NCBI GenBank assembly: GCA_902774365.1
Contig: CACYHX010000030.1
Coordinates: 1 to 64,000 of the forward strand
DNA length: 64,000 nt
Direction of reading: 5' to 3'
DNA from: an uncultured Bacteroidia bacterium
GTDB taxonomy: Bacteria > Bacteroidota > Bacteroidia > Bacteroidales > F082
Below are positions 1-64,000 of this stretch, piece after piece (positions within the stretch are counted from its first letter, which is position 1; each line of letters starts with the position of its first letter). The notes beneath the pieces were generated by a model, which worked only from the letters and a program-made list of their open reading frames with translations, had not been told where the DNA came from and did no database searches. A program made the position numbers and the translations under genes.

Positions 1-1083
1 GTCGAAGTGGGCCTCTTCCTTGAGGATGAGCTGCTGGTTGCGGGCGATACGGTCGGCGAAGTCGGTGGGGATCTCAAACGGCGTGTCGAACGGCATCACG
101 GTGAACGAGTCGACGCCACCGAGGACGGCTGACATCGTGCCCGTGGTGGTGCGCAGCATGTTGACGTAAGCGTCGTAGAGGCTCATGCCCAATTCGGCGT
201 TGGTGGCGTGGATGTGCATCTTGGCGTTCTCTTCCTTGCCGCCGTAAGCCTTCACGATGTTGGCCCACAAGAGACGGTAGGCTCTCAATTTGGCCATCTC
301 CATGAAGTAGTTCTGGCCGATGGCGAGGTTGAAGCGCATCTTGGGCGCGATCTCGTCGATGGTGAGGCCTTTCTCGGTGAGTTTGTCGAGGTATTCGGCA
401 CCCACGGCGAGGCTGAAGGCCATCTCCTGCACGATGGTGGCACCGGCGTTAGTGAACACGTGGCCGTTGACGCCAATCGTTTGGAAGTTAGGCATATCAG
501 CTTTGACGACGATATAGCCCAGTTCCATATCGGCACCCTCGTTGATGTACCACACGCCGCGACGCAGGTAACGCGTCAGCGGGTCGTAGTTCAACGAACC
601 TTTGATCCCCGGCACCTTCGACAGCATCTCAAGGAGCGGCAGGTGATACTTGTTGTTGTAGAAGTTGATCTCCACCGCGTTCTGGTCGATGCCGTTGAGC
701 AGCGTCGAGATGGCGATGGGGTCGTACGGCTTGTCGTACTCCAGCTTGAAGCCGATGCTGTTGGCACCGCGGCTGATGGCGTTGAGGGCGATCTTGTTGG
801 CCTCATGCACGTCCTTGACGGTGATGTCCTGACGGACGAGCCATGCGTTGCCTTCGGCTTTGTTGCCACGGACGTAGGGGAACTCGTTGGGGTTCTGGCC
901 CGTCCAAGGGATGTCGGCCAGGTTCTCGGCGCGGTAGTAGGGCCTCACGTTGAAGCCTTCGGCCGTGCGCCATACCAGCTTTTTGTTGTAATCTGCCCCT
1001 TTGAGGTCCTTCTCGATGACGGCTTCCCATTCTTCGGTCGTCACGGGTGGGAACTCCTCAAAGAGTCTCTTTTTTTCTTCCAT
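1..1083 (-). CDS. mutA: Methylmalonyl-CoA mutase small subunit (partial, C-terminus outside window)
   Basis: Adenosylcobalamin-dependent isomerisation of methylmalonyl-CoA and succinyl-CoA needs MutA and MutB; this is the smaller, non-catalytic subunit. The frame is open from the ATG at 1083 to the window edge (361 codons). The translation begins MEEKKRLFEEFPPVTTEEWE and shows typical family segments: WRTAEGFNVRPYYR near residue 40, GANSIGF near 115, FYNNKYHLPLLEML, and TIGVNGHVFTNAGAT near 200. The pathway in Bacteroidota makes propionate from succinate. The mutB gene would be expected just beyond the left edge, downstream on this strand. A TAnnTTTG box lies about 55 bases upstream. The family call is strong; the C-terminus cannot be seen. 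Confidence 0.93.
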   Translation of the reverse strand, partial: MEEKKRLFEEFPPVTTEEWEAVIEKDLKGADYNKKLVWRTAEGFNVRPYYRAENLADIPWTGQNPNEFPYVRGNKAEGNAWLVRQDITVKDVHEANKIALNAISRGANSIGFKLEYDKPYDPIAISTLLNGIDQNAVEINFYNNKYHLPLLEMLSKVPGIKGSLNYDPLTRYLRRGVWYINEGADMELGYIVVKADMPNFQTIGVNGHVFTNAGATIVQEMAFSLAVGAEYLDKLTEKGLTIDEIAPKMRFNLAIGQNYFMEMAKLRAYRLLWANIVKAYGGKEENAKMHIHATNAELGMSLYDAYVNMLRTTTGTMSAVLGGVDSFTVMPFDTPFEIPTDFADRIARNQQLILKEEAHFD

Positions 1084-1138
1084 GTTGTTGTATTTAATTG
1101 ATATGCTAAAATTGACTATTTTGTGCTCAAACAATCTG

Positions 1139-1146
1139 CAAAAGTA
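1139..1146 (-). promoter_or_regulatory. TAnnTTTG -7 element for mutA
   Basis: TACTTTTG on the minus strand matches the Bacteroidota -7 consensus and predicts a 5' leader of about 50 bases before mutA. Confidence 0.6.
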
Positions 1147-1178
1147 AGAAATAAAGCGATTGGGCAAACTTTTTTCCG

Positions 1179-1186
1179 TACTTTTG
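1179..1186 (+). promoter_or_regulatory. TAnnTTTG -7 element for map
   Basis: TACTTTTG lies 16 bases before the ATG at 1202, with a TTG at 1160-1162 as a possible -33 element. It excludes the longer upstream start at 1160. Confidence 0.65.
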
Positions 1187-1201
1187 CCGCAAAATTCAAG
1201 A

Positions 1202-2059
1202 ATGATGTTTACAAGGCGTAGAAAATGGCGTGTGCCGGCCGGAGAAGAGCCGACAGCATTGGACAAGAAAGTGATGGCATTGGAAGCCAAAGGCGCGATG
1301 GTGCCCAAGCGTACCCTCATCCGCACCCCCGAAGAGATTGAAGGTATCAAGAAGAGCGGCGTCATCAACACCGCCATCCTCGACCTCGTGGGTGAGAAGA
1401 TCCATGCGGGCATGAGTACATTGGAAATCAATGACTTGGTGCATAACTACACCATCGAACACGGTGCCATCCCTGCCACCTTGGGCTACGAAGGCTACCC
1501 GAAGAGTGTGTGCGTCTCCGTCAACGAGGTGGTCTGCCACGGCATCCCGTCTGCCAAGGAAATCCTCAAGGAGGGCGACATCGTCAACGTGGACTGCACG
1601 ACCATTTTGGACGGCTATTATGCCGACGCCTCACGCATGTATGTCATCGGTAAGACCTCGGCGCGCAAGCAGAAGCTGGTCGACGTGGCCAAGGAATGTC
1701 TCTATGTCGGCATGGAAGCTGCCAAGCCTTTCGGCTATGTCGGCGACATCGGCAACGCCATCCAACAGCACGCCCACAAGAACGGCTTCAGTGTGGTGCG
1801 CGACCTCTGCGGCCACGGCGTGGGACTGAAGTTCCACGACGACCCCGAGGTGTTGCACTACGGCAAGAAAGGCACGGGTATGCTGCTCGTTCCGGGCATG
1901 GTGTTCACTATCGAGCCGATGATTAACATGGGAACTTGGAAAGTCTTCATCGACAAGGCCGACGGCTGGACCGTCATCACCGAGGACGAGCTGCCCTCAG
2001 CCCAGTGGGAGCACACCTTCCTGATGACCGAGACGGGTCTGGAGATTTTGACGCATTGA
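1202..2059 (+). CDS. map: Type I methionine aminopeptidase
   Basis: Removes the initiator methionine from new proteins in the cytoplasm. From the ATG at 1202 the protein has 285 residues: a basic N-terminal extension of about 35 residues and then the pita-bread fold. The five metal ligands are readable: Asp131 (VNVD), Asp142 (YYAD), His205 (CGHGVG), Glu238 (FTIEPM) and Glu270 (QWEHT), with the substrate-binding His113 in CHGIP. A start at 1160 would lie inside the promoter, so 1202 (or the next ATG at 1205) is preferred. It is divergent from mutA. The extension resembles the linker found in longer type I enzymes, but no zinc-finger cysteines are present in it. Confidence 0.95.
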   Translation: MMFTRRRKWRVPAGEEPTALDKKVMALEAKGAMVPKRTLIRTPEEIEGIKKSGVINTAILDLVGEKIHAGMSTLEINDLVHNYTIEHGAIPATLGYEGYPKSVCVSVNEVVCHGIPSAKEILKEGDIVNVDCTTILDGYYADASRMYVIGKTSARKQKLVDVAKECLYVGMEAAKPFGYVGDIGNAIQQHAHKNGFSVVRDLCGHGVGLKFHDDPEVLHYGKKGTGMLLVPGMVFTIEPMINMGTWKVFIDKADGWTVITEDELPSAQWEHTFLMTETGLEILTH

Positions 2060-2072
2060 TAGATGAATCCTT

Positions 2073-2146
2073 GTAGAGACGGTGCACGCACCGTCTCATT
2101 TTACCCACAATGACCATTCTGAGACGGTGCATGCACCGTCTCTACA
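2073..2146. repeat. Inverted pair of REP-like palindromes (copies A and B)
   Basis: Copy A (2076-2097) has arms GAGACGGTGC and GCACCGTCTC around AC, preceded by TTGTA. Copy B (2121-2142) has the same arms around AT, followed by TACAAA. The asymmetric flank (TGTA/TACA) faces outwards on both, so the copies form an inverted pair, as in a BIME. The pair sits between map (plus) and the RAYT gene (minus), 12 bases from the transposase stop, and may act as a two-way terminator. Confidence 0.85.
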
Positions 2147-2158
2147 AAGAAAATACCG

Positions 2159-2767
2159 TTATTTTCTGGGTGTATAGAATTCATCACCAACCCAATTGGC
2201 CACATTGTTTTCGATATAGGTGGCGATGCGATTCATTTCGGGTTGGTCACGGATGATGCGGTCATAGAATCGGGGCTGCCAAGCAAAATAATTTGGGGTT
2301 TGGTTAGCATAATGGGTGACGGCAGATTTCATATTACCAATAGCAACAGCCAATCTGTGTTTTTGCTTGGATATGAATTGCATTTCCTCATCAACAGCAT
2401 CGTGTTTCCAGCGGTTAGATTGTAGAGACGGTGCATGCACCGTCTCAGAAATATCATTTTCATTTTGGGTTTGAGGAGACGGTGCGTACACCGTCTCTAC
2501 AATGTAAACAATCAAATGTAAATGATTTGGCATGATGACATACAAAGGAATTTCTGCGTATGGGTTATGCTGCTGTATTTTTTCAATACATTGTTTGGTG
2601 TATTCCCCAATTTCCGACAAAATCATTTCTCCATTCTCGATTTCTCCAAAATAATGTTCACGGTTTTTCGTACAAATGGTGATGAAATAGGCACCGCCGT
2701 CATAATCATGCCACCAGGCACGGGCAGATTCTATTCTGTATTTGTCTTGGAATTTGTCGTCGGACAT
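2159..2767 (-). CDS. REP-associated tyrosine transposase (RAYT, Y1/IS200-like)
   Basis: A single-strand HUH-type nuclease of the TnpA_REP group, thought to move or process REP palindromes. From MSDDKFQDKYRIESAR the protein has 202 residues. Seen: the N-terminal YFITICTKNREHYFG segment; the HUH motif in YVIMPNHLHLIVY; and the C-terminal WQPRFYDRIIRDQPEMNRIATYI block with the candidate catalytic tyrosines. Between the HUH core and this block the protein carries ETVYAPS and ETVHAPS, both encoded by REP palindromes in frame (2424-2501). A longer start at 2818 would lie inside another REP copy, so 2767 is preferred. Inverted REP pairs lie on both sides. It is probably chromosomal and domesticated rather than an active IS, because there are no IS ends. 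Confidence 0.88.
   Translation of the reverse strand: MSDDKFQDKYRIESARAWWHDYDGGAYFITICTKNREHYFGEIENGEMILSEIGEYTKQCIEKIQQHNPYAEIPLYVIMPNHLHLIVYIVETVYAPSPQTQNENDISETVHAPSLQSNRWKHDAVDEEMQFISKQKHRLAVAIGNMKSAVTHYANQTPNYFAWQPRFYDRIIRDQPEMNRIATYIENNVANWVGDEFYTPRK
2421..2501. repeat. REP palindromes C and D inside the RAYT reading frame
   Basis: Copy C (2425-2446, arms GAGACGGTGC/GCACCGTCTC, flank TGTA on the left) and copy D (2476-2497, right arm ACACCGTCTC with one change, flank TACA on the right) form an inverted pair 29 bases apart. Both are translated on the minus strand, as ETVHAPS and ETVYAPS, without a stop. Confidence 0.85.
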
Positions 2768-2790
2768 GTTTGTAATGATTTGGTTTTTTT

Positions 2791-2876
2791 TGTAGAGACG
2801 GTGCGTGCACCGTCTCAAATATAATCTGTTAATTTAATTTCTATGTTTATGAGACGGTGCGTGCACCGTCTCTACA
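2791..2876. repeat. Inverted pair of REP-like palindromes (copies E and F)
   Basis: Copy E (2795-2816) and copy F (2851-2872), both with arms GAGACGGTGC/GCACCGTCTC around GT. The flank is TGTA left of E and TACA right of F, giving the same outward-facing inverted pair as A/B and C/D. Copy F ends three bases before the stop codon of the MBOAT gene and may terminate that operon; copy E lies in the RAYT leader. Confidence 0.85.
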
Positions 2877-2878
2877 AT

Positions 2879-4744
2879 TTAAAATTGGAAATAGATAAAC
2901 GACTGCAGGTCGGCCGTGATGAATTGGTAGATCACGAACACGATGAGGGCGCAGACCACCACCATCAGCGGCACAGGTATCTTGGCGAACCAAATGCGAT
3001 AGCGCCGCTTGAAGTTCTCAGGCAGCCAGTGGATGATTAATCCAATCAGGATGAGTATGAACACGTTGCTGTAGTGCGTGATGATGGTGGGCACCTTGCT
3101 CCAGTCCCATGTGCTGCCCATCTGGTTGACCATGTTCTTGGCGGTGTTCCATGCTGTTTCGTTGGCCACGGCGGGGTCAAGGTTGGAGCCGCTGCGGAAG
3201 AATAGTCGTGTGAAGGTGATGAAGGTGAAGGTCTGGAAGATGGCCCAGGCGTCTTGCAGCCACTGCCATGCCTTCTTGCCGCCAAAGAGATTGTAGAGCA
3301 TGCGCACCATATTGCCCCCCAAGATGATCATGCACCACACGAATAGCACGGTGAACACGGGGCGCGGCACGAACACACACAGCAGACGCAGCAGGAAGGT
3401 GACGGCTAAAATAAATAAGGTGCGACCATAGACGCTCCAGTCTCTCCAGAACTTGTAGAATATCATGCCGATGCCGTTCAGGCCGCCCCAAATCATGAAG
3501 TTCCACGAGGCGCCGTGCCACAGGCCACCGAGCAGCATCGTGTCCATGGCGTTGATGTTGGTGGTGATGCTCTTGCGCTTCTCGGGCTTGAAGAGGGCCA
3601 CCAAGGCCACAATGACGGCGACGACACCCACGCCCACGCCTATCCACCAGCTGCCCGAGAGGAAGACGGCGATGGCGGCAATCATGATGATGATGCAGAA
3701 CGAGCCGAAGGTGGCGTTGCGGTTGCCGCCCAGCGGGATGTAGAGGTAGTCCTGCAGCCAACGCGACAGCGACATGTGCCAGCGTTTCCAGAACTCGCCC
3801 GGGTTCTTGGCTTTGTAGGGCGAGTTGAAGTTCTTGGGCAGGTAGAAGTCCATCAGCATGGCCACGCCGATGGCGATGTCGGTGTAGCCCGAGAAGTCGG
3901 CATACACCTGCAGCGAGTAGCCGAACAAGGCCATGAGGTTCTCGAAGCCGGTGTAGAGCAGCGGCTGCTCAAACACACGGTCGATGAAGTTGACGGCGAT
4001 GTAGTCGCTCAAGACGATTTTCTTCACCAAGCCGTTCATGATCCAGAACACGGCGATGCCGAACTGCTTGCGGCTGAGGAAGTATTTCTTGTGGAGTTGC
4101 GGGATGAACTCGTTGGCCCTCACGATGGGACCCGCCACCAGCTGCGGGAAGAAGCTCACGTAGAAGCCGAAGTCGAAGACGTTGCGGACCGGCTCGATGC
4201 GCTTGCGGTACACGTCCATGATGTAGCTGATGGCCTGGAAGGTGTAGAACGAGATGCCCACCGGCAGCAGGATGGTGTCGACGCTGAAGCGGTTGTCGCC
4301 CGTGATTTGGTTGCCCACCCACGAGAACACGTCGAACACGCGGAACTCCAATCCCGTCAGGTCGTTGACGACGTCGGTGAGGAAATAGGCGTATTTGAAA
4401 TAACACAGCGTCGACAGGTTGACGATGACACTCAGCGCCAACACGAAGTTACGGCTGCCGTCTTTCTTTCGGGAATGTAGCCACTTGCCTGCGAAGAAGT
4501 TATATAAAGCGGTGAATATCAGGATTAAGACGAAGAGTCCGCTGGTCTTGTAGTAGAAGAACAAGCTGACGAAAAACAGGAAGGTGTTGCGCAGCAGGCA
4601 CTTGTTTTTGAGCAGGCAGAAGAAGGCGAACACGATGGCGAAGAACGCCCAGAAATAGAACTGGGTGAACAGCAAGGGGTGGGCCTTGTCGAACGAGAAG
4701 ATCCGGGTGAGGAAGTCCAATGCTATTTCGGGGTTGAAGGTCAT
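2879..4744 (-). CDS. MBOAT-family O-acyltransferase (AlgI/PatA-like)
   Basis: A polytopic inner-membrane protein (621 residues) of the membrane-bound O-acyltransferase family, which moves acyl groups across the membrane for O-acetylation of an extracytoplasmic polymer. The conserved histidines are His323 in FWKRWHMSLSRWL and the catalytic His410 in GGLWHGASW; QLVAGPIVRA near 201 and YADFSGYTDIAIG near 281 are also typical. Between YIPLGGNR and GGLWHG there is an extra stretch of about 60 residues with two hydrophobic segments and a basic loop (KPEKRKS), longer than in AlgI. It is the last gene of the operon, one base after the stop of the preceding SGNH gene. The polymer acetylated is not shown by sequence; peptidoglycan is the best guess from the LysM partner. 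Confidence 0.9.
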   Translation of the reverse strand: MTFNPEIALDFLTRIFSFDKAHPLLFTQFYFWAFFAIVFAFFCLLKNKCLLRNTFLFFVSLFFYYKTSGLFVLILIFTALYNFFAGKWLHSRKKDGSRNFVLALSVIVNLSTLCYFKYAYFLTDVVNDLTGLEFRVFDVFSWVGNQITGDNRFSVDTILLPVGISFYTFQAISYIMDVYRKRIEPVRNVFDFGFYVSFFPQLVAGPIVRANEFIPQLHKKYFLSRKQFGIAVFWIMNGLVKKIVLSDYIAVNFIDRVFEQPLLYTGFENLMALFGYSLQVYADFSGYTDIAIGVAMLMDFYLPKNFNSPYKAKNPGEFWKRWHMSLSRWLQDYLYIPLGGNRNATFGSFCIIIMIAAIAVFLSGSWWIGVGVGVVAVIVALVALFKPEKRKSITTNINAMDTMLLGGLWHGASWNFMIWGGLNGIGMIFYKFWRDWSVYGRTLFILAVTFLLRLLCVFVPRPVFTVLFVWCMIILGGNMVRMLYNLFGGKKAWQWLQDAWAIFQTFTFITFTRLFFRSGSNLDPAVANETAWNTAKNMVNQMGSTWDWSKVPTIITHYSNVFILILIGLIIHWLPENFKRRYRIWFAKIPVPLMVVVCALIVFVIYQFITADLQSFIYFQF

Positions 4745-4745
4745 C

Positions 4746-6017
4746 TTATCGTTTGGTGTTCAGTCTAACGTGTTCTATATATTTGGTGATCAAAGCATTG
4801 TAAAGCAAGTCGCCAAGGAGTTTGTAGCCTTCGTTGGTGAAGTGCACCTTGTCTTTCTTGGCGAGGCCGGCCTTCTCCCAGTCTTGCATCGACTTCAAGC
4901 CTCCCATGATGTCGAACTGGTCCCACACGGCGGCGTTGTATTGCTTGCCCATCTCCATGAAGGCCTCCTCCACGATCAGGCCGTTCGTGTTGACCTCGTA
5001 TCTTTTATAGCGTTTGCCTTTCACGCGCTTGAAGCTGTCGTTGTTGCTCATGAAGAGCAGGGCGCAGTCGGGGTTGACGCGCTTGATGATGCGGATAAGC
5101 TCGTCGAAGTTGCGCATGAAGACCTGTTTCTCGAAATCTTTCTCTGCCGCGTCGTTGATGCCGATGCCGAAGATGATGAGGTCGGGGCGGATGAGCTCGA
5201 GGTCGCGCTCGAAGTCGTCGCAGCGCAGGTACGACGGCACGCTGGCGCCGTTGACGCCGATGCCGTGCACGCTGATGCCCGGCATGCCGTTCTCAAGCAA
5301 TACACCGGTCAGGGTGAACTCGCCTGGGACGGAGTCGAAGAGGATGCAGATGGAGTCGGTGAAGGAGGGCAACTCGAAGGTATAGGTCGACTTCCACTCG
5401 TCGTATTGTCCTTGCAGCACCGTGCCGTCGTAGCTGACCACGGGCACCACGTTTTCGGTCTCCGAGAAGCCGACGACGGTCACCTTGTTGAAGTCGAAGT
5501 CGGGGGTGAGGTCGGTGGGGTTCTTCTCACGTGTCATGATGCTTACCGTGGCGGTTGGGTCGGTGGTGGTGATGGCGGCGCCGGCCAGCCCCATGCGTTT
5601 GTCGGTCTCCTTGCGGACGGCGTTGCGGCAGAAAGCCCACACGCCCGTTGAGCGGACGATGAAATGCGACGGGTTGTTGGTGCCGCCTGCGGTGAAGGGG
5701 AAGACGAAGTTTTGTCCGCCAATCAAGTCGGTACTGATACTCAATAAGTTATCTCTGAATTGTTGGGTAAACACGCCCGCCTGCACATGGGAGCCTCCGA
5801 TGTGCATGATGCTCACGTTGCCTTCGCCGAGGAAGACCACGGAGTCCATCTTCTGGAAGAAGCGTTCCATGGCAAGGCTGTCGCCAGGATATTGGATTTG
5901 GTTGCGCTCGAAGTGGGCAAAGGCGTGGCTTGGCACGGGCTTCACCAAAGGCAGATCTTGCGCCACGAGTAGCCTGCTAAACAAGAATAATCCTATGAAA
6001 ACCAGCCACTTCTTCAT
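4746..6017 (-). CDS. Secreted SGNH/GDSL-type hydrolase or O-acetyltransferase
   Basis: 423 residues with an N-terminal signal peptide (MKKWLVFIGLFLFSRLLVAQ). SGNH blocks are visible: block I in MHIGGSHVQ (Ser76 as likely nucleophile, with GGSH in place of GDS), the block III Asn in FGIGIND, and the block V DxxH in KDKVHFTNEGY. About 120 residues between blocks I and III form an inserted beta-rich domain. The start overlaps the stop of the upstream SGNH gene (ATGA). Together with an MBOAT partner, such proteins act as periplasmic acetyltransferases (PatB-like) or esterases (Ape1-like); sequence alone does not say which. Confidence 0.83.
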   Translation of the reverse strand: MKKWLVFIGLFLFSRLLVAQDLPLVKPVPSHAFAHFERNQIQYPGDSLAMERFFQKMDSVVFLGEGNVSIMHIGGSHVQAGVFTQQFRDNLLSISTDLIGGQNFVFPFTAGGTNNPSHFIVRSTGVWAFCRNAVRKETDKRMGLAGAAITTTDPTATVSIMTREKNPTDLTPDFDFNKVTVVGFSETENVVPVVSYDGTVLQGQYDEWKSTYTFELPSFTDSICILFDSVPGEFTLTGVLLENGMPGISVHGIGVNGASVPSYLRCDDFERDLELIRPDLIIFGIGINDAAEKDFEKQVFMRNFDELIRIIKRVNPDCALLFMSNNDSFKRVKGKRYKRYEVNTNGLIVEEAFMEMGKQYNAAVWDQFDIMGGLKSMQDWEKAGLAKKDKVHFTNEGYKLLGDLLYNALITKYIEHVRLNTKR

Positions 6018-7525
6018 TTTTTCTCATACGGGGGTTTGTAGAACGGCATTCTGATGCGGCCTGCCGTGCGGATGGAGTCCTCGCGTTGGTCGAGGTTGAT
6101 GAACTCGATGACCTTTTCGCTGGGCACGTGTTGGCGGAGCTTGTAGAAGTCGTAGTAGGTGGTAAACGACTTGGCGAGGTCGGTGCCGATCTCTTGTGCG
6201 CCGCGGAAGGTGAAGTGCACGTAGTCGGGGCCGGCCAAGGGTGGGTTGTGTTTCACCCATTGTGCCATCGAGCCTTCGCCGCCCATCACGTTGAACATAT
6301 CCCAATAGGCCACGTGGTTGCGCAGCGCCATGACGCGGAGCGAGTCGTTCAGCTCGGGCAGGCCGTGCCAGGTACCCATTTTGCCGCCGTAGCTCTTGCC
6401 CATGTCGGCAGGGCCGATGAAGAGCAGGGTGGCTTTGGGCGCGACGCGTTTCATGTAGTTGATCTGCTTCTCCAACTCGGCCATGTAAGGCGTGATGTTT
6501 TTCGACGAGCTGATGCTGGGCATGCGGTTGCCGCCAAACTGCATGATGATGAGTCGGGTGTTGAGCAGGTCGAACGACTGGCGCATGGTGGCTTCGTTGA
6601 TGCGGGTGAAGATGGTGCCCGAGCAGCCGCGCAGGGCCACGTTGTCGATGGCCACGCCTGCCTCGCCGTCAAGGAGGACGGCATAGATCTCGGCGTTACC
6701 CACGAAGTTGATGGTGCCACGTTTCACGTCGTCGGGCAGGACCCAGGTGACGAGCGACACGCTGTCGTTGGCGGCCAGCACCTTGGTCTCGGGGGCGATG
6801 TTGTCACATTTCAGTGTGGCGGAGAAGCCTTGGCTGTTGCGTCCCAGCAGCACCGACACCGTTGAGATCTCCTTGGCTTTCGCAAACGCTTGCGAGTGGC
6901 TGGTTTGCGTGAAGCTGATGCTGCCTCCGCCCATCACTTGGCTGAACTGCGACATCACGCCGTAGCGGTTGTGTGAGGCACGGTTGGCGTCGCCATACAC
7001 CATGTAACGTTGCAGGTTGTTGGAGTGCTGCGACACCGAGATGGTGGCCACGGGTTGTATGGCGGGGATCATATTGGGTCCCGAGCCGCCGAAGAACTCC
7101 TGCAGCTTCTGGCGCAGCACCGACGAGATGCGGTCCATCTCGATTTGCGAGTCGCCGTAGTGCATGATGCGGTAGGTCTTGCCCTCTTCGTCGGCGTTTT
7201 CAAGCTGTTTGAACAAGGGGTCGAAGAAGGTGTAGTCGTCGTTGGGCAGGTAGATGCGGTTGGGGTTCTCCTTCAGGTAGCTGCGGTAGTAACGCATGCT
7301 GTCCAGCAGGTTGTCGGAGACGGTCATCTCGAAGCTCTTGTTCACCTTGTCGATGACGGCGTCGACGTCCACCTCCTCTTGGGTGGGCGCCATGTCCTCG
7401 GCGTAGGAGGGAAAACGCAAGGTATAGTTGCCGATGGCAAGTCCCTCGGCGGGGAAGAAATACCAGGCTACTCCTAAGATGAGTATCACGGAAAAGATAA
7501 ATATGAGGGTGCGTATGGCTTTCAT
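6014..7525 (-). CDS. Membrane-anchored SGNH hydrolase-like protein
   Basis: 503 residues from [16 protein letters not shown], an uncleaved-looking N-terminal anchor, so the domain is periplasmic. SGNH blocks: IMHYGDSQIEMDR (GDS with Ser nucleophile), MQFGGN for the oxyanion residue, and the DxVH dyad in GPDYVHFTFRG. The two SGNH proteins in this operon are clearly related (both have the MGG segment followed by W and the DxVHFT ending). The ATG overlaps the upstream stop by one base (TAATG). Two SGNH enzymes beside one MBOAT suggests one transferase and one esterase, which is inference. A longer start at 7585 would run back into the LysM coding region. Confidence 0.82.
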   Translation of the reverse strand: MKAIRTLIFIFSVILILGVAWYFFPAEGLAIGNYTLRFPSYAEDMAPTQEEVDVDAVIDKVNKSFEMTVSDNLLDSMRYYRSYLKENPNRIYLPNDDYTFFDPLFKQLENADEEGKTYRIMHYGDSQIEMDRISSVLRQKLQEFFGGSGPNMIPAIQPVATISVSQHSNNLQRYMVYGDANRASHNRYGVMSQFSQVMGGGSISFTQTSHSQAFAKAKEISTVSVLLGRNSQGFSATLKCDNIAPETKVLAANDSVSLVTWVLPDDVKRGTINFVGNAEIYAVLLDGEAGVAIDNVALRGCSGTIFTRINEATMRQSFDLLNTRLIIMQFGGNRMPSISSSKNITPYMAELEKQINYMKRVAPKATLLFIGPADMGKSYGGKMGTWHGLPELNDSLRVMALRNHVAYWDMFNVMGGEGSMAQWVKHNPPLAGPDYVHFTFRGAQEIGTDLAKSFTTYYDFYKLRQHVPSEKVIEFINLDQREDSIRTAGRIRMPFYKPPYEKK

Positions 7526-8460
7526 TATTTCTTGATTATCAAGGTTTGTCCTATTTGGATCTTGTCGGATTTCAGGTTGTTCCACTTCTTCAGGTTGGCC
7601 ACGCTGACATGGTATTTGGCCGCGATGCCCGAGAGGGTGTCGCCTTTTTTGACTTTATGTTTGGTGGTCACTGAGCTTGTCGAAGGGACCTTCTTAGGCT
7701 CAGTGATGTTTTTTTTATCCGGCCCTTCGACAGGCTCAGGGGCCTGGGCTGTCGGGGCTTCCACAGGCTCAGGCGCCGAGACTTTCTTGGGTTTGTCGAC
7801 CGAAGGCTCCGTGTCTTTCGCGCTGAACTTGAGTTGGCCTTGGCTGCCGAGGTAGACGCAGGCGATAAAGTCGGGGATGACTTTGATGTCGGGCATCAGG
7901 TCTTGCTCGTAGAAGTCCCACAAGGCAGGCTCGTTGCCGTGGTGTATCAGGGCGTGACTCAGCGAGGTGGGGCTGTTGGCGAAGGCCAGGATGCTGTGCC
8001 ACCAGTCGTTGTATTTGTCGTGCAGGTCGTTGAGGTAATCCAAGGCGACCAGGGTGGAGGCTTCCACCGACCAGCGCTCGTCGCGGCTTTCGTCGACAGT
8101 GAGGCCGTAATGCATCGCCACCAAGGAGGGGAGGGCCCAGTAGCCACGGCGGTCGCCGTAGCTGAAGTTGGCTTTCATGCCACTGAGGGCATAGGGCAAA
8201 TACCTCAGTTCCAGAGGCATGCCACGTTGCACCAAGGCCGTGTCGACGAAGGCCTCATATTTCGTGAACGTCGTGGGGAGGCTTTTGCCCGACAGCTGTT
8301 TCACCGTCTTGTCCAAGGCGTCGTGGTAGGGCAGGGGGATGTCTTTTTCAAGGCTTTTCAGCTCTTTGGCGAGGCTATCGCTGCCCGACGACACGCAACA
8401 ATTGTTTGCCGCGAGGCAAAAGATGCACGACCATAATATGAATAACGCCTTGAATTTCAT
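7525..8460 (-). CDS. LysM protein with a degenerate lytic-transglycosylase-like domain
   Basis: 311 residues: signal or lipoprotein-like N-terminus ([20 protein letters not shown]), an SLT/MltD-like helical domain (residues about 60-200), a linker, and one C-terminal LysM domain ([20 protein letters not shown]) that binds peptidoglycan. In MltD-like enzymes the catalytic Glu lies in a V-E-S motif after the L-P segment; here [12 protein letters not shown] has Leu there, so the enzyme looks catalytically dead. The linker contains PEPVEGP-type peptides encoded by palindromic repeats at 7669-7690 and 7721-7744. First gene of the operon; it probably anchors or directs the SGNH and MBOAT enzymes to the wall. 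Confidence 0.82.
7669..7772. repeat. CTGAGCCTGTCGAAGGG repeats within a coding region
   Basis: Copies at 7669-7690 (CTGAGCTTGTCGAAGGGACC) and 7721-7744 (GGCCCTTCGACAGGCTCAGG plus GGCC) in opposite orientation, and a degenerate third (CTTCCACAGGCTCAGG) at about 7758-7773. They encode the linker of the LysM protein on the minus strand, giving PEPVEGP-like peptides. Confidence 0.75.
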
Positions 8461-8478
8461 TGTTTTATGATAATCTGC

Positions 8479-8497
8479 GAACCGCCGAAGGCGGTTC
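8479..8497 (-). promoter_or_regulatory. Leader hairpin of the LysM-SGNH-MBOAT operon
   Basis: GAACCGCC, GAA loop, GGCGGTTC is a perfect 8-bp hairpin lying between the predicted transcription start and the ATG at 8460. It has no U-tract, so it is more likely a stability or translation element than a terminator. Confidence 0.4.
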
Positions 8498-8511
8498 ACC
8501 GAAACGAGCGG

Positions 8512-8519
8512 CAAAGATA
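8512..8519 (-). promoter_or_regulatory. TAnnTTTG -7 element for the LysM-SGNH-MBOAT operon
   Basis: TATCTTTG on the minus strand, about 52 bases upstream of the first ATG. Confidence 0.6.
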
Positions 8520-8570
8520 CGAAAAATCCTTTTATAAAGAGGTAATGGAAGCTGAACGCACTTTTTTTGC

Positions 8571-8578
8571 TATTTTTG
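8571..8578 (+). promoter_or_regulatory. TAnnTTTG -7 element for the MATE gene
   Basis: TATTTTTG, 22 bases before the ATG at 8600. It argues against an earlier start at 8567. Confidence 0.65.
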
Positions 8579-8599
8579 CGCCTTCATATTGACCATGCA

Positions 8600-9976
8600 A
8601 TGCCAGTTATCGACAGGACAAAGGAATTAGAGACGCTAAAAATCAGCAAGTTGTTGTGGATGTATGCTTTGCCGAGCATCGTCAGCCACGTCATTGCCTC
8701 GGTTTATAACATCGTCGACCGTGTCTTCTTGGGTCAGTATGTGGGTGCGCTTGCCATTGCGGGATTGGCCATCACCATGCCCATCATGAATATCATCCAT
8801 GCCTTCGGGTCGTTGGTGGGAGCGGGGTCGGCGGCGCGCATGTCCATCATCTTGGGCAAGAAAGACTACAAATGGGCCGAGGACATCTTGGGCAACAGCC
8901 TCTTGCTGACTTTCTTCTTCGGTTTCCTCTTCGTCACAGGCGGCTACCTCTTCATGGACAAAATCTTGACGGCCTTTGGTGCTTCTGACGACACCATCGC
9001 ATACGCAAGAGAGTATATGGACATCGTGTTGCCGGGTATGTTTATGACCACGCTGTCGTTCAACCTCACCGGCTTGATGCGTGCCACGGGCTATCCCAAG
9101 AAGTCGATGTGGATCATGGCGGGAGGCGCAATCCTTAACATCTTTTTGGATGCGCTGTTCATCTATGTCCTCGACTGGGGCATCGCAGGCGCTGCCTGGG
9201 CCACCACCATCTCCATGACGTGCACGGGCATCCTCGCCGTTTGGCATTTCCTGCAAAAAAGCTCGTTCATACGCTTCCGTCGCCATGCCTGGAAGCCGAA
9301 ACTCTACATCTTCCGTAACATCCTGCTCATCGGCTTGAGTCCTTTCTCGATGAACCTCGCCGCCTCGGCGGTGGTGGCGCTGCTCAACAACCAGCTCATC
9401 CGTTATGGTGGCGACTTGGCTGTGGGTGCCTATGGCTTGGTCAACACCTTCGCCAGCCTCAGTGTGATGCTGATGTTGGGTCTGTGCCAAGGCATGCAGC
9501 CTATCGCTGGCTATAACTATGGGGCGGGACATCCGCTGCGGCTCAAGGAAGTCTACACTTTGACGATGAAAATCAATGTGCTGATAGGTGCGGTGGGTGC
9601 GATGTTGGCCATGATCTTCCCCCATGCCATGCTACGCCTGTTCACCAAAGAGGAGGAGCTGATGCAAATCGGCATCCCCGCCATGCGTTTCATCTTGGTG
9701 ATGTTCCCCTTGGTGGGCTTCACCATCACCAACTCCAACTTCTTCCAGAGCATCGACAAGCCTTGGATTGCCATCGTCACCAGCCTCTCGCGCCAGGTGC
9801 TCTTCCTCGCCCCGATGATCTATCTCATCCCCCCCATCTTCATCAATGCCGGTGGCAACGGCCTGACGGGCGTCTGGGCTTCGATGACCATCTCCGACGT
9901 GTTGGGAGCTGCGCTTGCCTTCTTGCTTATGCTCAGCCAACGCCATGTGTTTCAACCTGCCGAACCAGCTGAATGA
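8600..9976 (+). CDS. MATE family efflux transporter
   Basis: Inner-membrane cation-coupled multidrug or metabolite exporter. 458 residues from MPVIDRTKELETLKISKLL, with about 12 hydrophobic helices in two halves. Family signatures: the N-terminal IVDRVFLGQYVGALAIAGL, the NIFLDALFIYVLDWGIAGAAWAT segment at the end of helix 5-6, and GMQPIAGYNYGAGH at the second-half start. The stop overlaps the next start (ATGA). Substrate cannot be inferred. Confidence 0.92.
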   Translation: MPVIDRTKELETLKISKLLWMYALPSIVSHVIASVYNIVDRVFLGQYVGALAIAGLAITMPIMNIIHAFGSLVGAGSAARMSIILGKKDYKWAEDILGNSLLLTFFFGFLFVTGGYLFMDKILTAFGASDDTIAYAREYMDIVLPGMFMTTLSFNLTGLMRATGYPKKSMWIMAGGAILNIFLDALFIYVLDWGIAGAAWATTISMTCTGILAVWHFLQKSSFIRFRRHAWKPKLYIFRNILLIGLSPFSMNLAASAVVALLNNQLIRYGGDLAVGAYGLVNTFASLSVMLMLGLCQGMQPIAGYNYGAGHPLRLKEVYTLTMKINVLIGAVGAMLAMIFPHAMLRLFTKEEELMQIGIPAMRFILVMFPLVGFTITNSNFFQSIDKPWIAIVTSLSRQVLFLAPMIYLIPPIFINAGGNGLTGVWASMTISDVLGAALAFLLMLSQRHVFQPAEPAE

Positions 9977-10272
9977 CCATGGAAAACGCTCAAGTAACTC
10001 CTACCAACACCCATATCGTTGACTCGTGTCTTGTCACGAGCAAGGAGGACATACGGGCCTATCTGCAGAAATTGAGAGACACGTCGTCTCCAGAAATGGC
10101 TGTCAACCAGCGTGATATGGAGTCACAGGTACGCGAATGGCGCTCGCATAACTTCTTCTATAAGTTTCATGTCTTCCGCAGCCGCACCAAAGACGTCGAC
10201 CTCGAATTGAGGCAGAGTTGGCTTCGTGAGTTGTTCTGCCGTGTGGTCAGTTTCTTCTATTTTTGGGATTAA
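9973..10272 (+). CDS. Small conserved-looking protein of unknown function
   Basis: 99 residues from the ATG that overlaps the MATE stop; an ATG six bases later (MENAQVTP) is equally possible. No signal peptide or membrane helix, although the C-terminus is aromatic (RVVSFFYFWD). Predicted mainly helical with many charged residues (KEDIRAYLQKLRD, QRDMESQVREWRSHNFF). The translational coupling suggests joint expression with the exporter. I do not recognise the family. Confidence 0.6.
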   Translation: MTMENAQVTPTNTHIVDSCLVTSKEDIRAYLQKLRDTSSPEMAVNQRDMESQVREWRSHNFFYKFHVFRSRTKDVDLELRQSWLRELFCRVVSFFYFWD

Positions 10273-10298
10273 AGTTTTTGTTTTTCAAAAAAAGGCAT

Positions 10299-10306
10299 TA
10301 CTTTTG
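10299..10306 (+). promoter_or_regulatory. TAnnTTTG promoter with -33 TTTG for the DUF6935-like gene
   Basis: TACTTTTG with TTTG at 10277-10280, 18 bases apart, is one of the best full matches to the Bacteroidota consensus in the window. Confidence 0.7.
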
Positions 10307-10363
10307 CAAGGTAAAACATCTTGTAAACAAGTCATCATTATTAATAATCTAAAACGTAATGCT

Positions 10364-11053
10364 ATGAAAAAGACCAACATCCTTATTTTGGCTTTGGCTC
10401 TGTTGCTGAGCCAAACGGCTTTTGCCCAATGGGGCAGCCTCGGCAGAGCCATCAAACAAGAAGTCAAGAAAGAAGTGAAACAAGGGGTGAATAACTCAAC
10501 GGCGTTTTCCGACAAGGTGAGCATTGAGAAAATCCCCGCCTCGTTGGAGGAATTCCAAGCCTTGCAGGCTGAACTCGGCACCACGCCCGAAGGCTGCATC
10601 ATGCTGCAGCTGGTGGCCATGGAGATGTACCGCCGCGACAGAAACGTGGGCCTCGAGTGCCTCACCCTCAACAACACCGAGACCAACCTCAGTTTTGTCA
10701 CCAGCCGACTGAAGGAGATCTTCCGTGAGGGCGACAGCTACGCGCGTCCTTATCTGGTGTCGACCTATTTCAAGGGTGCCACGCCCGCCAACGGCTACAA
10801 CCCCGAGAAACCCTACACCATCCGGGTGCGCCGCAATCCCGCCTATCCTAACGATGAACGCTCACAATCTTTGAAAGGCTATGTGAAGTATTTCCAGGTG
10901 TATAGCGACGGCTACGATACACCTTGGCGCGGCATCGAGGTGGTGCAGCAGAAAGGCGACGCCTACTATCGCGTGTCGAACTGCCCCTCAGTCTATACCC
11001 AGTGCAAGGAAGTGGACTTTGACGCCACCGACGACTGGCACGGATTGGATTAA
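10364..11053 (+). CDS. Secreted protein, DUF6935-like
   Basis: 229 residues from MKKTNILILALALLLSQTAFAQ, a clear signal peptide. The mature part starts with an amphipathic basic/acidic helix (AIKQEVKKEVKQGVNN) and then a domain containing LGTTPEGCIMLQLVAMEMYRR, YNPEKPYTIRV and LKGYVKYFQVYSDG. The PEG...L.A...Y and LKGYVKVF-type pattern is what I remember of DUF6935 proteins of Bacteroidota, but I cannot confirm it here. No enzyme motif is visible. The S46 peptidase follows after 66 bases with no promoter of its own, so the two may be co-transcribed. Confidence 0.7.
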   Translation: MKKTNILILALALLLSQTAFAQWGSLGRAIKQEVKKEVKQGVNNSTAFSDKVSIEKIPASLEEFQALQAELGTTPEGCIMLQLVAMEMYRRDRNVGLECLTLNNTETNLSFVTSRLKEIFREGDSYARPYLVSTYFKGATPANGYNPEKPYTIRVRRNPAYPNDERSQSLKGYVKYFQVYSDGYDTPWRGIEVVQQKGDAYYRVSNCPSVYTQCKEVDFDATDDWHGLD

Positions 11054-11071
11054 CAAGAAAAATCAACCACA

Positions 11072-11101
11072 TGTAGAGACGTAGCGCGCTGCGTCTCTAC
11101 A
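11072..11101. repeat. Palindromic repeat G (TGTAGAGACG family)
   Basis: Outer arms TGTAGAGACG and CGTCTCTACA enclose the palindromic core AGCGCGCT. It lies between the secreted unknown and the S46 gene, 18 bases before the S46 start, and may act as attenuator or as mRNA 3' end protection. Confidence 0.8.
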
Positions 11102-11119
11102 TTTTTAATGTACCCAATC

Positions 11120-13255
11120 ATGAAACGATTCCATTTATTGACGACCCTTTTGGTCCTTATCCCTGCCTTCCTCTTCGCTGGCGAAGGCATGTGGATTCCC
11201 ATGCTGCTGCAATACAACGAGAAAGAGATGCAGGAGATGGGCATGAAAATCACCGCTGACGACATCTACAGCATCAACCATAGCAGCCTGAAAGACGCCA
11301 TCGTCCTCTTTGGCGGCGGCTGCACTGGCGAAATCGTCAGCGACCAAGGCCTGCTGCTTACCAACCACCACTGCGGCTACGACTACATACAGAAACACAG
11401 CTCCGTGGAGCACGACTACCTCACCAACGGCTTCTGGGCCATGAACAGGGGCGAGGAGCTGCCTTGCCCGGGCCTCAGTGTCATCTTCTTGCGTGAGATG
11501 CGCGATGTGACGGCACAGGTGCTGGACGGCGTCACCGACGACATGGCTGAAGCCGACCGTCAGGCCAAAGTCGACGCCAACATCAAGAAGATCGTTGCCG
11601 ACGTCGAGAAGGAGACGAAATACAAAGTCAGCATCAAGCCCTTCTTCTTGGGCAACGAATACTACCTGCTGCTCAACGAAGTCTACACCGACGTGCGCCT
11701 TGTGGGCTGCCCTCCGAGCAACATCGGCAAGTTCGGCGGCGACACCGACAACTGGGTGTGGCCCCGCCACACGGGCGACTTCAGCATCTTCCGCGTCTAT
11801 GCCGACAAGGACGGCCATCCGGCGGTGTACGACAAGGACAACGTGCCCTACAAGCCCGCCAAGCACCTCGACATCTCGTTGAAAGGCGCCGAGGAAGGCG
11901 ACTTCGCCTTCGTGTTCGGCTATCCCGCCCGCACCAACGAATACCTGCCCGCCGTGGCCGTCGACCAGGAAGCCAACCTCATCGACCCCATCACCGTCGA
12001 CCTGCGCGGTAAGGTGCTCGACATCTACAACAAATACCAGGAACAAGACCCCAAGGTGCGTATCCAGTATGCCTCCAAGCACGCCGGTCTCGGCAACGGC
12101 TGGAAGAAGTGGATGGGTGTCACCGAGGGTATCAACCACTTCCACGGCGTGGAGAAGAAACATGCCTTCGAACGCGACTTCCAGGAATGGGTCTTGGGCG
12201 CCCGCAGCCGTTACATGTATATCGACCTGCTGAAAGACTTCAAGAAAAACTATAAGGAACTGGAGCCTTACGAGTTGGCATACACTTACATGGCCGAAGC
12301 CGGCTTACGTATTGAACTCGTCAGCTTCGCGGGACGTTTTGTTCGTCTGTTGGATGTGACCAAGGACACGCCGCAGGACCAAATCGACCGCATTTTGAAC
12401 CAGCTGAAAGGCACCTCCGCCAGCTTCTTCAAGGACTACTACGAGCCTATCGACCGCGAGGTGGCCGTCATGGCCCTCAACGAATACCTGAAGGCTCAGC
12501 CTGCCGACTTCCGTCCTGCGTTTTTGAACGACATCAAGGACGTGAACGAGTTCGTCGACAAGCTCTTCGACAAGTCGATGTTTACGGACGAGGCCAAGGT
12601 GAACGAGCTGTTGAACGACTTCAAGCCCAGCAAGGTCAAGAAGTTGGCCAACGACCCCGCTTTGAAGGTTTATCAGAGTTTGATAGGTTTTTATCACGAC
12701 AACGTCTACGAGCACATCTCAAGCCTCACCAAGGACAACGACCGCCTGCGTCGCATCTACATGAAAGGCCAGATGGAGATGCAGTCCGAGAAGCGACTCT
12801 TCCCCGATGCCAACTTCACGCTGCGTGTCACCTACGGCAAGGTGGAGGGCTTCAAGCCGCAGGACGGCAAGACCTTCCGTCACTTCACCACGCTCGAGGG
12901 CATCATGCAGAAGGAGAACCCCGACATCTACGACTATGTGGTGGAGCCGCGCTTGAAGGAGCTATATAATAACAAGGACTATGGTCGCTATGCCGACAAG
13001 GACGGCACCATGCATGTGGCCTTCACCGCCAGCGTCCACACCACGGGTGGCAACTCGGGTAGCCCGATATTGAATGCGGAAGGCCAGCTCCTTGGCCTCA
13101 ACTTCGACCGTTGCTGGGAGGGCACGATGAGCGACCTCATCTACGACCCCGCCATCTGCCGCAACATCAGCGTCGACATCCGCTATGTGCTCTTCATCAT
13201 CGACAAGTTTGCCGGAGCCGGCCACTTGATTGACGAGATGACGATAGTGGAATGA
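11120..13255 (+). CDS. S46 family dipeptidyl-peptidase, DPP11 type (Asp/Glu-specific)
   Basis: Periplasmic serine exopeptidase that releases dipeptides from oligopeptides, feeding amino-acid fermenters. 711 residues with signal peptide (MKRFHLLTTLLVLIPAFLFA). Catalytic triad: His in LLTNHHCGY (residues 83-84), Asp in GGDTDNWVWPRHTGDFS (about 220), Ser646 in GGNSGSP. The S1 pocket position carries Arg664 (LNFDRCWEG); in Porphyromonas DPP11 this Arg gives preference for Asp/Glu at P1, while DPP7 has Gly. The ATG at 11108 (MYPIMKR) is less likely because it puts residues before a regular signal peptide. A second S46 gene lies at 58.5 kb. Confidence 0.93.
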   Translation: MKRFHLLTTLLVLIPAFLFAGEGMWIPMLLQYNEKEMQEMGMKITADDIYSINHSSLKDAIVLFGGGCTGEIVSDQGLLLTNHHCGYDYIQKHSSVEHDYLTNGFWAMNRGEELPCPGLSVIFLREMRDVTAQVLDGVTDDMAEADRQAKVDANIKKIVADVEKETKYKVSIKPFFLGNEYYLLLNEVYTDVRLVGCPPSNIGKFGGDTDNWVWPRHTGDFSIFRVYADKDGHPAVYDKDNVPYKPAKHLDISLKGAEEGDFAFVFGYPARTNEYLPAVAVDQEANLIDPITVDLRGKVLDIYNKYQEQDPKVRIQYASKHAGLGNGWKKWMGVTEGINHFHGVEKKHAFERDFQEWVLGARSRYMYIDLLKDFKKNYKELEPYELAYTYMAEAGLRIELVSFAGRFVRLLDVTKDTPQDQIDRILNQLKGTSASFFKDYYEPIDREVAVMALNEYLKAQPADFRPAFLNDIKDVNEFVDKLFDKSMFTDEAKVNELLNDFKPSKVKKLANDPALKVYQSLIGFYHDNVYEHISSLTKDNDRLRRIYMKGQMEMQSEKRLFPDANFTLRVTYGKVEGFKPQDGKTFRHFTTLEGIMQKENPDIYDYVVEPRLKELYNNKDYGRYADKDGTMHVAFTASVHTTGGNSGSPILNAEGQLLGLNFDRCWEGTMSDLIYDPAICRNISVDIRYVLFIIDKFAGAGHLIDEMTIVE

Positions 13256-13272
13256 CATTCAACTGCGTAGAT

Positions 13273-13305
13273 AAAAAAGGAGGCATCATCGATGCCTCCT
13301 TTTTT
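13273..13305. terminator. Bidirectional intrinsic terminator between S46 gene and tRNA-Arg
   Basis: AAAAAAGGAGGCATC, loop ATC, GATGCCTCCTTTTTT: a 15-bp perfect stem with A and T tracts on either side, serving both the S46 gene (plus) and tRNA-Arg (minus). Confidence 0.85.
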
Positions 13306-13306
13306 G

Positions 13307-13378
13307 TAGCCCAACTAGGACTCGAACCTAGATTTAAAGTTTAGGAAACTTCCGTTCTATCCCTTGAACTATTAGGCC
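13307..13378 (-). tRNA. tRNA-Arg (anticodon CCT)
   Basis: On the minus strand the acceptor GGCCTAA pairs with TTGGGCT, followed by discriminator A. The D stem is GTTC/GAAC, the anticodon stem GAAGT/ACTTT with loop TTCCTAA (anticodon CCT, reading AGG), and the T arm CTAGG-TTCGAGT-CCTAG. CCA is not encoded. Confidence 0.9.
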
Positions 13379-13397
13379 TTAGGATTAAAATTCGCTG

Positions 13398-13405
13398 CAA
13401 AGGTA
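13398..13405 (-). promoter_or_regulatory. TAnnTTTG -7 element for tRNA-Arg
   Basis: TACCTTTG on the minus strand, 20 bases before the tRNA 5' end. Confidence 0.6.
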
Positions 13406-13432
13406 CGACTTTTTTCTAAATGGAAACAAACT

Positions 13433-14194
13433 TTATTTCAACTCCAGCACAATAGGGCAGTGATCGGACTGCATCACCTCGGGCAGGATGTCGACGCCGG
13501 CGATGCGGTCCTTCATGTTGTCGGTCACCATGTGGTAGTCGATGCGCCAGCCGAGGTTCTTCTGTCGGGCGCCGGCGCGGAAGCTCCACCAGCTGTAACG
13601 GTTGGGCTCCTTCACCAGGTGACGGAACGTGTCGATGTAGCCGTCGCTGAGGAAGTCGGTCATCCACTGGCGCTCCTCGGGTAGGAAGCCCGACGAGGTG
13701 TCGTGCTTTCGCGGGTTGTTGATGTCGATGTCCTCGTGGCAGATGTTGTAGTCGCCCGAAAGCACGAGGTTGGGACGTTCTTTCCTCAACGTGTTGACGT
13801 AGTTGCGGAAGAAGTCGAGCCAAACCATCTTGAAGGCCTGGCGCTCGTCGCCCGTGGTGCCTGAGGGGTGGTAGACACTCACCACCGAGAGGTCGCCGAA
13901 GTCGGCACGGAGGAAGCGCCCTTCGTTGTCGTACAATGGCTCGTTCATGCCATAGACCACGTTGTCGGGCTCCTGCTTCGTGATGAGGCCCACACCGCTG
14001 TAGCCTTTCTTCTGGGCTGGGAACCAATAGTGGTGGTAGCCCATCATCTCGAAGTCCATCAAGGGGATTTGGTCGGGTGTGGCTTTCAGCTCTTGGAAGC
14101 AGAGCACATCGGGTTGGTAGTCGTTGATCCATTGCAGCAGGCCCTTGTTGATGGCCGCGCGGATGCCGTTCACGTTGTAGCTTACGATTTTCAT
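13433..14194 (-). CDS. xth: Exodeoxyribonuclease III / AP endonuclease
   Basis: Base-excision repair nuclease, 253 residues, from MKIVSYNVNGIRAAINKG. Active-site blocks: Asn7 (YNVNGIR), Glu34 (CFQELKA), Tyr in SVYHPSG (about 109), Asp/Asn in LSGDYNICHEDIDI (about 148-150), DYHMVT, and the final SDHCPIVLEL with the general-base Asp-His pair. Length and motif order fit the ExoIII/ExoA group. Divergent from the ClC gene with 72 bases between; TATTTTCG at 14199-14206 is a near-consensus -7 box. Confidence 0.96.
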   Translation of the reverse strand: MKIVSYNVNGIRAAINKGLLQWINDYQPDVLCFQELKATPDQIPLMDFEMMGYHHYWFPAQKKGYSGVGLITKQEPDNVVYGMNEPLYDNEGRFLRADFGDLSVVSVYHPSGTTGDERQAFKMVWLDFFRNYVNTLRKERPNLVLSGDYNICHEDIDINNPRKHDTSSGFLPEERQWMTDFLSDGYIDTFRHLVKEPNRYSWWSFRAGARQKNLGWRIDYHMVTDNMKDRIAGVDILPEVMQSDHCPIVLELK

Positions 14195-14266
14195 GCTGCG
14201 AAAATAGTGAAAAACTCATTTCTTTTTTCGTTGCGCGTTACTTTTTCCTATTTTAGCGGCCGCAAA

Positions 14267-16057
14267 ATGGCAAAGATGACCTTCAAGGATAAAATCAACG
14301 GAAAGATTAACCAGTTCAACACGTGGCGTGTGACCCACATGTCGGACCGTCGTTTCATGATTTTGCTCAGCATCCCGACGGGATTCCTCGCCGGTGCCGC
14401 CGCCGTCATCATCAAGAAGCTGGCCCACGGCATCCGCGACTTGGTCATCAACGCACAGTTCCAGTATTCTTTCCTGCTCTATTTCATCTGCCCTGCCATC
14501 GGTATCTTGCTGACCATCCTGTTCTGCAAGTATATCTTGAAGAAAGACGTCGGCCACGGCATCCCGGGCATCCTGTATGCCATCTCGAAAAACAAGGGCA
14601 AGGTCAGCCGCAGCAGTACCTGGTCGAGCATCGTCACCAGCGCCCTGACGGTCGGATTCGGCGGCTCGGTGGGATTGGAAGGTCCCAGCGTGTCGACAGG
14701 CGGCAGCATCGGCTCCAACATCGCCCAAGCCTTGAAACTCGACTACAAGCACACCATACAGCTCATCGGCATGGGTGGCGCGGCGGCCTTGGCGGCCATC
14801 TTCCAGGCGCCCATCACGGGCATCGTCTTCTCCCTTGAGGTGTTCATGATCGACTTGTCGCTCAACGCCTTAGTGCCTATCATCTGCTCTTCGTTTGTCG
14901 CCATCCTGACGGCGTACTACTTCCTCGGTCAGACGGTGGAATATCCCGCCGCCATCGCCGAGGGCTTCATCCCGAGCAACGCCTTGTATTATGTGCTTCT
15001 GGGCCTTTTTGCGGGCTTGGTGTCGGCTTATTTCCTCAAGGTGACCTTTACCGTTGAGAAGCGCTTCAAACGGGTGGAGTCGCCCTGGGCGCGGTTTCTC
15101 GTCGGTGGCACGCTGTTGGGCATCCTGATCTTCTTGTTCCCGGCGCTTTACGGCGAGGGCTACGAAGCCATCAACTCAGCCTTGCGTGGTGACTACAGTC
15201 CTGTGTTCGCCAACGCCTGGCTTGCCCAGTTCAAGAACTACGACTTGGTGGTCATCATCCTCTTTGCCGGGATGATACTCTTGAAAGCCTTTGCCACGGC
15301 CTTCACCTTCGGTGCGGGCGGTGTGGGTGGCACCTTCGCCCCGGCCTTGTTCATCGGCGCCTTCACGGGCTTGTTCTTCGCCACTTTGGTAAACTATTTA
15401 GGCATTGCCGAACTCGACCCCGCCAAGTTTGCCCTCGTGGGCATGAGTGGCTTGGTTGCGGGCATGCTCCACGCCCCGCTGACGGGCATCTTCCTCATCG
15501 CCGAAATCACCAACGGCTACGCCCTCATCGTGCCGCTGATGATCGTCTCGGCCTTGGCCTATGCCATCAACAGGCTGTTTTTCAGCCATTCCATCTATAC
15601 CAATGCGGTCGCTGAGAAAGGCGTTGAGGTGACGCACAACAAAGACAAGAGCATCCTCAATATGATGGCTATCAACCAGTTGATAGAGACCAACTTCAGC
15701 CCCATCCATCCCGATGCCACCTTCCGCGACCTGCTGCCGCTGGTTGCCTCGTCGAAGCGCAACATCTTCCCCGTCGTCGACAAGGAAGGCTTCTTCTGTG
15801 GTCATGTGTTGTTCGACGATGTACGAGGTATCCTTTTCGACGCGACTTATTACGACCAGTCGATACAGAACTTCGCTGTCCTTCCTGACTACGTCATCCA
15901 CCCCGAGGAGCCGATGGAGGAGATCGTGCACAAGTTCCAGAAATCGGGCAAATACAACATCCCCGTCATCCAAGGCGGGAAGTATCTGGGTTACATCTCG
16001 CGTGCCAATGTGTTTTCGGCTTATCGCGCCATGATGAGTGAGATCTCGGAGGATTAA
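14267..16057 (+). CDS. ClC family chloride channel/transporter with CBS domains
   Basis: 596 residues from MAKMTFKDKINGKINQFN. The ClC core shows GFGGSVGLEGPSVSTGG (the gating Glu is kept in GLEGP) and GAGGVGGTFAPALFIG, both anion-selectivity signatures; GMSGLVAGMLHAPLTGIFLIAE is also typical. The last 140 residues form a CBS pair (LPLVASSKRNIFPVVDKEGFFCGHVLFDD and IVHKFQKSGKYNIPVIQGGKYLGYISR), a likely nucleotide-sensing module. An upstream start is excluded because it would run through the divergent xth gene. The stop overlaps the tadA stop of the opposite strand (TTAA). Confidence 0.93.
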   Translation: MAKMTFKDKINGKINQFNTWRVTHMSDRRFMILLSIPTGFLAGAAAVIIKKLAHGIRDLVINAQFQYSFLLYFICPAIGILLTILFCKYILKKDVGHGIPGILYAISKNKGKVSRSSTWSSIVTSALTVGFGGSVGLEGPSVSTGGSIGSNIAQALKLDYKHTIQLIGMGGAAALAAIFQAPITGIVFSLEVFMIDLSLNALVPIICSSFVAILTAYYFLGQTVEYPAAIAEGFIPSNALYYVLLGLFAGLVSAYFLKVTFTVEKRFKRVESPWARFLVGGTLLGILIFLFPALYGEGYEAINSALRGDYSPVFANAWLAQFKNYDLVVIILFAGMILLKAFATAFTFGAGGVGGTFAPALFIGAFTGLFFATLVNYLGIAELDPAKFALVGMSGLVAGMLHAPLTGIFLIAEITNGYALIVPLMIVSALAYAINRLFFSHSIYTNAVAEKGVEVTHNKDKSILNMMAINQLIETNFSPIHPDATFRDLLPLVASSKRNIFPVVDKEGFFCGHVLFDDVRGILFDATYYDQSIQNFAVLPDYVIHPEEPMEEIVHKFQKSGKYNIPVIQGGKYLGYISRANVFSAYRAMMSEISED

Positions 16058-16494
16058 CGTCTCTTCTTAAAGAAATCCGTCAGCAAGGCGAGACATTCGT
16101 CATGCATGACGCCCGTGTCGGTCTTCGTCTTGGGATGCAGCATGTTGCCGAAGCGTGAGAAGCCGTTTTTGGGGTCGTCGGCTGCCCAGACGACCTTGCC
16201 GATATGGGAATGACAGAGGGCTCCGGCGCACATCGGGCAAGGCTCAAGAGTGACATAGAGCGTGCATTCGTCCAAGTATTTGGCGCCCAATGCGTTGGCG
16301 GCGGCGGTGACGGCCAGCATCTCGGCGTGGGCGGTCACGTCGTTGAGGGTCTCGGTCTGGTTGTGGGCGCGGGCGATGATCTTGTTGTTGCACACCACCA
16401 CGGCCCCGATGGGGATTTCGTCGGCCTCAAGTGCCTTTTGGGCCTCTTGGTAGGCCTGTTTCATATAATATTCGTCGGAGAAAACGGAGAGCAT
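16054..16494 (-). CDS. tadA: Nucleoside/tRNA adenosine deaminase (TadA-like)
   Basis: Zinc-dependent deaminase, 146 residues. The zinc site is complete: HAE (TAHAEMLAV, about 56-58) with the catalytic Glu, and PCPMCAGAL (about 84-87). Length and PxGAVVV...AHN segments fit TadA, which makes inosine at the tRNA-Arg wobble position; guanine deaminase is the main alternative (both share the fold, and the C-terminal MLHPKTKTDTGVMHDE segment is typical of neither alone). It converges on the ClC gene with a four-base overlap. Confidence 0.85.
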   Translation of the reverse strand: MLSVFSDEYYMKQAYQEAQKALEADEIPIGAVVVCNNKIIARAHNQTETLNDVTAHAEMLAVTAAANALGAKYLDECTLYVTLEPCPMCAGALCHSHIGKVVWAADDPKNGFSRFGNMLHPKTKTDTGVMHDECLALLTDFFKKRR

Positions 16495-16510
16495 GGCGTT
16501 ATTTTTTGGA

Positions 16511-16634
16511 ACAAAACTTTCAAAACCAACAAAACGTTATTTGGGTTGTGGAAAGCTGCCAACCGGCGGCTTTCCGGCGGCGACACGGTTGTGTAGCCGC
16601 CGCACGCTTTTTCTTGTGGTTTTGCAAGTTTTGT
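16511..16634. repeat. Multi-armed palindromic element between tadA and the nitrilase gene
   Basis: Outer arms ACAAAACTTTCAAAACC (16511-16527) and GGTTTTGCAAGTTTTGT (16618-16634) pair at 16 of 17 positions. Inside are two more hairpins: GAAAGCTGCC-aacc-GGCGGCTTTC (about 16551-16574) and GGCGGC...GCCGCC (about 16576-16601). The whole could fold as a cloverleaf-like structure. It resembles a MITE or BIME; no coding capacity. Confidence 0.65.
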
Positions 16635-16651
16635 AGGTTTTGTGATATAAT

Positions 16652-17446
16652 TTATATGTTAATTTCAAATCCATCCCAGTCCGGTCCCAAGGGGAATTTC
16701 TCCCTGAACCGTTGCAGCTTCTCATAATCCAAGGTGCAGTGCAGCACGGCCTCTTGGTAAGGCTCGGCCTTGGAGATGACCTCGCCGCGGGCGTTGATGA
16801 CCTGCGACTCGCCGCTGTAGTGCAGCCCATGGGCGTCTTCGCCCACGCGGTTCACGCCAATCCAGTAGGCTTGGTTCTCGATGGCGCGGGCTACGAGGAG
16901 CGTGCGCCACACCACCATCCTCGAGTCGGGGAAGTTGGCGAGATAGAAGGCCAGGTCGTATTCATATTGTCCTTCCTTGTAGCGGTTGCGGGCCCACACG
17001 GGGAAGCGGATGTCGTAGCACACCATCGGGCGGATACGCCAGCCGTTGAGTTCCACAACCAACTGACGTTCACCGCGTTCCACTAGTTTGTCCTCGCCAC
17101 CCATGGTGAAGGTGTGGCGCTTGAAATAGAGTTCGTAGCTGCCGTCGGGGCGCATCCAGACGAGGCTATTGAAGTAATGTCCGTCCTTTTCGATAGGGAA
17201 GGTGGTGGCGATGACTGCGTTTTTTGCCTTGGCTTGTTCACGCAGCCAGGCCATCGTGGGGCCGTCTTCCTTTTCGGCGAACTGTTTCGGGTCGACGGGG
17301 AATGCCGTGGTGAAGGTCTCGGGCATGAGGATGAGGTCAGTGCCAGGCTGCACCTGTTGCAGCAAGTCGTTGAAATGCTGTAGGTTGGCGGCCTTGTCCT
17401 CCCAGCGGAGGTCGGCTTGGATATAGGCGAGATGAAGGGGTTCCAT
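16652..17446 (-). CDS. Nitrilase-superfamily amidohydrolase (omega-amidase, YafV-like)
   Basis: 264 residues. The catalytic triad is readable: Glu in LILMPETF (about 43), Lys in LYFKRHTF (about 109) and Cys in RPMVCYDIRFP (about 144). The YDIRFPVWARN context is typical of omega-amidases, which hydrolyse 2-oxoglutaramate or 2-oxosuccinamate and so repair by-products of glutamine transamination. The nearby CN_hydrolase subgroups with carbamoylputrescine are less likely. It is 17 bases downstream of the zinc-ribbon gene and probably co-transcribed. Confidence 0.87.
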   Translation of the reverse strand: MEPLHLAYIQADLRWEDKAANLQHFNDLLQQVQPGTDLILMPETFTTAFPVDPKQFAEKEDGPTMAWLREQAKAKNAVIATTFPIEKDGHYFNSLVWMRPDGSYELYFKRHTFTMGGEDKLVERGERQLVVELNGWRIRPMVCYDIRFPVWARNRYKEGQYEYDLAFYLANFPDSRMVVWRTLLVARAIENQAYWIGVNRVGEDAHGLHYSGESQVINARGEVISKAEPYQEAVLHCTLDYEKLQRFREKFPLGPDWDGFEINI

Positions 17447-17463
17447 AGGTGTTTTGTTTTTCG

Positions 17464-18252
17464 TTACCAGTCAGAGTCCCAGTCGGTGCTGCCGCTGTCC
17501 CATGAGTCGCTTCCGCTGTCCCAGTCGGAGTCGTTGTCCCAGCTGGAGTCGTCGCTGTGGCTGCCCGAGTTGTACCAGCAGGACTCTTCGAAGGATTTAC
17601 CCGACTGGTGGTAGGTTTTGTAGTCCTTGGCATTTTTGTCCGTGATGTCGGGGTCATCATAGGATTTGAGCCAATCGTCTTGTTCTTTGTCGTAGTAATA
17701 CCACGAAGAGCCTTGTCGGTAATACTCCGTGCCTTTGTAGTTGTAGTAGCCGTTAGGAGCCGAGTGGTCGAAAATGGCGGTTAACATGGCCAAGACGACG
17801 AAGATGATGATGGCTATGAGGCAGCCTTTCTTCTTTTTTGACTTCTTTTGTTGGGGTTGCTGGTAGGCGTTGCTCACGGGGCGGTTGCCTTTTTGGTCGG
17901 CGATCTCGGCCTTCAGGCGTTGGTACAGCTCGTTGACGGCATATTTTTCATCTGCGCCTTTGTAGCGTACGGCACGTTCGCCGCTGGCTTTATTCTTGTA
18001 GACCACAAAGTCGCCGTTGCCGTCACGGTAGATGCCGAAGGCCATCGGCTCGGTGATGTTCTTGCCGATGAAGAATCGGGTTATCTCCTCGGGCGGCAGA
18101 TGGTGGGCGATGTACCATGCCTTAAGTTCTTCGATGGTCTTGGGTTGTTCGTTGGCTGTACGATTGGCTCCCGAAAGCGGAGCGCCGCAACTGGGGCAGC
18201 GATCGTTTGTTTCGTCAATCATCGCGCCGCAGTAATCACATTTTATCTTCAT
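17464..18252 (-). CDS. Zinc-ribbon single-pass membrane protein with Trp-Asp-Ser-rich tail
   Basis: 262 residues from MKIKCDYCG. N-terminal zinc ribbon with two CxxC knuckles (CDYCGA, CPSCGA; residues 4-25), a globular part with an FVVYKNKASGERAVRYKG segment (about 70-130), a Lys-rich stop (KKSKKKKGC), one transmembrane helix (LIAIIIFVVLAMLTAIF), and a Tyr-rich C-terminal part (GYYNYKGTEYYRQGSSWYYYD) that ends in repeats of W-D-S-(G/D)-S/D. The middle domain resembles a DUF4178/stress-type membrane protein but I cannot name it. An ATG at 18273 upstream is between promoter and gene, so 18252 is preferred. Confidence 0.7.
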   Translation of the reverse strand: MKIKCDYCGAMIDETNDRCPSCGAPLSGANRTANEQPKTIEELKAWYIAHHLPPEEITRFFIGKNITEPMAFGIYRDGNGDFVVYKNKASGERAVRYKGADEKYAVNELYQRLKAEIADQKGNRPVSNAYQQPQQKKSKKKKGCLIAIIIFVVLAMLTAIFDHSAPNGYYNYKGTEYYRQGSSWYYYDKEQDDWLKSYDDPDITDKNAKDYKTYHQSGKSFEESCWYNSGSHSDDSSWDNDSDWDSGSDSWDSGSTDWDSDW

Positions 18253-18270
18253 TACGCTATTATTTTGCGG

Positions 18271-18278
18271 CAAAGATA
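18271..18278 (-). promoter_or_regulatory. TAnnTTTG -7 element for the zinc-ribbon gene
   Basis: TATCTTTG on the minus strand, 18 bases before the ATG at 18252; it rules out the start at 18273. Confidence 0.65.
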
Positions 18279-18339
18279 AAAAAATGTGAGATATGTGGTG
18301 TGGATTATTGCATCTACATTTCTCGACACCCCAAAAAAA

Positions 18340-19689
18340 TCAAAATTCATTAATGATCTCCTCAAAACTCCGCTCGTCTTCCAACCCATTCATCTTCTCC
18401 TGCTTGATGCGCGATTTGCGGCGTGCATAGCTGTTGGTTTGCAGGTTCATCAGGATGGAGATGACTTGGTTGCTGAAGCCTTGTTTGGTGAGGCAGCAGA
18501 TTTGCAGGTCGCTCTTGGTGAGGGTGGGGTATTTTTCCGTCAGTCTTTTCGTGAAGTCGCCGTAGACTTTGTCAATGAGTTCCACGAAGTCGTCCCATTC
18601 GTTTTCCTTCAGGTCGAAGTCGAGGGTGGAGGCCGTGATTTGCTCGGTGAGGGCGAGGGCGGTCACATACACCTTGTTTTTCTTCAGTTCCAGCTCCAGT
18701 TGGTTCTTCATCTCCTCGGCTTTCAGCTGAGCATTCAGTGTTTTTTGGCGCAGCAGCAACAAGACGATGACCAAAGCGAGGACAAGGCCGCCAAGGATGA
18801 GGTAGAGATAGAAGCTTTTCAGCTTCTGCTCGGCTTCGAGGTTGTTTTTCTGCATTTGCAGGTCATATTCCGCCTTGATGCGCTGCACCTGTTCGCTGCG
18901 GTGCTCGCGGTCGGCTTGCATCATGTTGTCGTTGAACAGCTCGTGACATTCAAGGGCTTTCTGGTAGTCACCGGCAAACTGGTAGAGGTAATAGAGGCTC
19001 TGGTAGGCCGACATGCGGACGCCCGCCTTGTCGCTGTGGGTGGCTTCGTTGAGGTGGACGATGGCGAGGCTGTCGTGCGACTGATAGTAATGTGCCAAGC
19101 CCAAGGTCAAGTGACAAGCGTCGGCATCGGCGCCTTGGGCCAAAGCTTGGCCGACACGTTCTATCACCTGCCCATAGTCTTCTTTTGCCATCAGCACGTC
19201 GAGGCTCAAATCCAAAAGTAGCTCGCGCTCCATCGCTATGTCGTTCAATTTTTGGGCGAGTTGCAAGGCTTCGTCGTAGTGCTGTTGTGCCTCGTCGATG
19301 TCGCCCAACGAGGCGGCAGTGCGACCGCAATTGCGCAGCGCGTTCATCAACAAGGTGTCGTTGCCCAAGGTCCGAAACAACTGGGCGGCGTCGGTGTGGA
19401 GGGGCAGGGCTTCGTCGAACAGCTCGTGTTTCCAGTAGGCGAAGCCGAGGTTGTCCTCGATGAGGCCTTTCAGGCGTTGCATCTCGGGCTTTGTCGGGTC
19501 GCAGCGGCCGATGGCGATGAGCGCTTGGCTCAAGCTTTGTGCTGCGGCCTCCGTCTGCTTGTCGGCGATGTGCTGGCGCCCTTGTTCAAGGCCAGCCTCC
19601 GCCTTTCGGAAGTAGCCGGTCTCGTCATGGCAGTCCGTGAGGATTACCAACGACAAAAACATGCTTATGATTATGGTTTTTGTTTTCAT
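18340..19689 (-). CDS. TPR membrane-bound transcriptional regulator (HTH C-terminus)
   Basis: 449 residues. Lipoprotein-like N-terminus (SLVILTDC), about six tetratricopeptide repeats (residues 30-270, for example ALPLHTDAAQLFRTLGND, AQQHYDEALQLAQKLND), one membrane helix (YLYLILGGLVLALVIVLLLL, about 292-311), a coiled coil (LNAQLKAEEMKNQLELELKK) and a C-terminal domain with LTKSDLQICCLTKQGFSNQVISILMN, a LuxR/HTH-like DNA-binding helix pair. This is the architecture of Bacteroidota periplasm-sensing regulators. Its ATG overlaps the stop of the T9SS gene (ATGA), so the two are co-expressed. Confidence 0.82.
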   Translation of the reverse strand: MKTKTIIISMFLSLVILTDCHDETGYFRKAEAGLEQGRQHIADKQTEAAAQSLSQALIAIGRCDPTKPEMQRLKGLIEDNLGFAYWKHELFDEALPLHTDAAQLFRTLGNDTLLMNALRNCGRTAASLGDIDEAQQHYDEALQLAQKLNDIAMERELLLDLSLDVLMAKEDYGQVIERVGQALAQGADADACHLTLGLAHYYQSHDSLAIVHLNEATHSDKAGVRMSAYQSLYYLYQFAGDYQKALECHELFNDNMMQADREHRSEQVQRIKAEYDLQMQKNNLEAEQKLKSFYLYLILGGLVLALVIVLLLLRQKTLNAQLKAEEMKNQLELELKKNKVYVTALALTEQITASTLDFDLKENEWDDFVELIDKVYGDFTKRLTEKYPTLTKSDLQICCLTKQGFSNQVISILMNLQTNSYARRKSRIKQEKMNGLEDERSFEEIINEF

Positions 19690-22499
19690 CGTATCACAAA
19701 TTTCAGTGTTGTTTCGCCCACGCTGATGAAATACATGCCCGAGGGCAATGTTGAAATGTCAATCTGTTGGGTCTCTGCCGAAATGTTGCCAGTGAGCAAG
19801 GTTTGTCCCATGAGGTTGGTGATGCGGTAGGTTTGGTCTGGTAGAGACGCGATTAATCGCGTCTCTACAAACAAGATGTTATTTGCAGGATTAGGATAGA
19901 CCATGAAGGTCCCTGAGCCCGTCGAAGGGCCGTCTTCATCAACACCATTATGCAGTTCGGCATAGATGGCGTCGCAGTCATCGCGGTGGATTTTGAAAAT
20001 CAGGTTTCCTTCGACCCAATAGCAGCGCAAACCAGTCACGCGGTAGTTTTTGCCTCGGTTCATCAGTTTCTCGGGGAAGAAGCTGGTGAGGTGGCCGATG
20101 CCGCAGACGATGTTGCCCGTGAAGAGATCGTCGGCATCACTCACATGTAGGATACGGTAGGACCGACTGTCGAATTCATGATACCACACGCTGTCCACGT
20201 GCATGGTGAAACTCTCCAAGCCGATTTTGATTTCCCATTCGTCGCCAGTCTCAGCCGTAAAGTCATACAAGGTGGTGAAATCCTCCAAGTCCTTGTTCCA
20301 CCAGTACACCTTCCCATCGCGCTCAAAGACATATTCGTGTGTCACCTCGGTGGTAATTGCATCGCGGTCGTAGATGGTGTTGGTGCGGACGATGATTTTG
20401 GGCCTTTCGGTGCCGATAGTGGTGTCCGCAGCACATTCCAAATGCTGGTAAGTGATGGTGCCGTCGTCGTTGAGGATTTCGTAGTACCATTCGGAATTGT
20501 CGGGCAGGAGCGGTTCCCTTGGATTGTTTGTGGCGATATGGGATAGTTCAATCTTATGGATAGAATTTCTATAACTGTAAAGCATATCGTTTTGTTGCTG
20601 CAGGTGGTCTTCATCGTAGAGGTAGAAGTCGGATTGCCAAACGCCATATCCCCAGGCCTCGCCGTCCCATTTCTCAAAGGTGACCGTGGCGGGATAGCCC
20701 ATCTCGTTCAATTCATAGACTGCACGACGGGCATCCACAAAAGCATCGTCTTGCCATAGTTTGATTTCTGCGAGGGTGAGGCGACCGTATGGGTTGAAAT
20801 GGTATTGCACCAGTTTCTGGTTCTCCCACACGCCGTTGTTTCGTTTTTGTGTCAAAACGTTGGTCCTGTGCCTTTGTCCGTCATAGCCATAAGTGACGAG
20901 AACGGTGCTGTCGTTGTATTTTTCGGTTTGCGAACTGACCAAAAGGCTGTCTTCGTTGAAGGTGCGGATTTCTCGGCTGAGGGTCAACCAATCGCCCGAA
21001 GTTCCATCGGTATAGCCATCGGTGGTGATGATGACTTGGTTTTCGTTGTATTCATAGGTTTTTTCGGAAGTGGTTCTTATAAACCGTTTTTCTGTATGCA
21101 GTCGCCGCAACTCGTCATAAGTATAGGATATGCTGTCCCATAAAATCAAGGTGTCTTCATGATAATTGTTTAAATGACTTGTATAAGTCATGAGTAGCCC
21201 ATTTTCATAAATGTAATGGTTGAGGAACGGTACGGCTCCCATGCCGTAATAAGTGTCGTTTTGTTGAATGACATGATAATCTGAATCGTAATAGAACTTG
21301 TAAAAATGGTCATAATCGGCAGACGAACCGGACAAGATGGAAAAAGCGCTTTGTGTATTGAGCAGTCCATTTGGACGGTAGGTGAATCTGGCATGGAAAT
21401 CACCATATTCACTGCCCATGCTGCTATTAGGGTCCAACTCAATGACGGCGCTGTCGGGCTGGCAGAGGTAGCCGTAGTAGTTGCTGGGAAGATTGCTCGT
21501 TTCGACTACTACCATATCAAAAAGCTGGGCGCATTTTTCAGGTTGCTGGAGCACTTCAAAATTCTTCCAGATACAGCCCTTGTTATCAAGAAGGCCAACC
21601 ACATAAATGTCATCGGCGTCTTTGCATATTCTACTGGCACCAGCACTGCCGTTAAAGGGGAATTGCATGACTGTATTCAAGTTGTTTTTGCACAAAATGT
21701 ACTCCAGGCCATGGGGGTAGGTCCAGCAATAGTAGTAATCTCCATTGAATGCGCAAAGGCAATCCACCATGACATCTGCATCAAAGGAACGAATTTCTTC
21801 ACCGTTTCTCCAGATAGCAGGGAAAGACCAAGTACCGTCGCCCGTATCGACGGTATAGCTTCCAAGTGTATAGATATTATTATTGTCAATCGAGAGCGTT
21901 TTCAAGGAAGATTCTACTATATAATCTGAAGGCTCATACGTGTAGAGGATGTTGTTGTTTTCCCATACCGTAGCTTTGATGCTTTCCTCGGTCACATAAC
22001 CACAGAAATAGGGTACTCCTGTATTTGGATTCACTTCGGCATCATAAATGAAACTGGCATGTTCGCCATCGCCCAGCTGCCAATGTGTGGTGAAATTGGT
22101 TCCTTTCCATACGGTGGCCACCTTAATCTCTTCTTCATTCGTGTAACTTCCCGCATAATACAGCGTGTTGTCAAGGCAATATATGTCAATGATGCGGACG
22201 CCACTCATGCCTTGTGTTGACACATAAAGCAGATTGTTTTTCCAGACTTCAGTGTATTTGAAAGAGGTTCCTTGGTAGATATTAATCATCCAATAAATGT
22301 TCTTGTTTGCGTCGCAAACAATGGTTTTTGGGGTTGCATTCATGCCTTCATGGGATACGGTGTAGATGATTTCACCATTTTTATAGACGGCAGCCACCTT
22401 TTGGTCGTTTTGCAAATAATAACCTGTGGCAAAAATGTCATCAGCCTTTGCGTTTAAGGCAAAGATTATAAGCATTGTGATTACAAATATCTTTTTCAT
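19686..22499 (-). CDS. Large T9SS cargo protein with propeller-like N-terminus
   Basis: 937 residues with signal peptide (MKKIFVITMLIIFALNAKA). The first 330 residues contain repeated strands of the type KVAAVYKNGEIIYTV, IKVATVWKGTNF, IKATVWENNNILYTY, SFPAIWRNGEEI, suggesting a beta-propeller. The middle (about 420-640) has YD/RHS-like strands (YTYDELRRLHTE, TYGYDGQRH, YHFNPYGRLT). The end is a type A T9SS C-terminal domain: VYPNPANNILFVE ... GQTLLTGNI ... LPSGMYFISVG ... LKFVIR, so it is exported and surface-attached. The CTD contains two palindromic repeats in frame (19841-19868, 19908-19931). Its last 300 residues are nearly the same as those of the next gene. Confidence 0.83.
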   Translation of the reverse strand: MKKIFVITMLIIFALNAKADDIFATGYYLQNDQKVAAVYKNGEIIYTVSHEGMNATPKTIVCDANKNIYWMINIYQGTSFKYTEVWKNNLLYVSTQGMSGVRIIDIYCLDNTLYYAGSYTNEEEIKVATVWKGTNFTTHWQLGDGEHASFIYDAEVNPNTGVPYFCGYVTEESIKATVWENNNILYTYEPSDYIVESSLKTLSIDNNNIYTLGSYTVDTGDGTWSFPAIWRNGEEIRSFDADVMVDCLCAFNGDYYYCWTYPHGLEYILCKNNLNTVMQFPFNGSAGASRICKDADDIYVVGLLDNKGCIWKNFEVLQQPEKCAQLFDMVVVETSNLPSNYYGYLCQPDSAVIELDPNSSMGSEYGDFHARFTYRPNGLLNTQSAFSILSGSSADYDHFYKFYYDSDYHVIQQNDTYYGMGAVPFLNHYIYENGLLMTYTSHLNNYHEDTLILWDSISYTYDELRRLHTEKRFIRTTSEKTYEYNENQVIITTDGYTDGTSGDWLTLSREIRTFNEDSLLVSSQTEKYNDSTVLVTYGYDGQRHRTNVLTQKRNNGVWENQKLVQYHFNPYGRLTLAEIKLWQDDAFVDARRAVYELNEMGYPATVTFEKWDGEAWGYGVWQSDFYLYDEDHLQQQNDMLYSYRNSIHKIELSHIATNNPREPLLPDNSEWYYEILNDDGTITYQHLECAADTTIGTERPKIIVRTNTIYDRDAITTEVTHEYVFERDGKVYWWNKDLEDFTTLYDFTAETGDEWEIKIGLESFTMHVDSVWYHEFDSRSYRILHVSDADDLFTGNIVCGIGHLTSFFPEKLMNRGKNYRVTGLRCYWVEGNLIFKIHRDDCDAIYAELHNGVDEDGPSTGSGTFMVYPNPANNILFVETRLIASLPDQTYRITNLMGQTLLTGNISAETQQIDISTLPSGMYFISVGETTLKFVIR
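19841..19868. repeat. Perfect 28-bp palindrome H (GTAGAGAC family) in coding sequence
   Basis: Arms GTAGAGACGCGATT and AATCGCGTCTCTAC join without a loop. It encodes VETRLIASL on the minus strand inside the T9SS C-terminal domain. Confidence 0.9.
19908..19931. repeat. CTGAGCCTGTCGAAGGG-family repeat in coding sequence
   Basis: GGTCCCTGAGCCCGTCGAAG followed by GGCC; it encodes GPSTGSGT in the linker before the T9SS sorting domain. Confidence 0.8.
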
Positions 22500-22519
22500 G
22501 GCATTATGTTTTTGATGGT

Positions 22520-25222
22520 TTATTTTACAACAAATTTCACGGTCTGTCCGCCCACGCTGATGAAATACATCCCAGCGGGTAGATTGGTAATGTCAATCTG
22601 TTGGGTCTCTGCCGAAATGTTGCCAGTGAGCAAGGTTTGTCCCATCAGGTTGATAATACGATAGGTCTGGTCTGGTAGAGACGCGATTAATCGCGTCTCT
22701 ACAAACAAGATGTTATTTGCAGGATTAGGATAGACAACAAAGGTCCCTGGGCCTGTCGAAGGGCCGTCTTCATTAATACCATTATGCAGTTCGGCATAGA
22801 TGGCGTCGCAGTCCTGGTCGCCATTGTGGTAGAGCAGGGCGTCGCCCACCCAATAGCATCTAAGACCCTCCACGCTGTAGCCTTTGCCTCGGTTCATCAG
22901 CCGTTCGGGGAAGAAACTGGTCATGTGGCCGTAGCCAACGACAATGTCGCCATTAAAGATGTTGCCGGCATCGCTGATGTGTAGCATCTTGCGGGTGTCG
23001 CCATCGTATTCAAACACGCCCACGCTGTCGACGTGCACCAGAATGCTCTCCGTGCCCACCTTGATTTCCCATTCGTCGCCAGCTTCGGCGGCATAGTCAT
23101 AGAGAATGGTAAACTCTTCAAGGTCTTTGTTCCACCAGTACACCTTGTTGCCTTCCTCAAAGATGTATTCGTGCGTCACTTCGGAATGAGAGTCGCGGTC
23201 GTAGATGGTGTTGGTGCGCACGATGATTTTGGGCCTTTCGTTGCCGATGGTCGTGTCGGCAGCGTATTCCAAGTGTTGGTAAGTGATGTTGCCGTTGCCC
23301 CATTCGAGTTCATAGTACCATTCGGATAAAATCGGGAATTGTTGCTCGAGGGTATTATAATGCAAACTGATTTCAAACTGATTGACCCCACTATATGTGG
23401 ATTCTAATTGCCTTTGCCATTCATACAATTGTGAATCATTGAATAAGGATTGTCCCGAAAAGACATCCCACACCCAGTCATTGTTGTTTTTCTTCCGGAA
23501 GGAAATGGTCACAATTTGTGTCTCATCATTGAACTCATAGAGAACTTTCTTGGTGATGTTCCATTCGGAAGCTTCGGCAGACCAAGAACCTGTCTGGTAT
23601 TCAATCACGCGATTCTTGAAATCGTATATATAATGCGCAATTCCTGAGTTCACCCATGTACCATCGTTGAGTACTTGTGTAACGATGCTATCTGTTTTGT
23701 TGCTGTCAGTGTAAGTATAGGTTTTCAATGACCTGGATGTCATGGCTCCAGTATTGTCATAGTTGTCTGTTTGGGAAGTCAACACTTGTTGTTGCTCATT
23801 ATAATGATTGGTAGTCACAGAAGAGAGTATCGTAGTACCCGAATAAGTGGAATCAATTCGGGTCCTGTTTCCGTTTTCATACGCATAATTGTTACGCCGC
23901 CATATCACTGTCTCAGATTCGTCAGTGCTGCTTGAGTCTTTCCGAAACAATCTGTGGTTGGTGTAATAATAGTCGTAATGATTATTGATATCGTAATAAT
24001 AATCATTTCCCCGAGTATGATCGGAATGTTTTATTTGGTGATCGGTTTCGTATGTAAAGTTTAATGTTTCAAATTCTGCTGGATGGCCTCCTAAATAACT
24101 ATGAATTCTTGACGGCTTGGAAGGAAACTCGAAAAACGTAAAATAACTAGTGCGGCTCTGAGACGTGAAATTAGTTAACACACCATTTGGGTCATAATTG
24201 AAATCAGAATGCTCCTCAGCCGTTACTTGGCCTGCGGCATCGTACGTTCGAGTAATGACATGGTCAGGGTATGCTATAGAATCATACACCGTTATGGAGC
24301 AGTCGAAACAAGCAGTCATGACGCAATCGCGATCCAGCGTAAAAGTATATTCTTGAGAATAGGATACAACGGCACCATTTCTTTTCCAATAACCAAAAAC
24401 ATGGCCAAGATTCGGGGTGGCACGAACGGTGGCAGTCGTATGCTCACAGTCTTCGGGTATCGAAACCACTTCGGCAGTGCCGTACTCAGGGTTGTTGACA
24501 CTAACGGTCAATGCAGGAGCGCCAAGGAATACGCCTCCTTCCATGTTGACGAACCTACTCCAATCCCAATTCAAAAGGAATTGGTCGAAAGTCAAGCAGT
24601 TGACATAGACTGGAATATCCGTGGGAACATTATTGAAAATGCTTCGGTCCTCGTAATAGGGACTGCTTGGAAGATGTTCGCTGAACGGTGGTGTTGGGGT
24701 ATTGCAGTGGATGGATTGTAAACCTATACAATCTTCAAAAGCACTATATTGTATGGTATCGACGGAAGCTCCGATGGTCAATGAAGAAAGCCCCGAACAG
24801 CCCATGAAGGCATAGCCGCCGATGAAAGTGCATTGGTCGGGGATGACGAAACTACTGGAAAGACCTATGCAATCCATAAAAGCTTCTGCCTCAATTCTTC
24901 GAATGGTATTAGGCAGTTCAACAGATGTGATTCCATAACAAGCATCGAACGTATTAAAGCCAATGGAAACCACAGTATAGGTGATTCCTTCATATTCGAC
25001 AGTTTCAGGAATAATCAAGTCGCCTTCAGGCTTGGTATATCCGTAATATGGATTAGTAGTATTATTATAAGGATAGGTCACCTTCACCTCTTGATTGTCG
25101 TTTGGGAGGATGTAGTAATACAAGGTTTGGCCAGTTTCGCACACGGCAGAGAAGTGATAGGGGTAGGCTTTGGCACTCGTTGCAAGCACTATCATTGTAA
25201 GAAATGCGAATAACTTTTTCAT
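22520..25222 (-). CDS. Large T9SS cargo protein with leucine-rich (BspA-type) N-terminus
   Basis: 900 residues with signal peptide (MKKLFAFLTMIVLATSAKAYP). Residues about 45-200 are LRR_5/BspA-like repeats (GDLIIPETVEYEGITYTVVSIG, ITSVELPNTIRRIEAEAFMDC, LSSLTIGASVDTIQYSAFEDC). A short Bact-type domain follows (TVRATPNLGHVFGYWKRNGAVVS), then YD/RHS-like strands (RTYDAAGQVTAEEHSDFNYD), and a type A T9SS CTD ending VGGQTVKFVVK. The C-terminal 300 residues match the downstream gene closely, including both embedded repeats, so the pair arose by duplication with different N-termini. The two genes are 20 bases apart and form one unit with the TPR regulator. Confidence 0.85.
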   Translation of the reverse strand: MKKLFAFLTMIVLATSAKAYPYHFSAVCETGQTLYYYILPNDNQEVKVTYPYNNTTNPYYGYTKPEGDLIIPETVEYEGITYTVVSIGFNTFDACYGITSVELPNTIRRIEAEAFMDCIGLSSSFVIPDQCTFIGGYAFMGCSGLSSLTIGASVDTIQYSAFEDCIGLQSIHCNTPTPPFSEHLPSSPYYEDRSIFNNVPTDIPVYVNCLTFDQFLLNWDWSRFVNMEGGVFLGAPALTVSVNNPEYGTAEVVSIPEDCEHTTATVRATPNLGHVFGYWKRNGAVVSYSQEYTFTLDRDCVMTACFDCSITVYDSIAYPDHVITRTYDAAGQVTAEEHSDFNYDPNGVLTNFTSQSRTSYFTFFEFPSKPSRIHSYLGGHPAEFETLNFTYETDHQIKHSDHTRGNDYYYDINNHYDYYYTNHRLFRKDSSSTDESETVIWRRNNYAYENGNRTRIDSTYSGTTILSSVTTNHYNEQQQVLTSQTDNYDNTGAMTSRSLKTYTYTDSNKTDSIVTQVLNDGTWVNSGIAHYIYDFKNRVIEYQTGSWSAEASEWNITKKVLYEFNDETQIVTISFRKKNNNDWVWDVFSGQSLFNDSQLYEWQRQLESTYSGVNQFEISLHYNTLEQQFPILSEWYYELEWGNGNITYQHLEYAADTTIGNERPKIIVRTNTIYDRDSHSEVTHEYIFEEGNKVYWWNKDLEEFTILYDYAAEAGDEWEIKVGTESILVHVDSVGVFEYDGDTRKMLHISDAGNIFNGDIVVGYGHMTSFFPERLMNRGKGYSVEGLRCYWVGDALLYHNGDQDCDAIYAELHNGINEDGPSTGPGTFVVYPNPANNILFVETRLIASLPDQTYRIINLMGQTLLTGNISAETQQIDITNLPAGMYFISVGGQTVKFVVK
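22675..22702. repeat. Perfect 28-bp palindrome I (GTAGAGAC family) in coding sequence
   Basis: Same arms as copy H (GTAGAGACGCGATT/AATCGCGTCTCTAC), same position in the paralogous T9SS domain, again read as VETRLIASL. Confidence 0.9.
22742..22765. repeat. CTGAGCCTGTCGAAGGG-family repeat in coding sequence
   Basis: GGTCCCTGGGCCTGTCGAAG followed by GGCC; encodes GPSTGPGT at the same place as in the paralogue. Confidence 0.8.
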
Positions 25223-25270
25223 AGTATTATGTTTTTAATTGTTATTGTTTCGTTTTTGAGGTCTGCAATG

Positions 25271-25278
25271 CAAAAGTA
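25271..25278 (-). promoter_or_regulatory. TAnnTTTG -7 element for the T9SS/TPR operon
   Basis: TACTTTTG on the minus strand, about 48 bases before the ATG at 25222. A second minus-strand TATCTTTG at 25341-25348 could be an upstream promoter. Confidence 0.6.
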
Positions 25279-25358
25279 TAGCATTTCTCCAAACGAAAAA
25301 CAACTTGTCAAGCCCCTAAGAGGCCTTGTCTATCATGTCGCAAAGATACAAAAAAATA

Positions 25359-25402
25359 AACGGTTGGATTTCAATTTGTTGCAAAATCGAAATCCAACCG
25401 TT
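25359..25402 (-). terminator. Intrinsic terminator of the glyS-lipoprotein unit
   Basis: Minus strand: AACGGTTGGATTTC, 16-base loop, GAAATCCAACCGTT, then TATTTTTTTG. A 14-bp perfect stem with a T-rich tail, 50 bases after the lipoprotein stop. The upstream interval 25403-25453 also holds a half copy of the REP arm (GCACCGTTTCTACA, 25410-25423). Confidence 0.75.
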
Positions 25403-25453
25403 GGGTGCTGCACCGTTTCTACAGGGATGATCTACGGCTGTCTTGGTTCAGTT

Positions 25454-26173
25454 TTAGTAGCAACCCGAGGGGAGCACTTCCGAAATAACCGTGTTGTCGT
25501 ACAGGTCGCCCTTGTAAACATCCATGATTTCAAGTGTTACGGTGAATTCTCTGAGTAACTCTTCGTCTTTTACATTGAGTTCCTTGTCCCAACTAAACAC
25601 CTGGTTGCCCATTTCGTCCTTGAGATTGAGGATAAACATCGGCTCGCCGTTGAAACTGAGTTTCATCTTCTTTACTCTTGAATAGTTCTTCCAAGAGTCC
25701 TCGCTGGCGTAATCACCGTTGGCGATTTCGATGCCCGTGAATCCGGCGTTTACATCATTGAAAGCAAAAGTGATCTTCTCGCCAATGCCATAACCGTCGA
25801 CGCCTTCCGCCCACGATGTCTGGTAGTCTTCATCGTAGAGGTTTTTCTCGTCGTAGTTGACATTACCCTGCGCGGCAAGGCGGCTTGTGGCAAAGATGTT
25901 TGAGGTGGGATAACAGTCCTGCGGGCTGTCGTAGCCGTCTTCATCCTCCTCCTCGTCTTCGCCGTCGTAGGCTTTGCCGAGTTCTTGAGCGGTCATTATT
26001 TCATAGACACCGACAGGGTCTATTTCGGTGATTTCCACGTCAGATGTTGTGGCTTCGATTTGTGGCTCGGTGGTTTCGGCGCTTTCTTGTGCAGCGTTTT
26101 TGTTGGCGGAACCTCCACAGGCTACGCAAATCAATGCTATTACAAAGAACAACAGATAGATGGCTTTTTTCAT
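25454..26173 (-). CDS. Lipoprotein with NADase-type glycan-binding (discoidin-like) domain
   Basis: 239 residues. The lipobox is LICVACGG (Cys19), followed by a low-complexity acidic linker (residues 20-85, DGEDEEEDEDGYDSP). The C-terminal domain starts at ATSRLAAQGNVNYDEKNLYDEDYQTSWAEGVDGYGIGEKITFAF and continues with FTGIEIANGDY and a DxWxNYSRVKKMKLSFNG strand; the order ASS/S-x-Y-x-x-x-N-x-x-D-x-x-x-x-T-x-W-x-E-G fits the glycan-binding module found beside NADases and in bacterial lipoproteins. Downstream of glyS by 27 bases and probably co-transcribed. No catalytic domain is visible. Confidence 0.75.
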   Translation of the reverse strand: MKKAIYLLFFVIALICVACGGSANKNAAQESAETTEPQIEATTSDVEITEIDPVGVYEIMTAQELGKAYDGEDEEEDEDGYDSPQDCYPTSNIFATSRLAAQGNVNYDEKNLYDEDYQTSWAEGVDGYGIGEKITFAFNDVNAGFTGIEIANGDYASEDSWKNYSRVKKMKLSFNGEPMFILNLKDEMGNQVFSWDKELNVKDEELLREFTVTLEIMDVYKGDLYDNTVISEVLPSGCY

Positions 26174-26200
26174 AGTTGGATTGATTTGTAAGTGTTGTTA

Positions 26201-27633
26201 TTACTTTTTCGGCTTCAATTCGTCGAAAATCATGCTGCGCAGGTTGTCGATCGGTACGCGCACCTGTTGCATCGTGTCGCGGTCGCGCACGGTGACGCAG
26301 TTGTCGACCAAGGTGTCGTTGTCCACCGTGACGCACATCGGCGTGCCGATGGCATCCTGTCTACGGTAGCGCTTGCCGATGGAGTCTTTCTCCTCGTATT
26401 GGCACATGAAGTCGGACTTCAGCGAGTCGATGATCTCGCGGGCCTTCTCAGGCAGACCGTCTTTCTTGACCAACGGCAGCACGGCGACTTTGTAAGGTGC
26501 CAAAATGGCCGGCAGTTTCAACACCACGCGCTCCGAGCCGTCTTCCAGCTTCTCCTCGGTGAAGGCATTGCTGAACATGGCGAGGAACATGCGGTCGAGG
26601 CCGATGGAGGTCTCGATGACGTAAGGCGTGTAGCTCTCGTTGGTGTCGGGGTCGAAGTACTGGAGTTTCTTGCCCGAGTATTTGGCATGGGCCGAGAGGT
26701 CGAAGTCGGTGCGGCTGTGGATGCCTTCCAGCTCCTTGAAGCCGAAGGGGAAGTCGAACTCGATGTCGGTGGCAGCGTTGGCGTAGTGGGCCAGCTTCTC
26801 GTGGTCGTGGAAGCGGTATTTCTCGGCGGGCAGACCCAGCGAGAGGTGCCAAGCGAGGCGTTCCTGTTTCCAGTGTTGGAACCATTCGAGCTCCGTACCA
26901 GGGCGTACGAAGAACTGCATCTCCATCTGCTCGAACTCGCGCATGCGGAAGATGAACTGACGGGCCACAATCTCGTTACGGAAGGCCTTACCGGTCTGGG
27001 CGATGCCGAACGGGATCTTCATTCGGCCGGTCTTCTGCACGTTGAGGTAGTTGACGAAGATGCCCTGTGCCGTCTCGGGACGCAGGTAGATGGTGTCGGA
27101 GCCGTCGGCCACGCTACCCATCTTGGTGGCAAACATCAGGTTGAACTGACGCACGTCGGTCCAGTTGCGAGTGCCGCTGATGGGGCAGACGATTTCCAAG
27201 TCGAGGATGAGTTGTTTGATGGCGTCGAGGTCGTTACGCTCCATGGCGCCATAGAGGCGGTGGCTGATTTCCTCGATTTTGGCCTTGTGTTCCAGCACGC
27301 GTGGGTTGGTGGTCACAAACTGTTCCTCGTTGAAGGCGTCACCGAAGCGCTTGCGGGCTTTCTCCACCTCTTTATTAATCTTCTCTTCGATTTTGGCCAT
27401 GTAGTCTTCGACGAGCACATCGGCGCGGTAGCGTTTCTTGCTGTCGCGGTTGTCGATAAGCGGGTCGTTGAAGGCGTCGACGTGGCCCGAGGCCTTCCAG
27501 GTGGTGGGGTGCATGAAGATGGCGGCGTCGATGCCGACGATGTTCTCGTGCATCTGCTCTCGCTCGAAGGGAAGATGAAACCATATTCCTTGGCATGAGC
27601 GGTTATCTTCTTAAAGAAATCTTCTTGATTCAT
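26201..27633 (-). pseudogene. glyS: Glycyl-tRNA synthetase, with an N-terminal deletion and frameshift
   Basis: Charges tRNA-Gly; class II, dimeric (eukaryote-like) type. The gene starts at 27633 with MNQEDFFKKITAHAKEYGFI and reads to FPSSE, then the frame changes. From 27553 the second frame continues MHENIVGIDAAIFMHPTTW to the end (450 residues), with motif 2 (FRNEIVARQFIFRMREFEQMEMQFF) and motif 3 (ETSIGLDRMFLAMF). The homologous segment IYDGL...YDYG...VELKNNIK..WW (motif 1, about 31 residues) is missing at the junction near 27560. Total length 1433 is not a multiple of three. Because the enzyme is essential, an assembly or sequencing error is more likely than true loss unless another glyS exists. 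A promoter (TATTTTTG) is intact. Confidence 0.85.
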
Positions 27634-27656
27634 AGTGCATGATTTAAATTTGAGCG

Positions 27657-27664
27657 CAAAAATA
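27657..27664 (-). promoter_or_regulatory. TAnnTTTG -7 element for glyS
   Basis: TATTTTTG on the minus strand, 23 bases before the ATG at 27633; supports 27633 as the real start. Confidence 0.6.
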
Positions 27665-27717
27665 CGTTTTTTTGATGTTGAAAGCGGCAAAAGACGTCAA
27701 ATAATGGGGAAAATGTC

Positions 27718-27725
27718 TACTTTTG
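27718..27725 (+). promoter_or_regulatory. TAnnTTTG -7 element for the L,D-transpeptidase gene
   Basis: TACTTTTG; the transcription start would be near 27732, which disfavours ATG codons before about 27740. Confidence 0.65.
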
Positions 27726-27743
27726 CAGGAAATAATGGCTCAA

Positions 27744-28367
27744 ATGAAGGGAAAGATGAACATACTTTATATTTTGGCGGCTTTCTTCGCCATGTACTCA
27801 TGCGGCTCGGGCAACGCGACCGAAACCGTTGAACCCGTTAATGAAACGATAGAGATGCAACAAGATACGGTGGAAGTGGTCGCCGCCGACACCGCGACCA
27901 TCTATTCCGATGTCGTGAGCCAAAAGAATTGTTTCATCCTCATTTCGAAACCAGAATACCGCTTGTATGTCTGCGAGGTGGTGGATGGCGACACGGTGAA
28001 ACGTGCCCATTTCCCCGTCTGCGTGGGCAAAGCCAAGGGCCAGAAGCAGAAGAAAGGCGACATGAAGACCCCGGAGTGTACGGTTGAGAATCCGTTTACC
28101 ATCACCGAGATTGTGGATGCCTCCAATTGGCATCACGACTTTGGCGACGGCCGTGGTAGCATCCTTTCCTACGGCCATTGGTTCATGCGCCTCAAGACGC
28201 CAGGCCATTCGGGTATCGGCATCCATGGCAGCACCAACAACGAAAGCTCGGTGCCAGGACGTGGCAGCGAGGGTTGCATCCGTCTGCGCGACAATGACTT
28301 GATTCAGCTGAAAGAGAAATATGCCTTCGTCGGGATGCGGGTGGTCATCCTGCCCGACGAGGAATGA
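27744..28367 (+). CDS. L,D-transpeptidase lipoprotein (YkuD family)
   Basis: 207 residues from MKGKMNILYILAAFFAMYSC; the lipobox (AMYSCGSG) makes it a lipoprotein. ATG codons at 27735 and 27756 are alternatives; 27744 gives a positively charged signal and a leader of about 12 bases. The YkuD domain begins at NCFILISKPEYRLYVCEV, and the active site is HGSTNNESSVPGRGSEGCIRLRDND, that is His...Ser-x-Gly-Cys-x-Arg with the catalytic Cys. The family forms 3-3 peptidoglycan cross-links or attaches proteins, and acts in the periplasm. Convergent with the glycosyltransferase gene, four bases apart. Confidence 0.9.
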   Translation: MKGKMNILYILAAFFAMYSCGSGNATETVEPVNETIEMQQDTVEVVAADTATIYSDVVSQKNCFILISKPEYRLYVCEVVDGDTVKRAHFPVCVGKAKGQKQKKGDMKTPECTVENPFTITEIVDASNWHHDFGDGRGSILSYGHWFMRLKTPGHSGIGIHGSTNNESSVPGRGSEGCIRLRDNDLIQLKEKYAFVGMRVVILPDEE

Positions 28368-28371
28368 CGGT

Positions 28372-29973
28372 TTATTCAATAGGACAGTAGAACTGCCAGT
28401 CGGCTTGATAAACCCAGTTGTTGGTAGGAGTGCAGACGCTGAAATGTTGGTTGCCTCCAATCTTTTTCAGGCGTGAGAGCAATTCACGGTTTTTGTCGAG
28501 ATGTTCAGAGAACTTGCCGTTTTCGATGACGATATAGTCGTAGTCCCAAGAGAGGGCAGTCTCAAGCCATCCCTCTTCGTCCCACATCATCGTATATCCC
28601 TTGCGCCCCATCTGGATGAAAGGGCCGTTTTGTGCATAGCCGTAGAGGCATAGGATCTTGGCGTCGCGCGAGATGCCGAGTGAGTCAAGTACCTTGTCGG
28701 CGTCTTTGAAGCGTTCGTATGAATAAACCCCGTCGTATTCCATGGTGCGCCGCACTTCTTGCATCGTCTTTGCACCTCGAATCCAAAAGATACACAAGAC
28801 AACGACAGCTGTGGCTCCAATGATTCTTGTTGACAGCCGTCTGACTTGGATTTGTCGCAAGAGCAGTGCGACAGCGAAAATGAAGGGCAGGAAGAACGTG
28901 TCCAAGAGATAATAGTCGTGGTAGGGCATCTGCTGCATCATGGCCACGGCAAACAGCAGGCATCCGAAGGTCTCGATGAGCACCAACCACCATAGGGAGA
29001 GCGGGGTAGGGCTGTTGCTGGGTTTAGTGTCGTTGTTCTTGAGGGTCTTCTTTTGAATAAGGGTCACCACCAAGGCTGTTAAACCCAAGGCAGCGACGGC
29101 AATATATTGAAGCCGCTGGAAGTAATGGTACGTCCATTGATGATAGGTGTCAGCGACGAGTTCCTTGGCGTCTTGCCAGTCTTCGGGCGGCACCAGTTGG
29201 CTGAGGAAAATCGTCCCGTGCAGCTCGCGCAAGTGCCTGTTCCAAAGGAAATAAGCCAAAAACAATGCCGCAGAAACGAGCACGCTGGGCAACTTGTCGA
29301 GCAAAGAGGATTCCTTACGGAAAACGCGGAGCAGCTCAAAGCAGAGGATGGCGATGAGCTCGATGGCGAAGGTGGTGCGCATCAGCATGGCCAGGGTGAG
29401 GAAGGCGATGCTGAGGTGGAACTGCCGGCGAGCCTGGCTTTCGTAATATCTCAGATAGAACCAGAGTCCGATGATGCCCATGGTGAGGGCAGGGATGCTG
29501 GGGAGGAAGCCGTTGCTGTAGTACAAAAACACGGGTGAGCAAAGGGTTAAGAAGCAGACAAACAAGGATCGGGTGAATCTCTTGGTCACGAAAAATGCGA
29601 TTCGGTAGACGAACAACAACCCGATGGTGGCCCATAAGAGCGTCCAAAGCCGAAACACCCAAGGCGAGGTGGTGTCGAACAACTTCATCAGGAGGGCGGC
29701 GAGGTATTCGTGGATGGGGAAGTCGGCAGAGGTGATGGTGGTGGCGGAAGGCTCTTGCCACCAGCCTGGGAATTGTTTGTTGTACACCATCGTCTCAGGA
29801 TGAAACAGGTCGAAGCCGTTGTTGATGAAGCCGAGGGCGAGGGCGTAGTGGTCTTGTTCGGCCCAGGCATGGATGTGCACAGGATATTCGTCCATGTATT
29901 GGCGCTGAAGGAAAAACATAGTCAGCCCGATGAGAATCAATGGGATGGGTAGGAAGATCCGTATGCGTTTCAT
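28372..29973 (-). CDS. GT-C fold glycosyltransferase, GT39/ArnT-like
   Basis: 533 residues from MKRIRIFLPIPLILIGLTMF. About 10-12 membrane helices; an acidic motif follows the first helix (RQYMDEYPVHIHAWAEQ, the D-E pair expected for GT-C donors), and a soluble C-terminal part begins at about 415 (EVRRTMEYDGVYSYERFKDADKVLDSLG). Such enzymes use polyprenyl-phosphate sugars on the periplasmic side. The acceptor is unknown. The start follows the Ig-like gene stop by 11 bases, so the two form one unit. An earlier start at 30102 would lie in the upstream gene and is rejected. Confidence 0.78.
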   Translation of the reverse strand: MKRIRIFLPIPLILIGLTMFFLQRQYMDEYPVHIHAWAEQDHYALALGFINNGFDLFHPETMVYNKQFPGWWQEPSATTITSADFPIHEYLAALLMKLFDTTSPWVFRLWTLLWATIGLLFVYRIAFFVTKRFTRSLFVCFLTLCSPVFLYYSNGFLPSIPALTMGIIGLWFYLRYYESQARRQFHLSIAFLTLAMLMRTTFAIELIAILCFELLRVFRKESSLLDKLPSVLVSAALFLAYFLWNRHLRELHGTIFLSQLVPPEDWQDAKELVADTYHQWTYHYFQRLQYIAVAALGLTALVVTLIQKKTLKNNDTKPSNSPTPLSLWWLVLIETFGCLLFAVAMMQQMPYHDYYLLDTFFLPFIFAVALLLRQIQVRRLSTRIIGATAVVVLCIFWIRGAKTMQEVRRTMEYDGVYSYERFKDADKVLDSLGISRDAKILCLYGYAQNGPFIQMGRKGYTMMWDEEGWLETALSWDYDYIVIENGKFSEHLDKNRELLSRLKKIGGNQHFSVCTPTNNWVYQADWQFYCPIE

Positions 29974-29984
29974 GGCTGCATGGC

Positions 29985-31640
29985 TTAGAGTTCCCAAGGA
30001 TCGGAAAGGTCGATGTCCCAGCCGGCTTTCAGGTCGAGGACGTCTATGTAGTCGATGATGGTCTCGGGAAGGGTGTGGTGGTGGTAGTTGCCCGTGCTCC
30101 ACTTGCCGTTGCCGTCGGCGTCAAGGATGGCGCGAAGCTTGTATTTGGCAGGCATGAGGTAGTCGAACATCACCTCGCTGTTTTTTGTAATCACCTGTTC
30201 TTTAACCACTTTACCGCTCTCGTTGGTGAGTTGCACCACGACTTGTTTCATGCCTTTGGGCGGCATCACGGTGATGTAGATGTTGCCATATTCATCGTCG
30301 TTCACCACATGGAAGTCCAGCTTGATGGCTTCGTTGGTGCGGTTGCGGATGCCGAAGAACACCGAGTCGGGGATTTCGATGTGGTAACTCACATCGTCGG
30401 CGACGGGGTTGACGAGGCGGTATTTCATGCCTTGTTCGTCGGCAGGCTCGAAGGCGAGGGTGTCGTAGAAGACAAGGGTGTCGCACTTGAAGACGGCCGA
30501 GTCGCGCATGGCATAGCGCACGATAGGCTCGGAGAAGGTCAAGGTCAAGGTGTCGTCGTGAACCAAGGCGCCGCGTCCGATGAGGTTGTTCTTGACCTTC
30601 AGTGGCTCGGTTTTTTTGTTTCTGCCCTTTTTGTCCTTGAATTTCAGGCTGTAGCGCGATGAGTCATTGATGACAGTGTCGTATTTCACCTGTACCCACA
30701 GGCTGTCCTTGACATTGGGCGTGAAGTACCACCAAACGGTGTCGTAGGCGGCGGAGTGTGTCGTGACGAGGTTGAAGGTGTCGGGCAGCATCTCGGGTGT
30801 CATGATGACGGCGTCTTTGGCGGGATGGCGAAACACGAAGCGCAACAGGCCTTCTTCGATGAGCTTCTTTTCCAAAAGCACCTGGGTGGAGTCCACCTCG
30901 GTGAACATACGCAAGGTGATGGGTTTTAATGTTGAGTCGGAAGGTGAGACCAGCATGTCGTGAAAAGCGGATGCCTCGTTGGCCAGGTCGAAATAGAGAT
31001 TGGCGTTGGCGTCCTTGAGGGCGAAGACGCGGTAGCTCTTGTCGGCCAGCCCGTTGAGGCTGAATTGGCCTTCCTTGTCGGTTTTGCTGATGTAGTTGGG
31101 TGCCGTGGTCATCGGTAGCGAGTCGAGGTTGTCGCGGTCGGCGGCATAGAGGCCGACATAGACATTCTCAATGGGTTTCATGGTCTCCGCGTCGACCACC
31201 TTGCCTGTGATGCTGAGGGTGTCGATATGGTCGCCCGTCGAGAAGCTGTAGACATAGTCCGTGAAAGGGTTGCCCTCGTGCAGGTCCTTGATGGCTGCGC
31301 CGAAGTTGATGGTGTAGGTGGTGTTGGGCACCAAGTCCTCCTTGAACTTGACGACGACGGTCTTGTTTTTCAGCTTGATGTCGAGTTTTTCCTTCAACGG
31401 CGGCGAAATCATCACGTTTTGGTTGGCGTTTTCAAGGGTGATGAATTCATCGAAGGTGATTTCTATCTTCTTGCCGATGAAGTGAGTGCTTTGGTTTTCG
31501 GGCACGGCGGCCACCACTACTGGCGGCGTGGTGTCCTTGGGACCGCCCGTAGGCGCCACGGCGTTGGCGCAACGCTGGGCGAGGAAGGCCACTAGCAACA
31601 ATCCAAGGCAGAAAAATAGGTGTTTTTGTTTAGAAATCAT
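29985..31640 (-). CDS. Ig-like domain (Big_5) lipoprotein of Bacteroidota
   Basis: 551 residues. Signal with lipobox-like FLAQRCANAVAPTGGPKDTTPP; the PTGGPKD-TPP sequence after the cysteine is a mark of this conserved family. Residues about 40-135 form a SbsA-type Ig domain (PVVVAAVPENQSTHFIGKKI; ITFDEFITLENANQNVMISPPL), followed by a second beta-sandwich (LSITGKVVDAETMKPIENVYVGLYA, a carboxypeptidase-regulatory-like fold) and further beta-domains to the C-terminus (AILDADGNGKWSTGNYHHHTLPE). The role is unknown; it is probably on the cell surface. The minus-strand TAATTTTG at 31645-31652 is so close to the ATG that the mRNA would have almost no leader. Confidence 0.82.
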   Translation of the reverse strand: MISKQKHLFFCLGLLLVAFLAQRCANAVAPTGGPKDTTPPVVVAAVPENQSTHFIGKKIEITFDEFITLENANQNVMISPPLKEKLDIKLKNKTVVVKFKEDLVPNTTYTINFGAAIKDLHEGNPFTDYVYSFSTGDHIDTLSITGKVVDAETMKPIENVYVGLYAADRDNLDSLPMTTAPNYISKTDKEGQFSLNGLADKSYRVFALKDANANLYFDLANEASAFHDMLVSPSDSTLKPITLRMFTEVDSTQVLLEKKLIEEGLLRFVFRHPAKDAVIMTPEMLPDTFNLVTTHSAAYDTVWWYFTPNVKDSLWVQVKYDTVINDSSRYSLKFKDKKGRNKKTEPLKVKNNLIGRGALVHDDTLTLTFSEPIVRYAMRDSAVFKCDTLVFYDTLAFEPADEQGMKYRLVNPVADDVSYHIEIPDSVFFGIRNRTNEAIKLDFHVVNDDEYGNIYITVMPPKGMKQVVVQLTNESGKVVKEQVITKNSEVMFDYLMPAKYKLRAILDADGNGKWSTGNYHHHTLPETIIDYIDVLDLKAGWDIDLSDPWEL

Positions 31641-31644
31641 GGTG

Positions 31645-31652
31645 CAAAATTA
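31645..31652 (-). promoter_or_regulatory. TAnnTTTG -7 element for the Ig-like gene
   Basis: TAATTTTG on the minus strand, only 4 bases before the ATG at 31640, predicting a leaderless or nearly leaderless message. Confidence 0.45.
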
Positions 31653-31683
31653 GTCATTTTTATTGTAATTTCAGAAAAAGTAT

Positions 31684-31691
31684 TATTTTTG
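31684..31691 (+). promoter_or_regulatory. TAnnTTTG -7 element for hicAB
   Basis: TATTTTTG, 21 bases before the hicA ATG at 31713. Confidence 0.65.
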
Positions 31692-31712
31692 CAACCGAAA
31701 AATAGTTGCAAT

Positions 31713-31970
31713 ATGACCAAAAAGGAAAAACTAATTGAAAGGATGCGCCATTTACCCAAAGATTTTACTTTTGCGGAATTGGAAACCATTCTCTTTCAAC
31801 TTGGTTTTGAGAAGGATGACAAAGGGAAAACATCGGGATCAAGAATAAGATTTTATAACAAAGACAAGCAAATGCAGTATTTGGCACACAAGCCGCACCC
31901 ATCAAATATTATCAAGGAAAAAGCATTAAAAGACATCGTGAATTATCTTACAGAAAACAAACTCATATAA
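31713..31970 (+). CDS. hicA: HicA-family toxin (mRNA interferase)
   Basis: 85 residues from MTKKEKLIERMRHLPKDFTF. HicA toxins are small dsRBD-like RNases that cut mRNA. Seen: ELETILFQLGFEKDDKGKTSGSRIRF (the family GSH position is GSR here), then the YLAHKPHPSNIIKEKALKDIVNYL segment with two His residues typical of the second core. The GSR variant is a subgroup I believe exists in Bacteroidota, so activity is not excluded, but the usual catalytic His is absent. hicB follows after two bases. The leader from the upstream start at 31620 overlaps the promoter and is rejected. Confidence 0.83.
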   Translation: MTKKEKLIERMRHLPKDFTFAELETILFQLGFEKDDKGKTSGSRIRFYNKDKQMQYLAHKPHPSNIIKEKALKDIVNYLTENKLI

Positions 31971-31972
31971 TA

Positions 31973-32308
31973 ATGGATACACTGAAATATAAAGGATTTA
32001 TCGGAAGCATCGAAGCCGAATTGGACGATGACACGCTTTATGGAAAAGTTCTCGGTTTAGACAAAGGCACTTTGGTGACATACGAAGGCAAGACCCTTTC
32101 TGAGCTGAAAGAAGATTTTATTAATGCTGTGGAAGACTACATTGCCTCTTGCAAGGAAAAAGGATTGCCATTGCATAAGTCATACACTGGCAGTTTCAAT
32201 ATCCGCATCCCAATCGAACTCCATGCAAAAGCTGCAGCCAAGGCTCAAGAAGAAGGCATTTCTCTTAATGCTTTCGTAAAAGAAAGTTTAATGCAAGCGG
32301 TGATTTAA
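31973..32308 (+). CDS. hicB: HicB-family antitoxin
   Basis: 111 residues. N-terminal RNase H-like degenerate domain (LKYKGFIGSIEAELDDDTLYGKVLGLDKGTLVTYEGKTLSELKEDFINAVEDYI) and a C-terminal ribbon-helix-helix (SFNIRIPIELHAKAAAKAQEEGISLNAFVKESL), which autoregulates and neutralises HicA. Two-base spacing to hicA and a shared promoter. A complete type II toxin-antitoxin pair. Confidence 0.9.
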   Translation: MDTLKYKGFIGSIEAELDDDTLYGKVLGLDKGTLVTYEGKTLSELKEDFINAVEDYIASCKEKGLPLHKSYTGSFNIRIPIELHAKAAAKAQEEGISLNAFVKESLMQAVI

Positions 32309-32325
32309 TCTATACAACATTTTAC

Positions 32326-32333
32326 TATTTTTG
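32326..32333 (+). promoter_or_regulatory. TAnnTTTG -7 element for glnS
   Basis: TATTTTTG, 26 bases before the ATG at 32360. Confidence 0.65.
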
Positions 32334-32359
32334 CATTTTAATACAAACTCAATTGACTT

Positions 32360-34105
<1,746 letters not shown>

Positions 34106-34132
34106 TTTGTAATCATCTTGAATTCATTGTTT

Positions 34133-34162
34133 TGTGGAGACGGAGTGCACACCGTCTCCACA
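34133..34162. repeat. Palindromic repeat L (TGTGGAGACGG variant)
   Basis: TGTGGAGACGG (34133-34143), core AGTGCACA, CCGTCTCCACA (34152-34162), followed by TCTTTTTT. It is a variant of the GTAGAGAC palindrome placed 27 bases after glnS and looks usable as its terminator. Confidence 0.75.
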
Positions 34163-34191
34163 TCTTTTTTGTCCAGTTCGGACAATAATCG

Positions 34192-34199
34192 TACATTTG
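34192..34199 (+). promoter_or_regulatory. TAnnTTTG -7 element for the OstA-like gene
   Basis: TACATTTG, 17 bases before the ATG at 34217, with a TTTG upstream ending at 34171. Confidence 0.6.
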
Positions 34200-34216
34200 C
34201 ACGTTATTTCATCACG

Positions 34217-35875
34217 ATGAAAGCCAAATTGTTGCTCATAGTGTCTGTTTTCTTCTTGTTGTCGCAAGTCGTTGTGGCACAGGAACAGGACACTGTGCAA
34301 CGCAAGAAAACGCGCATCCATATCGAGCATTACGACGTGGCTACCTACTCAAAAAGCATGGGTGACATGCAGCGGCTCATCGGCCATGTGAAGATGCGCC
34401 ACGACTCGGCTTATTTCTTCTGCGACTCGGCTTATTTCTTCCAGAAGACCAACAGCTTCAAGGCTTTTCAGAATGTCCACATCATCGTTAACGACAGCGT
34501 GGAGGTCTTCAGCGACTTGCTGGACTATGACGGCAACACCCGCTTTGCCGAGTTCTTCGACAACGTGAAGCTCATGGATGACTCCACGACATTGCTCACA
34601 GAATACCTCACCTACGACCGTAACCTGCATCTGGCCTGTTATCCTGATAGTGCAACCACCTATCGCGGCGACAAGACCTTGATCAGTTGCATCGGCTATT
34701 ACCGCGACAACATCAAGGAGTTTTCGTTCTTTGAGAATGTGGAGGTCCTCAGCCCCAAATACCAGATGTACACTGATACCTTATATTATAATACGGACAT
34801 TGAAAAGATGTGGTTTGAGGGGCCGACGACCATTCTTGACAAGGAAAACACCCTTGAAGGTCGGCATGGCTATTATCTTGTGGATGAAGATGTTGCATTT
34901 TTGGACAAACGGCCATTGATGTACAACGAGACGCAACGGATGCAGTCGGATTCGATTTATTACAACCGCGATGTCGGTTTGGCGAAGGCCTTCGACCACG
35001 TGGACATGATTGACACTTCGTATAAAATTGTCATGCGAGGCAACTACTTTGAGATGTGGGAGGACAGCGGCTTCAGCTTTGCCACCGACAGCGCATACGC
35101 CATCAGCTACGAAGGCGGCGACTCGTTATATATCCACGGCGACACGTTGTTCGTGCATATTGACAAGGAAAAGGAAGAGGTCGAAAAACTCATCGCCCGC
35201 CGTAACGTGCGTTTCTTCAAGAGCGACATGCAAGGCAAATGCGACACCTTGACCTACCTTATGGCCGACTCCACCATCAGGATGCGCGTGGCCCCTATCC
35301 TTTGGGCAGAGGACAGTCAGTTGAGTGGCATCGACATCGACATCAAGCTCAAAGACCAGAAAGTGGAGTGGGTATTGCAGAAGGGCAACGCCTTTATCAT
35401 CTCGCAGGACACGATCGAGGGCTTCAACCAAATCAAGGGCGCCGACATCACTTCGAGGTTCAGGGATGGCAACATCCACCGTGTCAATGTGGATGGCACC
35501 AAGGCCGAAACCATCTATTGGATTCGCGACAACGACGGCTCGCTTATTGGCATCGACGTGTCAGATTCGGAGACCATGGCTATCGAGATTGAAAACCAAA
35601 GCGTTTCCATTATCAAGTCGTTCAAGGACATCCATGAGACGATGTATCCCGAAGAGGACCTGAAAGAAAGTGACCGTTACCTCTCGGGCTTCAAGTGGCA
35701 CGACGAGGCGCGTCCCACCGACAAGGACGACATCTTCCGCCGCATTGAGGCCGAGATGCCTCAAGCTGAGGTCACGCCACAGGAGGCTCCAACAGAATCG
35801 GTAGCCGAAGAGGAAGTCCAGGAAGAACAGCCGAAACGGCACAGGAAAAGAAAGAATCTTGAAAACAACGATTAA
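34217..35875 (+). CDS. OstA/LptA-like envelope protein
   Basis: 552 residues with signal peptide (MKAKLLLIVSVFFLLSQVVVAQ). Repeating beta-jelly-roll strands of the OstA/LptA type: IGHVKMRHDSAYFFCDSAYFF, FQNVHIIVNDSVEVFSDLLDYDG, FFDNVKLMDDSTTLLTEYLTYDR, then YTDTLYYNTDIEKMWFEGPTTI. The repeated unit is H-V-(x)-D-S-(V/A)...D-L-x-Y, which is the bridge fold for lipopolysaccharide transport. The last 50 residues are acidic and basic low complexity. It may function in outer-membrane lipid transport as in other Bacteroidota OstA-like proteins; the partner LptD is not in the window. gpmA follows 18 bases later. Confidence 0.8.
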   Translation: MKAKLLLIVSVFFLLSQVVVAQEQDTVQRKKTRIHIEHYDVATYSKSMGDMQRLIGHVKMRHDSAYFFCDSAYFFQKTNSFKAFQNVHIIVNDSVEVFSDLLDYDGNTRFAEFFDNVKLMDDSTTLLTEYLTYDRNLHLACYPDSATTYRGDKTLISCIGYYRDNIKEFSFFENVEVLSPKYQMYTDTLYYNTDIEKMWFEGPTTILDKENTLEGRHGYYLVDEDVAFLDKRPLMYNETQRMQSDSIYYNRDVGLAKAFDHVDMIDTSYKIVMRGNYFEMWEDSGFSFATDSAYAISYEGGDSLYIHGDTLFVHIDKEKEEVEKLIARRNVRFFKSDMQGKCDTLTYLMADSTIRMRVAPILWAEDSQLSGIDIDIKLKDQKVEWVLQKGNAFIISQDTIEGFNQIKGADITSRFRDGNIHRVNVDGTKAETIYWIRDNDGSLIGIDVSDSETMAIEIENQSVSIIKSFKDIHETMYPEEDLKESDRYLSGFKWHDEARPTDKDDIFRRIEAEMPQAEVTPQEAPTESVAEEEVQEEQPKRHRKRKNLENND

Positions 35876-35893
35876 ACAATAAACAAATCAACA

Positions 35894-36640
35894 ATGAAAA
35901 AACTGATTTTAATCCGTCACGGAGAAAGTGAATGGAACAAATTGAACCTCTTCACGGGGTGGACCAACGTCGACCTTTCGGAGAAAGGCGTCCAAGAAGC
36001 CATTGAGGCTGGTAAAGTACTGAAAGAAAACGGCTACAAGCCTGAAATCTGCTTCACCTCCTATCTGAAACGCGCCATCAAGACCTTGAACCTCGCCCTT
36101 GAGGCCATGGACATGGACTGGCTGCCGGTGTACAAGTCGTGGAGACTGAACGAAAAGTCGTATGGCCAGCTGCAAGGCCTCGACAAGAAGATGACCGCCG
36201 AGAAATACGGCGACGAGCAAGTGCGCCTGTGGCGCCGCGCCTTCGACGTGCGTCCGCCTGCGTTGGAGATGAATGACCCCAAGAGTCCCCGTATGGACCC
36301 GCGCTATGCCGAGCTTACCGATGAGCAAATCCCGCTTACCGAGGCTCTTTGCGACACCATCGAGCGTGTGATGCCTTACTATGAAAACAACATCATGAAG
36401 GCCTTCGAGACCCACGACCAGGTGCTGGTGGTGGCCCACGGCAACAGCCTCCGTGGCGTGGTGAAGGTGCTGAAAGGCATGAGCAACGACGAAATCATCG
36501 CTTTCAACATCCCGACAGGCATCCCGTATGTCTTCGAGTTCGATGACAACATGAAGCTCCAGAAGGACTTCTTCCTCGGTGACCCCGAGAAGGTGGCCGC
36601 GCTGATGGCTGCCGTCGCCAATCAAGGAAAAGCGAAATAA
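35894..36640 (+). CDS. gpmA: 2,3-bisphosphoglycerate-dependent phosphoglycerate mutase
   Basis: Glycolytic conversion of 3- and 2-phosphoglycerate, 248 residues. The phosphohistidine motif LIRHGESEWN (His9) is at the N-terminus, TGWTNVDLSEKG follows, and the second His motif is VVAHGNSLRGVVK (about 183). RLNEKSYGQLQGLDK carries the conserved Glu. All active-site residues are present. It follows the OstA-like gene closely (18 bases), then a palindrome and a terminator. Confidence 0.97.
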   Translation: MKKLILIRHGESEWNKLNLFTGWTNVDLSEKGVQEAIEAGKVLKENGYKPEICFTSYLKRAIKTLNLALEAMDMDWLPVYKSWRLNEKSYGQLQGLDKKMTAEKYGDEQVRLWRRAFDVRPPALEMNDPKSPRMDPRYAELTDEQIPLTEALCDTIERVMPYYENNIMKAFETHDQVLVVAHGNSLRGVVKVLKGMSNDEIIAFNIPTGIPYVFEFDDNMKLQKDFFLGDPEKVAALMAAVANQGKAK

Positions 36641-36650
36641 ATGTGGATTT

Positions 36651-36676
36651 GTAGAGACGCATTGCATGCGTCTCTG
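36651..36676. repeat. Palindromic repeat K (GTAGAGAC family)
   Basis: AGAGACGCAT, TGC loop, ATGCGTCTCT, 10 bases after gpmA. Left flank GT and the rest of the family flank are kept only on the left. Confidence 0.75.
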
Positions 36677-36714
36677 AAAAGGGAAACAAATCTACCACAA
36701 ATCTGTTACAAATA

Positions 36715-36751
36715 AAATCGGTCGGCAAGGATTTTCCTCGCCGACCGATTT
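36715..36751. terminator. Terminator between gpmA and the barrel gene
   Basis: AAATCGGTCGGC, 13-base loop, GCCGACCGATTT: 12-bp perfect stem, working for both convergent genes. Two direct copies of ATTTATGTAAG follow (about 36762-36786). Confidence 0.8.
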
Positions 36752-36801
36752 GTTGTAATCCATTTATGTAAGATTTATGTAAGATTTGTTTCCGAGAAAA
36801 A

Positions 36802-38241
36802 TCAGAAAATGTAATTAAATCCGACGAAGGTCTTGAACTTCTGACCGTCGCGGTTGTCCAAGGCCCTGCCCACGTCGACGGACACGATGAGGTTGCGGTT
36901 CATGATGAGCTTGAAGCCGCAGCCGGCGCTCATGTGAACGCCTTCCTTGTCGCCGCTATAGTAAATCTTCTCGGCTTTCTGGCCTTCTGGAAGTGTTGCT
37001 TCGTATTCCTCTTGTGCCTTTATCATCTCCTTTTCGCGGTACTGTTGTGTCACGATACCTGCGTCGAAGAAGGGGTTCAGACCCACAGTCCAGTTTTGGT
37101 TGATGAGCTTGAAGTTGACAATACGCCAGCGCAATTCCACGTTGGCAAAGGCAAAGCCTTCGCCGAGCACGCCGTTGCGGTTGACGCCGCGCATGGTCAC
37201 GCTGCCACCTAAACCCTCGGTGTACATCTTCTGGAAGAACATGGTGTTCAGGTTGTTGATCATGTACCAAGGCGTCTCGCCCACGATACGGTTCTGCGCG
37301 CCGAGGCGGTAGGACAACGTCAGTTTTTCCTTATATAAAGGAATGTAATGGCGCCACAGGAAAGTGAAGGAGAGGTTGTATTTTGTGCGGTCTTTAATTG
37401 CATAGTCGGTGTCGCTGTCGATGTTAAACGCGCCGACGAGGGTGCCTTCGGCGTAGATGCCTCGGGTCGGGTCGCTGTTTTGGTCACGGCTGTCGTAAAC
37501 CATGCCAATACGAAGTTGTCCCGTGTGGCCGCCTTTGGCCTCTTCTTTTTTGATGATACCTGCATTCACATAGTTCTCGTAAAGTGTAGCCGGTTGGTCT
37601 ACATAGTTGTGCATTTTCACCGTGTCGATGGGGCGGGCGGTGGTATAGAAATAGCCCAGACCTGCACTCCAGTTGAGGTTAGGCTCTCCGAAAAGAGGTC
37701 TTTGCATGCTGCCCACAAAACGCAACTGATTGCGGTCGATAAAGTGATAGCCGCTCTTGATTTTTTTATCCAACGTATCAGGATTGATGAGATGTGCTTG
37801 TTCCACTACGGGGTCGTAGGTGCTGGACTGGTAGCCGTTGAAGCCGAAGAACTCGTACTTGTTGGCATAGAAATAAGTCAAGTCGAAGAAGAGCTTGGTG
37901 TCTTTGACGACATAGGGCAGGTCGCTATAGAAACGGAACACGCCCGAGCCTTTGGTATAGCGCGAGGCCTCCACGTTGAACTTGTAGTTGTATCGGGGAT
38001 AGCGCAAACCATCGCCGAAGTTGAAGATGTCGCAGCATAGGCCGTATTGGAAGCCCAGGTCGGCGTCGTAGCCCACCACGGGCAGGGGACCGAAGTTCCA
38101 TCCTTGCTTGATGATTTCACCTTTTTCGTTGTATATCTTTTCCTTTTTGGCTTTCTTTGGTTTCTTGGGCGTTTGTTCGTCTTGTGCGAAGCAGCTCACT
38201 GCCAATAGCAGGGCGAGCATTAGGAGTAGTGTTTTTTTCAT
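36802..38241 (-). CDS. BamA/TamA-like outer-membrane beta-barrel protein
   Basis: 479 residues from MKKTLLLMLALLLAVSCFAQ. After a Lys-rich linker there is a barrel of the surface-antigen (D15/Omp85) type, with alternating aromatic strands (FNVEASRYTKGSGVFRFYSDLPYV) and the L6 loop motif VTMRGVNRNGVLGEGFAFANVELRW, in which MRG replaces VRGF/Y. There are no clear POTRA domains, so it is the short, barrel-only type. The C-terminal FVGFNYIF ends in an aromatic, as expected. Function in envelope assembly is inferred. Confidence 0.82.
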   Translation of the reverse strand: MKKTLLLMLALLLAVSCFAQDEQTPKKPKKAKKEKIYNEKGEIIKQGWNFGPLPVVGYDADLGFQYGLCCDIFNFGDGLRYPRYNYKFNVEASRYTKGSGVFRFYSDLPYVVKDTKLFFDLTYFYANKYEFFGFNGYQSSTYDPVVEQAHLINPDTLDKKIKSGYHFIDRNQLRFVGSMQRPLFGEPNLNWSAGLGYFYTTARPIDTVKMHNYVDQPATLYENYVNAGIIKKEEAKGGHTGQLRIGMVYDSRDQNSDPTRGIYAEGTLVGAFNIDSDTDYAIKDRTKYNLSFTFLWRHYIPLYKEKLTLSYRLGAQNRIVGETPWYMINNLNTMFFQKMYTEGLGGSVTMRGVNRNGVLGEGFAFANVELRWRIVNFKLINQNWTVGLNPFFDAGIVTQQYREKEMIKAQEEYEATLPEGQKAEKIYYSGDKEGVHMSAGCGFKLIMNRNLIVSVDVGRALDNRDGQKFKTFVGFNYIF

Positions 38242-38294
38242 ATTGTTTGAATTGTTGATTGACTTTTTGGTAATGGATAAACCTTCGCCTTTAT

Positions 38295-38382
38295 CGTCAT
38301 GGCGGAGGAACATCCGCCATCTCCTGCATACGGAAACGAATCCTTATGATAGGAGATTGCGGGTCAAGCCCGCAATGACGCA
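38295..38382. repeat. Two-hairpin composite palindromic element (copy 1)
   Basis: CGTCATGGCGGAGG..CATCCGCCATCTCC, about 20 bases of spacer, then GGAGATTGCGGGTCAAGCCCGCAATGACG. Each half is itself a hairpin and the ends CGTCAT/ATGACG pair. It stands in the divergent interval between the BamA-like gene and mntP. Copy 2, inverted, is at 50514-50602. Confidence 0.8.
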
Positions 38383-38447
38383 TGAGGCTTTGGAATACAC
38401 TCAAGTTGCAAAAATATGCTTTTTATCAATAAAAGGGCAAAAAATGC

Positions 38448-38455
38448 TATTTTTG
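38448..38455 (+). promoter_or_regulatory. TAnnTTTG -7 element for mntP
   Basis: TATTTTTG, 18 bases before the ATG at 38474. Confidence 0.65.
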
Positions 38456-38473
38456 CGCCATAAATCATCCGAA

Positions 38474-39040
38474 ATGACCTTCATTGAATTGTTATTGATT
38501 GCCATTGGCCTTTCCATGGATGCCTTCTCGGTCTCCATCTGTAAGGGACTGACCACCAAGAAATTCTCTTGGCGCATGGCCTTGGTCTGTGGCCTATGGT
38601 TCGGCTTTTTCCAGGCCTTGATGCCTATCATCGGCTATTTTTTGGGTGCACAATTCCAGGAGATGATTGAGGCTTATGACCATTGGATTGCTTTCGGTTT
38701 GCTCTTCCTCATCGGTGCCAACATGATTCGTGAAGCGGTTTGGGGCAAGGAGGAAAGTCAAGATGGGTCCTTGGGATTCAAGACTATGCTTTTGCTTGCC
38801 ATCGCCACCAGCATCGATGCCTTGGCTGTGGGCGTTTCGTTTGCTTGCATTAGGGTAAAGCTATGGTCGTCGGTGATTGTTATCGGCTTGACCACTTTCG
38901 CTTTCTCGGTCTTGGGCGTGAAAATCGGCAATGTGTTTGGCTCCAAGTACGAGAAGTCAGCGGGGATTATTGGTGGTATCATACTGATTCTCATAGGATT
39001 GAAGATTCTTCTGGAGCATTTGGGTGTGATAGCTTTTTGA
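38474..39040 (+). CDS. mntP: MntP-like manganese efflux pump
   Basis: 188 residues from MTFIELLLIAIGLSMDAFSVSICKG, six membrane helices in two halves. The two conserved acid motifs are present: SMDAFSVSICKG (N half) and SIDALAVGVSFA (C half), which form the metal site. The family removes excess Mn2+ from the cytoplasm. The stop codon TGA lies inside the left arm of a large inverted repeat (GCTTTTTGA). An earlier in-frame ATG at 38442 is before the promoter. Confidence 0.92.
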   Translation: MTFIELLLIAIGLSMDAFSVSICKGLTTKKFSWRMALVCGLWFGFFQALMPIIGYFLGAQFQEMIEAYDHWIAFGLLFLIGANMIREAVWGKEESQDGSLGFKTMLLLAIATSIDALAVGVSFACIRVKLWSSVIVIGLTTFAFSVLGVKIGNVFGSKYEKSAGIIGGIILILIGLKILLEHLGVIAF

Positions 39041-39142
39041 AGGGATGTCATACCGAACGGAGCAGCCCATAGATACACTCCCTTGTTCCTTGGTCGGTAT
39101 GACATGGGCTGCGTAGAGAGCGTATCTATCCCTTCAAAAAGC
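39032..39142. repeat. 111-bp nested inverted repeat overlapping the mntP stop
   Basis: Outer arms GCTTTTTGAAGGGAT (39032-39046) and ATCCCTTCAAAAAGC (39128-39142) are exact complements. Nested within are TGTCATACCGA/TCGGTATGACA (39047-39057, 39093-39103) and GCAGCCCAT/ATGGGCTGC (39063-39071, 39103-39111), so alternative pairings are possible. It can end transcription of mntP; the sequence type recurs in unrelated genomes as a REP-like element. Confidence 0.7.
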
Positions 39143-39204
39143 GGTTTTTCTTTATTTTTCAAAAAAACTAGTGCATTAATTGTTCACCATAATTAAAAAA
39201 TGTG

Positions 39205-39212
39205 TAATTTTG
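39205..39212 (+). promoter_or_regulatory. TAnnTTTG -7 element for tRNA-Pro
   Basis: TAATTTTG, 15 bases before the tRNA 5' end. Confidence 0.6.
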
Positions 39213-39227
39213 CAGCGCAAAACGGTT

Positions 39228-39301
39228 CGGGATGTAGCGCAGCCCGGTAGCGCGCTTCGTTCGGGACGAAGAGGCCGCAAGTTCGAATCTTGTCATCCCG
39301 C
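39228..39301 (+). tRNA. tRNA-Pro (anticodon CGG)
   Basis: Acceptor CGGGATG pairs with CATCCCG. The anticodon stem is CTTCG/CGAAG with loop TTCGGGA (anticodon CGG, reading CCG), and the T arm AAGTTCGAATCTT. The 3' end runs directly into CCAGC, which is also the first arm of the terminator. No discriminator A precedes CCA. Confidence 0.9.
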
Positions 39302-39327
39302 CAGCTTGAGAATCAAGCTGGTTTTTT
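39301..39327 (+). terminator. Terminator of tRNA-Pro
   Basis: CCAGCTTGA, loop GAA, TCAAGCTGG, then TTTTTT. Perfect stem; its first base is the last base of the tRNA. Confidence 0.8.
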
Positions 39328-39331
39328 CATA

Positions 39332-40573
39332 ATGCCTATGAAGAAACACATCGAAATCATGGCCCCCGTGGGCTCTTACGAAGCCCTGTCCGCCGCCATA
39401 CAGGCCGGCGCCGGAAGCGTCTATTTTGGCATCGGCAAACTTAACATGCGCTCGCGCTCGGCGAAGAATTTCACCCTTGATGACTTGCACCAATTGGCTA
39501 AAACTTGCAAAGAACACAATGTGAAGAGCTATGTTACAGTCAATACCATCATCTACGACGAAGAGATGGAAGAGATGCACCAGCTGCTTGATGCCATCAA
39601 GGCCAACGGCATCTCGGCCATCATCGCCTCCGACCAGAGCGTGATCCAATATGCCCGACAAATTGGCGTCGAGGTACACATGTCGACCCAATGCAACATC
39701 ACCAACCTGGAGGCCGTGCGTTATTATTCCCATTTTGCCGATGTGATGGTGACTGCCCGCGAGCTGAATATCGACCAGGTGCGCCACATCACCGAAGAAA
39801 TTGAACGCCAACAAATCCGTGGCCCCCATGGCGACTTGGTGCGTATCGAGGTGTTTTGTCACGGTGCCTTGTGCATGGCCATCTCGGGCAAGTGCAACCT
39901 GAGCCAGGACATCTACAACTCGTCTTCGAATCGTGGTGCGTGCATGCAGCTTTGCCGTCGGGGTTATGATGTGCGTGAGCGCGAGGAAGGCTACGAACTG
40001 ATGCTTGACAATGAATACATCATGTCGCCGAAAGACCTCTGCACTTTGCCTTTCCTGGACAGGGTGTTGGATGCCGGTGTCGAAGTGCTGAAAATAGAAG
40101 GCCGGGGTCGTTCGCCCGAGTACACCAAGCTGACGGTGTCGGTGTATAGCGAGGCAGTGAAAGCCATTCAGGCAGGCACCTTCACTCAAGAGAAGATTGA
40201 CGCCTGGATGGAGCGGTTGAAGAGTGTGTACAACCGTGGTTTCTGGGATGGCTATTATCTGGGTCGCAGGACCTTTGAGTGGTCGAAACAGTATGGCTCA
40301 CATGCCACGCAAAGCAAGGAGTATATCGGGCTGATTACCAACTATTACAGCAAGTTGGGCGTGGCCGAAATCCGTATGGACAGCCACGACCTCAAACTCG
40401 GTGAACAAATCATGATCATCGGGCCGACCACAGGCGTTTACGAGGACACGCTCACTGAGATCCGTGTGGACTTGGGCAATGTACAGCAGACCGTGAAGGG
40501 AGAGTATTGCTCCATTCCCGTTAAGTCGTTGGTACGGCGCGGCGACAAAGTCTATAAGGTAATCAATAATTGA
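39332..40573 (+). CDS. U32 family protein (TrhP/YegQ-like tRNA hydroxylation or RlhA-like)
   Basis: 413 residues from MPMKKHIEIMAPVGSYEAL. TIM-barrel N-terminal part (VGSYEALSAAIQAGAGSVYFGIGKLNMR) and the U32 cysteine set: CHGALCMAISGKCNLSQDI and NRGACMQLCRRGYD, with E-x-F-C-H-G-A at the start. These cysteines hold an iron-sulfur centre in the RNA hydroxylation enzymes TrhP and RlhA. The length and a C-terminal beta-barrel (EIRVDLGNVQQTVKGEYCSIP) fit TrhP best. The ORF start at 39290 runs into the tRNA and is rejected. The PHP gene follows with a 41-base spacer. Confidence 0.82.
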   Translation: MPMKKHIEIMAPVGSYEALSAAIQAGAGSVYFGIGKLNMRSRSAKNFTLDDLHQLAKTCKEHNVKSYVTVNTIIYDEEMEEMHQLLDAIKANGISAIIASDQSVIQYARQIGVEVHMSTQCNITNLEAVRYYSHFADVMVTARELNIDQVRHITEEIERQQIRGPHGDLVRIEVFCHGALCMAISGKCNLSQDIYNSSSNRGACMQLCRRGYDVREREEGYELMLDNEYIMSPKDLCTLPFLDRVLDAGVEVLKIEGRGRSPEYTKLTVSVYSEAVKAIQAGTFTQEKIDAWMERLKSVYNRGFWDGYYLGRRTFEWSKQYGSHATQSKEYIGLITNYYSKLGVAEIRMDSHDLKLGEQIMIIGPTTGVYEDTLTEIRVDLGNVQQTVKGEYCSIPVKSLVRRGDKVYKVINN

Positions 40574-40581
40574 CACGCTTC

Positions 40582-40603
40582 GCGTCATTGCGAGGAGGAA
40601 CCA
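40582..40603. repeat. Fragment of the GCGTCATTGCGAGGAGGAAC repeat family
   Basis: GCGTCATTGCGAGGAGGAAC plus CA; a half copy of the element that is complete at 56921-57010. It lies between the U32 and PHP genes. Confidence 0.7.
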
Positions 40604-40614
40604 GAGATTAAATT

Positions 40615-41499
40615 ATGCAAAACTTCAATCTACATACCCACAGCATTTATTCCGACGGCAAGTCGCAGCCTCGCGAAATCGTGGAAGAGGCTGTCCGTCA
40701 GGGCTTGACCACGCTTGGCTTTTCGGAGCACAGCCCCCTGCCTTTCGACAATACTTTTTCGGTGAAATCAGCCGACATGCCGAATTATGTAGCTGAAATT
40801 GCCCAACTTAAAGAAGAGTTCAAGGACAAAATCGACATCTATTGCGGTTTGGAAGCTGACTACCTCACAGGCGTTTCAGAGCCTTTTACTGTAACCAAAG
40901 AGAAGTATCGCCTTGATTATCTGATTGGTGGGGTGCACCTTGTGGTGGAAAAGGTCCCTGAGCCTGTCGAAGGGCCGACACTTTCAGAAAAAATCTGGTT
41001 CATTGATGGTCCTAAGTGGGAGGTCTATGACGAAGGCTTGCAGAAATTCTTCGATGGCGACATCCGTCGTGCAGTGCGTCGATTCTTTGAGCAGTCGAAC
41101 GAAATGATTGAAAACGAGCAATTCGACATCATCGCGCACTTCGACAAAATCAAGATGCATAACCGCGACCGCTATTTCCATGAAGACGAGCCTTGGTATC
41201 GCAAATTAGCCCTCAAAACCCTCGACCTCATCCGCGAGAAAGGCCTCGTTATGGAAATCAACACGCGCGGCATCTACAAGAAACGCTACAACGGCTTTTA
41301 TCCCTCGCCTTGGCTGATGGAAGAGGCCTGCAAGATGGGCGTTCCCGCCATCATCTCCGCCGATGCCCACCATTTCAGCGAAATCACACTAGAATTTGAC
41401 CACGCCGAGGAAGCCTTGAAGCGGGCAGGGTATCGTAGCGTAGTCAATTTCAAGGATGGGCACTGGGTTGAGGTGCCGCTTTGTGAAAAATCGCTGTGA
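40615..41499 (+). CDS. PHP-domain histidinol-phosphatase-like protein
   Basis: 294 residues. PHP motifs in order: HTHSIYSDG (H7, H9), GFSEHSPLPF, YCGLEADY, IGGVHLV, DIIAHFDK, EINTRGIYKK, ADAHH. The metal ligands are all present. This fits the polymerase-and-histidinol-phosphatase family, subgroup HisK/HisJ (histidinol-phosphate hydrolysis), but the window has no other his gene, so another phosphate ester could be the substrate. After IGGVHLVVEK a repeat inserts PEPVEGP in frame (40953-40976), in a surface loop. Length is normal for the family. Confidence 0.83.
   Translation: MQNFNLHTHSIYSDGKSQPREIVEEAVRQGLTTLGFSEHSPLPFDNTFSVKSADMPNYVAEIAQLKEEFKDKIDIYCGLEADYLTGVSEPFTVTKEKYRLDYLIGGVHLVVEKVPEPVEGPTLSEKIWFIDGPKWEVYDEGLQKFFDGDIRRAVRRFFEQSNEMIENEQFDIIAHFDKIKMHNRDRYFHEDEPWYRKLALKTLDLIREKGLVMEINTRGIYKKRYNGFYPSPWLMEEACKMGVPAIISADAHHFSEITLEFDHAEEALKRAGYRSVVNFKDGHWVEVPLCEKSL
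40953..40976. repeat. CTGAGCCTGTCGAAGGG-family repeat in coding sequence
   Basis: GGTCCCTGAGCCTGTCGAAG followed by GGCC, translated VPEPVEGP in the PHP gene. Same orientation as the copies in the T9SS genes relative to the plus strand. Confidence 0.8.
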
Positions 41500-41525
41500 A
41501 GACGATAGGTTTTCGGGATTTTTGC

Positions 41526-41533
41526 TATTTTTG
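41526..41533 (+). promoter_or_regulatory. TAnnTTTG -7 element for the DUF4160/DUF2442 pair
   Basis: TATTTTTG, 17 bases before the ATG at 41551. Confidence 0.65.
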
Positions 41534-41550
41534 CAGAAAAATATCTAACT

Positions 41551-41820
41551 ATGGCTGTATTGACAATGTTTTATGGAATTATTATTTCCATGTATTATTT
41601 TGACAACCGACAGCATCACTTTCCTCACATTCATGTTAAATGTCAGGACAAGGAAGCAGTAATTAGAATTCCTGATGGTGAGATAATAGAAGGTGAACTT
41701 CCTGTTGGAAAGAACAAACTCGTTCAGGCGTGGTTGGAAATTCATAAGGACGAGCTGATGGCGGATTGGGATTTGGCCTCCAATGGTACCAATGTCTTCC
41801 AAATAGAACCTTTAAAGTAA
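41551..41820 (+). CDS. DUF4160 protein
   Basis: 89 residues. The family pattern is visible: FYGIIISMYYFDNRQHHFPHIHVKCQDKEAVIRIPDGEII. DUF4160 genes are normally next to DUF2442 genes and the pair is often thought to be a toxin-antitoxin-like or regulatory module; no activity is known to me. HxxPHIH near residue 26 is the only catalysis-like feature. The DUF2442 gene follows after six bases. Confidence 0.85.
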   Translation: MAVLTMFYGIIISMYYFDNRQHHFPHIHVKCQDKEAVIRIPDGEIIEGELPVGKNKLVQAWLEIHKDELMADWDLASNGTNVFQIEPLK

Positions 41821-41826
41821 ATAGAA

Positions 41827-42063
41827 ATGAACCCTCGTGTAAAATCAGTGAAGGCGGAAAGCAATTATGTTTTGCTGTTGGAGTTTGCCAACGGCGAAAT
41901 GAAACGTTTTGATGTTTCCCCATATATAGGGAAGGGAATCTTTGCTCCTCTTTCCGACGAGTCTTTTTTCCGTAAGGTAAGAGTCTTTTTGGGAAGCATC
42001 CAATGGCCAAATGGTGCCGACCTTTGCCCTGATACTTTATACTTGGATTCAACAAGTGTATAA
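41827..42063 (+). CDS. DUF2442 protein
   Basis: 78 residues: NPRVKSVKAESNYVLLLEFANGEMKRFDVSPYIGKGIFAPLSDESFFRKVRV. The L-x-F-x-N-G-E-x-K-x-x-D and W-P-N-G-x-D-x-x-P-D-T-L-Y ends are typical. The partner of the DUF4160 gene, co-transcribed. Confidence 0.88.
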   Translation: MNPRVKSVKAESNYVLLLEFANGEMKRFDVSPYIGKGIFAPLSDESFFRKVRVFLGSIQWPNGADLCPDTLYLDSTSV

Positions 42064-42305
42064 GCGTAGCAATTTAAAACAATATACCAAACATAGCATA
42101 ACAACAAAGAATAGCAAAAACAGACACATAATCATTTAGAATAGCATTTCAAAAACGAATTCTTGACCCAATAATTTCCACTTTTCTCGAAAGAGAATTC
42201 ACCAAGAAGTCGTCACGAAACGCCAGTTTTGGCGTGGAATGACTTGTTGGTGGATGGGCGTGGAACCCCTTGGGTCAGCAAGTTGAATATATTCCACGCT
42301 TTTTT
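42064..42305. other. AT-rich intergenic region with a terminator/attenuator hairpin
   Basis: 242 bases without a plausible gene. It holds a small hairpin CGCCAGTTTTGGCG (about 42221-42234), two near-copies of GGCGTGGAA (about 42233, 42257), and at the right end GCGTGGAA (42258-42265) ... TTCCACGC (42292-42299) TTTTTT (42300-42305). The T-run ends directly at the ATG of the HTH gene, so this hairpin would terminate or attenuate the leader of that gene. Confidence 0.6.
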
Positions 42306-42515
42306 ATGCACATCGGGCAACATATCAAAGAGATAATGCGGCAGCAGGGTGTTACGGCTACCCAGTTGGCGAAGGACATCTGTTGTGCCCGCCCTCATAT
42401 CTATAGGATTTTCCGTAAGGAGAATATTGACATTGCCCTGCTTGAGCGTATTTCCAAGGCATTGAATTATGACTTTTTTCGTGACCTTTCCGAAGAGTTT
42501 CAAGGGAAAGTGTAA
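42306..42515 (+). CDS. Small XRE-type helix-turn-helix protein
   Basis: 69 residues from MHIGQHIKEIMRQQGVTATQ; a start at 42270 would run through the terminator-like hairpin. The HTH is complete: IKEIMRQQGVTATQLAKDICCARPHIYRIFRKENIDIALLERISKALN, as in XRE/Cro proteins. No effector domain. Its stop lies in the left copy of the GTAACC sites (42512-42546), so it may bind them and control itself and the downstream lipoprotein gene. Confidence 0.8.
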   Translation: MHIGQHIKEIMRQQGVTATQLAKDICCARPHIYRIFRKENIDIALLERISKALNYDFFRDLSEEFQGKV

Positions 42516-42564
42516 CCAAAGTGGTTACTGTAACTGAATAGGTTACTTGGAAGATTGTTTTGTA
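42512..42564. promoter_or_regulatory. Repeated GTAACC/GGTTAC sites upstream of a TAnnTTTG promoter
   Basis: GTAACC AAAGT GGTTAC (42513-42529), then TAACTGAATAGGTTA (about 42531-42545) and GTAAC at 42562-42566. The spaced inverted repeats precede the promoter at 42579, so they fit an operator, most simply for the adjacent HTH protein. Confidence 0.45.
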
Positions 42565-42578
42565 ACAAAAGGAGAGAG

Positions 42579-42586
42579 TATTTTTG
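42579..42586 (+). promoter_or_regulatory. TAnnTTTG -7 element for the lipoprotein gene
   Basis: TATTTTTG, 76 bases before the ATG at 42663, so the leader is long. Confidence 0.5.
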
Positions 42587-42662
42587 TGGCACAATATACT
42601 AACAAACTTATCTCAAAACAAAAACCGATGTGTGCAATGGAATATAACTGCGCAAAAAAGAA

Positions 42663-43154
42663 ATGAAGAGAGCATTACATTTAATACTTATGGCAGCATT
42701 AATAATCTTGATATGTCTGCCATCATGCACAAAGCCTGAAAAACAAATTGTTGGCAAATGGAAAATCACCTACGCTAAATTTGACGGATACGAAGATGAA
42801 AATGCTGCGGGTGAGGTTTGGACATTTAAAGAAAACGGTAAGTTCAGAGGCTATATGGTTTTTGATAATAAGAAAATTCGTAGTACAGTAAAGGAGGGCG
42901 GTGAAATCGACTGTAATTGGTATATTGATGGGAATGAACTGGTGCTTAAAGGTGGTGATTTGGAATATAGTGAATCTGGTTCTGGCTGGAGTTCCAGACT
43001 AGAGATAGTAATTACTATGGATATAGAACAATTGGACAAGGAAAAACTAATTCTTTCGGGAAAGATGAAAATTGAGGATAGTTATACCGAGGATGGGTAT
43101 ACAGACTACGACTCTGAAGTCATTAAAGTTGCTTATGAGTTAGAAGCAAAATAA
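42663..43154 (+). CDS. Lipocalin-like lipoprotein
   Basis: 163 residues. Lipobox LICLPSC (Cys22). Mature part: KQIVGKWKITYAKFDGYEDENAAGEVWTFKENGKFRGYMV, then IDCNWYIDGNELVLKGGD, a beta-barrel pattern with the GxW opening motif of lipocalin-like proteins (DUF4923/5004-type). The protein is rich in Asp, Glu and Lys. It probably sits on the outer membrane. Clear differences in base use: it is AT-richer than the neighbours, as is the HTH gene, suggesting acquisition together. Confidence 0.75.
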   Translation: MKRALHLILMAALIILICLPSCTKPEKQIVGKWKITYAKFDGYEDENAAGEVWTFKENGKFRGYMVFDNKKIRSTVKEGGEIDCNWYIDGNELVLKGGDLEYSESGSGWSSRLEIVITMDIEQLDKEKLILSGKMKIEDSYTEDGYTDYDSEVIKVAYELEAK

Positions 43155-43174
43155 CAGACTATAAAGACATTCAG

Positions 43175-43216
43175 AAAATCCTCCCGTTGGTTGATTCCAG
43201 CGAGAGGATTTTTTGT
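43175..43216 (+). terminator. Terminator after the lipocalin-like gene
   Basis: AAAATCCTC...GAGGATTTTTT with a CCGTTGG...CCAGCG inner stem; the T-run follows. Confidence 0.7.
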
Positions 43217-43288
43217 TACCCTTTAGTGAAAAACATACATCTTCACCCTAAAAAGTGCCGAAAAATATGCAAAATTATTGCAGATTTT

Positions 43289-44233
43289 TCATAACTTCAA
43301 GTAGCTCAATACATTATTTTCAATTCGTTTCACCAGGTCTTCCGAGTCAGGAGCCTTCTCAAACTTGTGCCCCGTGACCTTCTCGTAGAGTTCGATGTAA
43401 CGCTCCGAAACGCTGTTGACGTATTCGGGTGTCATTTCGGGCACTTGCTGTCCTTCCTTGCCTTGGAAGCCGTTGGCCATCAGCCACTCACGGACGAATT
43501 CCTTCGAGAGCTGCACCTGCGGCTCGCCCTTGGCGAAGCGTTCCTCGTACTGGTCGGCGATGAAGTAACGCGACGAATCGGGCGTGTGGATTTCGTCCAT
43601 CAGCACGATCTGGTCGCCGATTTTGCCGAACTCGTATTTGGTGTCGACGAGAATCAAGCCCTGCTTGGCTGCGATTTCGGTGCCGCGCTGGAAGAGCTTG
43701 CGGGTGATGTCTTCAATCTGCACATAATCGCTCTCGCTGATGAGTCCACGGCTGATGATTTCCTCGCGTGAGATGTCCTCGTCGTGGCCTTCCTCGGCCT
43801 TGGTGGTCGGGGTGATGATGGGCTCAGCGAAACGTTGGTGCTCTTTCATGCCGTCAGGAATCTGCACGCCGCAGATGGTGTGCTGACCGCTCTTGTAGGT
43901 GCGCCACGAACTGCCAGTGAGGTAGCCACGTATGATCATCTCAATCGGAAAGGGCTTGCAGAGGCGGCCTACGGTGACCATCGGGTCGGGGGTGGCGAGC
44001 TTCCAGTTGGGGACGATGTCGGCGGTGGCGTCGAGGAACATGGCGGCTATCTGGTTGAGGACCTGTCCTTTATAGGGGATACCCTTGGGCAGGATGACAT
44101 CGAAAGCCGAGATGCGGTCGGTGGCGACCATCACCATATATTCGTCGTTGATGAAATAACAATCGCGGACCTTGCCGTGATAGACCTTGGTCTGGCCAGG
44201 GAATTGATAATCTGTTCTGGTTAATGCGTTCAT
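43289..44233 (-). CDS. purC: Phosphoribosylaminoimidazole-succinocarboxamide synthase
   Basis: SAICAR synthetase of purine biosynthesis, 314 residues. Typical segments: [42 protein letters not shown] (the GSxWxxY motif), [22 protein letters not shown]. Long C-terminal part as in the about 310-residue class. Its ATG overlaps the phoH stop by one base (TAATG), so both are in one unit. Confidence 0.96.
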
Positions 44234-45261
44234 TATTGTTGATTGTTGATTGTTGAATCGTTTAATTGTTGTTCGGTCGGTAGAGACGCGATTAATCGCG
44301 TCTCTACAGGTTCGTCAATATTGTGCTTCTTATATGCATTAATAATATCCGTCACCAGTTTATGTCTGACCACATCCTTGTCGTCCAAATAGATGAATTC
44401 GATGCCTTTGACGTCTTTCAGCACCTCCATGGCTTGTGGCAAGCCTGATGGTGTCTTGGGCGGCAGGTCGATTTGGGTGATGTCGCCGGTGACGATGAAC
44501 TTGGCCGAGCGCCCCATGCGGGTGAGGAACATCTTCAGCTGGCTGCGCGTGGCGTTTTGCGCCTCGTCGAGGATGACGAAGGCATGGTCCAAGGTGCGGC
44601 CGCGCATGAAGGCCAAAGGCGCAATCTCGATGGTGTGGTCTTCGAGGTAACCCTCCAGTTTGGTGCCCGGTATCATGTCGCGCAAGGCATCATAAAGCGG
44701 TTGCAGATAGGGGTCGAGCTTGTCTTTGAGGTCGCCGGGGAGGAAGCCTAAGTGTTCATCGGCTTCGACGGCGGGACGGGTGAGGATGATCCTTCGTACC
44801 TCTTTGGCTTTCAACGCTCTGACGGCCAATGCCACGGCGGTGTAGGTCTTACCGGTGCCCGCGGGACCGATGGCGAAGATCAAGTCCTTTTGTTCCGATG
44901 CCGTCACCATGCGTTTCTGGTTGGCGGTGATGGCCTTGACGGGGACACCGTTGCGCCCGAAGACCAACACGTCGCTCTCCGACATCTTGCGTTGCAGTTC
45001 GCTGTCGGTGCTGGCCATCATGACGTCTTCAACGGTTTGGGCTGTGAGTTTGCCGAAACGCTCAAGTTGCACCATCAAGGTCTCGTAGCGGTTGGTGAAA
45101 TACTCTATCTCCTCATCGTCGCCGATGACCTTCACGAAGTCGCCACGCGCGATGATTTTCAGCTTAGGGAACATGCTTTTCACTAGTTCCAGGTACTTGT
45201 CGTTGGGGCCGTGAAGGTCCTTGGGGTCAACATTTTCTATCTGAAGGATCTGTTCTGCCAT
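44233..45261 (-). CDS. PhoH-family ATPase with a repeat-derived C-terminal tail
   Basis: 342 residues. P-loop [11 protein letters not shown] (about 131-139), Walker [12 protein letters not shown] (about 231-234) and the [13 protein letters not shown] motif. PhoH proteins are RNA-associated nucleotidases. An N-terminal KH-like part ([20 protein letters not shown]) is present. After [21 protein letters not shown], where the family normally ends, [12 protein letters not shown] follows, encoded by palindrome J (44280-44307), and then a Gln/Asn-rich tail ([14 protein letters not shown]). Confidence 0.92.
44280..44307. repeat. Perfect 28-bp palindrome J (GTAGAGAC family) in phoH
   Basis: GTAGAGACGCGATT/AATCGCGTCTCTAC, identical to copies H and I, translated VETRLIASL on the minus strand and extending PhoH by about 26 residues. 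Confidence 0.9.
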
Positions 45262-45278
45262 GTCGTTTTATTAAACTG

Positions 45279-45286
45279 CAAAGATA
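45279..45286 (-). promoter_or_regulatory. TAnnTTTG -7 element for phoH-purC
   Basis: TATCTTTG on the minus strand, 17 bases before the ATG at 45261. Confidence 0.65.
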
Positions 45287-45355
45287 GATTATTTTTTAAA
45301 ATGAAAAAAATGTAGTTTTTTTAAAAAACTATTGGCGAGATTGACATAAATGATA

Positions 45356-45363
45356 TACCTTTG
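45356..45363 (+). promoter_or_regulatory. TAnnTTTG -7 element for the SAM hydrolase-like gene
   Basis: TACCTTTG, 41 bases before the ATG at 45405. Confidence 0.6.
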
Positions 45364-45404
45364 CAATTCCGATTTCACGGGAACAAATAGCACTACTCAA
45401 AGCG

Positions 45405-46220
45405 ATGGCAATTATCACAATAACAAGCGATTGGGGTACAAAGGATTATTATGCTGCCGCGGTAAAAGGCACCATTCTATCCATGTTGCCTACGGCGACC
45501 ATCGTTGACGTCACCCATGAAATCGAGCCTTTCAATGTAGCGCAGGCTGGTTTCACGCTGAAAAACTGCTACCGTTGCTTTCCTCCAGGTACGATTCATA
45601 TCATCGCTGTCGATACGATCGAGTCGATGGAATGTCCCCACGTGGTGGTGAAGGCAGAAGGACAGTATTTTATCTCCACCGACAATGGCATTTTCAGCCA
45701 TATCCTTGACGGCAAATTCGATGAGGCGGCTTGTATCGACGTGATGCAGGACTCTGATTTCTTCACCTTTGCCTCGCGCGACCGTTTTGCCAAGGTGGCC
45801 GTGATGCTGGCCAACGGCGAGCCGCTCTCCAGCATCGGTGAGCCGCGTCCAAAGCTGAACCCTGGTGGCGCTTTCTGTGCCGTGGCTCGCGACAACACCA
45901 TCGAAGGCGTGGTGATGCACATCGACTCCTACGATAACCTGATTACCAATATCTCCAAAGAGCTCTTTGAACAGGAGCGTCGTGGTCGTGACTTCACCAT
46001 CCAGGTGAAGGGCGACCTCTACACCGTCGATGAGATTTCGGACAGCTATTTGGATGTCGATGTGGTGGATCTCGTTGCCATCTTCGGCACGCACGGCTAC
46101 CTCGAACTCGCTTTGAACAAAGCCAAGTTAGCCTCACTTTGCGGCATCGAGCTTAAGTCGACCATCAAGGTGATTTTCGATGACGGCAAACAAAACATTA
46201 CGACCGACTCATTGTTTTGA
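45405..46220 (+). CDS. SAM hydrolase/halogenase (DUF62) family protein
   Basis: 271 residues: ITITSDWGTKDYYAAAVKGTILSMLPTATIVDVTHEIEPFNVAQAGFTL is the N-terminal family block, and DNGIFSHI the conserved DNG motif. The C-terminal beta-domain (SYDNLITNIS...) is present. The D-x-G-V-G-x-x-R motif of the characterised SAM hydroxide adenosyltransferases (catalytic Asp and Arg) is AVDTIESMECPHVVV here: Asp is kept, Arg is not seen. The activity may differ or use other residues. The stop overlaps the PAP2 gene on the other strand (12 bases). Confidence 0.85.
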   Translation: MAIITITSDWGTKDYYAAAVKGTILSMLPTATIVDVTHEIEPFNVAQAGFTLKNCYRCFPPGTIHIIAVDTIESMECPHVVVKAEGQYFISTDNGIFSHILDGKFDEAACIDVMQDSDFFTFASRDRFAKVAVMLANGEPLSSIGEPRPKLNPGGAFCAVARDNTIEGVVMHIDSYDNLITNISKELFEQERRGRDFTIQVKGDLYTVDEISDSYLDVDVVDLVAIFGTHGYLELALNKAKLASLCGIELKSTIKVIFDDGKQNITTDSLF

Positions 46221-46784
46221 TTTCCAGACTTTTCGTTGAATGATTTGGAATAGCTTCCAAATAATCATCCCTACCAGTATGCCTAGGATGGCACCGCAAA
46301 TGATGTCGCCAGGGTAATGGTAGCCGATGTAGATGCGGCTGTAGCTGGAGATGAAGGCCCATAGATACAGCGTTATGGCAGGCCAGGGACGGTAGTTACC
46401 TAATGCCGGCGTAAGAAATGCCGCAATGGCAAAGGTGTTGGCGGCATGGGATGAGACAAAGCCGTATCGTCCGCCCGCCATTCCTTTTGGGAGATATATC
46501 AACTCTTGTAAGTCAGGGTTAAAACAAGGTCTAAGGCGCTGAAACAAGGGCTTGCAGACATGGGCGGAAAGTTGGTCGGAGCAAAGCACTACAATCCCGA
46601 TGGCCAAGAAAACCCACCAACAGCGTTTGCCATATTGTTTCACCACCCAATATATTAATAATAGGTAGAAAGGCATCCAAACCCACATGTCGGTGATGAG
46701 AGTCATCACCTTATCCAACCAAGCGGCATGCAGGCCGTTGAGGAAAAGGAAGAGGTCGGAGTCGATGGTGGAGAGGGATTCCAT
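46209..46784 (-). CDS. PAP2-family membrane phosphatase
   Basis: 191 residues, about five membrane helices. Acid phosphatase motif: KPLFQRLRP (KxxxxxxRP), FVSSHAAN (PSGH-type with SSH), and SRIYIGYHYPGDI (SRxxxxxHxxxD). All catalytic residues are present. Likely removes phosphates from lipid-linked substrates (undecaprenyl-PP or PA). 12 bases downstream of obgE stop, so it may be the end of the obgE/pbp1A unit. Confidence 0.9.
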   Translation of the reverse strand: MESLSTIDSDLFLFLNGLHAAWLDKVMTLITDMWVWMPFYLLLIYWVVKQYGKRCWWVFLAIGIVVLCSDQLSAHVCKPLFQRLRPCFNPDLQELIYLPKGMAGGRYGFVSSHAANTFAIAAFLTPALGNYRPWPAITLYLWAFISSYSRIYIGYHYPGDIICGAILGILVGMIIWKLFQIIQRKVWKSKQ

Positions 46785-46795
46785 GGGCCTTGTGT

Positions 46796-47806
46796 TTACC
46801 AGTCTTCCTCCTCGTCATTCTTGTTCAGCGTCAGCCAGATCAGGTCTTTCAGTTCGGTGATGCCTTGGTTGGCTACGGAGCTGATGAAGACATGCGGCAC
46901 CTTCTTGGGCAGGTGTTTCTTGATGTCCTTGATGGTGTCGTCGTCCACGAGGTCGCACTTCGTGATGGCCAGGATGCGGTCCTTGTCCATCAGCTCGGGG
47001 TTGTATTTCTTCAACTCGTTGAGGAGGATGTCGTATTCTGCCTTCACGTCCTCGGTGTTGGCGGGCACCATGAAGAGCAGGGTGGAGTTTCTTTCGATAT
47101 GACGCAAGAATCTGATTCCAAGACCTTTCCCTTCTGCTGCGCCTTCGATGATGCCGGGGATGTCGGCCATGACGAAGCTCTTATGGCCGCGATAGCTGAC
47201 GATGCCGAGGTTGGGTACCAAAGTGGTGAAGGGGTAGTCGGCGATTTCGGGTTTGGCCGCCGAGACGACAGAGAGTAGGGTGGACTTGCCCGCATTGGGG
47301 AAGCCGACCAACCCGACATCTGCCAACAGTTTCAGCTCCAAGGTAATCCATTCCTCTTGGTTGGGTTCTCCAGGTTGGGCGAACTTAGGCGCTTGAAGCG
47401 TTGCCGTCTTGAAGAAGGCATTGCCTTTGCCGCCTCGACCGCCTTTGAGCAGCACGACTTCTTGTCCGTCTTCGGTGATCTCACCTATCTGTGTATGGTC
47501 TTCGGCATGAAAGGCCACGGTGCCCAGTGGGACGTCGATGTAGACATCATCGCCAGCGGCACCGGTGAGTTGGTTTTTGCCACCAGGAACCCCGTCTCCA
47601 GCGAAGATATGCTTCGTGTAACGCAGGTGGAGCAAGGTCCACAGCTGTGCATTGCCACGCAGGATGACATCACCGCCGCGACCGCCGTCGCCGCCGTCGG
47701 GACCGCCTTTTGGGATGTATTTCTCCCTACGGAAGTGCAACGAACCTGCACCGCCTTTGCCCGAGCGGCAGAATATCTTTACGTAATCTACAAAGTTTGA
47801 AGTCAT
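46796..47806 (-). CDS. obgE: Obg-family GTPase
   Basis: 336 residues. Obg fold ([43 protein letters not shown], glycine-rich), then G domain: P-loop [11 protein letters not shown] (about 166-173), switch region [27 protein letters not shown], and TKCD. Needed for ribosome assembly and growth control. Lacks the C-terminal OCT domain. Nine bases after pbp1A. Confidence 0.97.
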
Positions 47807-47814
47807 GTCTTTAA

Positions 47815-50070
47815 TTAAAATTCATCTATATATTCGATGCTTTCTTCATCGTCATAACGGTTGCAGTCGAAGTTCAAATCAACACCGGGGATATTAGGCT
47901 TGGTGAAGTCGCCCTTGCTAATGCCTAAATTCTTGTCGGCGTAAACTTTTTTCATGTATAATGCCCAAATGGGTAATGCCGTATGTGAGCCTTGGCCCAG
48001 CTTGGTGGAGCGGAAGTGTACGCTACGGTCTTCGGCTCCCACCCAGACGCCTGTGGTGAGGTCGGGAGTGATACCCATAAAATAACCATCACTATTCTTC
48101 TGTGTGGTTCCGGTCTTGCCGGCAATGGGATTGTTGAAGCCGTACAAAGAACGCAGACGGATACCCGTGCCACTTTGCACTACGCCCTTCATCAGTTCAA
48201 TCATCTTGTATGCCGTCAGCTCACTCATAGCCTCCGACTCCTCTGGGCTGAAGCGTTGGATGACGTTGCCGTTCTTGTCTTCGATACGGGTGATGAACAT
48301 AGGCTTGATGTAGACGCCTTGGTTGGCAAAGGTGCTCATGGCGCCGACCATCTCGATGAGCTTCAGGTCGCAGACACCCAAGCAGATGGCAGGTACGGCG
48401 TCGATGGGTGATTCCACACCCATGCGGCGGGCTTGTGCGATGACGGCATTGGGGCCGAATTGGTTCATCAAGTAGGCAGAAATCCAGTTGTTGGACTGGG
48501 CCAAAGCATACTTTAAGGTGATTTCTTCGCCGACGCGGCCACCCGAGTTGCCTGGTGACCAAACCTTTCCATCTTCCAGCTGGATGTTGTATTGGATGTT
48601 AGGAATCTTGGTGCAAGGCGTGTATTCGCCTTCTTGCATCGCCAAAGAATACAGGAAGGGCTTGAACGTGGAACCCACCTGACGGCGTGCTTGTGTGACG
48701 TGGTCGTATTTGAAGAAACGATAGTCCAGGCCGCCCACATAAGCCTTCACATGGCCCGTGTGTGATTCTATGGAGATAAGGCTGGCTTGCAAGAACCACT
48801 TGTAATAGCGGATGGAATCCATGGGCGACATGACGGTGTCGATAGGGCCATCCCAAGAGAAGATGGTCATCGGGACGGGACGGTCGAACTCAGCCTTGAT
48901 GGAATCCATAGGCATACCGGCGTTTTTGAGGATGCGATAACGGTCGCTGCGTTTCATCGAGGTCTCAAGGATGTGGTCGATCTCGTCGGCGGTCACATTG
49001 GAGAAAGGCGCGTTTTTCTGTCCTTTCCAGTGTTTGTAGAACATGGGTTGCAGCTCGCCTCCCATAAACTCCCTGACAGCTTCTTCCGCATAGCGCTGCA
49101 TGCGTGAATCGATGGTGGTGTAGATGCGTAAGCCGTCGCGATAGATGTTGTATGGCTGTCCGTCGGCGCGGGTGGTGTTTTTGGCCCAATCGTTCAGTTC
49201 GCCTCTCAAGAACTCACGGAAGTAGGTGGCCTGGCCGCTGTTGTGGTCCCTGATGCTAAAATGCGACATGTCGATTGGAATCTGTGAGATGGAGTCACAT
49301 TCTGCATCGGTGATATAGCCGTTTTCAGCCATCTTCTTCAAGACGAGGTTGCGGCGGTTCAAGGCGTTGTTGGGGTTGCGCACAGGGCTGAAACGTGTTG
49401 GGGCATTGACGACGCCTGCCATCAAGGCACATTCCTCGATGTTCATCTCACAGGGCTTCTTATCAAAGAAGGTGCTGGCGGCGGAACGGATGCCAAAGGC
49501 GTTGTGGCCGAAAGCCACAGTGTTGAGGTACATGGCGATGATCTCTTCCTTCGAGTAGTTGTGCTCCAGCTTGGTGGCTGTAATCCATTCCTGGAACTTA
49601 CGCAGGACAAGTTTGGGTTTGCTAAGGTTTTCGCCACGTGGAAACAGGTTCTTGGCCAGCTGTTGTGTGATGGTGCTGCCGCCGCCTTTCTTTCGGCCTG
49701 TCAGCACGCCGAAAGCCACGCGGAACAAGGCCCTCTCGTCGATGCCGGAGTGCTCCGTGAAGCGTTCGTCTTCAATGCTGATGAGGGCTTCCGGCATGTA
49801 GTGCGACAGCTCGGCATAGCGCACGTTGGAGCGGTTCTCGATATGATAGGTGCCAAGCACCTTGCCGTCGGCGGAGATAATCTCGGTGGCCAAGTTGGTG
49901 CGTGGGTTTTCTAGCTCATCGAAGGTGGGCATGGTGCCAAACACGCCTTTGGCAACGCAGAAGAAGAACAAAATGACAAGCAGTAGGAACGACCCGAAGA
50001 CAATCCATAGGTTGCGGATGGCCTTCGAACCGCCGTTTTGTTGCTTTTCTTTTTTCTTGTTATCGCTCAT
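47815..50070 (-). CDS. Penicillin-binding protein 1A (glycosyltransferase/transpeptidase)
   Basis: 751 residues. N-terminal helix ([15 protein letters not shown]), GT51 domain with [18 protein letters not shown] (catalytic Glu) and [17 protein letters not shown], then the transpeptidase: [15 protein letters not shown], active Ser in GSTFKPF (SxxK, about 473), SNN in AQSNNWIS, and KTGTTQ (about 634). The C-terminus ends in an acidic [12 protein letters not shown]. It polymerises and cross-links peptidoglycan. Three bases upstream of its start lies the gldH stop. Confidence 0.95.
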
Positions 50071-50073
50071 ATC

Positions 50074-50631
50074 TTATTGTTTTTCAATGTATAAACCAAT
50101 ATCTGAGATGCCTTTCAACACAGGCTCGCGCATGGCTTGCTCGATTTCGAAGTGGTAGGTGCCGTTCATGGGGAAGAGCAGGTTGTCGTTGAGGGGGACG
50201 ACGCGGTCTCTCATGCTGCCGCTGCTTTTGCCGATCCAACGTCCTTCGGGTGTGGCCAGCGTACATTCTATAGTGTCGTGCGTGACGTTGCCGTTGGGCA
50301 TGCGAGTGTGGAGAAACACGAAGAGGTTGCTGTAGCGGTAGTTCTCCAAATGACGTAAGCCGATGCCGAAACGGTAAAGGCTGACGGTGTCGTTGATGTC
50401 GACGTCGAAGGCCACACGGTCCTCTTGTCGCCACTCGGCTTCGGGGATGACGGTGCGTTTGTTGAACGACTCGCTGGTGCAGCTCGCAAAAAACAAAAAA
50501 ACTAACAGAAAAGCCGTCATTGCGGGCTTGACCCGCAATCTCCCATGCAGAAGAGGTTGTACTAATGCATGGGAGATGGCGGATGTGCCTCCGCCATGAC
50601 GCCTTTTGGAATTGGTTATGTCGTTTTTCAT
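50074..50631 (-). CDS. gldH: Gliding-motility-type lipoprotein GldH
   Basis: 185 residues if translation begins at 50631. The lipoprotein signal with lipobox is MTAFLLVFLFFASCTS, whose Met is at 50520; all residues before it, SHALVQPLLHGRLRVKPAMT, come from the composite palindromic element at 50514-50602. The core (VAFDVDINDTVSLYRFGIGLRHLENYRYSNLFVFLHTRMPNG) is typical of GldH. So the original start was probably altered by the insertion; either 50631 or 50520 is used. The ricT-gldH-pbp1A order is conserved in Bacteroidota and hints at a link of GldH to cell-wall growth rather than motility alone. Confidence 0.83.
   Translation of the reverse strand: MKNDITNSKRRHGGGTSAISHALVQPLLHGRLRVKPAMTAFLLVFLFFASCTSESFNKRTVIPEAEWRQEDRVAFDVDINDTVSLYRFGIGLRHLENYRYSNLFVFLHTRMPNGNVTHDTIECTLATPEGRWIGKSSGSMRDRVVPLNDNLLFPMNGTYHFEIEQAMREPVLKGISDIGLYIEKQ
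50514..50602. repeat. Two-hairpin composite palindromic element (copy 2) in gldH
   Basis: CGTCATTGCGGGCTTGACCC GCAATCTCCC, spacer with ATGC...GCAT, then GGGAGATGGCGGATGTGCCT CCGCCATGACG. It is copy 1 (38295-38382) in the opposite orientation, with a different middle. On the minus strand it encodes RLRVKPAMT upstream of the gldH lipobox. Confidence 0.8.
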
Positions 50632-50646
50632 ATGATGTTTCTTTAA

Positions 50647-51765
50647 TCAGTCACTCATTTTCTTAAGGTCGGCCTCGCCGTAGCCTTCGTTGGTGTTGGT
50701 CTGGGCTTCCTTCGTAACGGCGTAGTCTTCCAGTTTCGCAGGTTTCTGTCCCTTCTTGTTCATGGCGATGATGTCCTTCACCTTGGCTACGGGAATGGCC
50801 ATGATGTTATTCTTGTCCGTGGTATAGGAATACCACATGATGCCTTTGAAGACGTCGTTTTTCTGGTGCACGGCGTCGCCGCTCTCGAAATGCAGCACGA
50901 TGTTGGGGTCGGAGAAGGCTTTCAATGCTTCAACATAGGCTTCATATTCGTAGTTGAGGCAGCACTTTAGTTTGCCGCACATGCCAGCCAGTTTCTGGGG
51001 GTTGGGAGAAAGCTGCTGCACGCGGGCCACGTTGGTGGTCACCGATTGGAAGTCTGTAATCCAAGAGGCACAGCACAACTCGCGTCCACAGGAACCGAGG
51101 CCGCCTAGCTTGGCCGACTCCTGACGCACGCCGATTTGTCGCATCTCGATACGGATGTGGAACTCCTCGGCCAGTTTCTTGATGAGTTCACGGAAGTCGA
51201 CACGGCCGTCGGCGGTGTAGTAGAAGATGGCTTTTGTCTTGTCGCCTTGGTATTCCACATCGTTGAGTTTCATCTCCAAGCCGAGGTTGTCGATAATGGT
51301 ACGGGTGCGAGCTAAAGTACTGTCTTCCAATTGGATGGCCGACAAAAACTTCTCCACGTCGTTCACTCTGGCACGACGGTAGATTTTCTTCATCTCCTCC
51401 AATGGGGTGCGGAATTTCTTCCGTTTCATTTGGCGCTTCACGATGTCGCCCAGCAGGGTGACGATGCCGATGTCGTGCCCGATGGCGGTTTCCACGGCGA
51501 CAAACTCGCCCACCTCCAAATCCAAGTCTTCGGGATAGGTGAAATAGTCTTTGCGGTCGTTCTTGAAACGCACCTCGGCCAGACGCACCTCACCTTTTAC
51601 CTCTTGGTTTTCGTAGTCTTTCAACCAGTCGAACTGGCTCAGCTTGCAACGGCCGCATGAGAGCACCTTTTGACCCGTGTTGTAGGTCGTTCCAAGGGTG
51701 CATCCGCGGTTGAGTAGTTGTCCGTCAATGCTTTTAATATCGTTTTTCTGTTGATTTTCAGTCAT
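50647..51765 (-). CDS. ricT: RicT/PSP1-family regulatory iron-sulfur protein
   Basis: 372 residues from MTENQQKNDIKSIDG. Cysteine-rich N-terminus (CGRCKLSQFDW), PSP1 domain with GEFVAVETAIGHDIGIVTLLG, and the C-terminal Fe-S cysteine sets LGSCGRELCCASW and GMCGKLKCCLNYE. In Bacillus the related YaaT/RicT is part of an RNA-maturation complex; its partners are not in the window. An ATG at 51846 would lie upstream of the promoter at 51801. gldH follows 15 bases later. Confidence 0.92.
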   Translation of the reverse strand: MTENQQKNDIKSIDGQLLNRGCTLGTTYNTGQKVLSCGRCKLSQFDWLKDYENQEVKGEVRLAEVRFKNDRKDYFTYPEDLDLEVGEFVAVETAIGHDIGIVTLLGDIVKRQMKRKKFRTPLEEMKKIYRRARVNDVEKFLSAIQLEDSTLARTRTIIDNLGLEMKLNDVEYQGDKTKAIFYYTADGRVDFRELIKKLAEEFHIRIEMRQIGVRQESAKLGGLGSCGRELCCASWITDFQSVTTNVARVQQLSPNPQKLAGMCGKLKCCLNYEYEAYVEALKAFSDPNIVLHFESGDAVHQKNDVFKGIMWYSYTTDKNNIMAIPVAKVKDIIAMNKKGQKPAKLEDYAVTKEAQTNTNEGYGEADLKKMSD

Positions 51766-51800
51766 TTGATAAAATGGATTAGGTAAATATGTATAAATTG

Positions 51801-51808
51801 CAAAAATA
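51801..51808 (-). promoter_or_regulatory. TAnnTTTG -7 element for the ricT operon
   Basis: TATTTTTG on the minus strand, 35 bases before the ATG at 51765; it rules out the start at 51846. Confidence 0.65.
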
Positions 51809-51822
51809 CAAAAAATATTGTT

Positions 51823-51830
51823 TACCTTTG
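51823..51830 (+). promoter_or_regulatory. TAnnTTTG -7 element for lemA
   Basis: TACCTTTG, 57 bases before the ATG at 51888. It overlaps the -33 region of the ricT promoter, so the two divergent promoters may compete. Confidence 0.6.
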
Positions 51831-51887
51831 CATTCTGATATAACATCGCTGAAAATCATATTATTGTCCAATAAAAAATCAGAAAAA

Positions 51888-52478
51888 ATGAAAAAAGGTA
51901 TTATCATCATTCTCGCCCTCGTCGTCTTGGCGATTGTATGGGGCGTTGGCATCTACAACGGATTGGTTACCAAGCAAGAAGGCGTTGAAAAAGCCATCGG
52001 TAACGTGCAAACGGCATTCCAGAAACGCGCCGACCTGATTCCTAACCTCGTCGCCACGGTGAAGAACTACGCCGAGTATGAGCAAGGCACGTTGACGGCT
52101 GTCGTCGAAGCTCGCGCCAAGGCCACTTCGGTCACCCTTGACCCGCAGAACCTCACTGAGGAGAGCGTGAAAGCCTACATGAACGCCCAGAACGAGTTGT
52201 CGGGCGCCCTGTCGCGCTTGCTCGTCACGGTGGAGCAGTACCCTGACCTGAAAGCCAACCAGAACTACCTCGACCTGCAGTCGCAACTGGAAGGCTGCGA
52301 AAACGGCATCGCAAATGCGAGACGCGAATGGCAGGAAGCCGTGAGGGTCTACAACACCTCTGTGCGCCGCTTCCCCGCCAACGTCATCGCAGGCATGTTC
52401 GGCTTCGAGAAGTCGCCTTATTTTGAGGCTTCCGAAGGTGCCGAGAAGGCTCCCGACGTGAAAGGGCTATTTGAATAA
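51888..52478 (+). CDS. lemA: LemA family protein
   Basis: 196 residues: one N-terminal membrane helix (GIIIILALVVLAIVWGVGIYNGLV) and an extracytoplasmic helical domain with VTKQEGVEKAIGNVQTAFQKRADLIPNLVATVKNYAEYEQGTL and the C-terminal VYNTSVRRFPANVIAGMFGF, both diagnostic. Function is poorly known; its common neighbour TPM/YgcG protein is not here. Start at 51888 is forced by the TAnnTTTG box. Confidence 0.93.
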   Translation: MKKGIIIILALVVLAIVWGVGIYNGLVTKQEGVEKAIGNVQTAFQKRADLIPNLVATVKNYAEYEQGTLTAVVEARAKATSVTLDPQNLTEESVKAYMNAQNELSGALSRLLVTVEQYPDLKANQNYLDLQSQLEGCENGIANARREWQEAVRVYNTSVRRFPANVIAGMFGFEKSPYFEASEGAEKAPDVKGLFE

Positions 52479-52515
52479 AAATCAAAAAATTCTTGCGTCG
52501 TTTTTTCCAAACATA

Positions 52516-52523
52516 TATTTTTG
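52516..52523 (+). promoter_or_regulatory. TAnnTTTG -7 element for glmS
   Basis: TATTTTTG, 22 bases before the ATG at 52546. Confidence 0.65.
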
Positions 52524-52545
52524 CGCCCTTTAAAACAACGCAAAT

Positions 52546-54390
52546 ATGTGTGGAATAGTTGCTTATGTAGGCCAGCAAGAGGCCTATCCCATTCTCATCG
52601 AGGGCTTGAAGCGTCTCGAATATCGTGGCTACGACAGTGCCGGCGTGGCGCTGCTCAACGAGGCTAACGAACTCAACGTCTATAAAGCTAAAGGAAAGGT
52701 GTCCGACTTGGAGGCCTTTGCTTCTTCCAAGGATGTCAGCGGTCACATCGGCATCGCCCACACCCGTTGGGCCACCCACGGAGAGCCCAACCAGGTGAAC
52801 GCCCACCCGCATATGTCGCAATCAGGTCGCATCGCCTTGATTCACAATGGCATCATCGAAAACTACCTCAGCCTCCGTAAGGAACTGGAGAAACGTAGCT
52901 TTACCTTCAAGTCGTCGACCGACACGGAGGTGCTTACCAACCTCATCGAAGACGTGCAGCAGAGCGAGCATGTCGACCTCTTTGAGGCCGTGCGCATCGC
53001 CCTGAACCACGTGGTGGGTGCCTATGCCATCGCTATCGTGGAGAAAGGTCACCCCGACGAATTGATTGCCGCCCGTAAGGGCAGCCCCATGGTCATCGGC
53101 ATCGGCGAGGACGAGTATTACATCGCCTCCGACGCCACGCCCATTGTGGGCCGAACCCAAAAGGTGGTCTACCTTGAGGATGAGCAAGTGGTTCGTATCA
53201 AGTTAGGCGAAGAACTGCACATCAAGACCATCCAGGACGTGGAGGCCATGCCTTACGTGCAGGAGCTGAAGATGAACCTCGACAGCATCGAGAAGGCCGG
53301 CTTTGACCACTTCATGATGAAGGAGATCTACGAGCAGCCTACCATCGTGCGCGACACCATGCGTGGACGTCTGCATCCCGAAGCCAACACCGTGCGTCTC
53401 GGCGGCATTTTACAATACGAGAAACAGCTGCTCTATGCCGACAATATCGTCTTTGTGGCTTGCGGTACCTCGTGGCACGCCAGCCTTGTTGGTAGCTATC
53501 TCATCGAAAAACTGGCGAAGATCCGCGTCAAGGTGGAGTATGCCTCTGAGTTCCGTTACCGCGACCCCGTGGTCACGCCGCACGACGTGGTGATTGCCGT
53601 GTCGCAGTCGGGTGAGACCGCCGACACGCTGGCCGCTATACAGCTGGCGAAGGAGAAAGGCGCCGTGGTGTTAGGCATCTGCAATGTCATCGGATCGTCC
53701 ATCTCGAGAGCCACCGATGCAGGCATCTACACTCACGCAGGACCGGAAATCGGCGTGGCATCCACCAAGGCCTTCACCTCGCAGGTGACCGTGATGGCTA
53801 TGCTGGCCTTACGTCTCGCTGAGCTGAAAGGCTCGATGAAAGACGAGGAACGCCTTGAATTCATACAAGAGCTGGACCGCATTCCCGATAAGATACAATG
53901 GACCCTCGACCACAGCGGCCATGTGAAAGACATCGCCGAGAAATATAAGGATGTGCATAATATGTTGTATCTCGGCCGTCTGCAGAACTATCCCGTGGCC
54001 CTCGAAGGCGCCTTGAAGCTGAAGGAAATCTCCTACATCCATGCCGAAGGCTATCCTGCCGCTGAGATGAAACACGGTCCCATCGCCTTGATCGACAAGG
54101 ATATGCCAGTGGTCTTCATTGCCACCAACCACAGCACCTACGAGAAGGTGCTGAGCAACATCCAGGAGGTGAAAGCGCGCGACGGCAAGATCATTGCCAT
54201 CGTTAGTGAGAAGGACGTGTTGGCCCGCAAGATGGCCGATTATGTCATCGAGATTCCTGAGACGGAGTGCCTCTATTCGCCGTTGTTGGCGACGGTGCCC
54301 TTGCAGATATTGGCCTACCACATCGCCGTGATGCGAGGTTGCAACGTCGACCAGCCGCGCAACTTGGCGAAGTCGGTGACGGTAGAATAA
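52546..54390 (+). CDS. glmS: Glutamine-fructose-6-phosphate aminotransferase
   Basis: 614 residues. Makes glucosamine-6-phosphate for peptidoglycan and lipopolysaccharide. N-terminal glutaminase with Cys2 (MCGIVAYVG), LKRLEYRGYDSAG and TRWATHG; two SIS domains (ACGTSWHASLVG, SQSGETADTLAA, YLGRLQNYPVALEGALKLKEISY, AEGYPAAEMKHGPIAL); and the final NLAKSVTVE with the catalytic Lys. Full length, all motifs present. No glmS ribozyme is seen in the short leader. Confidence 0.97.
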   Translation: MCGIVAYVGQQEAYPILIEGLKRLEYRGYDSAGVALLNEANELNVYKAKGKVSDLEAFASSKDVSGHIGIAHTRWATHGEPNQVNAHPHMSQSGRIALIHNGIIENYLSLRKELEKRSFTFKSSTDTEVLTNLIEDVQQSEHVDLFEAVRIALNHVVGAYAIAIVEKGHPDELIAARKGSPMVIGIGEDEYYIASDATPIVGRTQKVVYLEDEQVVRIKLGEELHIKTIQDVEAMPYVQELKMNLDSIEKAGFDHFMMKEIYEQPTIVRDTMRGRLHPEANTVRLGGILQYEKQLLYADNIVFVACGTSWHASLVGSYLIEKLAKIRVKVEYASEFRYRDPVVTPHDVVIAVSQSGETADTLAAIQLAKEKGAVVLGICNVIGSSISRATDAGIYTHAGPEIGVASTKAFTSQVTVMAMLALRLAELKGSMKDEERLEFIQELDRIPDKIQWTLDHSGHVKDIAEKYKDVHNMLYLGRLQNYPVALEGALKLKEISYIHAEGYPAAEMKHGPIALIDKDMPVVFIATNHSTYEKVLSNIQEVKARDGKIIAIVSEKDVLARKMADYVIEIPETECLYSPLLATVPLQILAYHIAVMRGCNVDQPRNLAKSVTVE

Positions 54391-54392
54391 AC

Positions 54393-54427
54393 AGAAAAAG
54401 AGCAGCTCGACGAGCTGCTCTTTTTCT
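54393..54427. terminator. Bidirectional terminator between glmS and tRNA-Leu
   Basis: AGAAAAAGAGCAGCTCG, A, CGAGCTGCTCTTTTTCT: 17-bp perfect stem with A and T tracts at the ends, serving glmS (plus) and tRNA-Leu (minus). Confidence 0.85.
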
Positions 54428-54430
54428 TCG

Positions 54431-54514
54431 TACCGAAGGCCGGGATCGAACCGGCACGAGTGTTACCTCATCGGTTTTTGAGACCGACGCGTCTACCGAT
54501 TCCGCCACTTCGGC
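54431..54514 (-). tRNA. tRNA-Leu (anticodon CAA)
   Basis: On the minus strand the acceptor GCCGAAG pairs with CTTCGGT plus discriminator A. The anticodon stem is TCGGT/ACCGA with loop CTCAAAA (anticodon CAA, reading TTG), the long variable arm includes GAGGTAACACTC, and the T arm is GCCGG-TTCGATC-CCGGC. Class II type, as expected for Leu; CCA not encoded. Confidence 0.92.
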
Positions 54515-54576
54515 ATGTGCTTCATCGCGTGAGTAAAATTTTCTCTTTTTTGTCTTGTCCGCTCGAAGAAAATCCC

Positions 54577-54584
54577 TAATTTTG
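54577..54584 (+). promoter_or_regulatory. TAnnTTTG -7 element for prs
   Basis: TAATTTTG, 32 bases before the ATG at 54617. Confidence 0.65.
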
Positions 54585-54616
54585 CAGCCCGAAAATCACT
54601 CTAAAACGCCTTCAAA

Positions 54617-55552
54617 ATGTCAGGAAAAGTCGTTTCCATATTCGCTGGTAGAGCCACCAGGGACTTGGGCGCCAAGATAGCCGAAGCCTATGGTACTCAA
54701 CTAGGTAAATCACAAGTCGTCGTCTTCTCCGACGGTGAGTTCCAACCTTCTTTCGAGGAGAGCATCCGTGGCCATCACGTGTTCATCGTGCAGTCCACCA
54801 TGCCTTCCACCGACAACTTGATGGAGCTTTTGCTCATGATCGACGCCGCCAAGCGTGCCTCGGCACACAAGGTCATCGCTGTGATACCCTATTTCGGATG
54901 GGCCCGTCAGGACCGTAAGGACCAGCCCCGCGTGAGCATCGGATCTAAGTTGGTAGCCAATATGCTGACCGCTGCCCATGTGGACCGTATCATCACGATG
55001 GACCTTCACGCCGACCAGATCCAAGGCTTCTTCGACATCCCGATGGATGCCTTGTACGCCTCCAGCATCTTCATCGACCATATCCAGAAGATGAACATCG
55101 ACAACCTGCTGATTGCCGCTCCCGACTTGGGCGCCTCCAAGCGTGCTTCGGCCTATGCCAAGCGTTTGGGCTGCGACCTGGCTGTGTGCCACAAACAACG
55201 TGCACGTGCCAACGTGGTGGAGAGCATGACCCTCATCGGCGATGTGAAGGACAAGAATGTCATTATCCTTGACGACATCATCGACACGGCCGGTACCATC
55301 GTGAAAGCTGGTCAGGTGATGATGGACAACGGCGCCAAGAGCGTCCGCGCCTTCGCTACCCATGCCGTGTGTAGCGGACCCGCCATGGAACGCCTCGACA
55401 ACTCGGTGTTCAGCGAAGTGGTCGTCACCGACACTATCCCGCTGCCCGCCAACGCCTCCAAGAAAATCCGTGTGGTCAGCTCGGCACCCTTGTTTGCCGA
55501 CGTCATCCACCGTGTAGAATCATACGAGAGCATTAGCTCTTTATTTAAATAA
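54617..55552 (+). CDS. prs: Ribose-phosphate pyrophosphokinase
   Basis: 311 residues. Produces PRPP for nucleotides, His and Trp. Motifs: FSDGEFQPSFEESIRGHHVFIVQS, PYFGWARQDRKDQPRVS (ATP flexible loop), MDLHADQIQGFFDIPMD, and the PRPP-binding VIILDDIIDTAGTI. All residues typical of class I enzymes. rplY follows after 32 bases. Confidence 0.97.
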   Translation: MSGKVVSIFAGRATRDLGAKIAEAYGTQLGKSQVVVFSDGEFQPSFEESIRGHHVFIVQSTMPSTDNLMELLLMIDAAKRASAHKVIAVIPYFGWARQDRKDQPRVSIGSKLVANMLTAAHVDRIITMDLHADQIQGFFDIPMDALYASSIFIDHIQKMNIDNLLIAAPDLGASKRASAYAKRLGCDLAVCHKQRARANVVESMTLIGDVKDKNVIILDDIIDTAGTIVKAGQVMMDNGAKSVRAFATHAVCSGPAMERLDNSVFSEVVVTDTIPLPANASKKIRVVSSAPLFADVIHRVESYESISSLFK

Positions 55553-55584
55553 CTAATTTATTAACAACCAAACAATTAAACACA

Positions 55585-56163
55585 ATGAAAACTGTATCAT
55601 TGAGCGGTTCTCTTCGCGAGAACGTAGGGAAAAAGGATACTAAGGCATTGCGTAATGCCGAAATGGTTCCATGTGTCATGTACGGTGCCGGTGAAGAACA
55701 AATCCACTTCGCCACTGCCGAGAAGAACTTCACCAAGATCCTCTTCACCCCTGAGACTTACATCATCGACTTCGATGTCAATGGCAAGACCTACAAGACC
55801 ATCCTGCAAGACATCCAGTATCACCCTGTGACCGACAAGGTGTTGCACGCCGACTTCCTCATCGTGAAGGAAGACAAGCCGATCACCGTCACCCTGCCTA
55901 TCGCCCTCGAAGGCTCGGCTACCGGTGTCATGCGTGGTGGCAAACCCAAGATGGGTATTAAGAAGGTGAAGGTCGCCGGTCTCATCAAAGACCTGCCTGA
56001 CTACGTGAAGGTCAACATCAGCAACGTGAACATCAACGAAGCCATCAAGGTGAAGGACCTCGCTATCGAGAATGTCACGCCCGTTACCCCTGGCTACACC
56101 GTTATTTTCGCTGTCAACGCCGCCCGTGGCGCCGCCGTTGCCGAAGAAGAAGCCGCAGAATAA
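55585..56163 (+). CDS. rplY: 50S ribosomal protein L25 (CTC type)
   Basis: 192 residues. N-terminal 5S-rRNA-binding beta-barrel (VSLSGSLRENVGKKDTKALRNAEMVPCVMYGAGEEQIHF) and C-terminal TL5/CTC domain (VTLPIALEGSATGVMRGGKPKMGIKKVKVAGLIKDLPDYVKVNIS). Ends in an Ala/Glu tail (VAEEEAAE). Gene order prs-rplY-pth is conserved. Confidence 0.95.
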   Translation: MKTVSLSGSLRENVGKKDTKALRNAEMVPCVMYGAGEEQIHFATAEKNFTKILFTPETYIIDFDVNGKTYKTILQDIQYHPVTDKVLHADFLIVKEDKPITVTLPIALEGSATGVMRGGKPKMGIKKVKVAGLIKDLPDYVKVNISNVNINEAIKVKDLAIENVTPVTPGYTVIFAVNAARGAAVAEEEAAE

Positions 56164-56182
56164 TCATTTATTCACCCATACG

Positions 56183-56213
56183 AATAGGCCGTCTTCGGGC
56201 GGCCTATTTTTTA
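56183..56213 (+). terminator. Terminator after rplY
   Basis: AATAGGCCGTC, TTCG tetraloop, GGCGGCCTATT, followed by TTTT. Some read-through into pth is likely. Confidence 0.85.
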
Positions 56214-56349
56214 GTTTTTGGAATTTGCTTCGCAAAGAAATCAATCAAAAATCAATCAAAATACTTAAAGAAATATGTGCTTAAGAAAGATTTTTGAACG
56301 ATTTCTTGGCCGTAGGCCAATCCCAAATAGGGAAACAAAAGAAGAAAAC

Positions 56350-56913
56350 ATGAAATACCTGATAGCCTGTTTGGGAAATATCGGCGCTGAGTACGACAAC
56401 ACGCGCCATAATATCGGCTTCAAGATTGCCGACCGCCTGGCGAAGGACCTCGAAGGTTCCTTCACCACAGGACGTTTGGCCCAGACCGCAGAAATGAAGT
56501 TCAAGGGCAAGACCTTGCTCGTCATCAAGCCAACCACCTACATGAACCTGAGCGGCAAGGCGGTGAAATACTGGCTGCAACAGGAGAAGATTCCGATAGA
56601 GAACCTGCTGGTCGTCAATGACGACATCGCATTGCCTCTGGGTACGTTGCGTCTCCGCAAACAGGGTGCCGATGGCGGTCACAACGGCCTGACCGACATC
56701 ATCGAGAAGCTGGGTACCAACGTGTTCTGTCGTTTGCGTTTCGGCTTGGGCGACGACTTCCCGCGTGGCCGTCAGGTGGATTTCGTGCTGGGACAATGGA
56801 AGCCCTCAGAAGAGCCTATTGTCGACGAAAAAGTGGATCAAGCCGTCGAGATCATCAAGAGTTTTGTCACCCAAGGGGTGGACAGAACGATGAACCAGTT
56901 TAATAAGAAGTGA
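56350..56913 (+). CDS. pth: Peptidyl-tRNA hydrolase
   Basis: 187 residues from MKYLIACLGNIGAEYDNTRHNIG. Catalytic His in NTRHNIGF (about 19), Asn in KPTTYMNLSG (about 67) and NDDIALPLG with Asp (about 92), GGHNGLTDII (about 113). Frees peptides from stalled tRNA. A start at 56275 adds a basic peptide (MCLRKIFERFLGRRP), which is possible but not supported by family length. Confidence 0.95.
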   Translation: MKYLIACLGNIGAEYDNTRHNIGFKIADRLAKDLEGSFTTGRLAQTAEMKFKGKTLLVIKPTTYMNLSGKAVKYWLQQEKIPIENLLVVNDDIALPLGTLRLRKQGADGGHNGLTDIIEKLGTNVFCRLRFGLGDDFPRGRQVDFVLGQWKPSEEPIVDEKVDQAVEIIKSFVTQGVDRTMNQFNKK

Positions 56914-56920
56914 TGACTTT

Positions 56921-57010
56921 ACGTCATTGCGAGGAGGAACGACGAAGCAATCTAGGGATGATACTTAATAATATAATGCCCCTAGACTGCTTCGTTCCTC
57001 GCAGTGACGT
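56921..57010. repeat. 90-bp inverted-repeat element between pth and the rlmL-like gene
   Basis: Left arm ACGTCATTGCGAGGAGGAAC GACGAAGCAATCTAGGG, short AT-rich loop, right arm CCCCTAGACTGCTTCGTTCC TCGCAGTGACGT. The arms pair over about 30 positions with a few mismatches. It lies in the convergent interval and can serve as a terminator. A half copy lies at 40582. Confidence 0.8.
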
Positions 57011-57021
57011 TAAACGTGGTG

Positions 57022-58197
57022 TTAAGCTTGGTCCTCCGCCTCCCTCGCCTTCTTTTCCTTTAAGGATCCCTCAAAAATATCGAACCTCACGAAACGGCAC
57101 TCCAATGGTCCGTTCCAAATCGGGATTTTGGCCGTGGGCTTCAGCCCCACATGGCGCAGCGCCACCGCGTCGTCGGTGATGAGCCAACACTGGAAGCCTT
57201 GGAAGTTGTGCTTCAGCGTGCTGCCGATCTCCTCATACAGTTTGTCGATGTCGTCTTCCTCCAGACGGTCGCCGTAGGGTGGGTTGATGATGACGATGCC
57301 TCCGCCTTCGGGTGGGGTGAGGTCGTGCATATCTTTCTTCATCAGGTGGATGTCGTGCTGCAAGTGGGCGTAATTTATGTTGCCCTCAGCGATGGCTACG
57401 GCCTTCGGCGAGCGGTCGGAAGCCCAGATCTCGTAGTCGAAATCACAAATCTTTTCATCGGCTTCTTGACGGATGCGTTGCCAAAGCTCGGCGTCGTAGT
57501 CGTCCCATTTCATGAAGCCCCACTGCTTGCGATAATAGCCCGGCGGTATCTTCATCGCGTACATCGCTGCCTCGATGGGCAGGGTGCCCGAGCCGCACAT
57601 GCAGTCGAGGAAGTTGCAGTCGGCTTTCCAGCCCGAGAGCAGGATGAGGCCTGCCGCCAGCACCTCGTTCATCGGCGCCTTGTCGACTTGTTTGCGGTAG
57701 CCACGGTGGTGCAGGCTCTCGCCCGAGCTGTCGAAAAGGAGGGTCACCTTGTCCTCACGGATGTGAAGGCTGATGCGCAGGTCGGGGTTCAAGGTGTTGA
57801 TGCTCGGACGGATGCCGTAGACGTCGCGAAACTGGTCGACGATGGCGTCTTTCATGCGCAGGCTGGCATATTGTGAGTGGGTGAAGAAGCGGCCACTCGT
57901 CACCGCATCGATGCAGAAGGTCTGGTCGGTGCGGATGAGTTCGCACCAGTTGATTTCCTGCACTTTCTTGTATAGCTCGTCGTCATTTTTGGCGAAGAAG
58001 GTCTTGAATGGCTTCAGTACCTTGAGGGCGGTGCGCACCTCGTAGTTGATGCGGTACATCAGTTCCTTGTTGCCTTCGCAGATGACGGCGCGGTGCATGG
58101 GACGCACGTTCTTGGCTCCCAAAGCCTTGATTTCCTTGACCAGCACGTCTTCGAGTCCGGCGGCGGTTTTGGTTATTAATTGGTAGTTGTCTTCCAT
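57022..58197 (-). CDS. THUMP-containing class I rRNA methyltransferase (RlmL N-half/YpsC type)
   Basis: 391 residues from MEDNYQLITKTAAGLEDVLV. N-terminal ferredoxin-like and THUMP parts (AKNVRPMHRAVICEGNKELMYRINYEVRTALKVLKPF), then a Rossmann methyltransferase with DCMCGSGTLPIEAAMYA (SAM loop) and the catalytic NPPYGDRL motif. This fits 23S rRNA m2G (G2445-type) methyltransferases. Starts further upstream are in the intergenic palindromes. The promoter is TATCTTTG at 58215. Confidence 0.9.
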   Translation of the reverse strand: MEDNYQLITKTAAGLEDVLVKEIKALGAKNVRPMHRAVICEGNKELMYRINYEVRTALKVLKPFKTFFAKNDDELYKKVQEINWCELIRTDQTFCIDAVTSGRFFTHSQYASLRMKDAIVDQFRDVYGIRPSINTLNPDLRISLHIREDKVTLLFDSSGESLHHRGYRKQVDKAPMNEVLAAGLILLSGWKADCNFLDCMCGSGTLPIEAAMYAMKIPPGYYRKQWGFMKWDDYDAELWQRIRQEADEKICDFDYEIWASDRSPKAVAIAEGNINYAHLQHDIHLMKKDMHDLTPPEGGGIVIINPPYGDRLEEDDIDKLYEEIGSTLKHNFQGFQCWLITDDAVALRHVGLKPTAKIPIWNGPLECRFVRFDIFEGSLKEKKAREAEDQA

Positions 58198-58214
58198 AGG
58201 GGATAAATTTGTGG

Positions 58215-58222
58215 CAAAGATA
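58215..58222 (-). promoter_or_regulatory. TAnnTTTG -7 element for the rlmL-like gene
   Basis: TATCTTTG on the minus strand, 17 bases before the ATG at 58197. Confidence 0.6.
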
Positions 58223-58241
58223 AGGAATATTGTTGAATTGT

Positions 58242-58372
58242 GAGATTCCCTATCGGGAATGGAGGCTTTTCTTCCATTAAATAAGCGGCGGCTGTAAGAT
58301 TCTTCAACTCGTAAACATAACCAGCCGCCGTATAACAATACAAGATACAATGCCATTCCCGAAGGGAAACTC
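58242..58372. repeat. Nested inverted repeats in the divergent interval before the second S46 gene
   Basis: Outer: GAGATTCCCTATCGGGAATG G (58242-58262) and CCATTCCCGAAGGGAAACTC (58353-58372), which pair at most positions and each also contain a small TTCCC...GGGAA hairpin. Inner: GCGGCGGCT (58285-58293) and AGCCGCCG (58323-58330). No ORF fits. Similar in design to the element at 16511-16634. Confidence 0.6.
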
Positions 58373-58405
58373 AATAAAAATCTAAAAAGATACCGATAAT
58401 TTTCT

Positions 58406-58413
58406 TATCTTTG
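58406..58413 (+). promoter_or_regulatory. TAnnTTTG -7 element for the second S46 gene
   Basis: TATCTTTG, 57 bases before the ATG at 58471. Confidence 0.65.
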
Positions 58414-58470
58414 CAGGCTCATTAACATGGAGTTTCTATATAAAAAATTGAACAACAATAATTTAAATCA

Positions 58471-60596
58471 ATGAAGAAAGTATTAGGAATCATCGCGATG
58501 GCCATCATGGTTTCGGTGGGTCGCGTGTATGCCGATGAAGGCATGTGGCTCCCGATGTTCGTCGAGCGCCTGAACGCTTGGGCAGCGATGCCATGCCGAG
58601 CATGTTCTTCTGCACCGGTGAAATCGTCAGCGAGCACGGCTTGCTGTTCACCAACCACCACTGCGGCTACGGTGCCGTGCAAAAACTCAGCTCCGACGAG
58701 CACGACTATCTGAAAGACGGCTTCTGGGCCAAGGACTATAGCGAAGAACTGCCCGCTCCCGACATGACTGCCAGCTTCCTCGTCCGCATGGAAGACGTGA
58801 CGAAAGACGTCTTGGGCGTGGTCACCGACGACATGGACTACGAAGACCAGGTGAGCGCAAAGCGTGCCAAGATGAAGGAACTGGAAGTGGCTGCTTCCGA
58901 GAATGGCAAGTACTATGCCATGGTGAAGAGCTTCTTCGAGGGTAACGAATACTATATGTTCGTCTACAAAGTCTACACCGACGTGCGTCTCGTGGGCGTC
59001 GCCAATGCCTCCATCGGTAAGTTCGGTGGCGACACCGACAACTGGATGTGGCCCCGCCACACCGGCGACTTCAGCATCTTCCGCGTCTATGCCGACAAGG
59101 ATGGCAACCCCGCCGCCTACAGCAGAGACAATGTGCCGTTGACTCCCAAGCACCACCTGCCCATCAGCCTCGACGGCGTGCAGAAGGACGACTTCACTAT
59201 GATTTGGGGCTTCCCCGGCAGCACTGAGCGTTACATGTCGAGCTACGGCATCAACTACAACGTTGAGACTTTCTATCCCGCTATCATCGACATCTTCGGC
59301 ACACAGCTCAAAGTGATGGAAGAATACATGAAGGTGGACGACCACATCAACCTGATGTATGCCGACAACCACGCCGGCCTCGCCAACACCTGGAAGAACT
59401 TCATCGGCCAGTGCGAAATGCTGCGCAAGAACAAGGTCGAAGAGAGAAAAGTGGCCTTGGAGCATGACTTCACCAGATGGATCAACGCCAACAACAAGAC
59501 CGAATACAAAGACGCCCTGCCGAACCTGAGAAAAGCCTACCAGAGCCTCGGCGAGGTGGCCAAGTATATCTATTATCCCAACTTCGTCGCCCAGGCAGGC
59601 CCTGCCGGCATCGCCGCTCAGTTTGCCGCCTACTATCAGGCTTATCTTGAAAAGGATAAGGATTCCCAAGAGATGTCGCTGATGATTCTCCAATCCATGA
59701 ATGTCGACGACCTTTTTGCTGAGACGGACCAACAAGTCGAAAAGAAGACCTTCGCCGAGATGCTGAAGACCTACAAGGCCGCCTTTAAGGCTGAGGAACT
59801 CCCCGAAATCTACAACATCATCGACAAGAAATTCGGTGGCGACATTGACGCCTTCGCTGACGACGTGTATGCCAACTCCATCTTCGGCAACGCTGAAAAC
59901 ATCAAGGCCTTCCTGGCCAAGCCCAACCCCAAGAAGATCGGTAAGGACTATGCCTATATCATGAACACCTCGATGATGGAAGTCATCATCAACGCCATGC
60001 CTGCCTACCGCAATGCCATGGGTGCCGTGAGCGAGAACGACCACGTCTTCGTGAAGGGTCTGCGTGAGTACTACGCTGCCACCCAACCCGAGAAGAGCCT
60101 CTATCCCGATGCCAACTCGACCATGCGTATGAGCTATGGCTCGGTGCAGGACTACATGCCCGCCGACGCTGTGCATTACGACTATGTGTGCACTGCCAAC
60201 GGCATCCTCGAAAAATACGTCCCTGGCGACTTCGAGTTTGACGCTCCCAAGCGCCTCATCGACCTCATCGAGAAGAAGGACTTTGGCGCCTATGCCGACG
60301 AAAACGGCGAACTCATCGTGTGCTTCCTGTCGACCAACGACATCACTGGCGGTAACTCCGGTAGCCCCATCATGAACGGCAAGGGCGAACTCATCGGCCT
60401 CGCTTTCGACGGCAACTGGGAAGCCATGAGCGGCGACGTCAACTTCGAGCCTAAACTGCAGCGCACCATCAACGTCGACGTGCGTTACGTGCTCTTCATC
60501 ATCGACAAGTACGCCGGTGCCACCAACCTCATCGACGAACTCGACATTCGCAGAAGCGAACCCAAGCCGCTGCGCGTGGAAGAAGAAAAAATCTAA
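58471..60596 (+). pseudogene. S46 family dipeptidyl-peptidase, DPP7 type, with N-terminal deletion/frameshift
   Basis: Starts MKKVLGIIAMAIMVSVGRVY with signal peptide and ADEGMWLPMFVERLN; then the frame shifts (near 58585) and continues LGSDAMPSMFFCTGEIVSEH to the end. The triad is present in the second frame: TNHHCGY, GGDTDNWMWPRHTGDFS, GGNSGSPIM. The S1 position is Gly (LAFDGNWEAM), the DPP7 type with hydrophobic preference, unlike the first S46 gene (Arg). Compared with the intact paralogue, roughly 25-31 residues are missing between the N-terminal block and CTGE. Total 2126 bases is not a multiple of three. Could be real decay or an assembly error. Confidence 0.85.
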
Positions 60597-60615
60597 CATT
60601 AGGTCTAATATTTGT

Positions 60616-60657
60616 AGAAAGGCGGGGGCCATGCGGCCTCTGCCTTTCTTTTTTTGG
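60616..60657 (+). terminator. Terminator after the second S46 gene
   Basis: AGAAAGGC ... GGCC, ATGC loop, GGCC ... GCCTTTCT, then TTTTTTT. Confidence 0.8.
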
Positions 60658-60775
60658 GTGAAGATGATAGACAATGGTAGGAAATGCAGGCTTGTAATAG
60701 TTTGATTTTTAATAACTTGATGTTATGGATAAATAGACAAAGCCTTTTCTTCATCTTGTATTGCATTTTATTGTG

Positions 60776-60783
60776 TATTTTTG
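60776..60783 (+). promoter_or_regulatory. TAnnTTTG -7 element for the CotH gene
   Basis: TATTTTTG, 23 bases before the ATG at 60807; excludes a start at 60684. Confidence 0.65.
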
Positions 60784-60806
60784 CACTGATAATCAAGCTA
60801 GTTATT

Positions 60807-62633
60807 ATGAAAAGATGCCTGTGGCTCATAGGATTTGTTTTGTTTGCCGCGTTTTTTGCGAATGCACAAAACGACACGGTCATTTTTTCTGTTCCAGGCG
60901 GGTTTTATGAGGATGTGTTCCAATTGGAATTGTACAATTATTATCCGCAGAACCATATCCGCTATACCACCAATGGCAATCGGCCAACGGCGCAGTCGCC
61001 GCTGTATGAAGGAGCTATGACGTTGGATTACAGCATGTATTCAACATCTGACATTTACACCATTCAAATTTCTCCCGATAACTTGGTTTATATCCCTGAT
61101 TCCGTCCAGCATTGTGTTGTGATTCGTGCTGCCGTTTTCAACGAAAATGATAGCTGTATTAGCAAGGTGATGACCAACAGCTATTTTATTCATGCCTTGG
61201 GCTGTGATACGCATGGTTTGCCTGCCGTTTCGCTTTGTGCCGATTCGCTGGATTTGTTCGGCTTTGAGCAAGGCATTATGGTGCCAGGTGCACTGTTCGA
61301 CCCGCTTGATCCTGAACATACTGGGAATTACTACATACACGATCGGGAATGGGAGCGTTTGGCTCATGTCGAGTTTTATGAAAGTGAAGACAATAGCGGC
61401 ATCAATCAAGATTGTGGGTTGAGGACACATGGCAACATTTCGCGGCGCTATCCTTCGAAAGGGTTGAAGATTTATGCACGTAAGGAGTATGGAAAGAAAA
61501 GGTTCAAATACGATTTCTTCAATGACTCTATCGTAGGAGGTTACAAACATTTGGTATTTAAGCCGTTCGCTTTAGGGTATCCCTTTTCGGGAACACAAGA
61601 CTATACTAGCAATAAGCTGGCTTTGAGACTTGGTTTGCCGTCTTCGAATAGCCGTCCCTTTATCCTTTATCTGAATGGTGAATATTGGGGCGTGTATTTC
61701 CTTCAGGAAAAAATGGATGAGGACTTTTTGGAAGACCATTTTGGAACCAATCCCGACAACTGCAACATCATAGGAGCTTGGTATGGAACCGTGGAATGTG
61801 GCAACAATGTCAACTTCATGCAAATGATGAACTGGTTCCAAAACTTGACTCAGGTGGATGACGAAGCATATCAACACATTTGCGAGTTGATTGACATCGA
61901 CAACTACATTGACTATATGGTGTTTGAGACCTATATTGCCAACTGGGATTGGCCAGGCAATAACATGCGATGTTGGCAAGAAGGCAATGGCAAGTGGAGG
62001 TGGATGTTTTTCGACGGCGATGCCGCTCTCATTTCTAGTGAATGGGACGTTTTTGGCAATGCAGCGGTCTACACTCCACCTGAAACTTGGATCAACTATC
62101 CTAATGCGAAGCTGATATTTGGTAAGCTGCTTGAAAACGAGCAGTTTAAGGAGGAATTTGAGTCAAGAGCGATGGAATTATCCCAAGGATTGTTCAGTTA
62201 TGAAAACACCTTCCCGATACATCATGACATCGTGGAGACATTGCGTCCCAATGTGGAAAGCCACATACATCGTTTCGGGATTCCTGAATCAATGAGTTTA
62301 TGGGATGAGGGAAATGCCATCATCGATAGTTTCCTTTCTCGTCGATTTGAGACTTTTTGGAATGGGTGGGACGTTTTCGTGGGACTGCATCAGTATTCAG
62401 AGGAAATGCCCAGTGTTTATCCCAATCCTTTCTCGGATGAGCTTCACATCAGCATTGATGCCGATTTTGGTGCAGACGAAATCGCCATCTACGACATGAT
62501 GGGTAGAAAAGTGTTCACTCAACATTGTGAAATACATCAAGGACAAAACGACATTGTGTTTCAACCCAATTTGAAAGCAGGCGTCTATGTCCTTAAAATC
62601 GGCGAACTGACCCAGAAAATCGTGAGATATTAG
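60807..62633 (+). CDS. CotH-kinase-like T9SS cargo protein
   Basis: 608 residues with signal peptide (MKRCLWLIGFVLFAAFFANAQ). An N-terminal Ig-like part (IRYTTNGNRPTAQSPLYEG, a chitobiase-C-type fold) is followed by the CotH domain: GLRTHGNISRRYPSKGLKIYARKEYG, LNGEYWGVYFLQEKMDEDFLEDHFG, NWDWPGNNMRCWQEGNGKWRWMFFDGDAAL, the last holding the candidate metal-binding DxD-like set. A T9SS type A domain ends it (PSVYPNPFSDELHIS, GVYVLKIGELTQKIVRY). CotH proteins are atypical protein kinases in spore coats; in secreted Bacteroidota proteins the role is unclear. Confidence 0.87.
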   Translation: MKRCLWLIGFVLFAAFFANAQNDTVIFSVPGGFYEDVFQLELYNYYPQNHIRYTTNGNRPTAQSPLYEGAMTLDYSMYSTSDIYTIQISPDNLVYIPDSVQHCVVIRAAVFNENDSCISKVMTNSYFIHALGCDTHGLPAVSLCADSLDLFGFEQGIMVPGALFDPLDPEHTGNYYIHDREWERLAHVEFYESEDNSGINQDCGLRTHGNISRRYPSKGLKIYARKEYGKKRFKYDFFNDSIVGGYKHLVFKPFALGYPFSGTQDYTSNKLALRLGLPSSNSRPFILYLNGEYWGVYFLQEKMDEDFLEDHFGTNPDNCNIIGAWYGTVECGNNVNFMQMMNWFQNLTQVDDEAYQHICELIDIDNYIDYMVFETYIANWDWPGNNMRCWQEGNGKWRWMFFDGDAALISSEWDVFGNAAVYTPPETWINYPNAKLIFGKLLENEQFKEEFESRAMELSQGLFSYENTFPIHHDIVETLRPNVESHIHRFGIPESMSLWDEGNAIIDSFLSRRFETFWNGWDVFVGLHQYSEEMPSVYPNPFSDELHISIDADFGADEIAIYDMMGRKVFTQHCEIHQGQNDIVFQPNLKAGVYVLKIGELTQKIVRY

Positions 62634-62645
62634 ACAATTGTTTGT

Positions 62646-62694
62646 TTTTATGTAGAAAAAATTATTGCTTTTCCATAATTATTTCTACATAAAA
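62646..62694. other. Long inverted repeat after the CotH gene
   Basis: TTTTATGTAGAAA (62646-62658) and TTTCTACATAAAA (62682-62694) are exact complements; AAATTAT/ATAATTA extends the stem inwards to about 20 bp with a 9-base loop. Lacks a regular GC-rich stem, so the terminator role is uncertain. Confidence 0.55.
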
Positions 62695-62705
62695 GTGATT
62701 GTTTT

Positions 62706-62713
62706 TAATTTTG
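62706..62713 (+). promoter_or_regulatory. TAnnTTTG -7 element for the last gene
   Basis: TAATTTTG, 23 bases before the ATG at 62737. Confidence 0.6.
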
Positions 62714-62736
62714 TACGCTCAAAATCGAACGTAATC

Positions 62737-64000
62737 ATGGAAAAAAGCAACAAAAAATACTGGTGGCTGTTATTGCTACTCTTGGGTTTAATCTTGTTGA
62801 AAACCAATTATTTCCGCCCGATGTCAAACTTCGGTCGCAGTCGAACGGTTACCCTCGATATGGACCTGGACAATGCCGTTTTGGAAGGCATCACCTTGCC
62901 TTCGGTGAATCAGACTAAAGACGGTTCTGGGATGTTTGAGTTCCGCTTTTTCACGCTGTCGAAAAAGTATAAATACTATAAGGTTTACTACCAAAACGAG
63001 AGCTATAAGTTTCCCGACACCTCGGCTTTGGCCAATGAGAACTTCTACGGCAGTTGGGAGGACGTGAGCATCGGCTTCAAGCCTATTGAGCACCACCGCA
63101 CGAAAGACGCTTTCCGTATTGTGGGCAACCCGCGCGACGAAAAGCAATACTATGGCGCCGACCTCTCCGAAAACAGTTTCAGTCCCGAGCATATCCAACA
63201 GGTCATCAACTCCATCCACAACGTGCCGGAATGGTACAACAGCATAGTGGATAAGGCGGAGAAAAACGGTCGAGATGTGGATGAACAACTTTACTTAGAT
63301 GCCCTCTGGGTCATCAGCGATAGCAGGAACAATGGTGACGTGAACCACCGCTGGAAACGCAACCCGCGCGTGGGCGAATACAGCTTTATCTTGGTGCTCT
63401 GCAAGGAAGAAGGCTTGAACGAAATCCCTGATTATGTGCAACATATCGGGCAGACCGACGAAAACGGACAGTTTGTGAACCCTTACGGTTGGTTTGAGAC
63501 GCATCCCTCGAAAAACATCAAGGTCATCCGCTCGAAACGCAAGCTGAAAACACGCGCCGTCATCGCCGTCGACAAGGGCGTGTTCATTGACGAGTCGAAG
63601 GTGAACAATATTGGTTATCATTTGGATACCACCAATTGCCATTGTGGTACGGACGACTCGTTGTATCGCTCAGCCCTCTACGAGCAGTTTTTCAGTTCCA
63701 TCAGCAAGCAATACACCTTGCGCAACATCCCTGTCATTCAAGATGTGGTGGGCGAAAATCCTTATACCCGCGAACAGTACGAAGCCAACCGAAACCGTTT
63801 CGATAGCACAGAGCTGCAGATGAACTGGCCTGTGACGAGCCAAACGCCTTGTCAGACGGTACGCCTTGCCGATGATGGCAGCTACATCTCCCTCATCAAC
63901 CCGGGCAACAACGACTTGAATGACTTGCACAAAGAATCGACGGGCATCCGTACCCGCGTGGGCTTCACCTACGGCAAATTTCGTGGCAAAATCAAGTTCC
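62737..64000 (+). CDS. Membrane-anchored protein of unknown function, possibly ending in a GH16-like domain (partial)
   Basis: 421 codons are visible; the C-terminus is outside. N-terminal anchor KKYWWLLLLLLGLILLK. The first 60-210 residues are beta-rich (TVTLDMDLDNAVLEGITLPSV, FEFRFFTLSKKYKYYKVYY). Residues 250-330 include TDENGQFVNPYGWFETHPSK and TTNCHCGTDDSLYRSALYEQFF. The last residues, GIRTRVGFTYGKFRGKIKF, look like the YGKFxxxIK segment of GH16 laminarinase-type domains. That call rests on only a few residues. I do not recognise the N-terminal half. Confidence 0.6.
   Translation, partial: MEKSNKKYWWLLLLLLGLILLKTNYFRPMSNFGRSRTVTLDMDLDNAVLEGITLPSVNQTKDGSGMFEFRFFTLSKKYKYYKVYYQNESYKFPDTSALANENFYGSWEDVSIGFKPIEHHRTKDAFRIVGNPRDEKQYYGADLSENSFSPEHIQQVINSIHNVPEWYNSIVDKAEKNGRDVDEQLYLDALWVISDSRNNGDVNHRWKRNPRVGEYSFILVLCKEEGLNEIPDYVQHIGQTDENGQFVNPYGWFETHPSKNIKVIRSKRKLKTRAVIAVDKGVFIDESKVNNIGYHLDTTNCHCGTDDSLYRSALYEQFFSSISKQYTLRNIPVIQDVVGENPYTREQYEANRNRFDSTELQMNWPVTSQTPCQTVRLADDGSYISLINPGNNDLNDLHKESTGIRTRVGFTYGKFRGKIKF

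Follow-up and report, generated by a model that had tools for sequence, protein, structure and literature searches.

The closest described relatives of the locus reported here are the TnpAREP transposases of subclass 2.4 (Quentin et al. 2018, PMC6006769), listed in a table of that paper as group 4 of Bertels, which have REPs in frame between the HuH and Y motifs. Shared features are GTAG-tagged flanking REPs, in-frame REPs between HuH and Y, a WQ motif, and a variable beta3-alphaC loop; Bacteroidetes are among the hosts of subclass 2.4, as here, and some relatives have double-foot REPs, which, the same paper proposes, form when an inverted dimer loses its center. GTAG REPs, their inverted dimers, RAYT genes flanked by REPs (REPtrons), and intragenic REPs in several species have also been described (Di Nocera et al. 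2013, PMC3733652), and a figure legend in that paper has flanking repeats that overlap tyrosine transposase genes at the 5' or 3' end. Our locus resembles these in the GTAG tag, the inverted dimers, the RAYT placed between REPs, and the presence of REPs within genes; the in-gene examples noted from that account are in DNA repair and other genes, whereas here a REP of a low-copy family lies within the RAYT itself. Rickettsia palindromic elements, likened here by their description in PMC3733652, are likewise short palindromes in frame in protein genes, but no link to a transposase carrying its own repeat was found for them in that paper. Cutting of REPs by other TnpAREP enzymes, and a role for GTAG, have been reported (PMC8266576). 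The E. coli enzyme (PDB 4ER8) is an HUH/Tyr protein acting on GTAG hairpins (PMC8266576) and a relative of the RAYT considered here, from which it differs in belonging to subclass 2.2 and in its bulged REPs (PMC6006769). RAYTs have been called single-copy and vertically inherited (PMC8049555).

The window analyzed here is a stretch of 64,000 nucleotides from an uncultured member of the Bacteroidales (GCA_902774365.1, contig CACYHX010000030.1). At 2071-2877 it has six GTAG-tagged REPs arranged as three inverted pairs (REPINs) with tags facing outward, TTGTAG / CTACAA being on the outer side in each pair. REPIN A/B (2071..2147; REP A, 2071-2098; REP B, 2120-2147) lies 3' of the RAYT gene, 11 bp away from its stop codon. 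REPIN C/D (2420..2502; REP C, 2420-2447; REP D, 2475-2502) is within the gene, and REPIN E/F (2790..2877; REP E, 2790-2817; REP F, 2850-2877) is 5' of it, starting 22 bp ahead of the ATG and ending 1 bp from the stop codon of the neighboring MBOAT gene. Perfect arms GAGACGGTGC/GCACCGTCTC are present in five of the six REPs; in REP D a single base is changed, giving the right arm ACACCGTCTC. The pattern GAGACGGTG-N4-CACCGTCTC has six exact matches inside 797 bp of the locus and none in 100 dinucleotide shuffles of the window. Perfect hairpins (arms of at least 10, loop of at most 2) number nine in the window, five of them at the RAYT locus, compared with zero or one per sequence in 20 first-order Markov copies. 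Each pair is predicted to fold, when single-stranded, into one long DNA hairpin (z -9.7 to -12.1), and the spacer of C/D has modest homology to that of A/B. A seventh match to the REP pattern, with one mismatch, is a lone palindrome, GAGACGGAGTGCACACCGTCTC, at 34137-34158 of the window. The family has 15 matches at 13 distinct places (up to three mismatches) in its own genome, which is 82.6% complete, and six of these places belong to this locus; REPs usually exceed 100 copies per genome (PMC2817692), a number that the 13 places in this incomplete genome do not reach. An Rfam scan of 1900-3100 returned nothing at the gathering threshold, and PADLOC gave no match.

The RAYT (TnpAREP) gene is on the minus strand at 2159..2767 and encodes 202 aa plus a stop (ATG at 2767, codons 2162-2767, stop 2159-2161). 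Its product has MPNHLH (HUH) at residues 79-84, W163-Q164, and YIENN with Tyr184; MPNHxH at 79-84, W163, and Tyr184 are invariant columns across 18 homologues, as expected of a putative HUH-Tyr1 enzyme with a single catalytic tyrosine. Profile scores are low: 22.2 bits for Pfam Y1_Tnp, slightly below the cut-off of 23, and 58.4 bits for NCBIfam REP_Tyr_transpos, below the cut-off of 80 and divided over two stretches, the better at 22-91. The latter score is read as a core divided by a loop rather than as non-membership. PDB 4ER8 is the sole solved relative found by profile at E values up to 0.001 (E 2.2e-6, 40 profile positions aligned). REPIN C/D is translated in frame as IVETVYAPSPQ...ISETVHAPSLQ, between MPNHLH and W163/Tyr184, in what appears to be the beta3-alphaC loop (named after PMC6006769). 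This places cognate REPs both beside the gene, as in other RAYT loci, and between HuH and Y, as in subclass 2.4. Against the motifs of that subclass (NH[IFV]H, WQ, and YIxNNP), the present protein has NHLH, WQ, and YIENNV, so that WQ agrees and the other two are one residue off each (PMC6006769), a likeness drawn from motifs rather than from subclass profiles. Judged by its sequence, then, the locus is a REPtron: its RAYT, an HUH/Tyr single-strand transposase near TnpAREP subclass 2.4, has cognate GTAG-tagged REPINs on both sides. The sequence-only reading, which had placed the locus at 2073-2876, was correct to within 2 nt, and its account of six palindromes in outward-facing pairs, more common here than in shuffled or Markov controls, is borne out, as are the positions of A/B and E/F bordering the gene and of an in-frame C/D (ETVHAPS, ETVYAPS) between the HUH core and the C-terminal catalytic region.

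For comparison, 173 loci were gathered: the window, 120 stretches (most from the same genus, some from the same order, three from the window's own genome), and 52 further loci, mostly from Bacteroidales MAGs; a few short partial matches were left outside this set. Both halves of the enzyme lie within one open frame in 141 of the 173, and removal of the near-identical L189, L193, and L204 leaves a full-length set of 138. Within it, an internal REP was accepted if it had an arm of at least 10 or matched its own flank, and internal REPs are present by this rule in at least 76 of the 138, a lower bound because short-armed REPs, those of L084-L086 for example, fall below the hairpin threshold. In the remaining 62 an internal REP is absent at the threshold used. 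The sequence-only reading had considered an in-frame REP pair inside the transposase unusual; that part of its reading did not hold, since in-frame internal REPs are an already known habit of this RAYT family, described for TnpAREP subclass 2.4 (PMC6006769), while the RAYT locus itself, the three inverted pairs, and the in-frame loop insertion all stood.

Several features indicate that C/D is an insertion and not a protein motif, as far as comparison of homologues can tell: at this place they have different palindromes, often read in a second frame, or lack one, and their internal REPs mostly match their own flanks. The loop is longer with a REP than without (median 45.5 versus 25 residues), and tagged hairpins with arms of at least 10 occur in the loop of 66 of the 138 loci, compared with 2 loci for the N core and 4 for the C core. 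Internal REPs are read only in phase 0 in 43 loci, only in phase 1 in 32, and in mixed phase in one. Near relatives with another palindrome and another frame read GRDGVHTVST (L060), CRDVACNVS (L062), or variants of RDVPWRVST (L061 and L067, GRDVPWRVST). The nearest relative by tree, L123, has the REP family, frame, and peptide of the window; the closest DNA (L186, 81% over 347 nt) keeps an internal pair of the window type and is missing the first half of the gene. The suggestion that the insertion is tolerated in a loop thus finds support, and the same stretch encoded without a palindrome, which had been named beforehand as the mark of a conserved protein motif, was not seen in the homologue alignment, where different palindromes or none occupy this place.

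Internal REPs resemble those that flank the same gene. Over 58 full-length loci, identity between internal and own flanking REPs averages 0.915, versus 0.576 with flanks permuted (highest of 3000 permutations, 0.650), and the match to the own flank is at least 0.8 in 51 loci and lower in seven. Part of this agreement is by choice, because an own-flank match served as an acceptance criterion; in 28 loci assembled earlier, with internal hairpins picked blind to the flanks, the values are 0.913 versus 0.58, with a highest of 5000 permutations of 0.696. Internal REPs are present in both members of 266 RAYT pairs whose cores are at least 60% identical. In 84 of these pairs the internal REPs are unlike (below 0.75), and in 33 of the 84 each internal REP matches its own flank at 0.85 or better; in the other 51 the flanking REP is out of reach or the match is weaker. 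The frame differs in 72 of the 266 pairs. On a core tree these differences require at least seven changes of frame and at least 26 of REP presence, although the latter depend on the threshold for calling presence and may include missed REPs. REP number also changes, as in three loci with ORFs 91.5-96.9% alike over aligned parts, of which L072 has two internal REPs and a degenerate unit, L069 two, and L078 a single one in the double-foot form of PMC6006769. By these comparisons, internal REPs change family together with the flanking ones, and frame and number also vary among relatives.

Truncated genes offer a view of what internal REPs may do to their host gene. They were sought with N-half and C-half queries, which favor breaks near the loop, in 99 genomes of the genus and added to an earlier list. 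Once contig ends, repeats, and orthologues are removed, 18 cases are left. Excluded fragments are L220 (which duplicates L219), L229 and L231 (regarded as the orthologues of L225 and L230), and L118, L160, L169, L170, L223, and L233 at contig edges; also outside the count are L094, whose deletion is internal to the gene, and a group with frameshifts or stops (L098, L110, L131, L149, L163, L181, L228, and L238). The idea that L219 and L220 are two copies of one element was discarded, as the two represent a duplicate assembly of a single locus (99.98% over 3954 bp). Some cases share genomes: L097 with L116 (same order, outside the genus), and L219 with L221 and L222. Breakpoints were placed by eye and then by alignment to full-length relatives or self-comparison of the locus.

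Nine of the 18 breaks are clearly at a REP. Homology to the gene starts at the outer tag in L186 and L219, the break is within about 4 nt of the outer tag in L115 and L116, and in L105, L218, L225, and L226 the joint is inside REP homology common to a flank. Self-comparison of L097 puts its break at the tag, with the sequence past the REP repeating the 5' flank from the tag onward. Three more cases are weaker: L222 retains half a REP and its alignment ends short of the REP, in L227 the break and a decayed REP are about 5 nt apart, and L230 has two breaks, one in the N core and one inside the REP palindrome. The other six (L221, L224, L232, L119, L239, and L240) are broken away from any REP. 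Measured against the share of the gene made up of REPs (0.071), nine of 18 breaks at REPs has a P of 1.2e-6 and 12 of 18 a P of 2.0e-10; against the share of the whole loop (0.193), the values are 3.3e-3 and 1.5e-5. Among the truncated RAYTs aligned here, breaks at REPs thus exceed what the fraction of the gene occupied by REPs would predict, which suggests that internal REPs are also places of RAYT gene breakage. Among the individual cases, L119 combines a 5' truncation with an internal deletion that joins the end of the HUH region to the inside of the right internal REP. L239 and L240 belong to different RAYT sub-clades; both have lost the 5' part up to nearly the same residue, have their upstream neighbor in common, and may represent one event. 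In L218, a full-length RAYT is followed about 140 bp downstream by the REP-headed 3' half of another RAYT.

Flanking DNA gives some indication of how the truncated genes arose. At both ends of L219, L222, L115, and L230, and at the upstream end of L105, the flanks are those of full-length relatives, so that the five cases fit deletion in place; mobilization of RAYT halves as sub-elements was set aside for them for this reason. In L226 and L227, flanks of different RAYT loci are joined, and these look like rearrangements. Relatives sharing flanks with L186, L116, and L097 were found nowhere among the gathered loci. When L226, L227, and L225 are set beside L084, L091, L092, L201, and L236, upstream and downstream RAYT flanks occur in several combinations, as would be expected if RAYT loci marked the ends of chromosomal rearrangements.

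The RAYT gene of the window lies between a convergent gene of methionine-aminopeptidase type (called map here; Peptidase_M24; plus strand, 1202..2059) and, upstream on its own strand, a gene for an MBOAT O-acyltransferase (minus strand, 2879..4744). Map and MBOAT face each other within 3.2 kb (distances between matches) in 7 of 40 genomes of the genus; a RAYT occupies the junction only in the window (826 bp) and is absent from the other six. The junction is free of a GTAG REP in G019 (89 bp) and G012 (161 bp) and has one double-foot REP of another family in G002 (71 bp) and G033 (68 bp). In G024, whose neighboring genes are 99-100% identical, it measures 3153 bp and contains one REP and other DNA, and in G018 it measures 1642 bp and contains an ATPase-like frame (named by eye). 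Another repeat, GTTACCGCC...GGCGGTAA, is found in the junctions of G012 (L175) and G018 (L241), where it flanks the ATPase-like frame of the latter. Because six other genomes that keep the junction are without a RAYT, the REP-RAYT-REP unit seems to have come in recently, either by transposing there or through transfer with recombination. A transfer through homologous recombination would leave the same picture here as transposition, and the intergenic spacers are too divergent to fix an exact target site. The empty-junction pattern was seen only for the unit of the window. A REPtron at a junction that is RAYT-free in six other genomes, together with internal REPs that look like preferred sites of breakage, makes both the mobility and the self-inactivation of REPtrons directly testable within one genus of many genomes. 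Neither gene breakage at internal REPs nor concerted turnover nor a comparison with empty junctions was found in the passages of PMC6006769 covered here, and no paper on such breakage was found among the matches listed in the open-access literature (supplements aside). Turnover of internal REP families in parallel with the flanking ones, with changes of frame, truncation at REPs, and RAYT-free map-MBOAT junctions were likewise not found in print there; we consider the turnover and breakage data to be the new part, with moderate strength.

The reading that we favor, and consider likely as a whole, is that of a cognate REPIN inserted and tolerated in the REPtron's own RAYT, with fragility as the price for the gene and recent entry of the whole as a unit. 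C/D would be a further cognate REPIN, inserted into the variable loop that separates the HUH motif from helix alphaC, probably through REP cutting and joining by the RAYT itself, which we assume to act on its cognate REPs as studied members do. Survival there could be explained because the loop bears extra residues and because a GTAG REP can be read without a stop in two of its three frames, the third reading TAG. Once inside, the pair would share the fate of the flanking copies and provide repeat pairs across which half of the gene can be lost. As truncated RAYTs break at REPs beyond expectation, several of them in place, the internal REPIN may well be a liability that makes the gene self-limiting, and a regulatory role would be superfluous; the unit would have entered the junction recently as one piece bounded by the outer tags. 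The breaks may be made by the enzyme itself, cutting at the GTAG tag with the internal REP as an alternative element end, rather than by ordinary recombination or slippage between repeat copies. Such cutting is possible but on the whole unlikely: the position of the joints at or within about 4 nt of the outer tag in four truncations, the repeated flank of L097, and the known cutting beside REPs by other TnpAREP enzymes, with its role for GTAG (PMC8266576), all speak for it, yet deletion between flanking and internal REPs as direct repeats predicts an identical joint, four other joints lie within REP homology common to a flank, and L230 is broken inside the palindrome. We regard as quite unlikely a scheme in which the internal REPIN is a built-in self-limiting device, more processing of cognate REPs leading to more flank-to-internal deletion that destroys the gene, by RAYT or by repair at cuts, with REP family, frame, and copy number rewritten from the flanks.

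A selected regulatory role, either as an mRNA hairpin that slows translation or as a site in its own coding DNA through which the RAYT represses itself, seems similarly improbable. The predicted RNA hairpin in the coding region is very stable (-45.3 kcal/mol, z -11.0), and internal REPs are frequent and mostly cognate though apparently costly; against this, they go undetected in 62 of 138 full-length relatives, vary in number, frame, and exact place, and have in-frame counterparts elsewhere in this genome, in the unrelated gene for a TPR protein, which favors mere tolerance over regulation. Very little weight can be given to the proposal that the enzyme needs VETVxAPS as a conserved protein motif, from whose coding the palindromic DNA would follow. 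Peptides of similar pattern do occur in the same loop of relatives, that of L123 being identical, but other near relatives use another frame and different palindromes, palindromes of the same families also lie in non-coding DNA flanking the genes, and the spacers between repeats vary; the proposal was rejected on the differing frames and palindromes of near relatives. An assembly artefact, with repeats mis-joined in a metagenome-assembled genome, is equally hard to credit. The draft is in 79 contigs and its repeats invite misassembly, yet internal REPs recur in at least 75 other full-length loci on other contigs and in other genomes, the frame is open with a conserved core, and the locus lies 2 kb inside a contig of 89.7 kb. 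Tolerated insertion of a cognate REPIN therefore remains our preferred account of C/D.

REP-like peptides also occur at other places in proteins. The TPR-protein gene mentioned above (L052, near 70141 of contig C17) has a frame at 915-2765 for a 617-aa protein with a lipoprotein-like start (by eye), with such in-frame peptides at as many as three positions: VETRRATSLQ, RGVSLQ...RNASNAS, and a REP pair read as VETLRATSQ...KTLHATSLH. In L113 and L101, REP-like peptides are found at a second place in the RAYT, before the HUH motif and after an FGxI stretch, which may be another tolerant loop.
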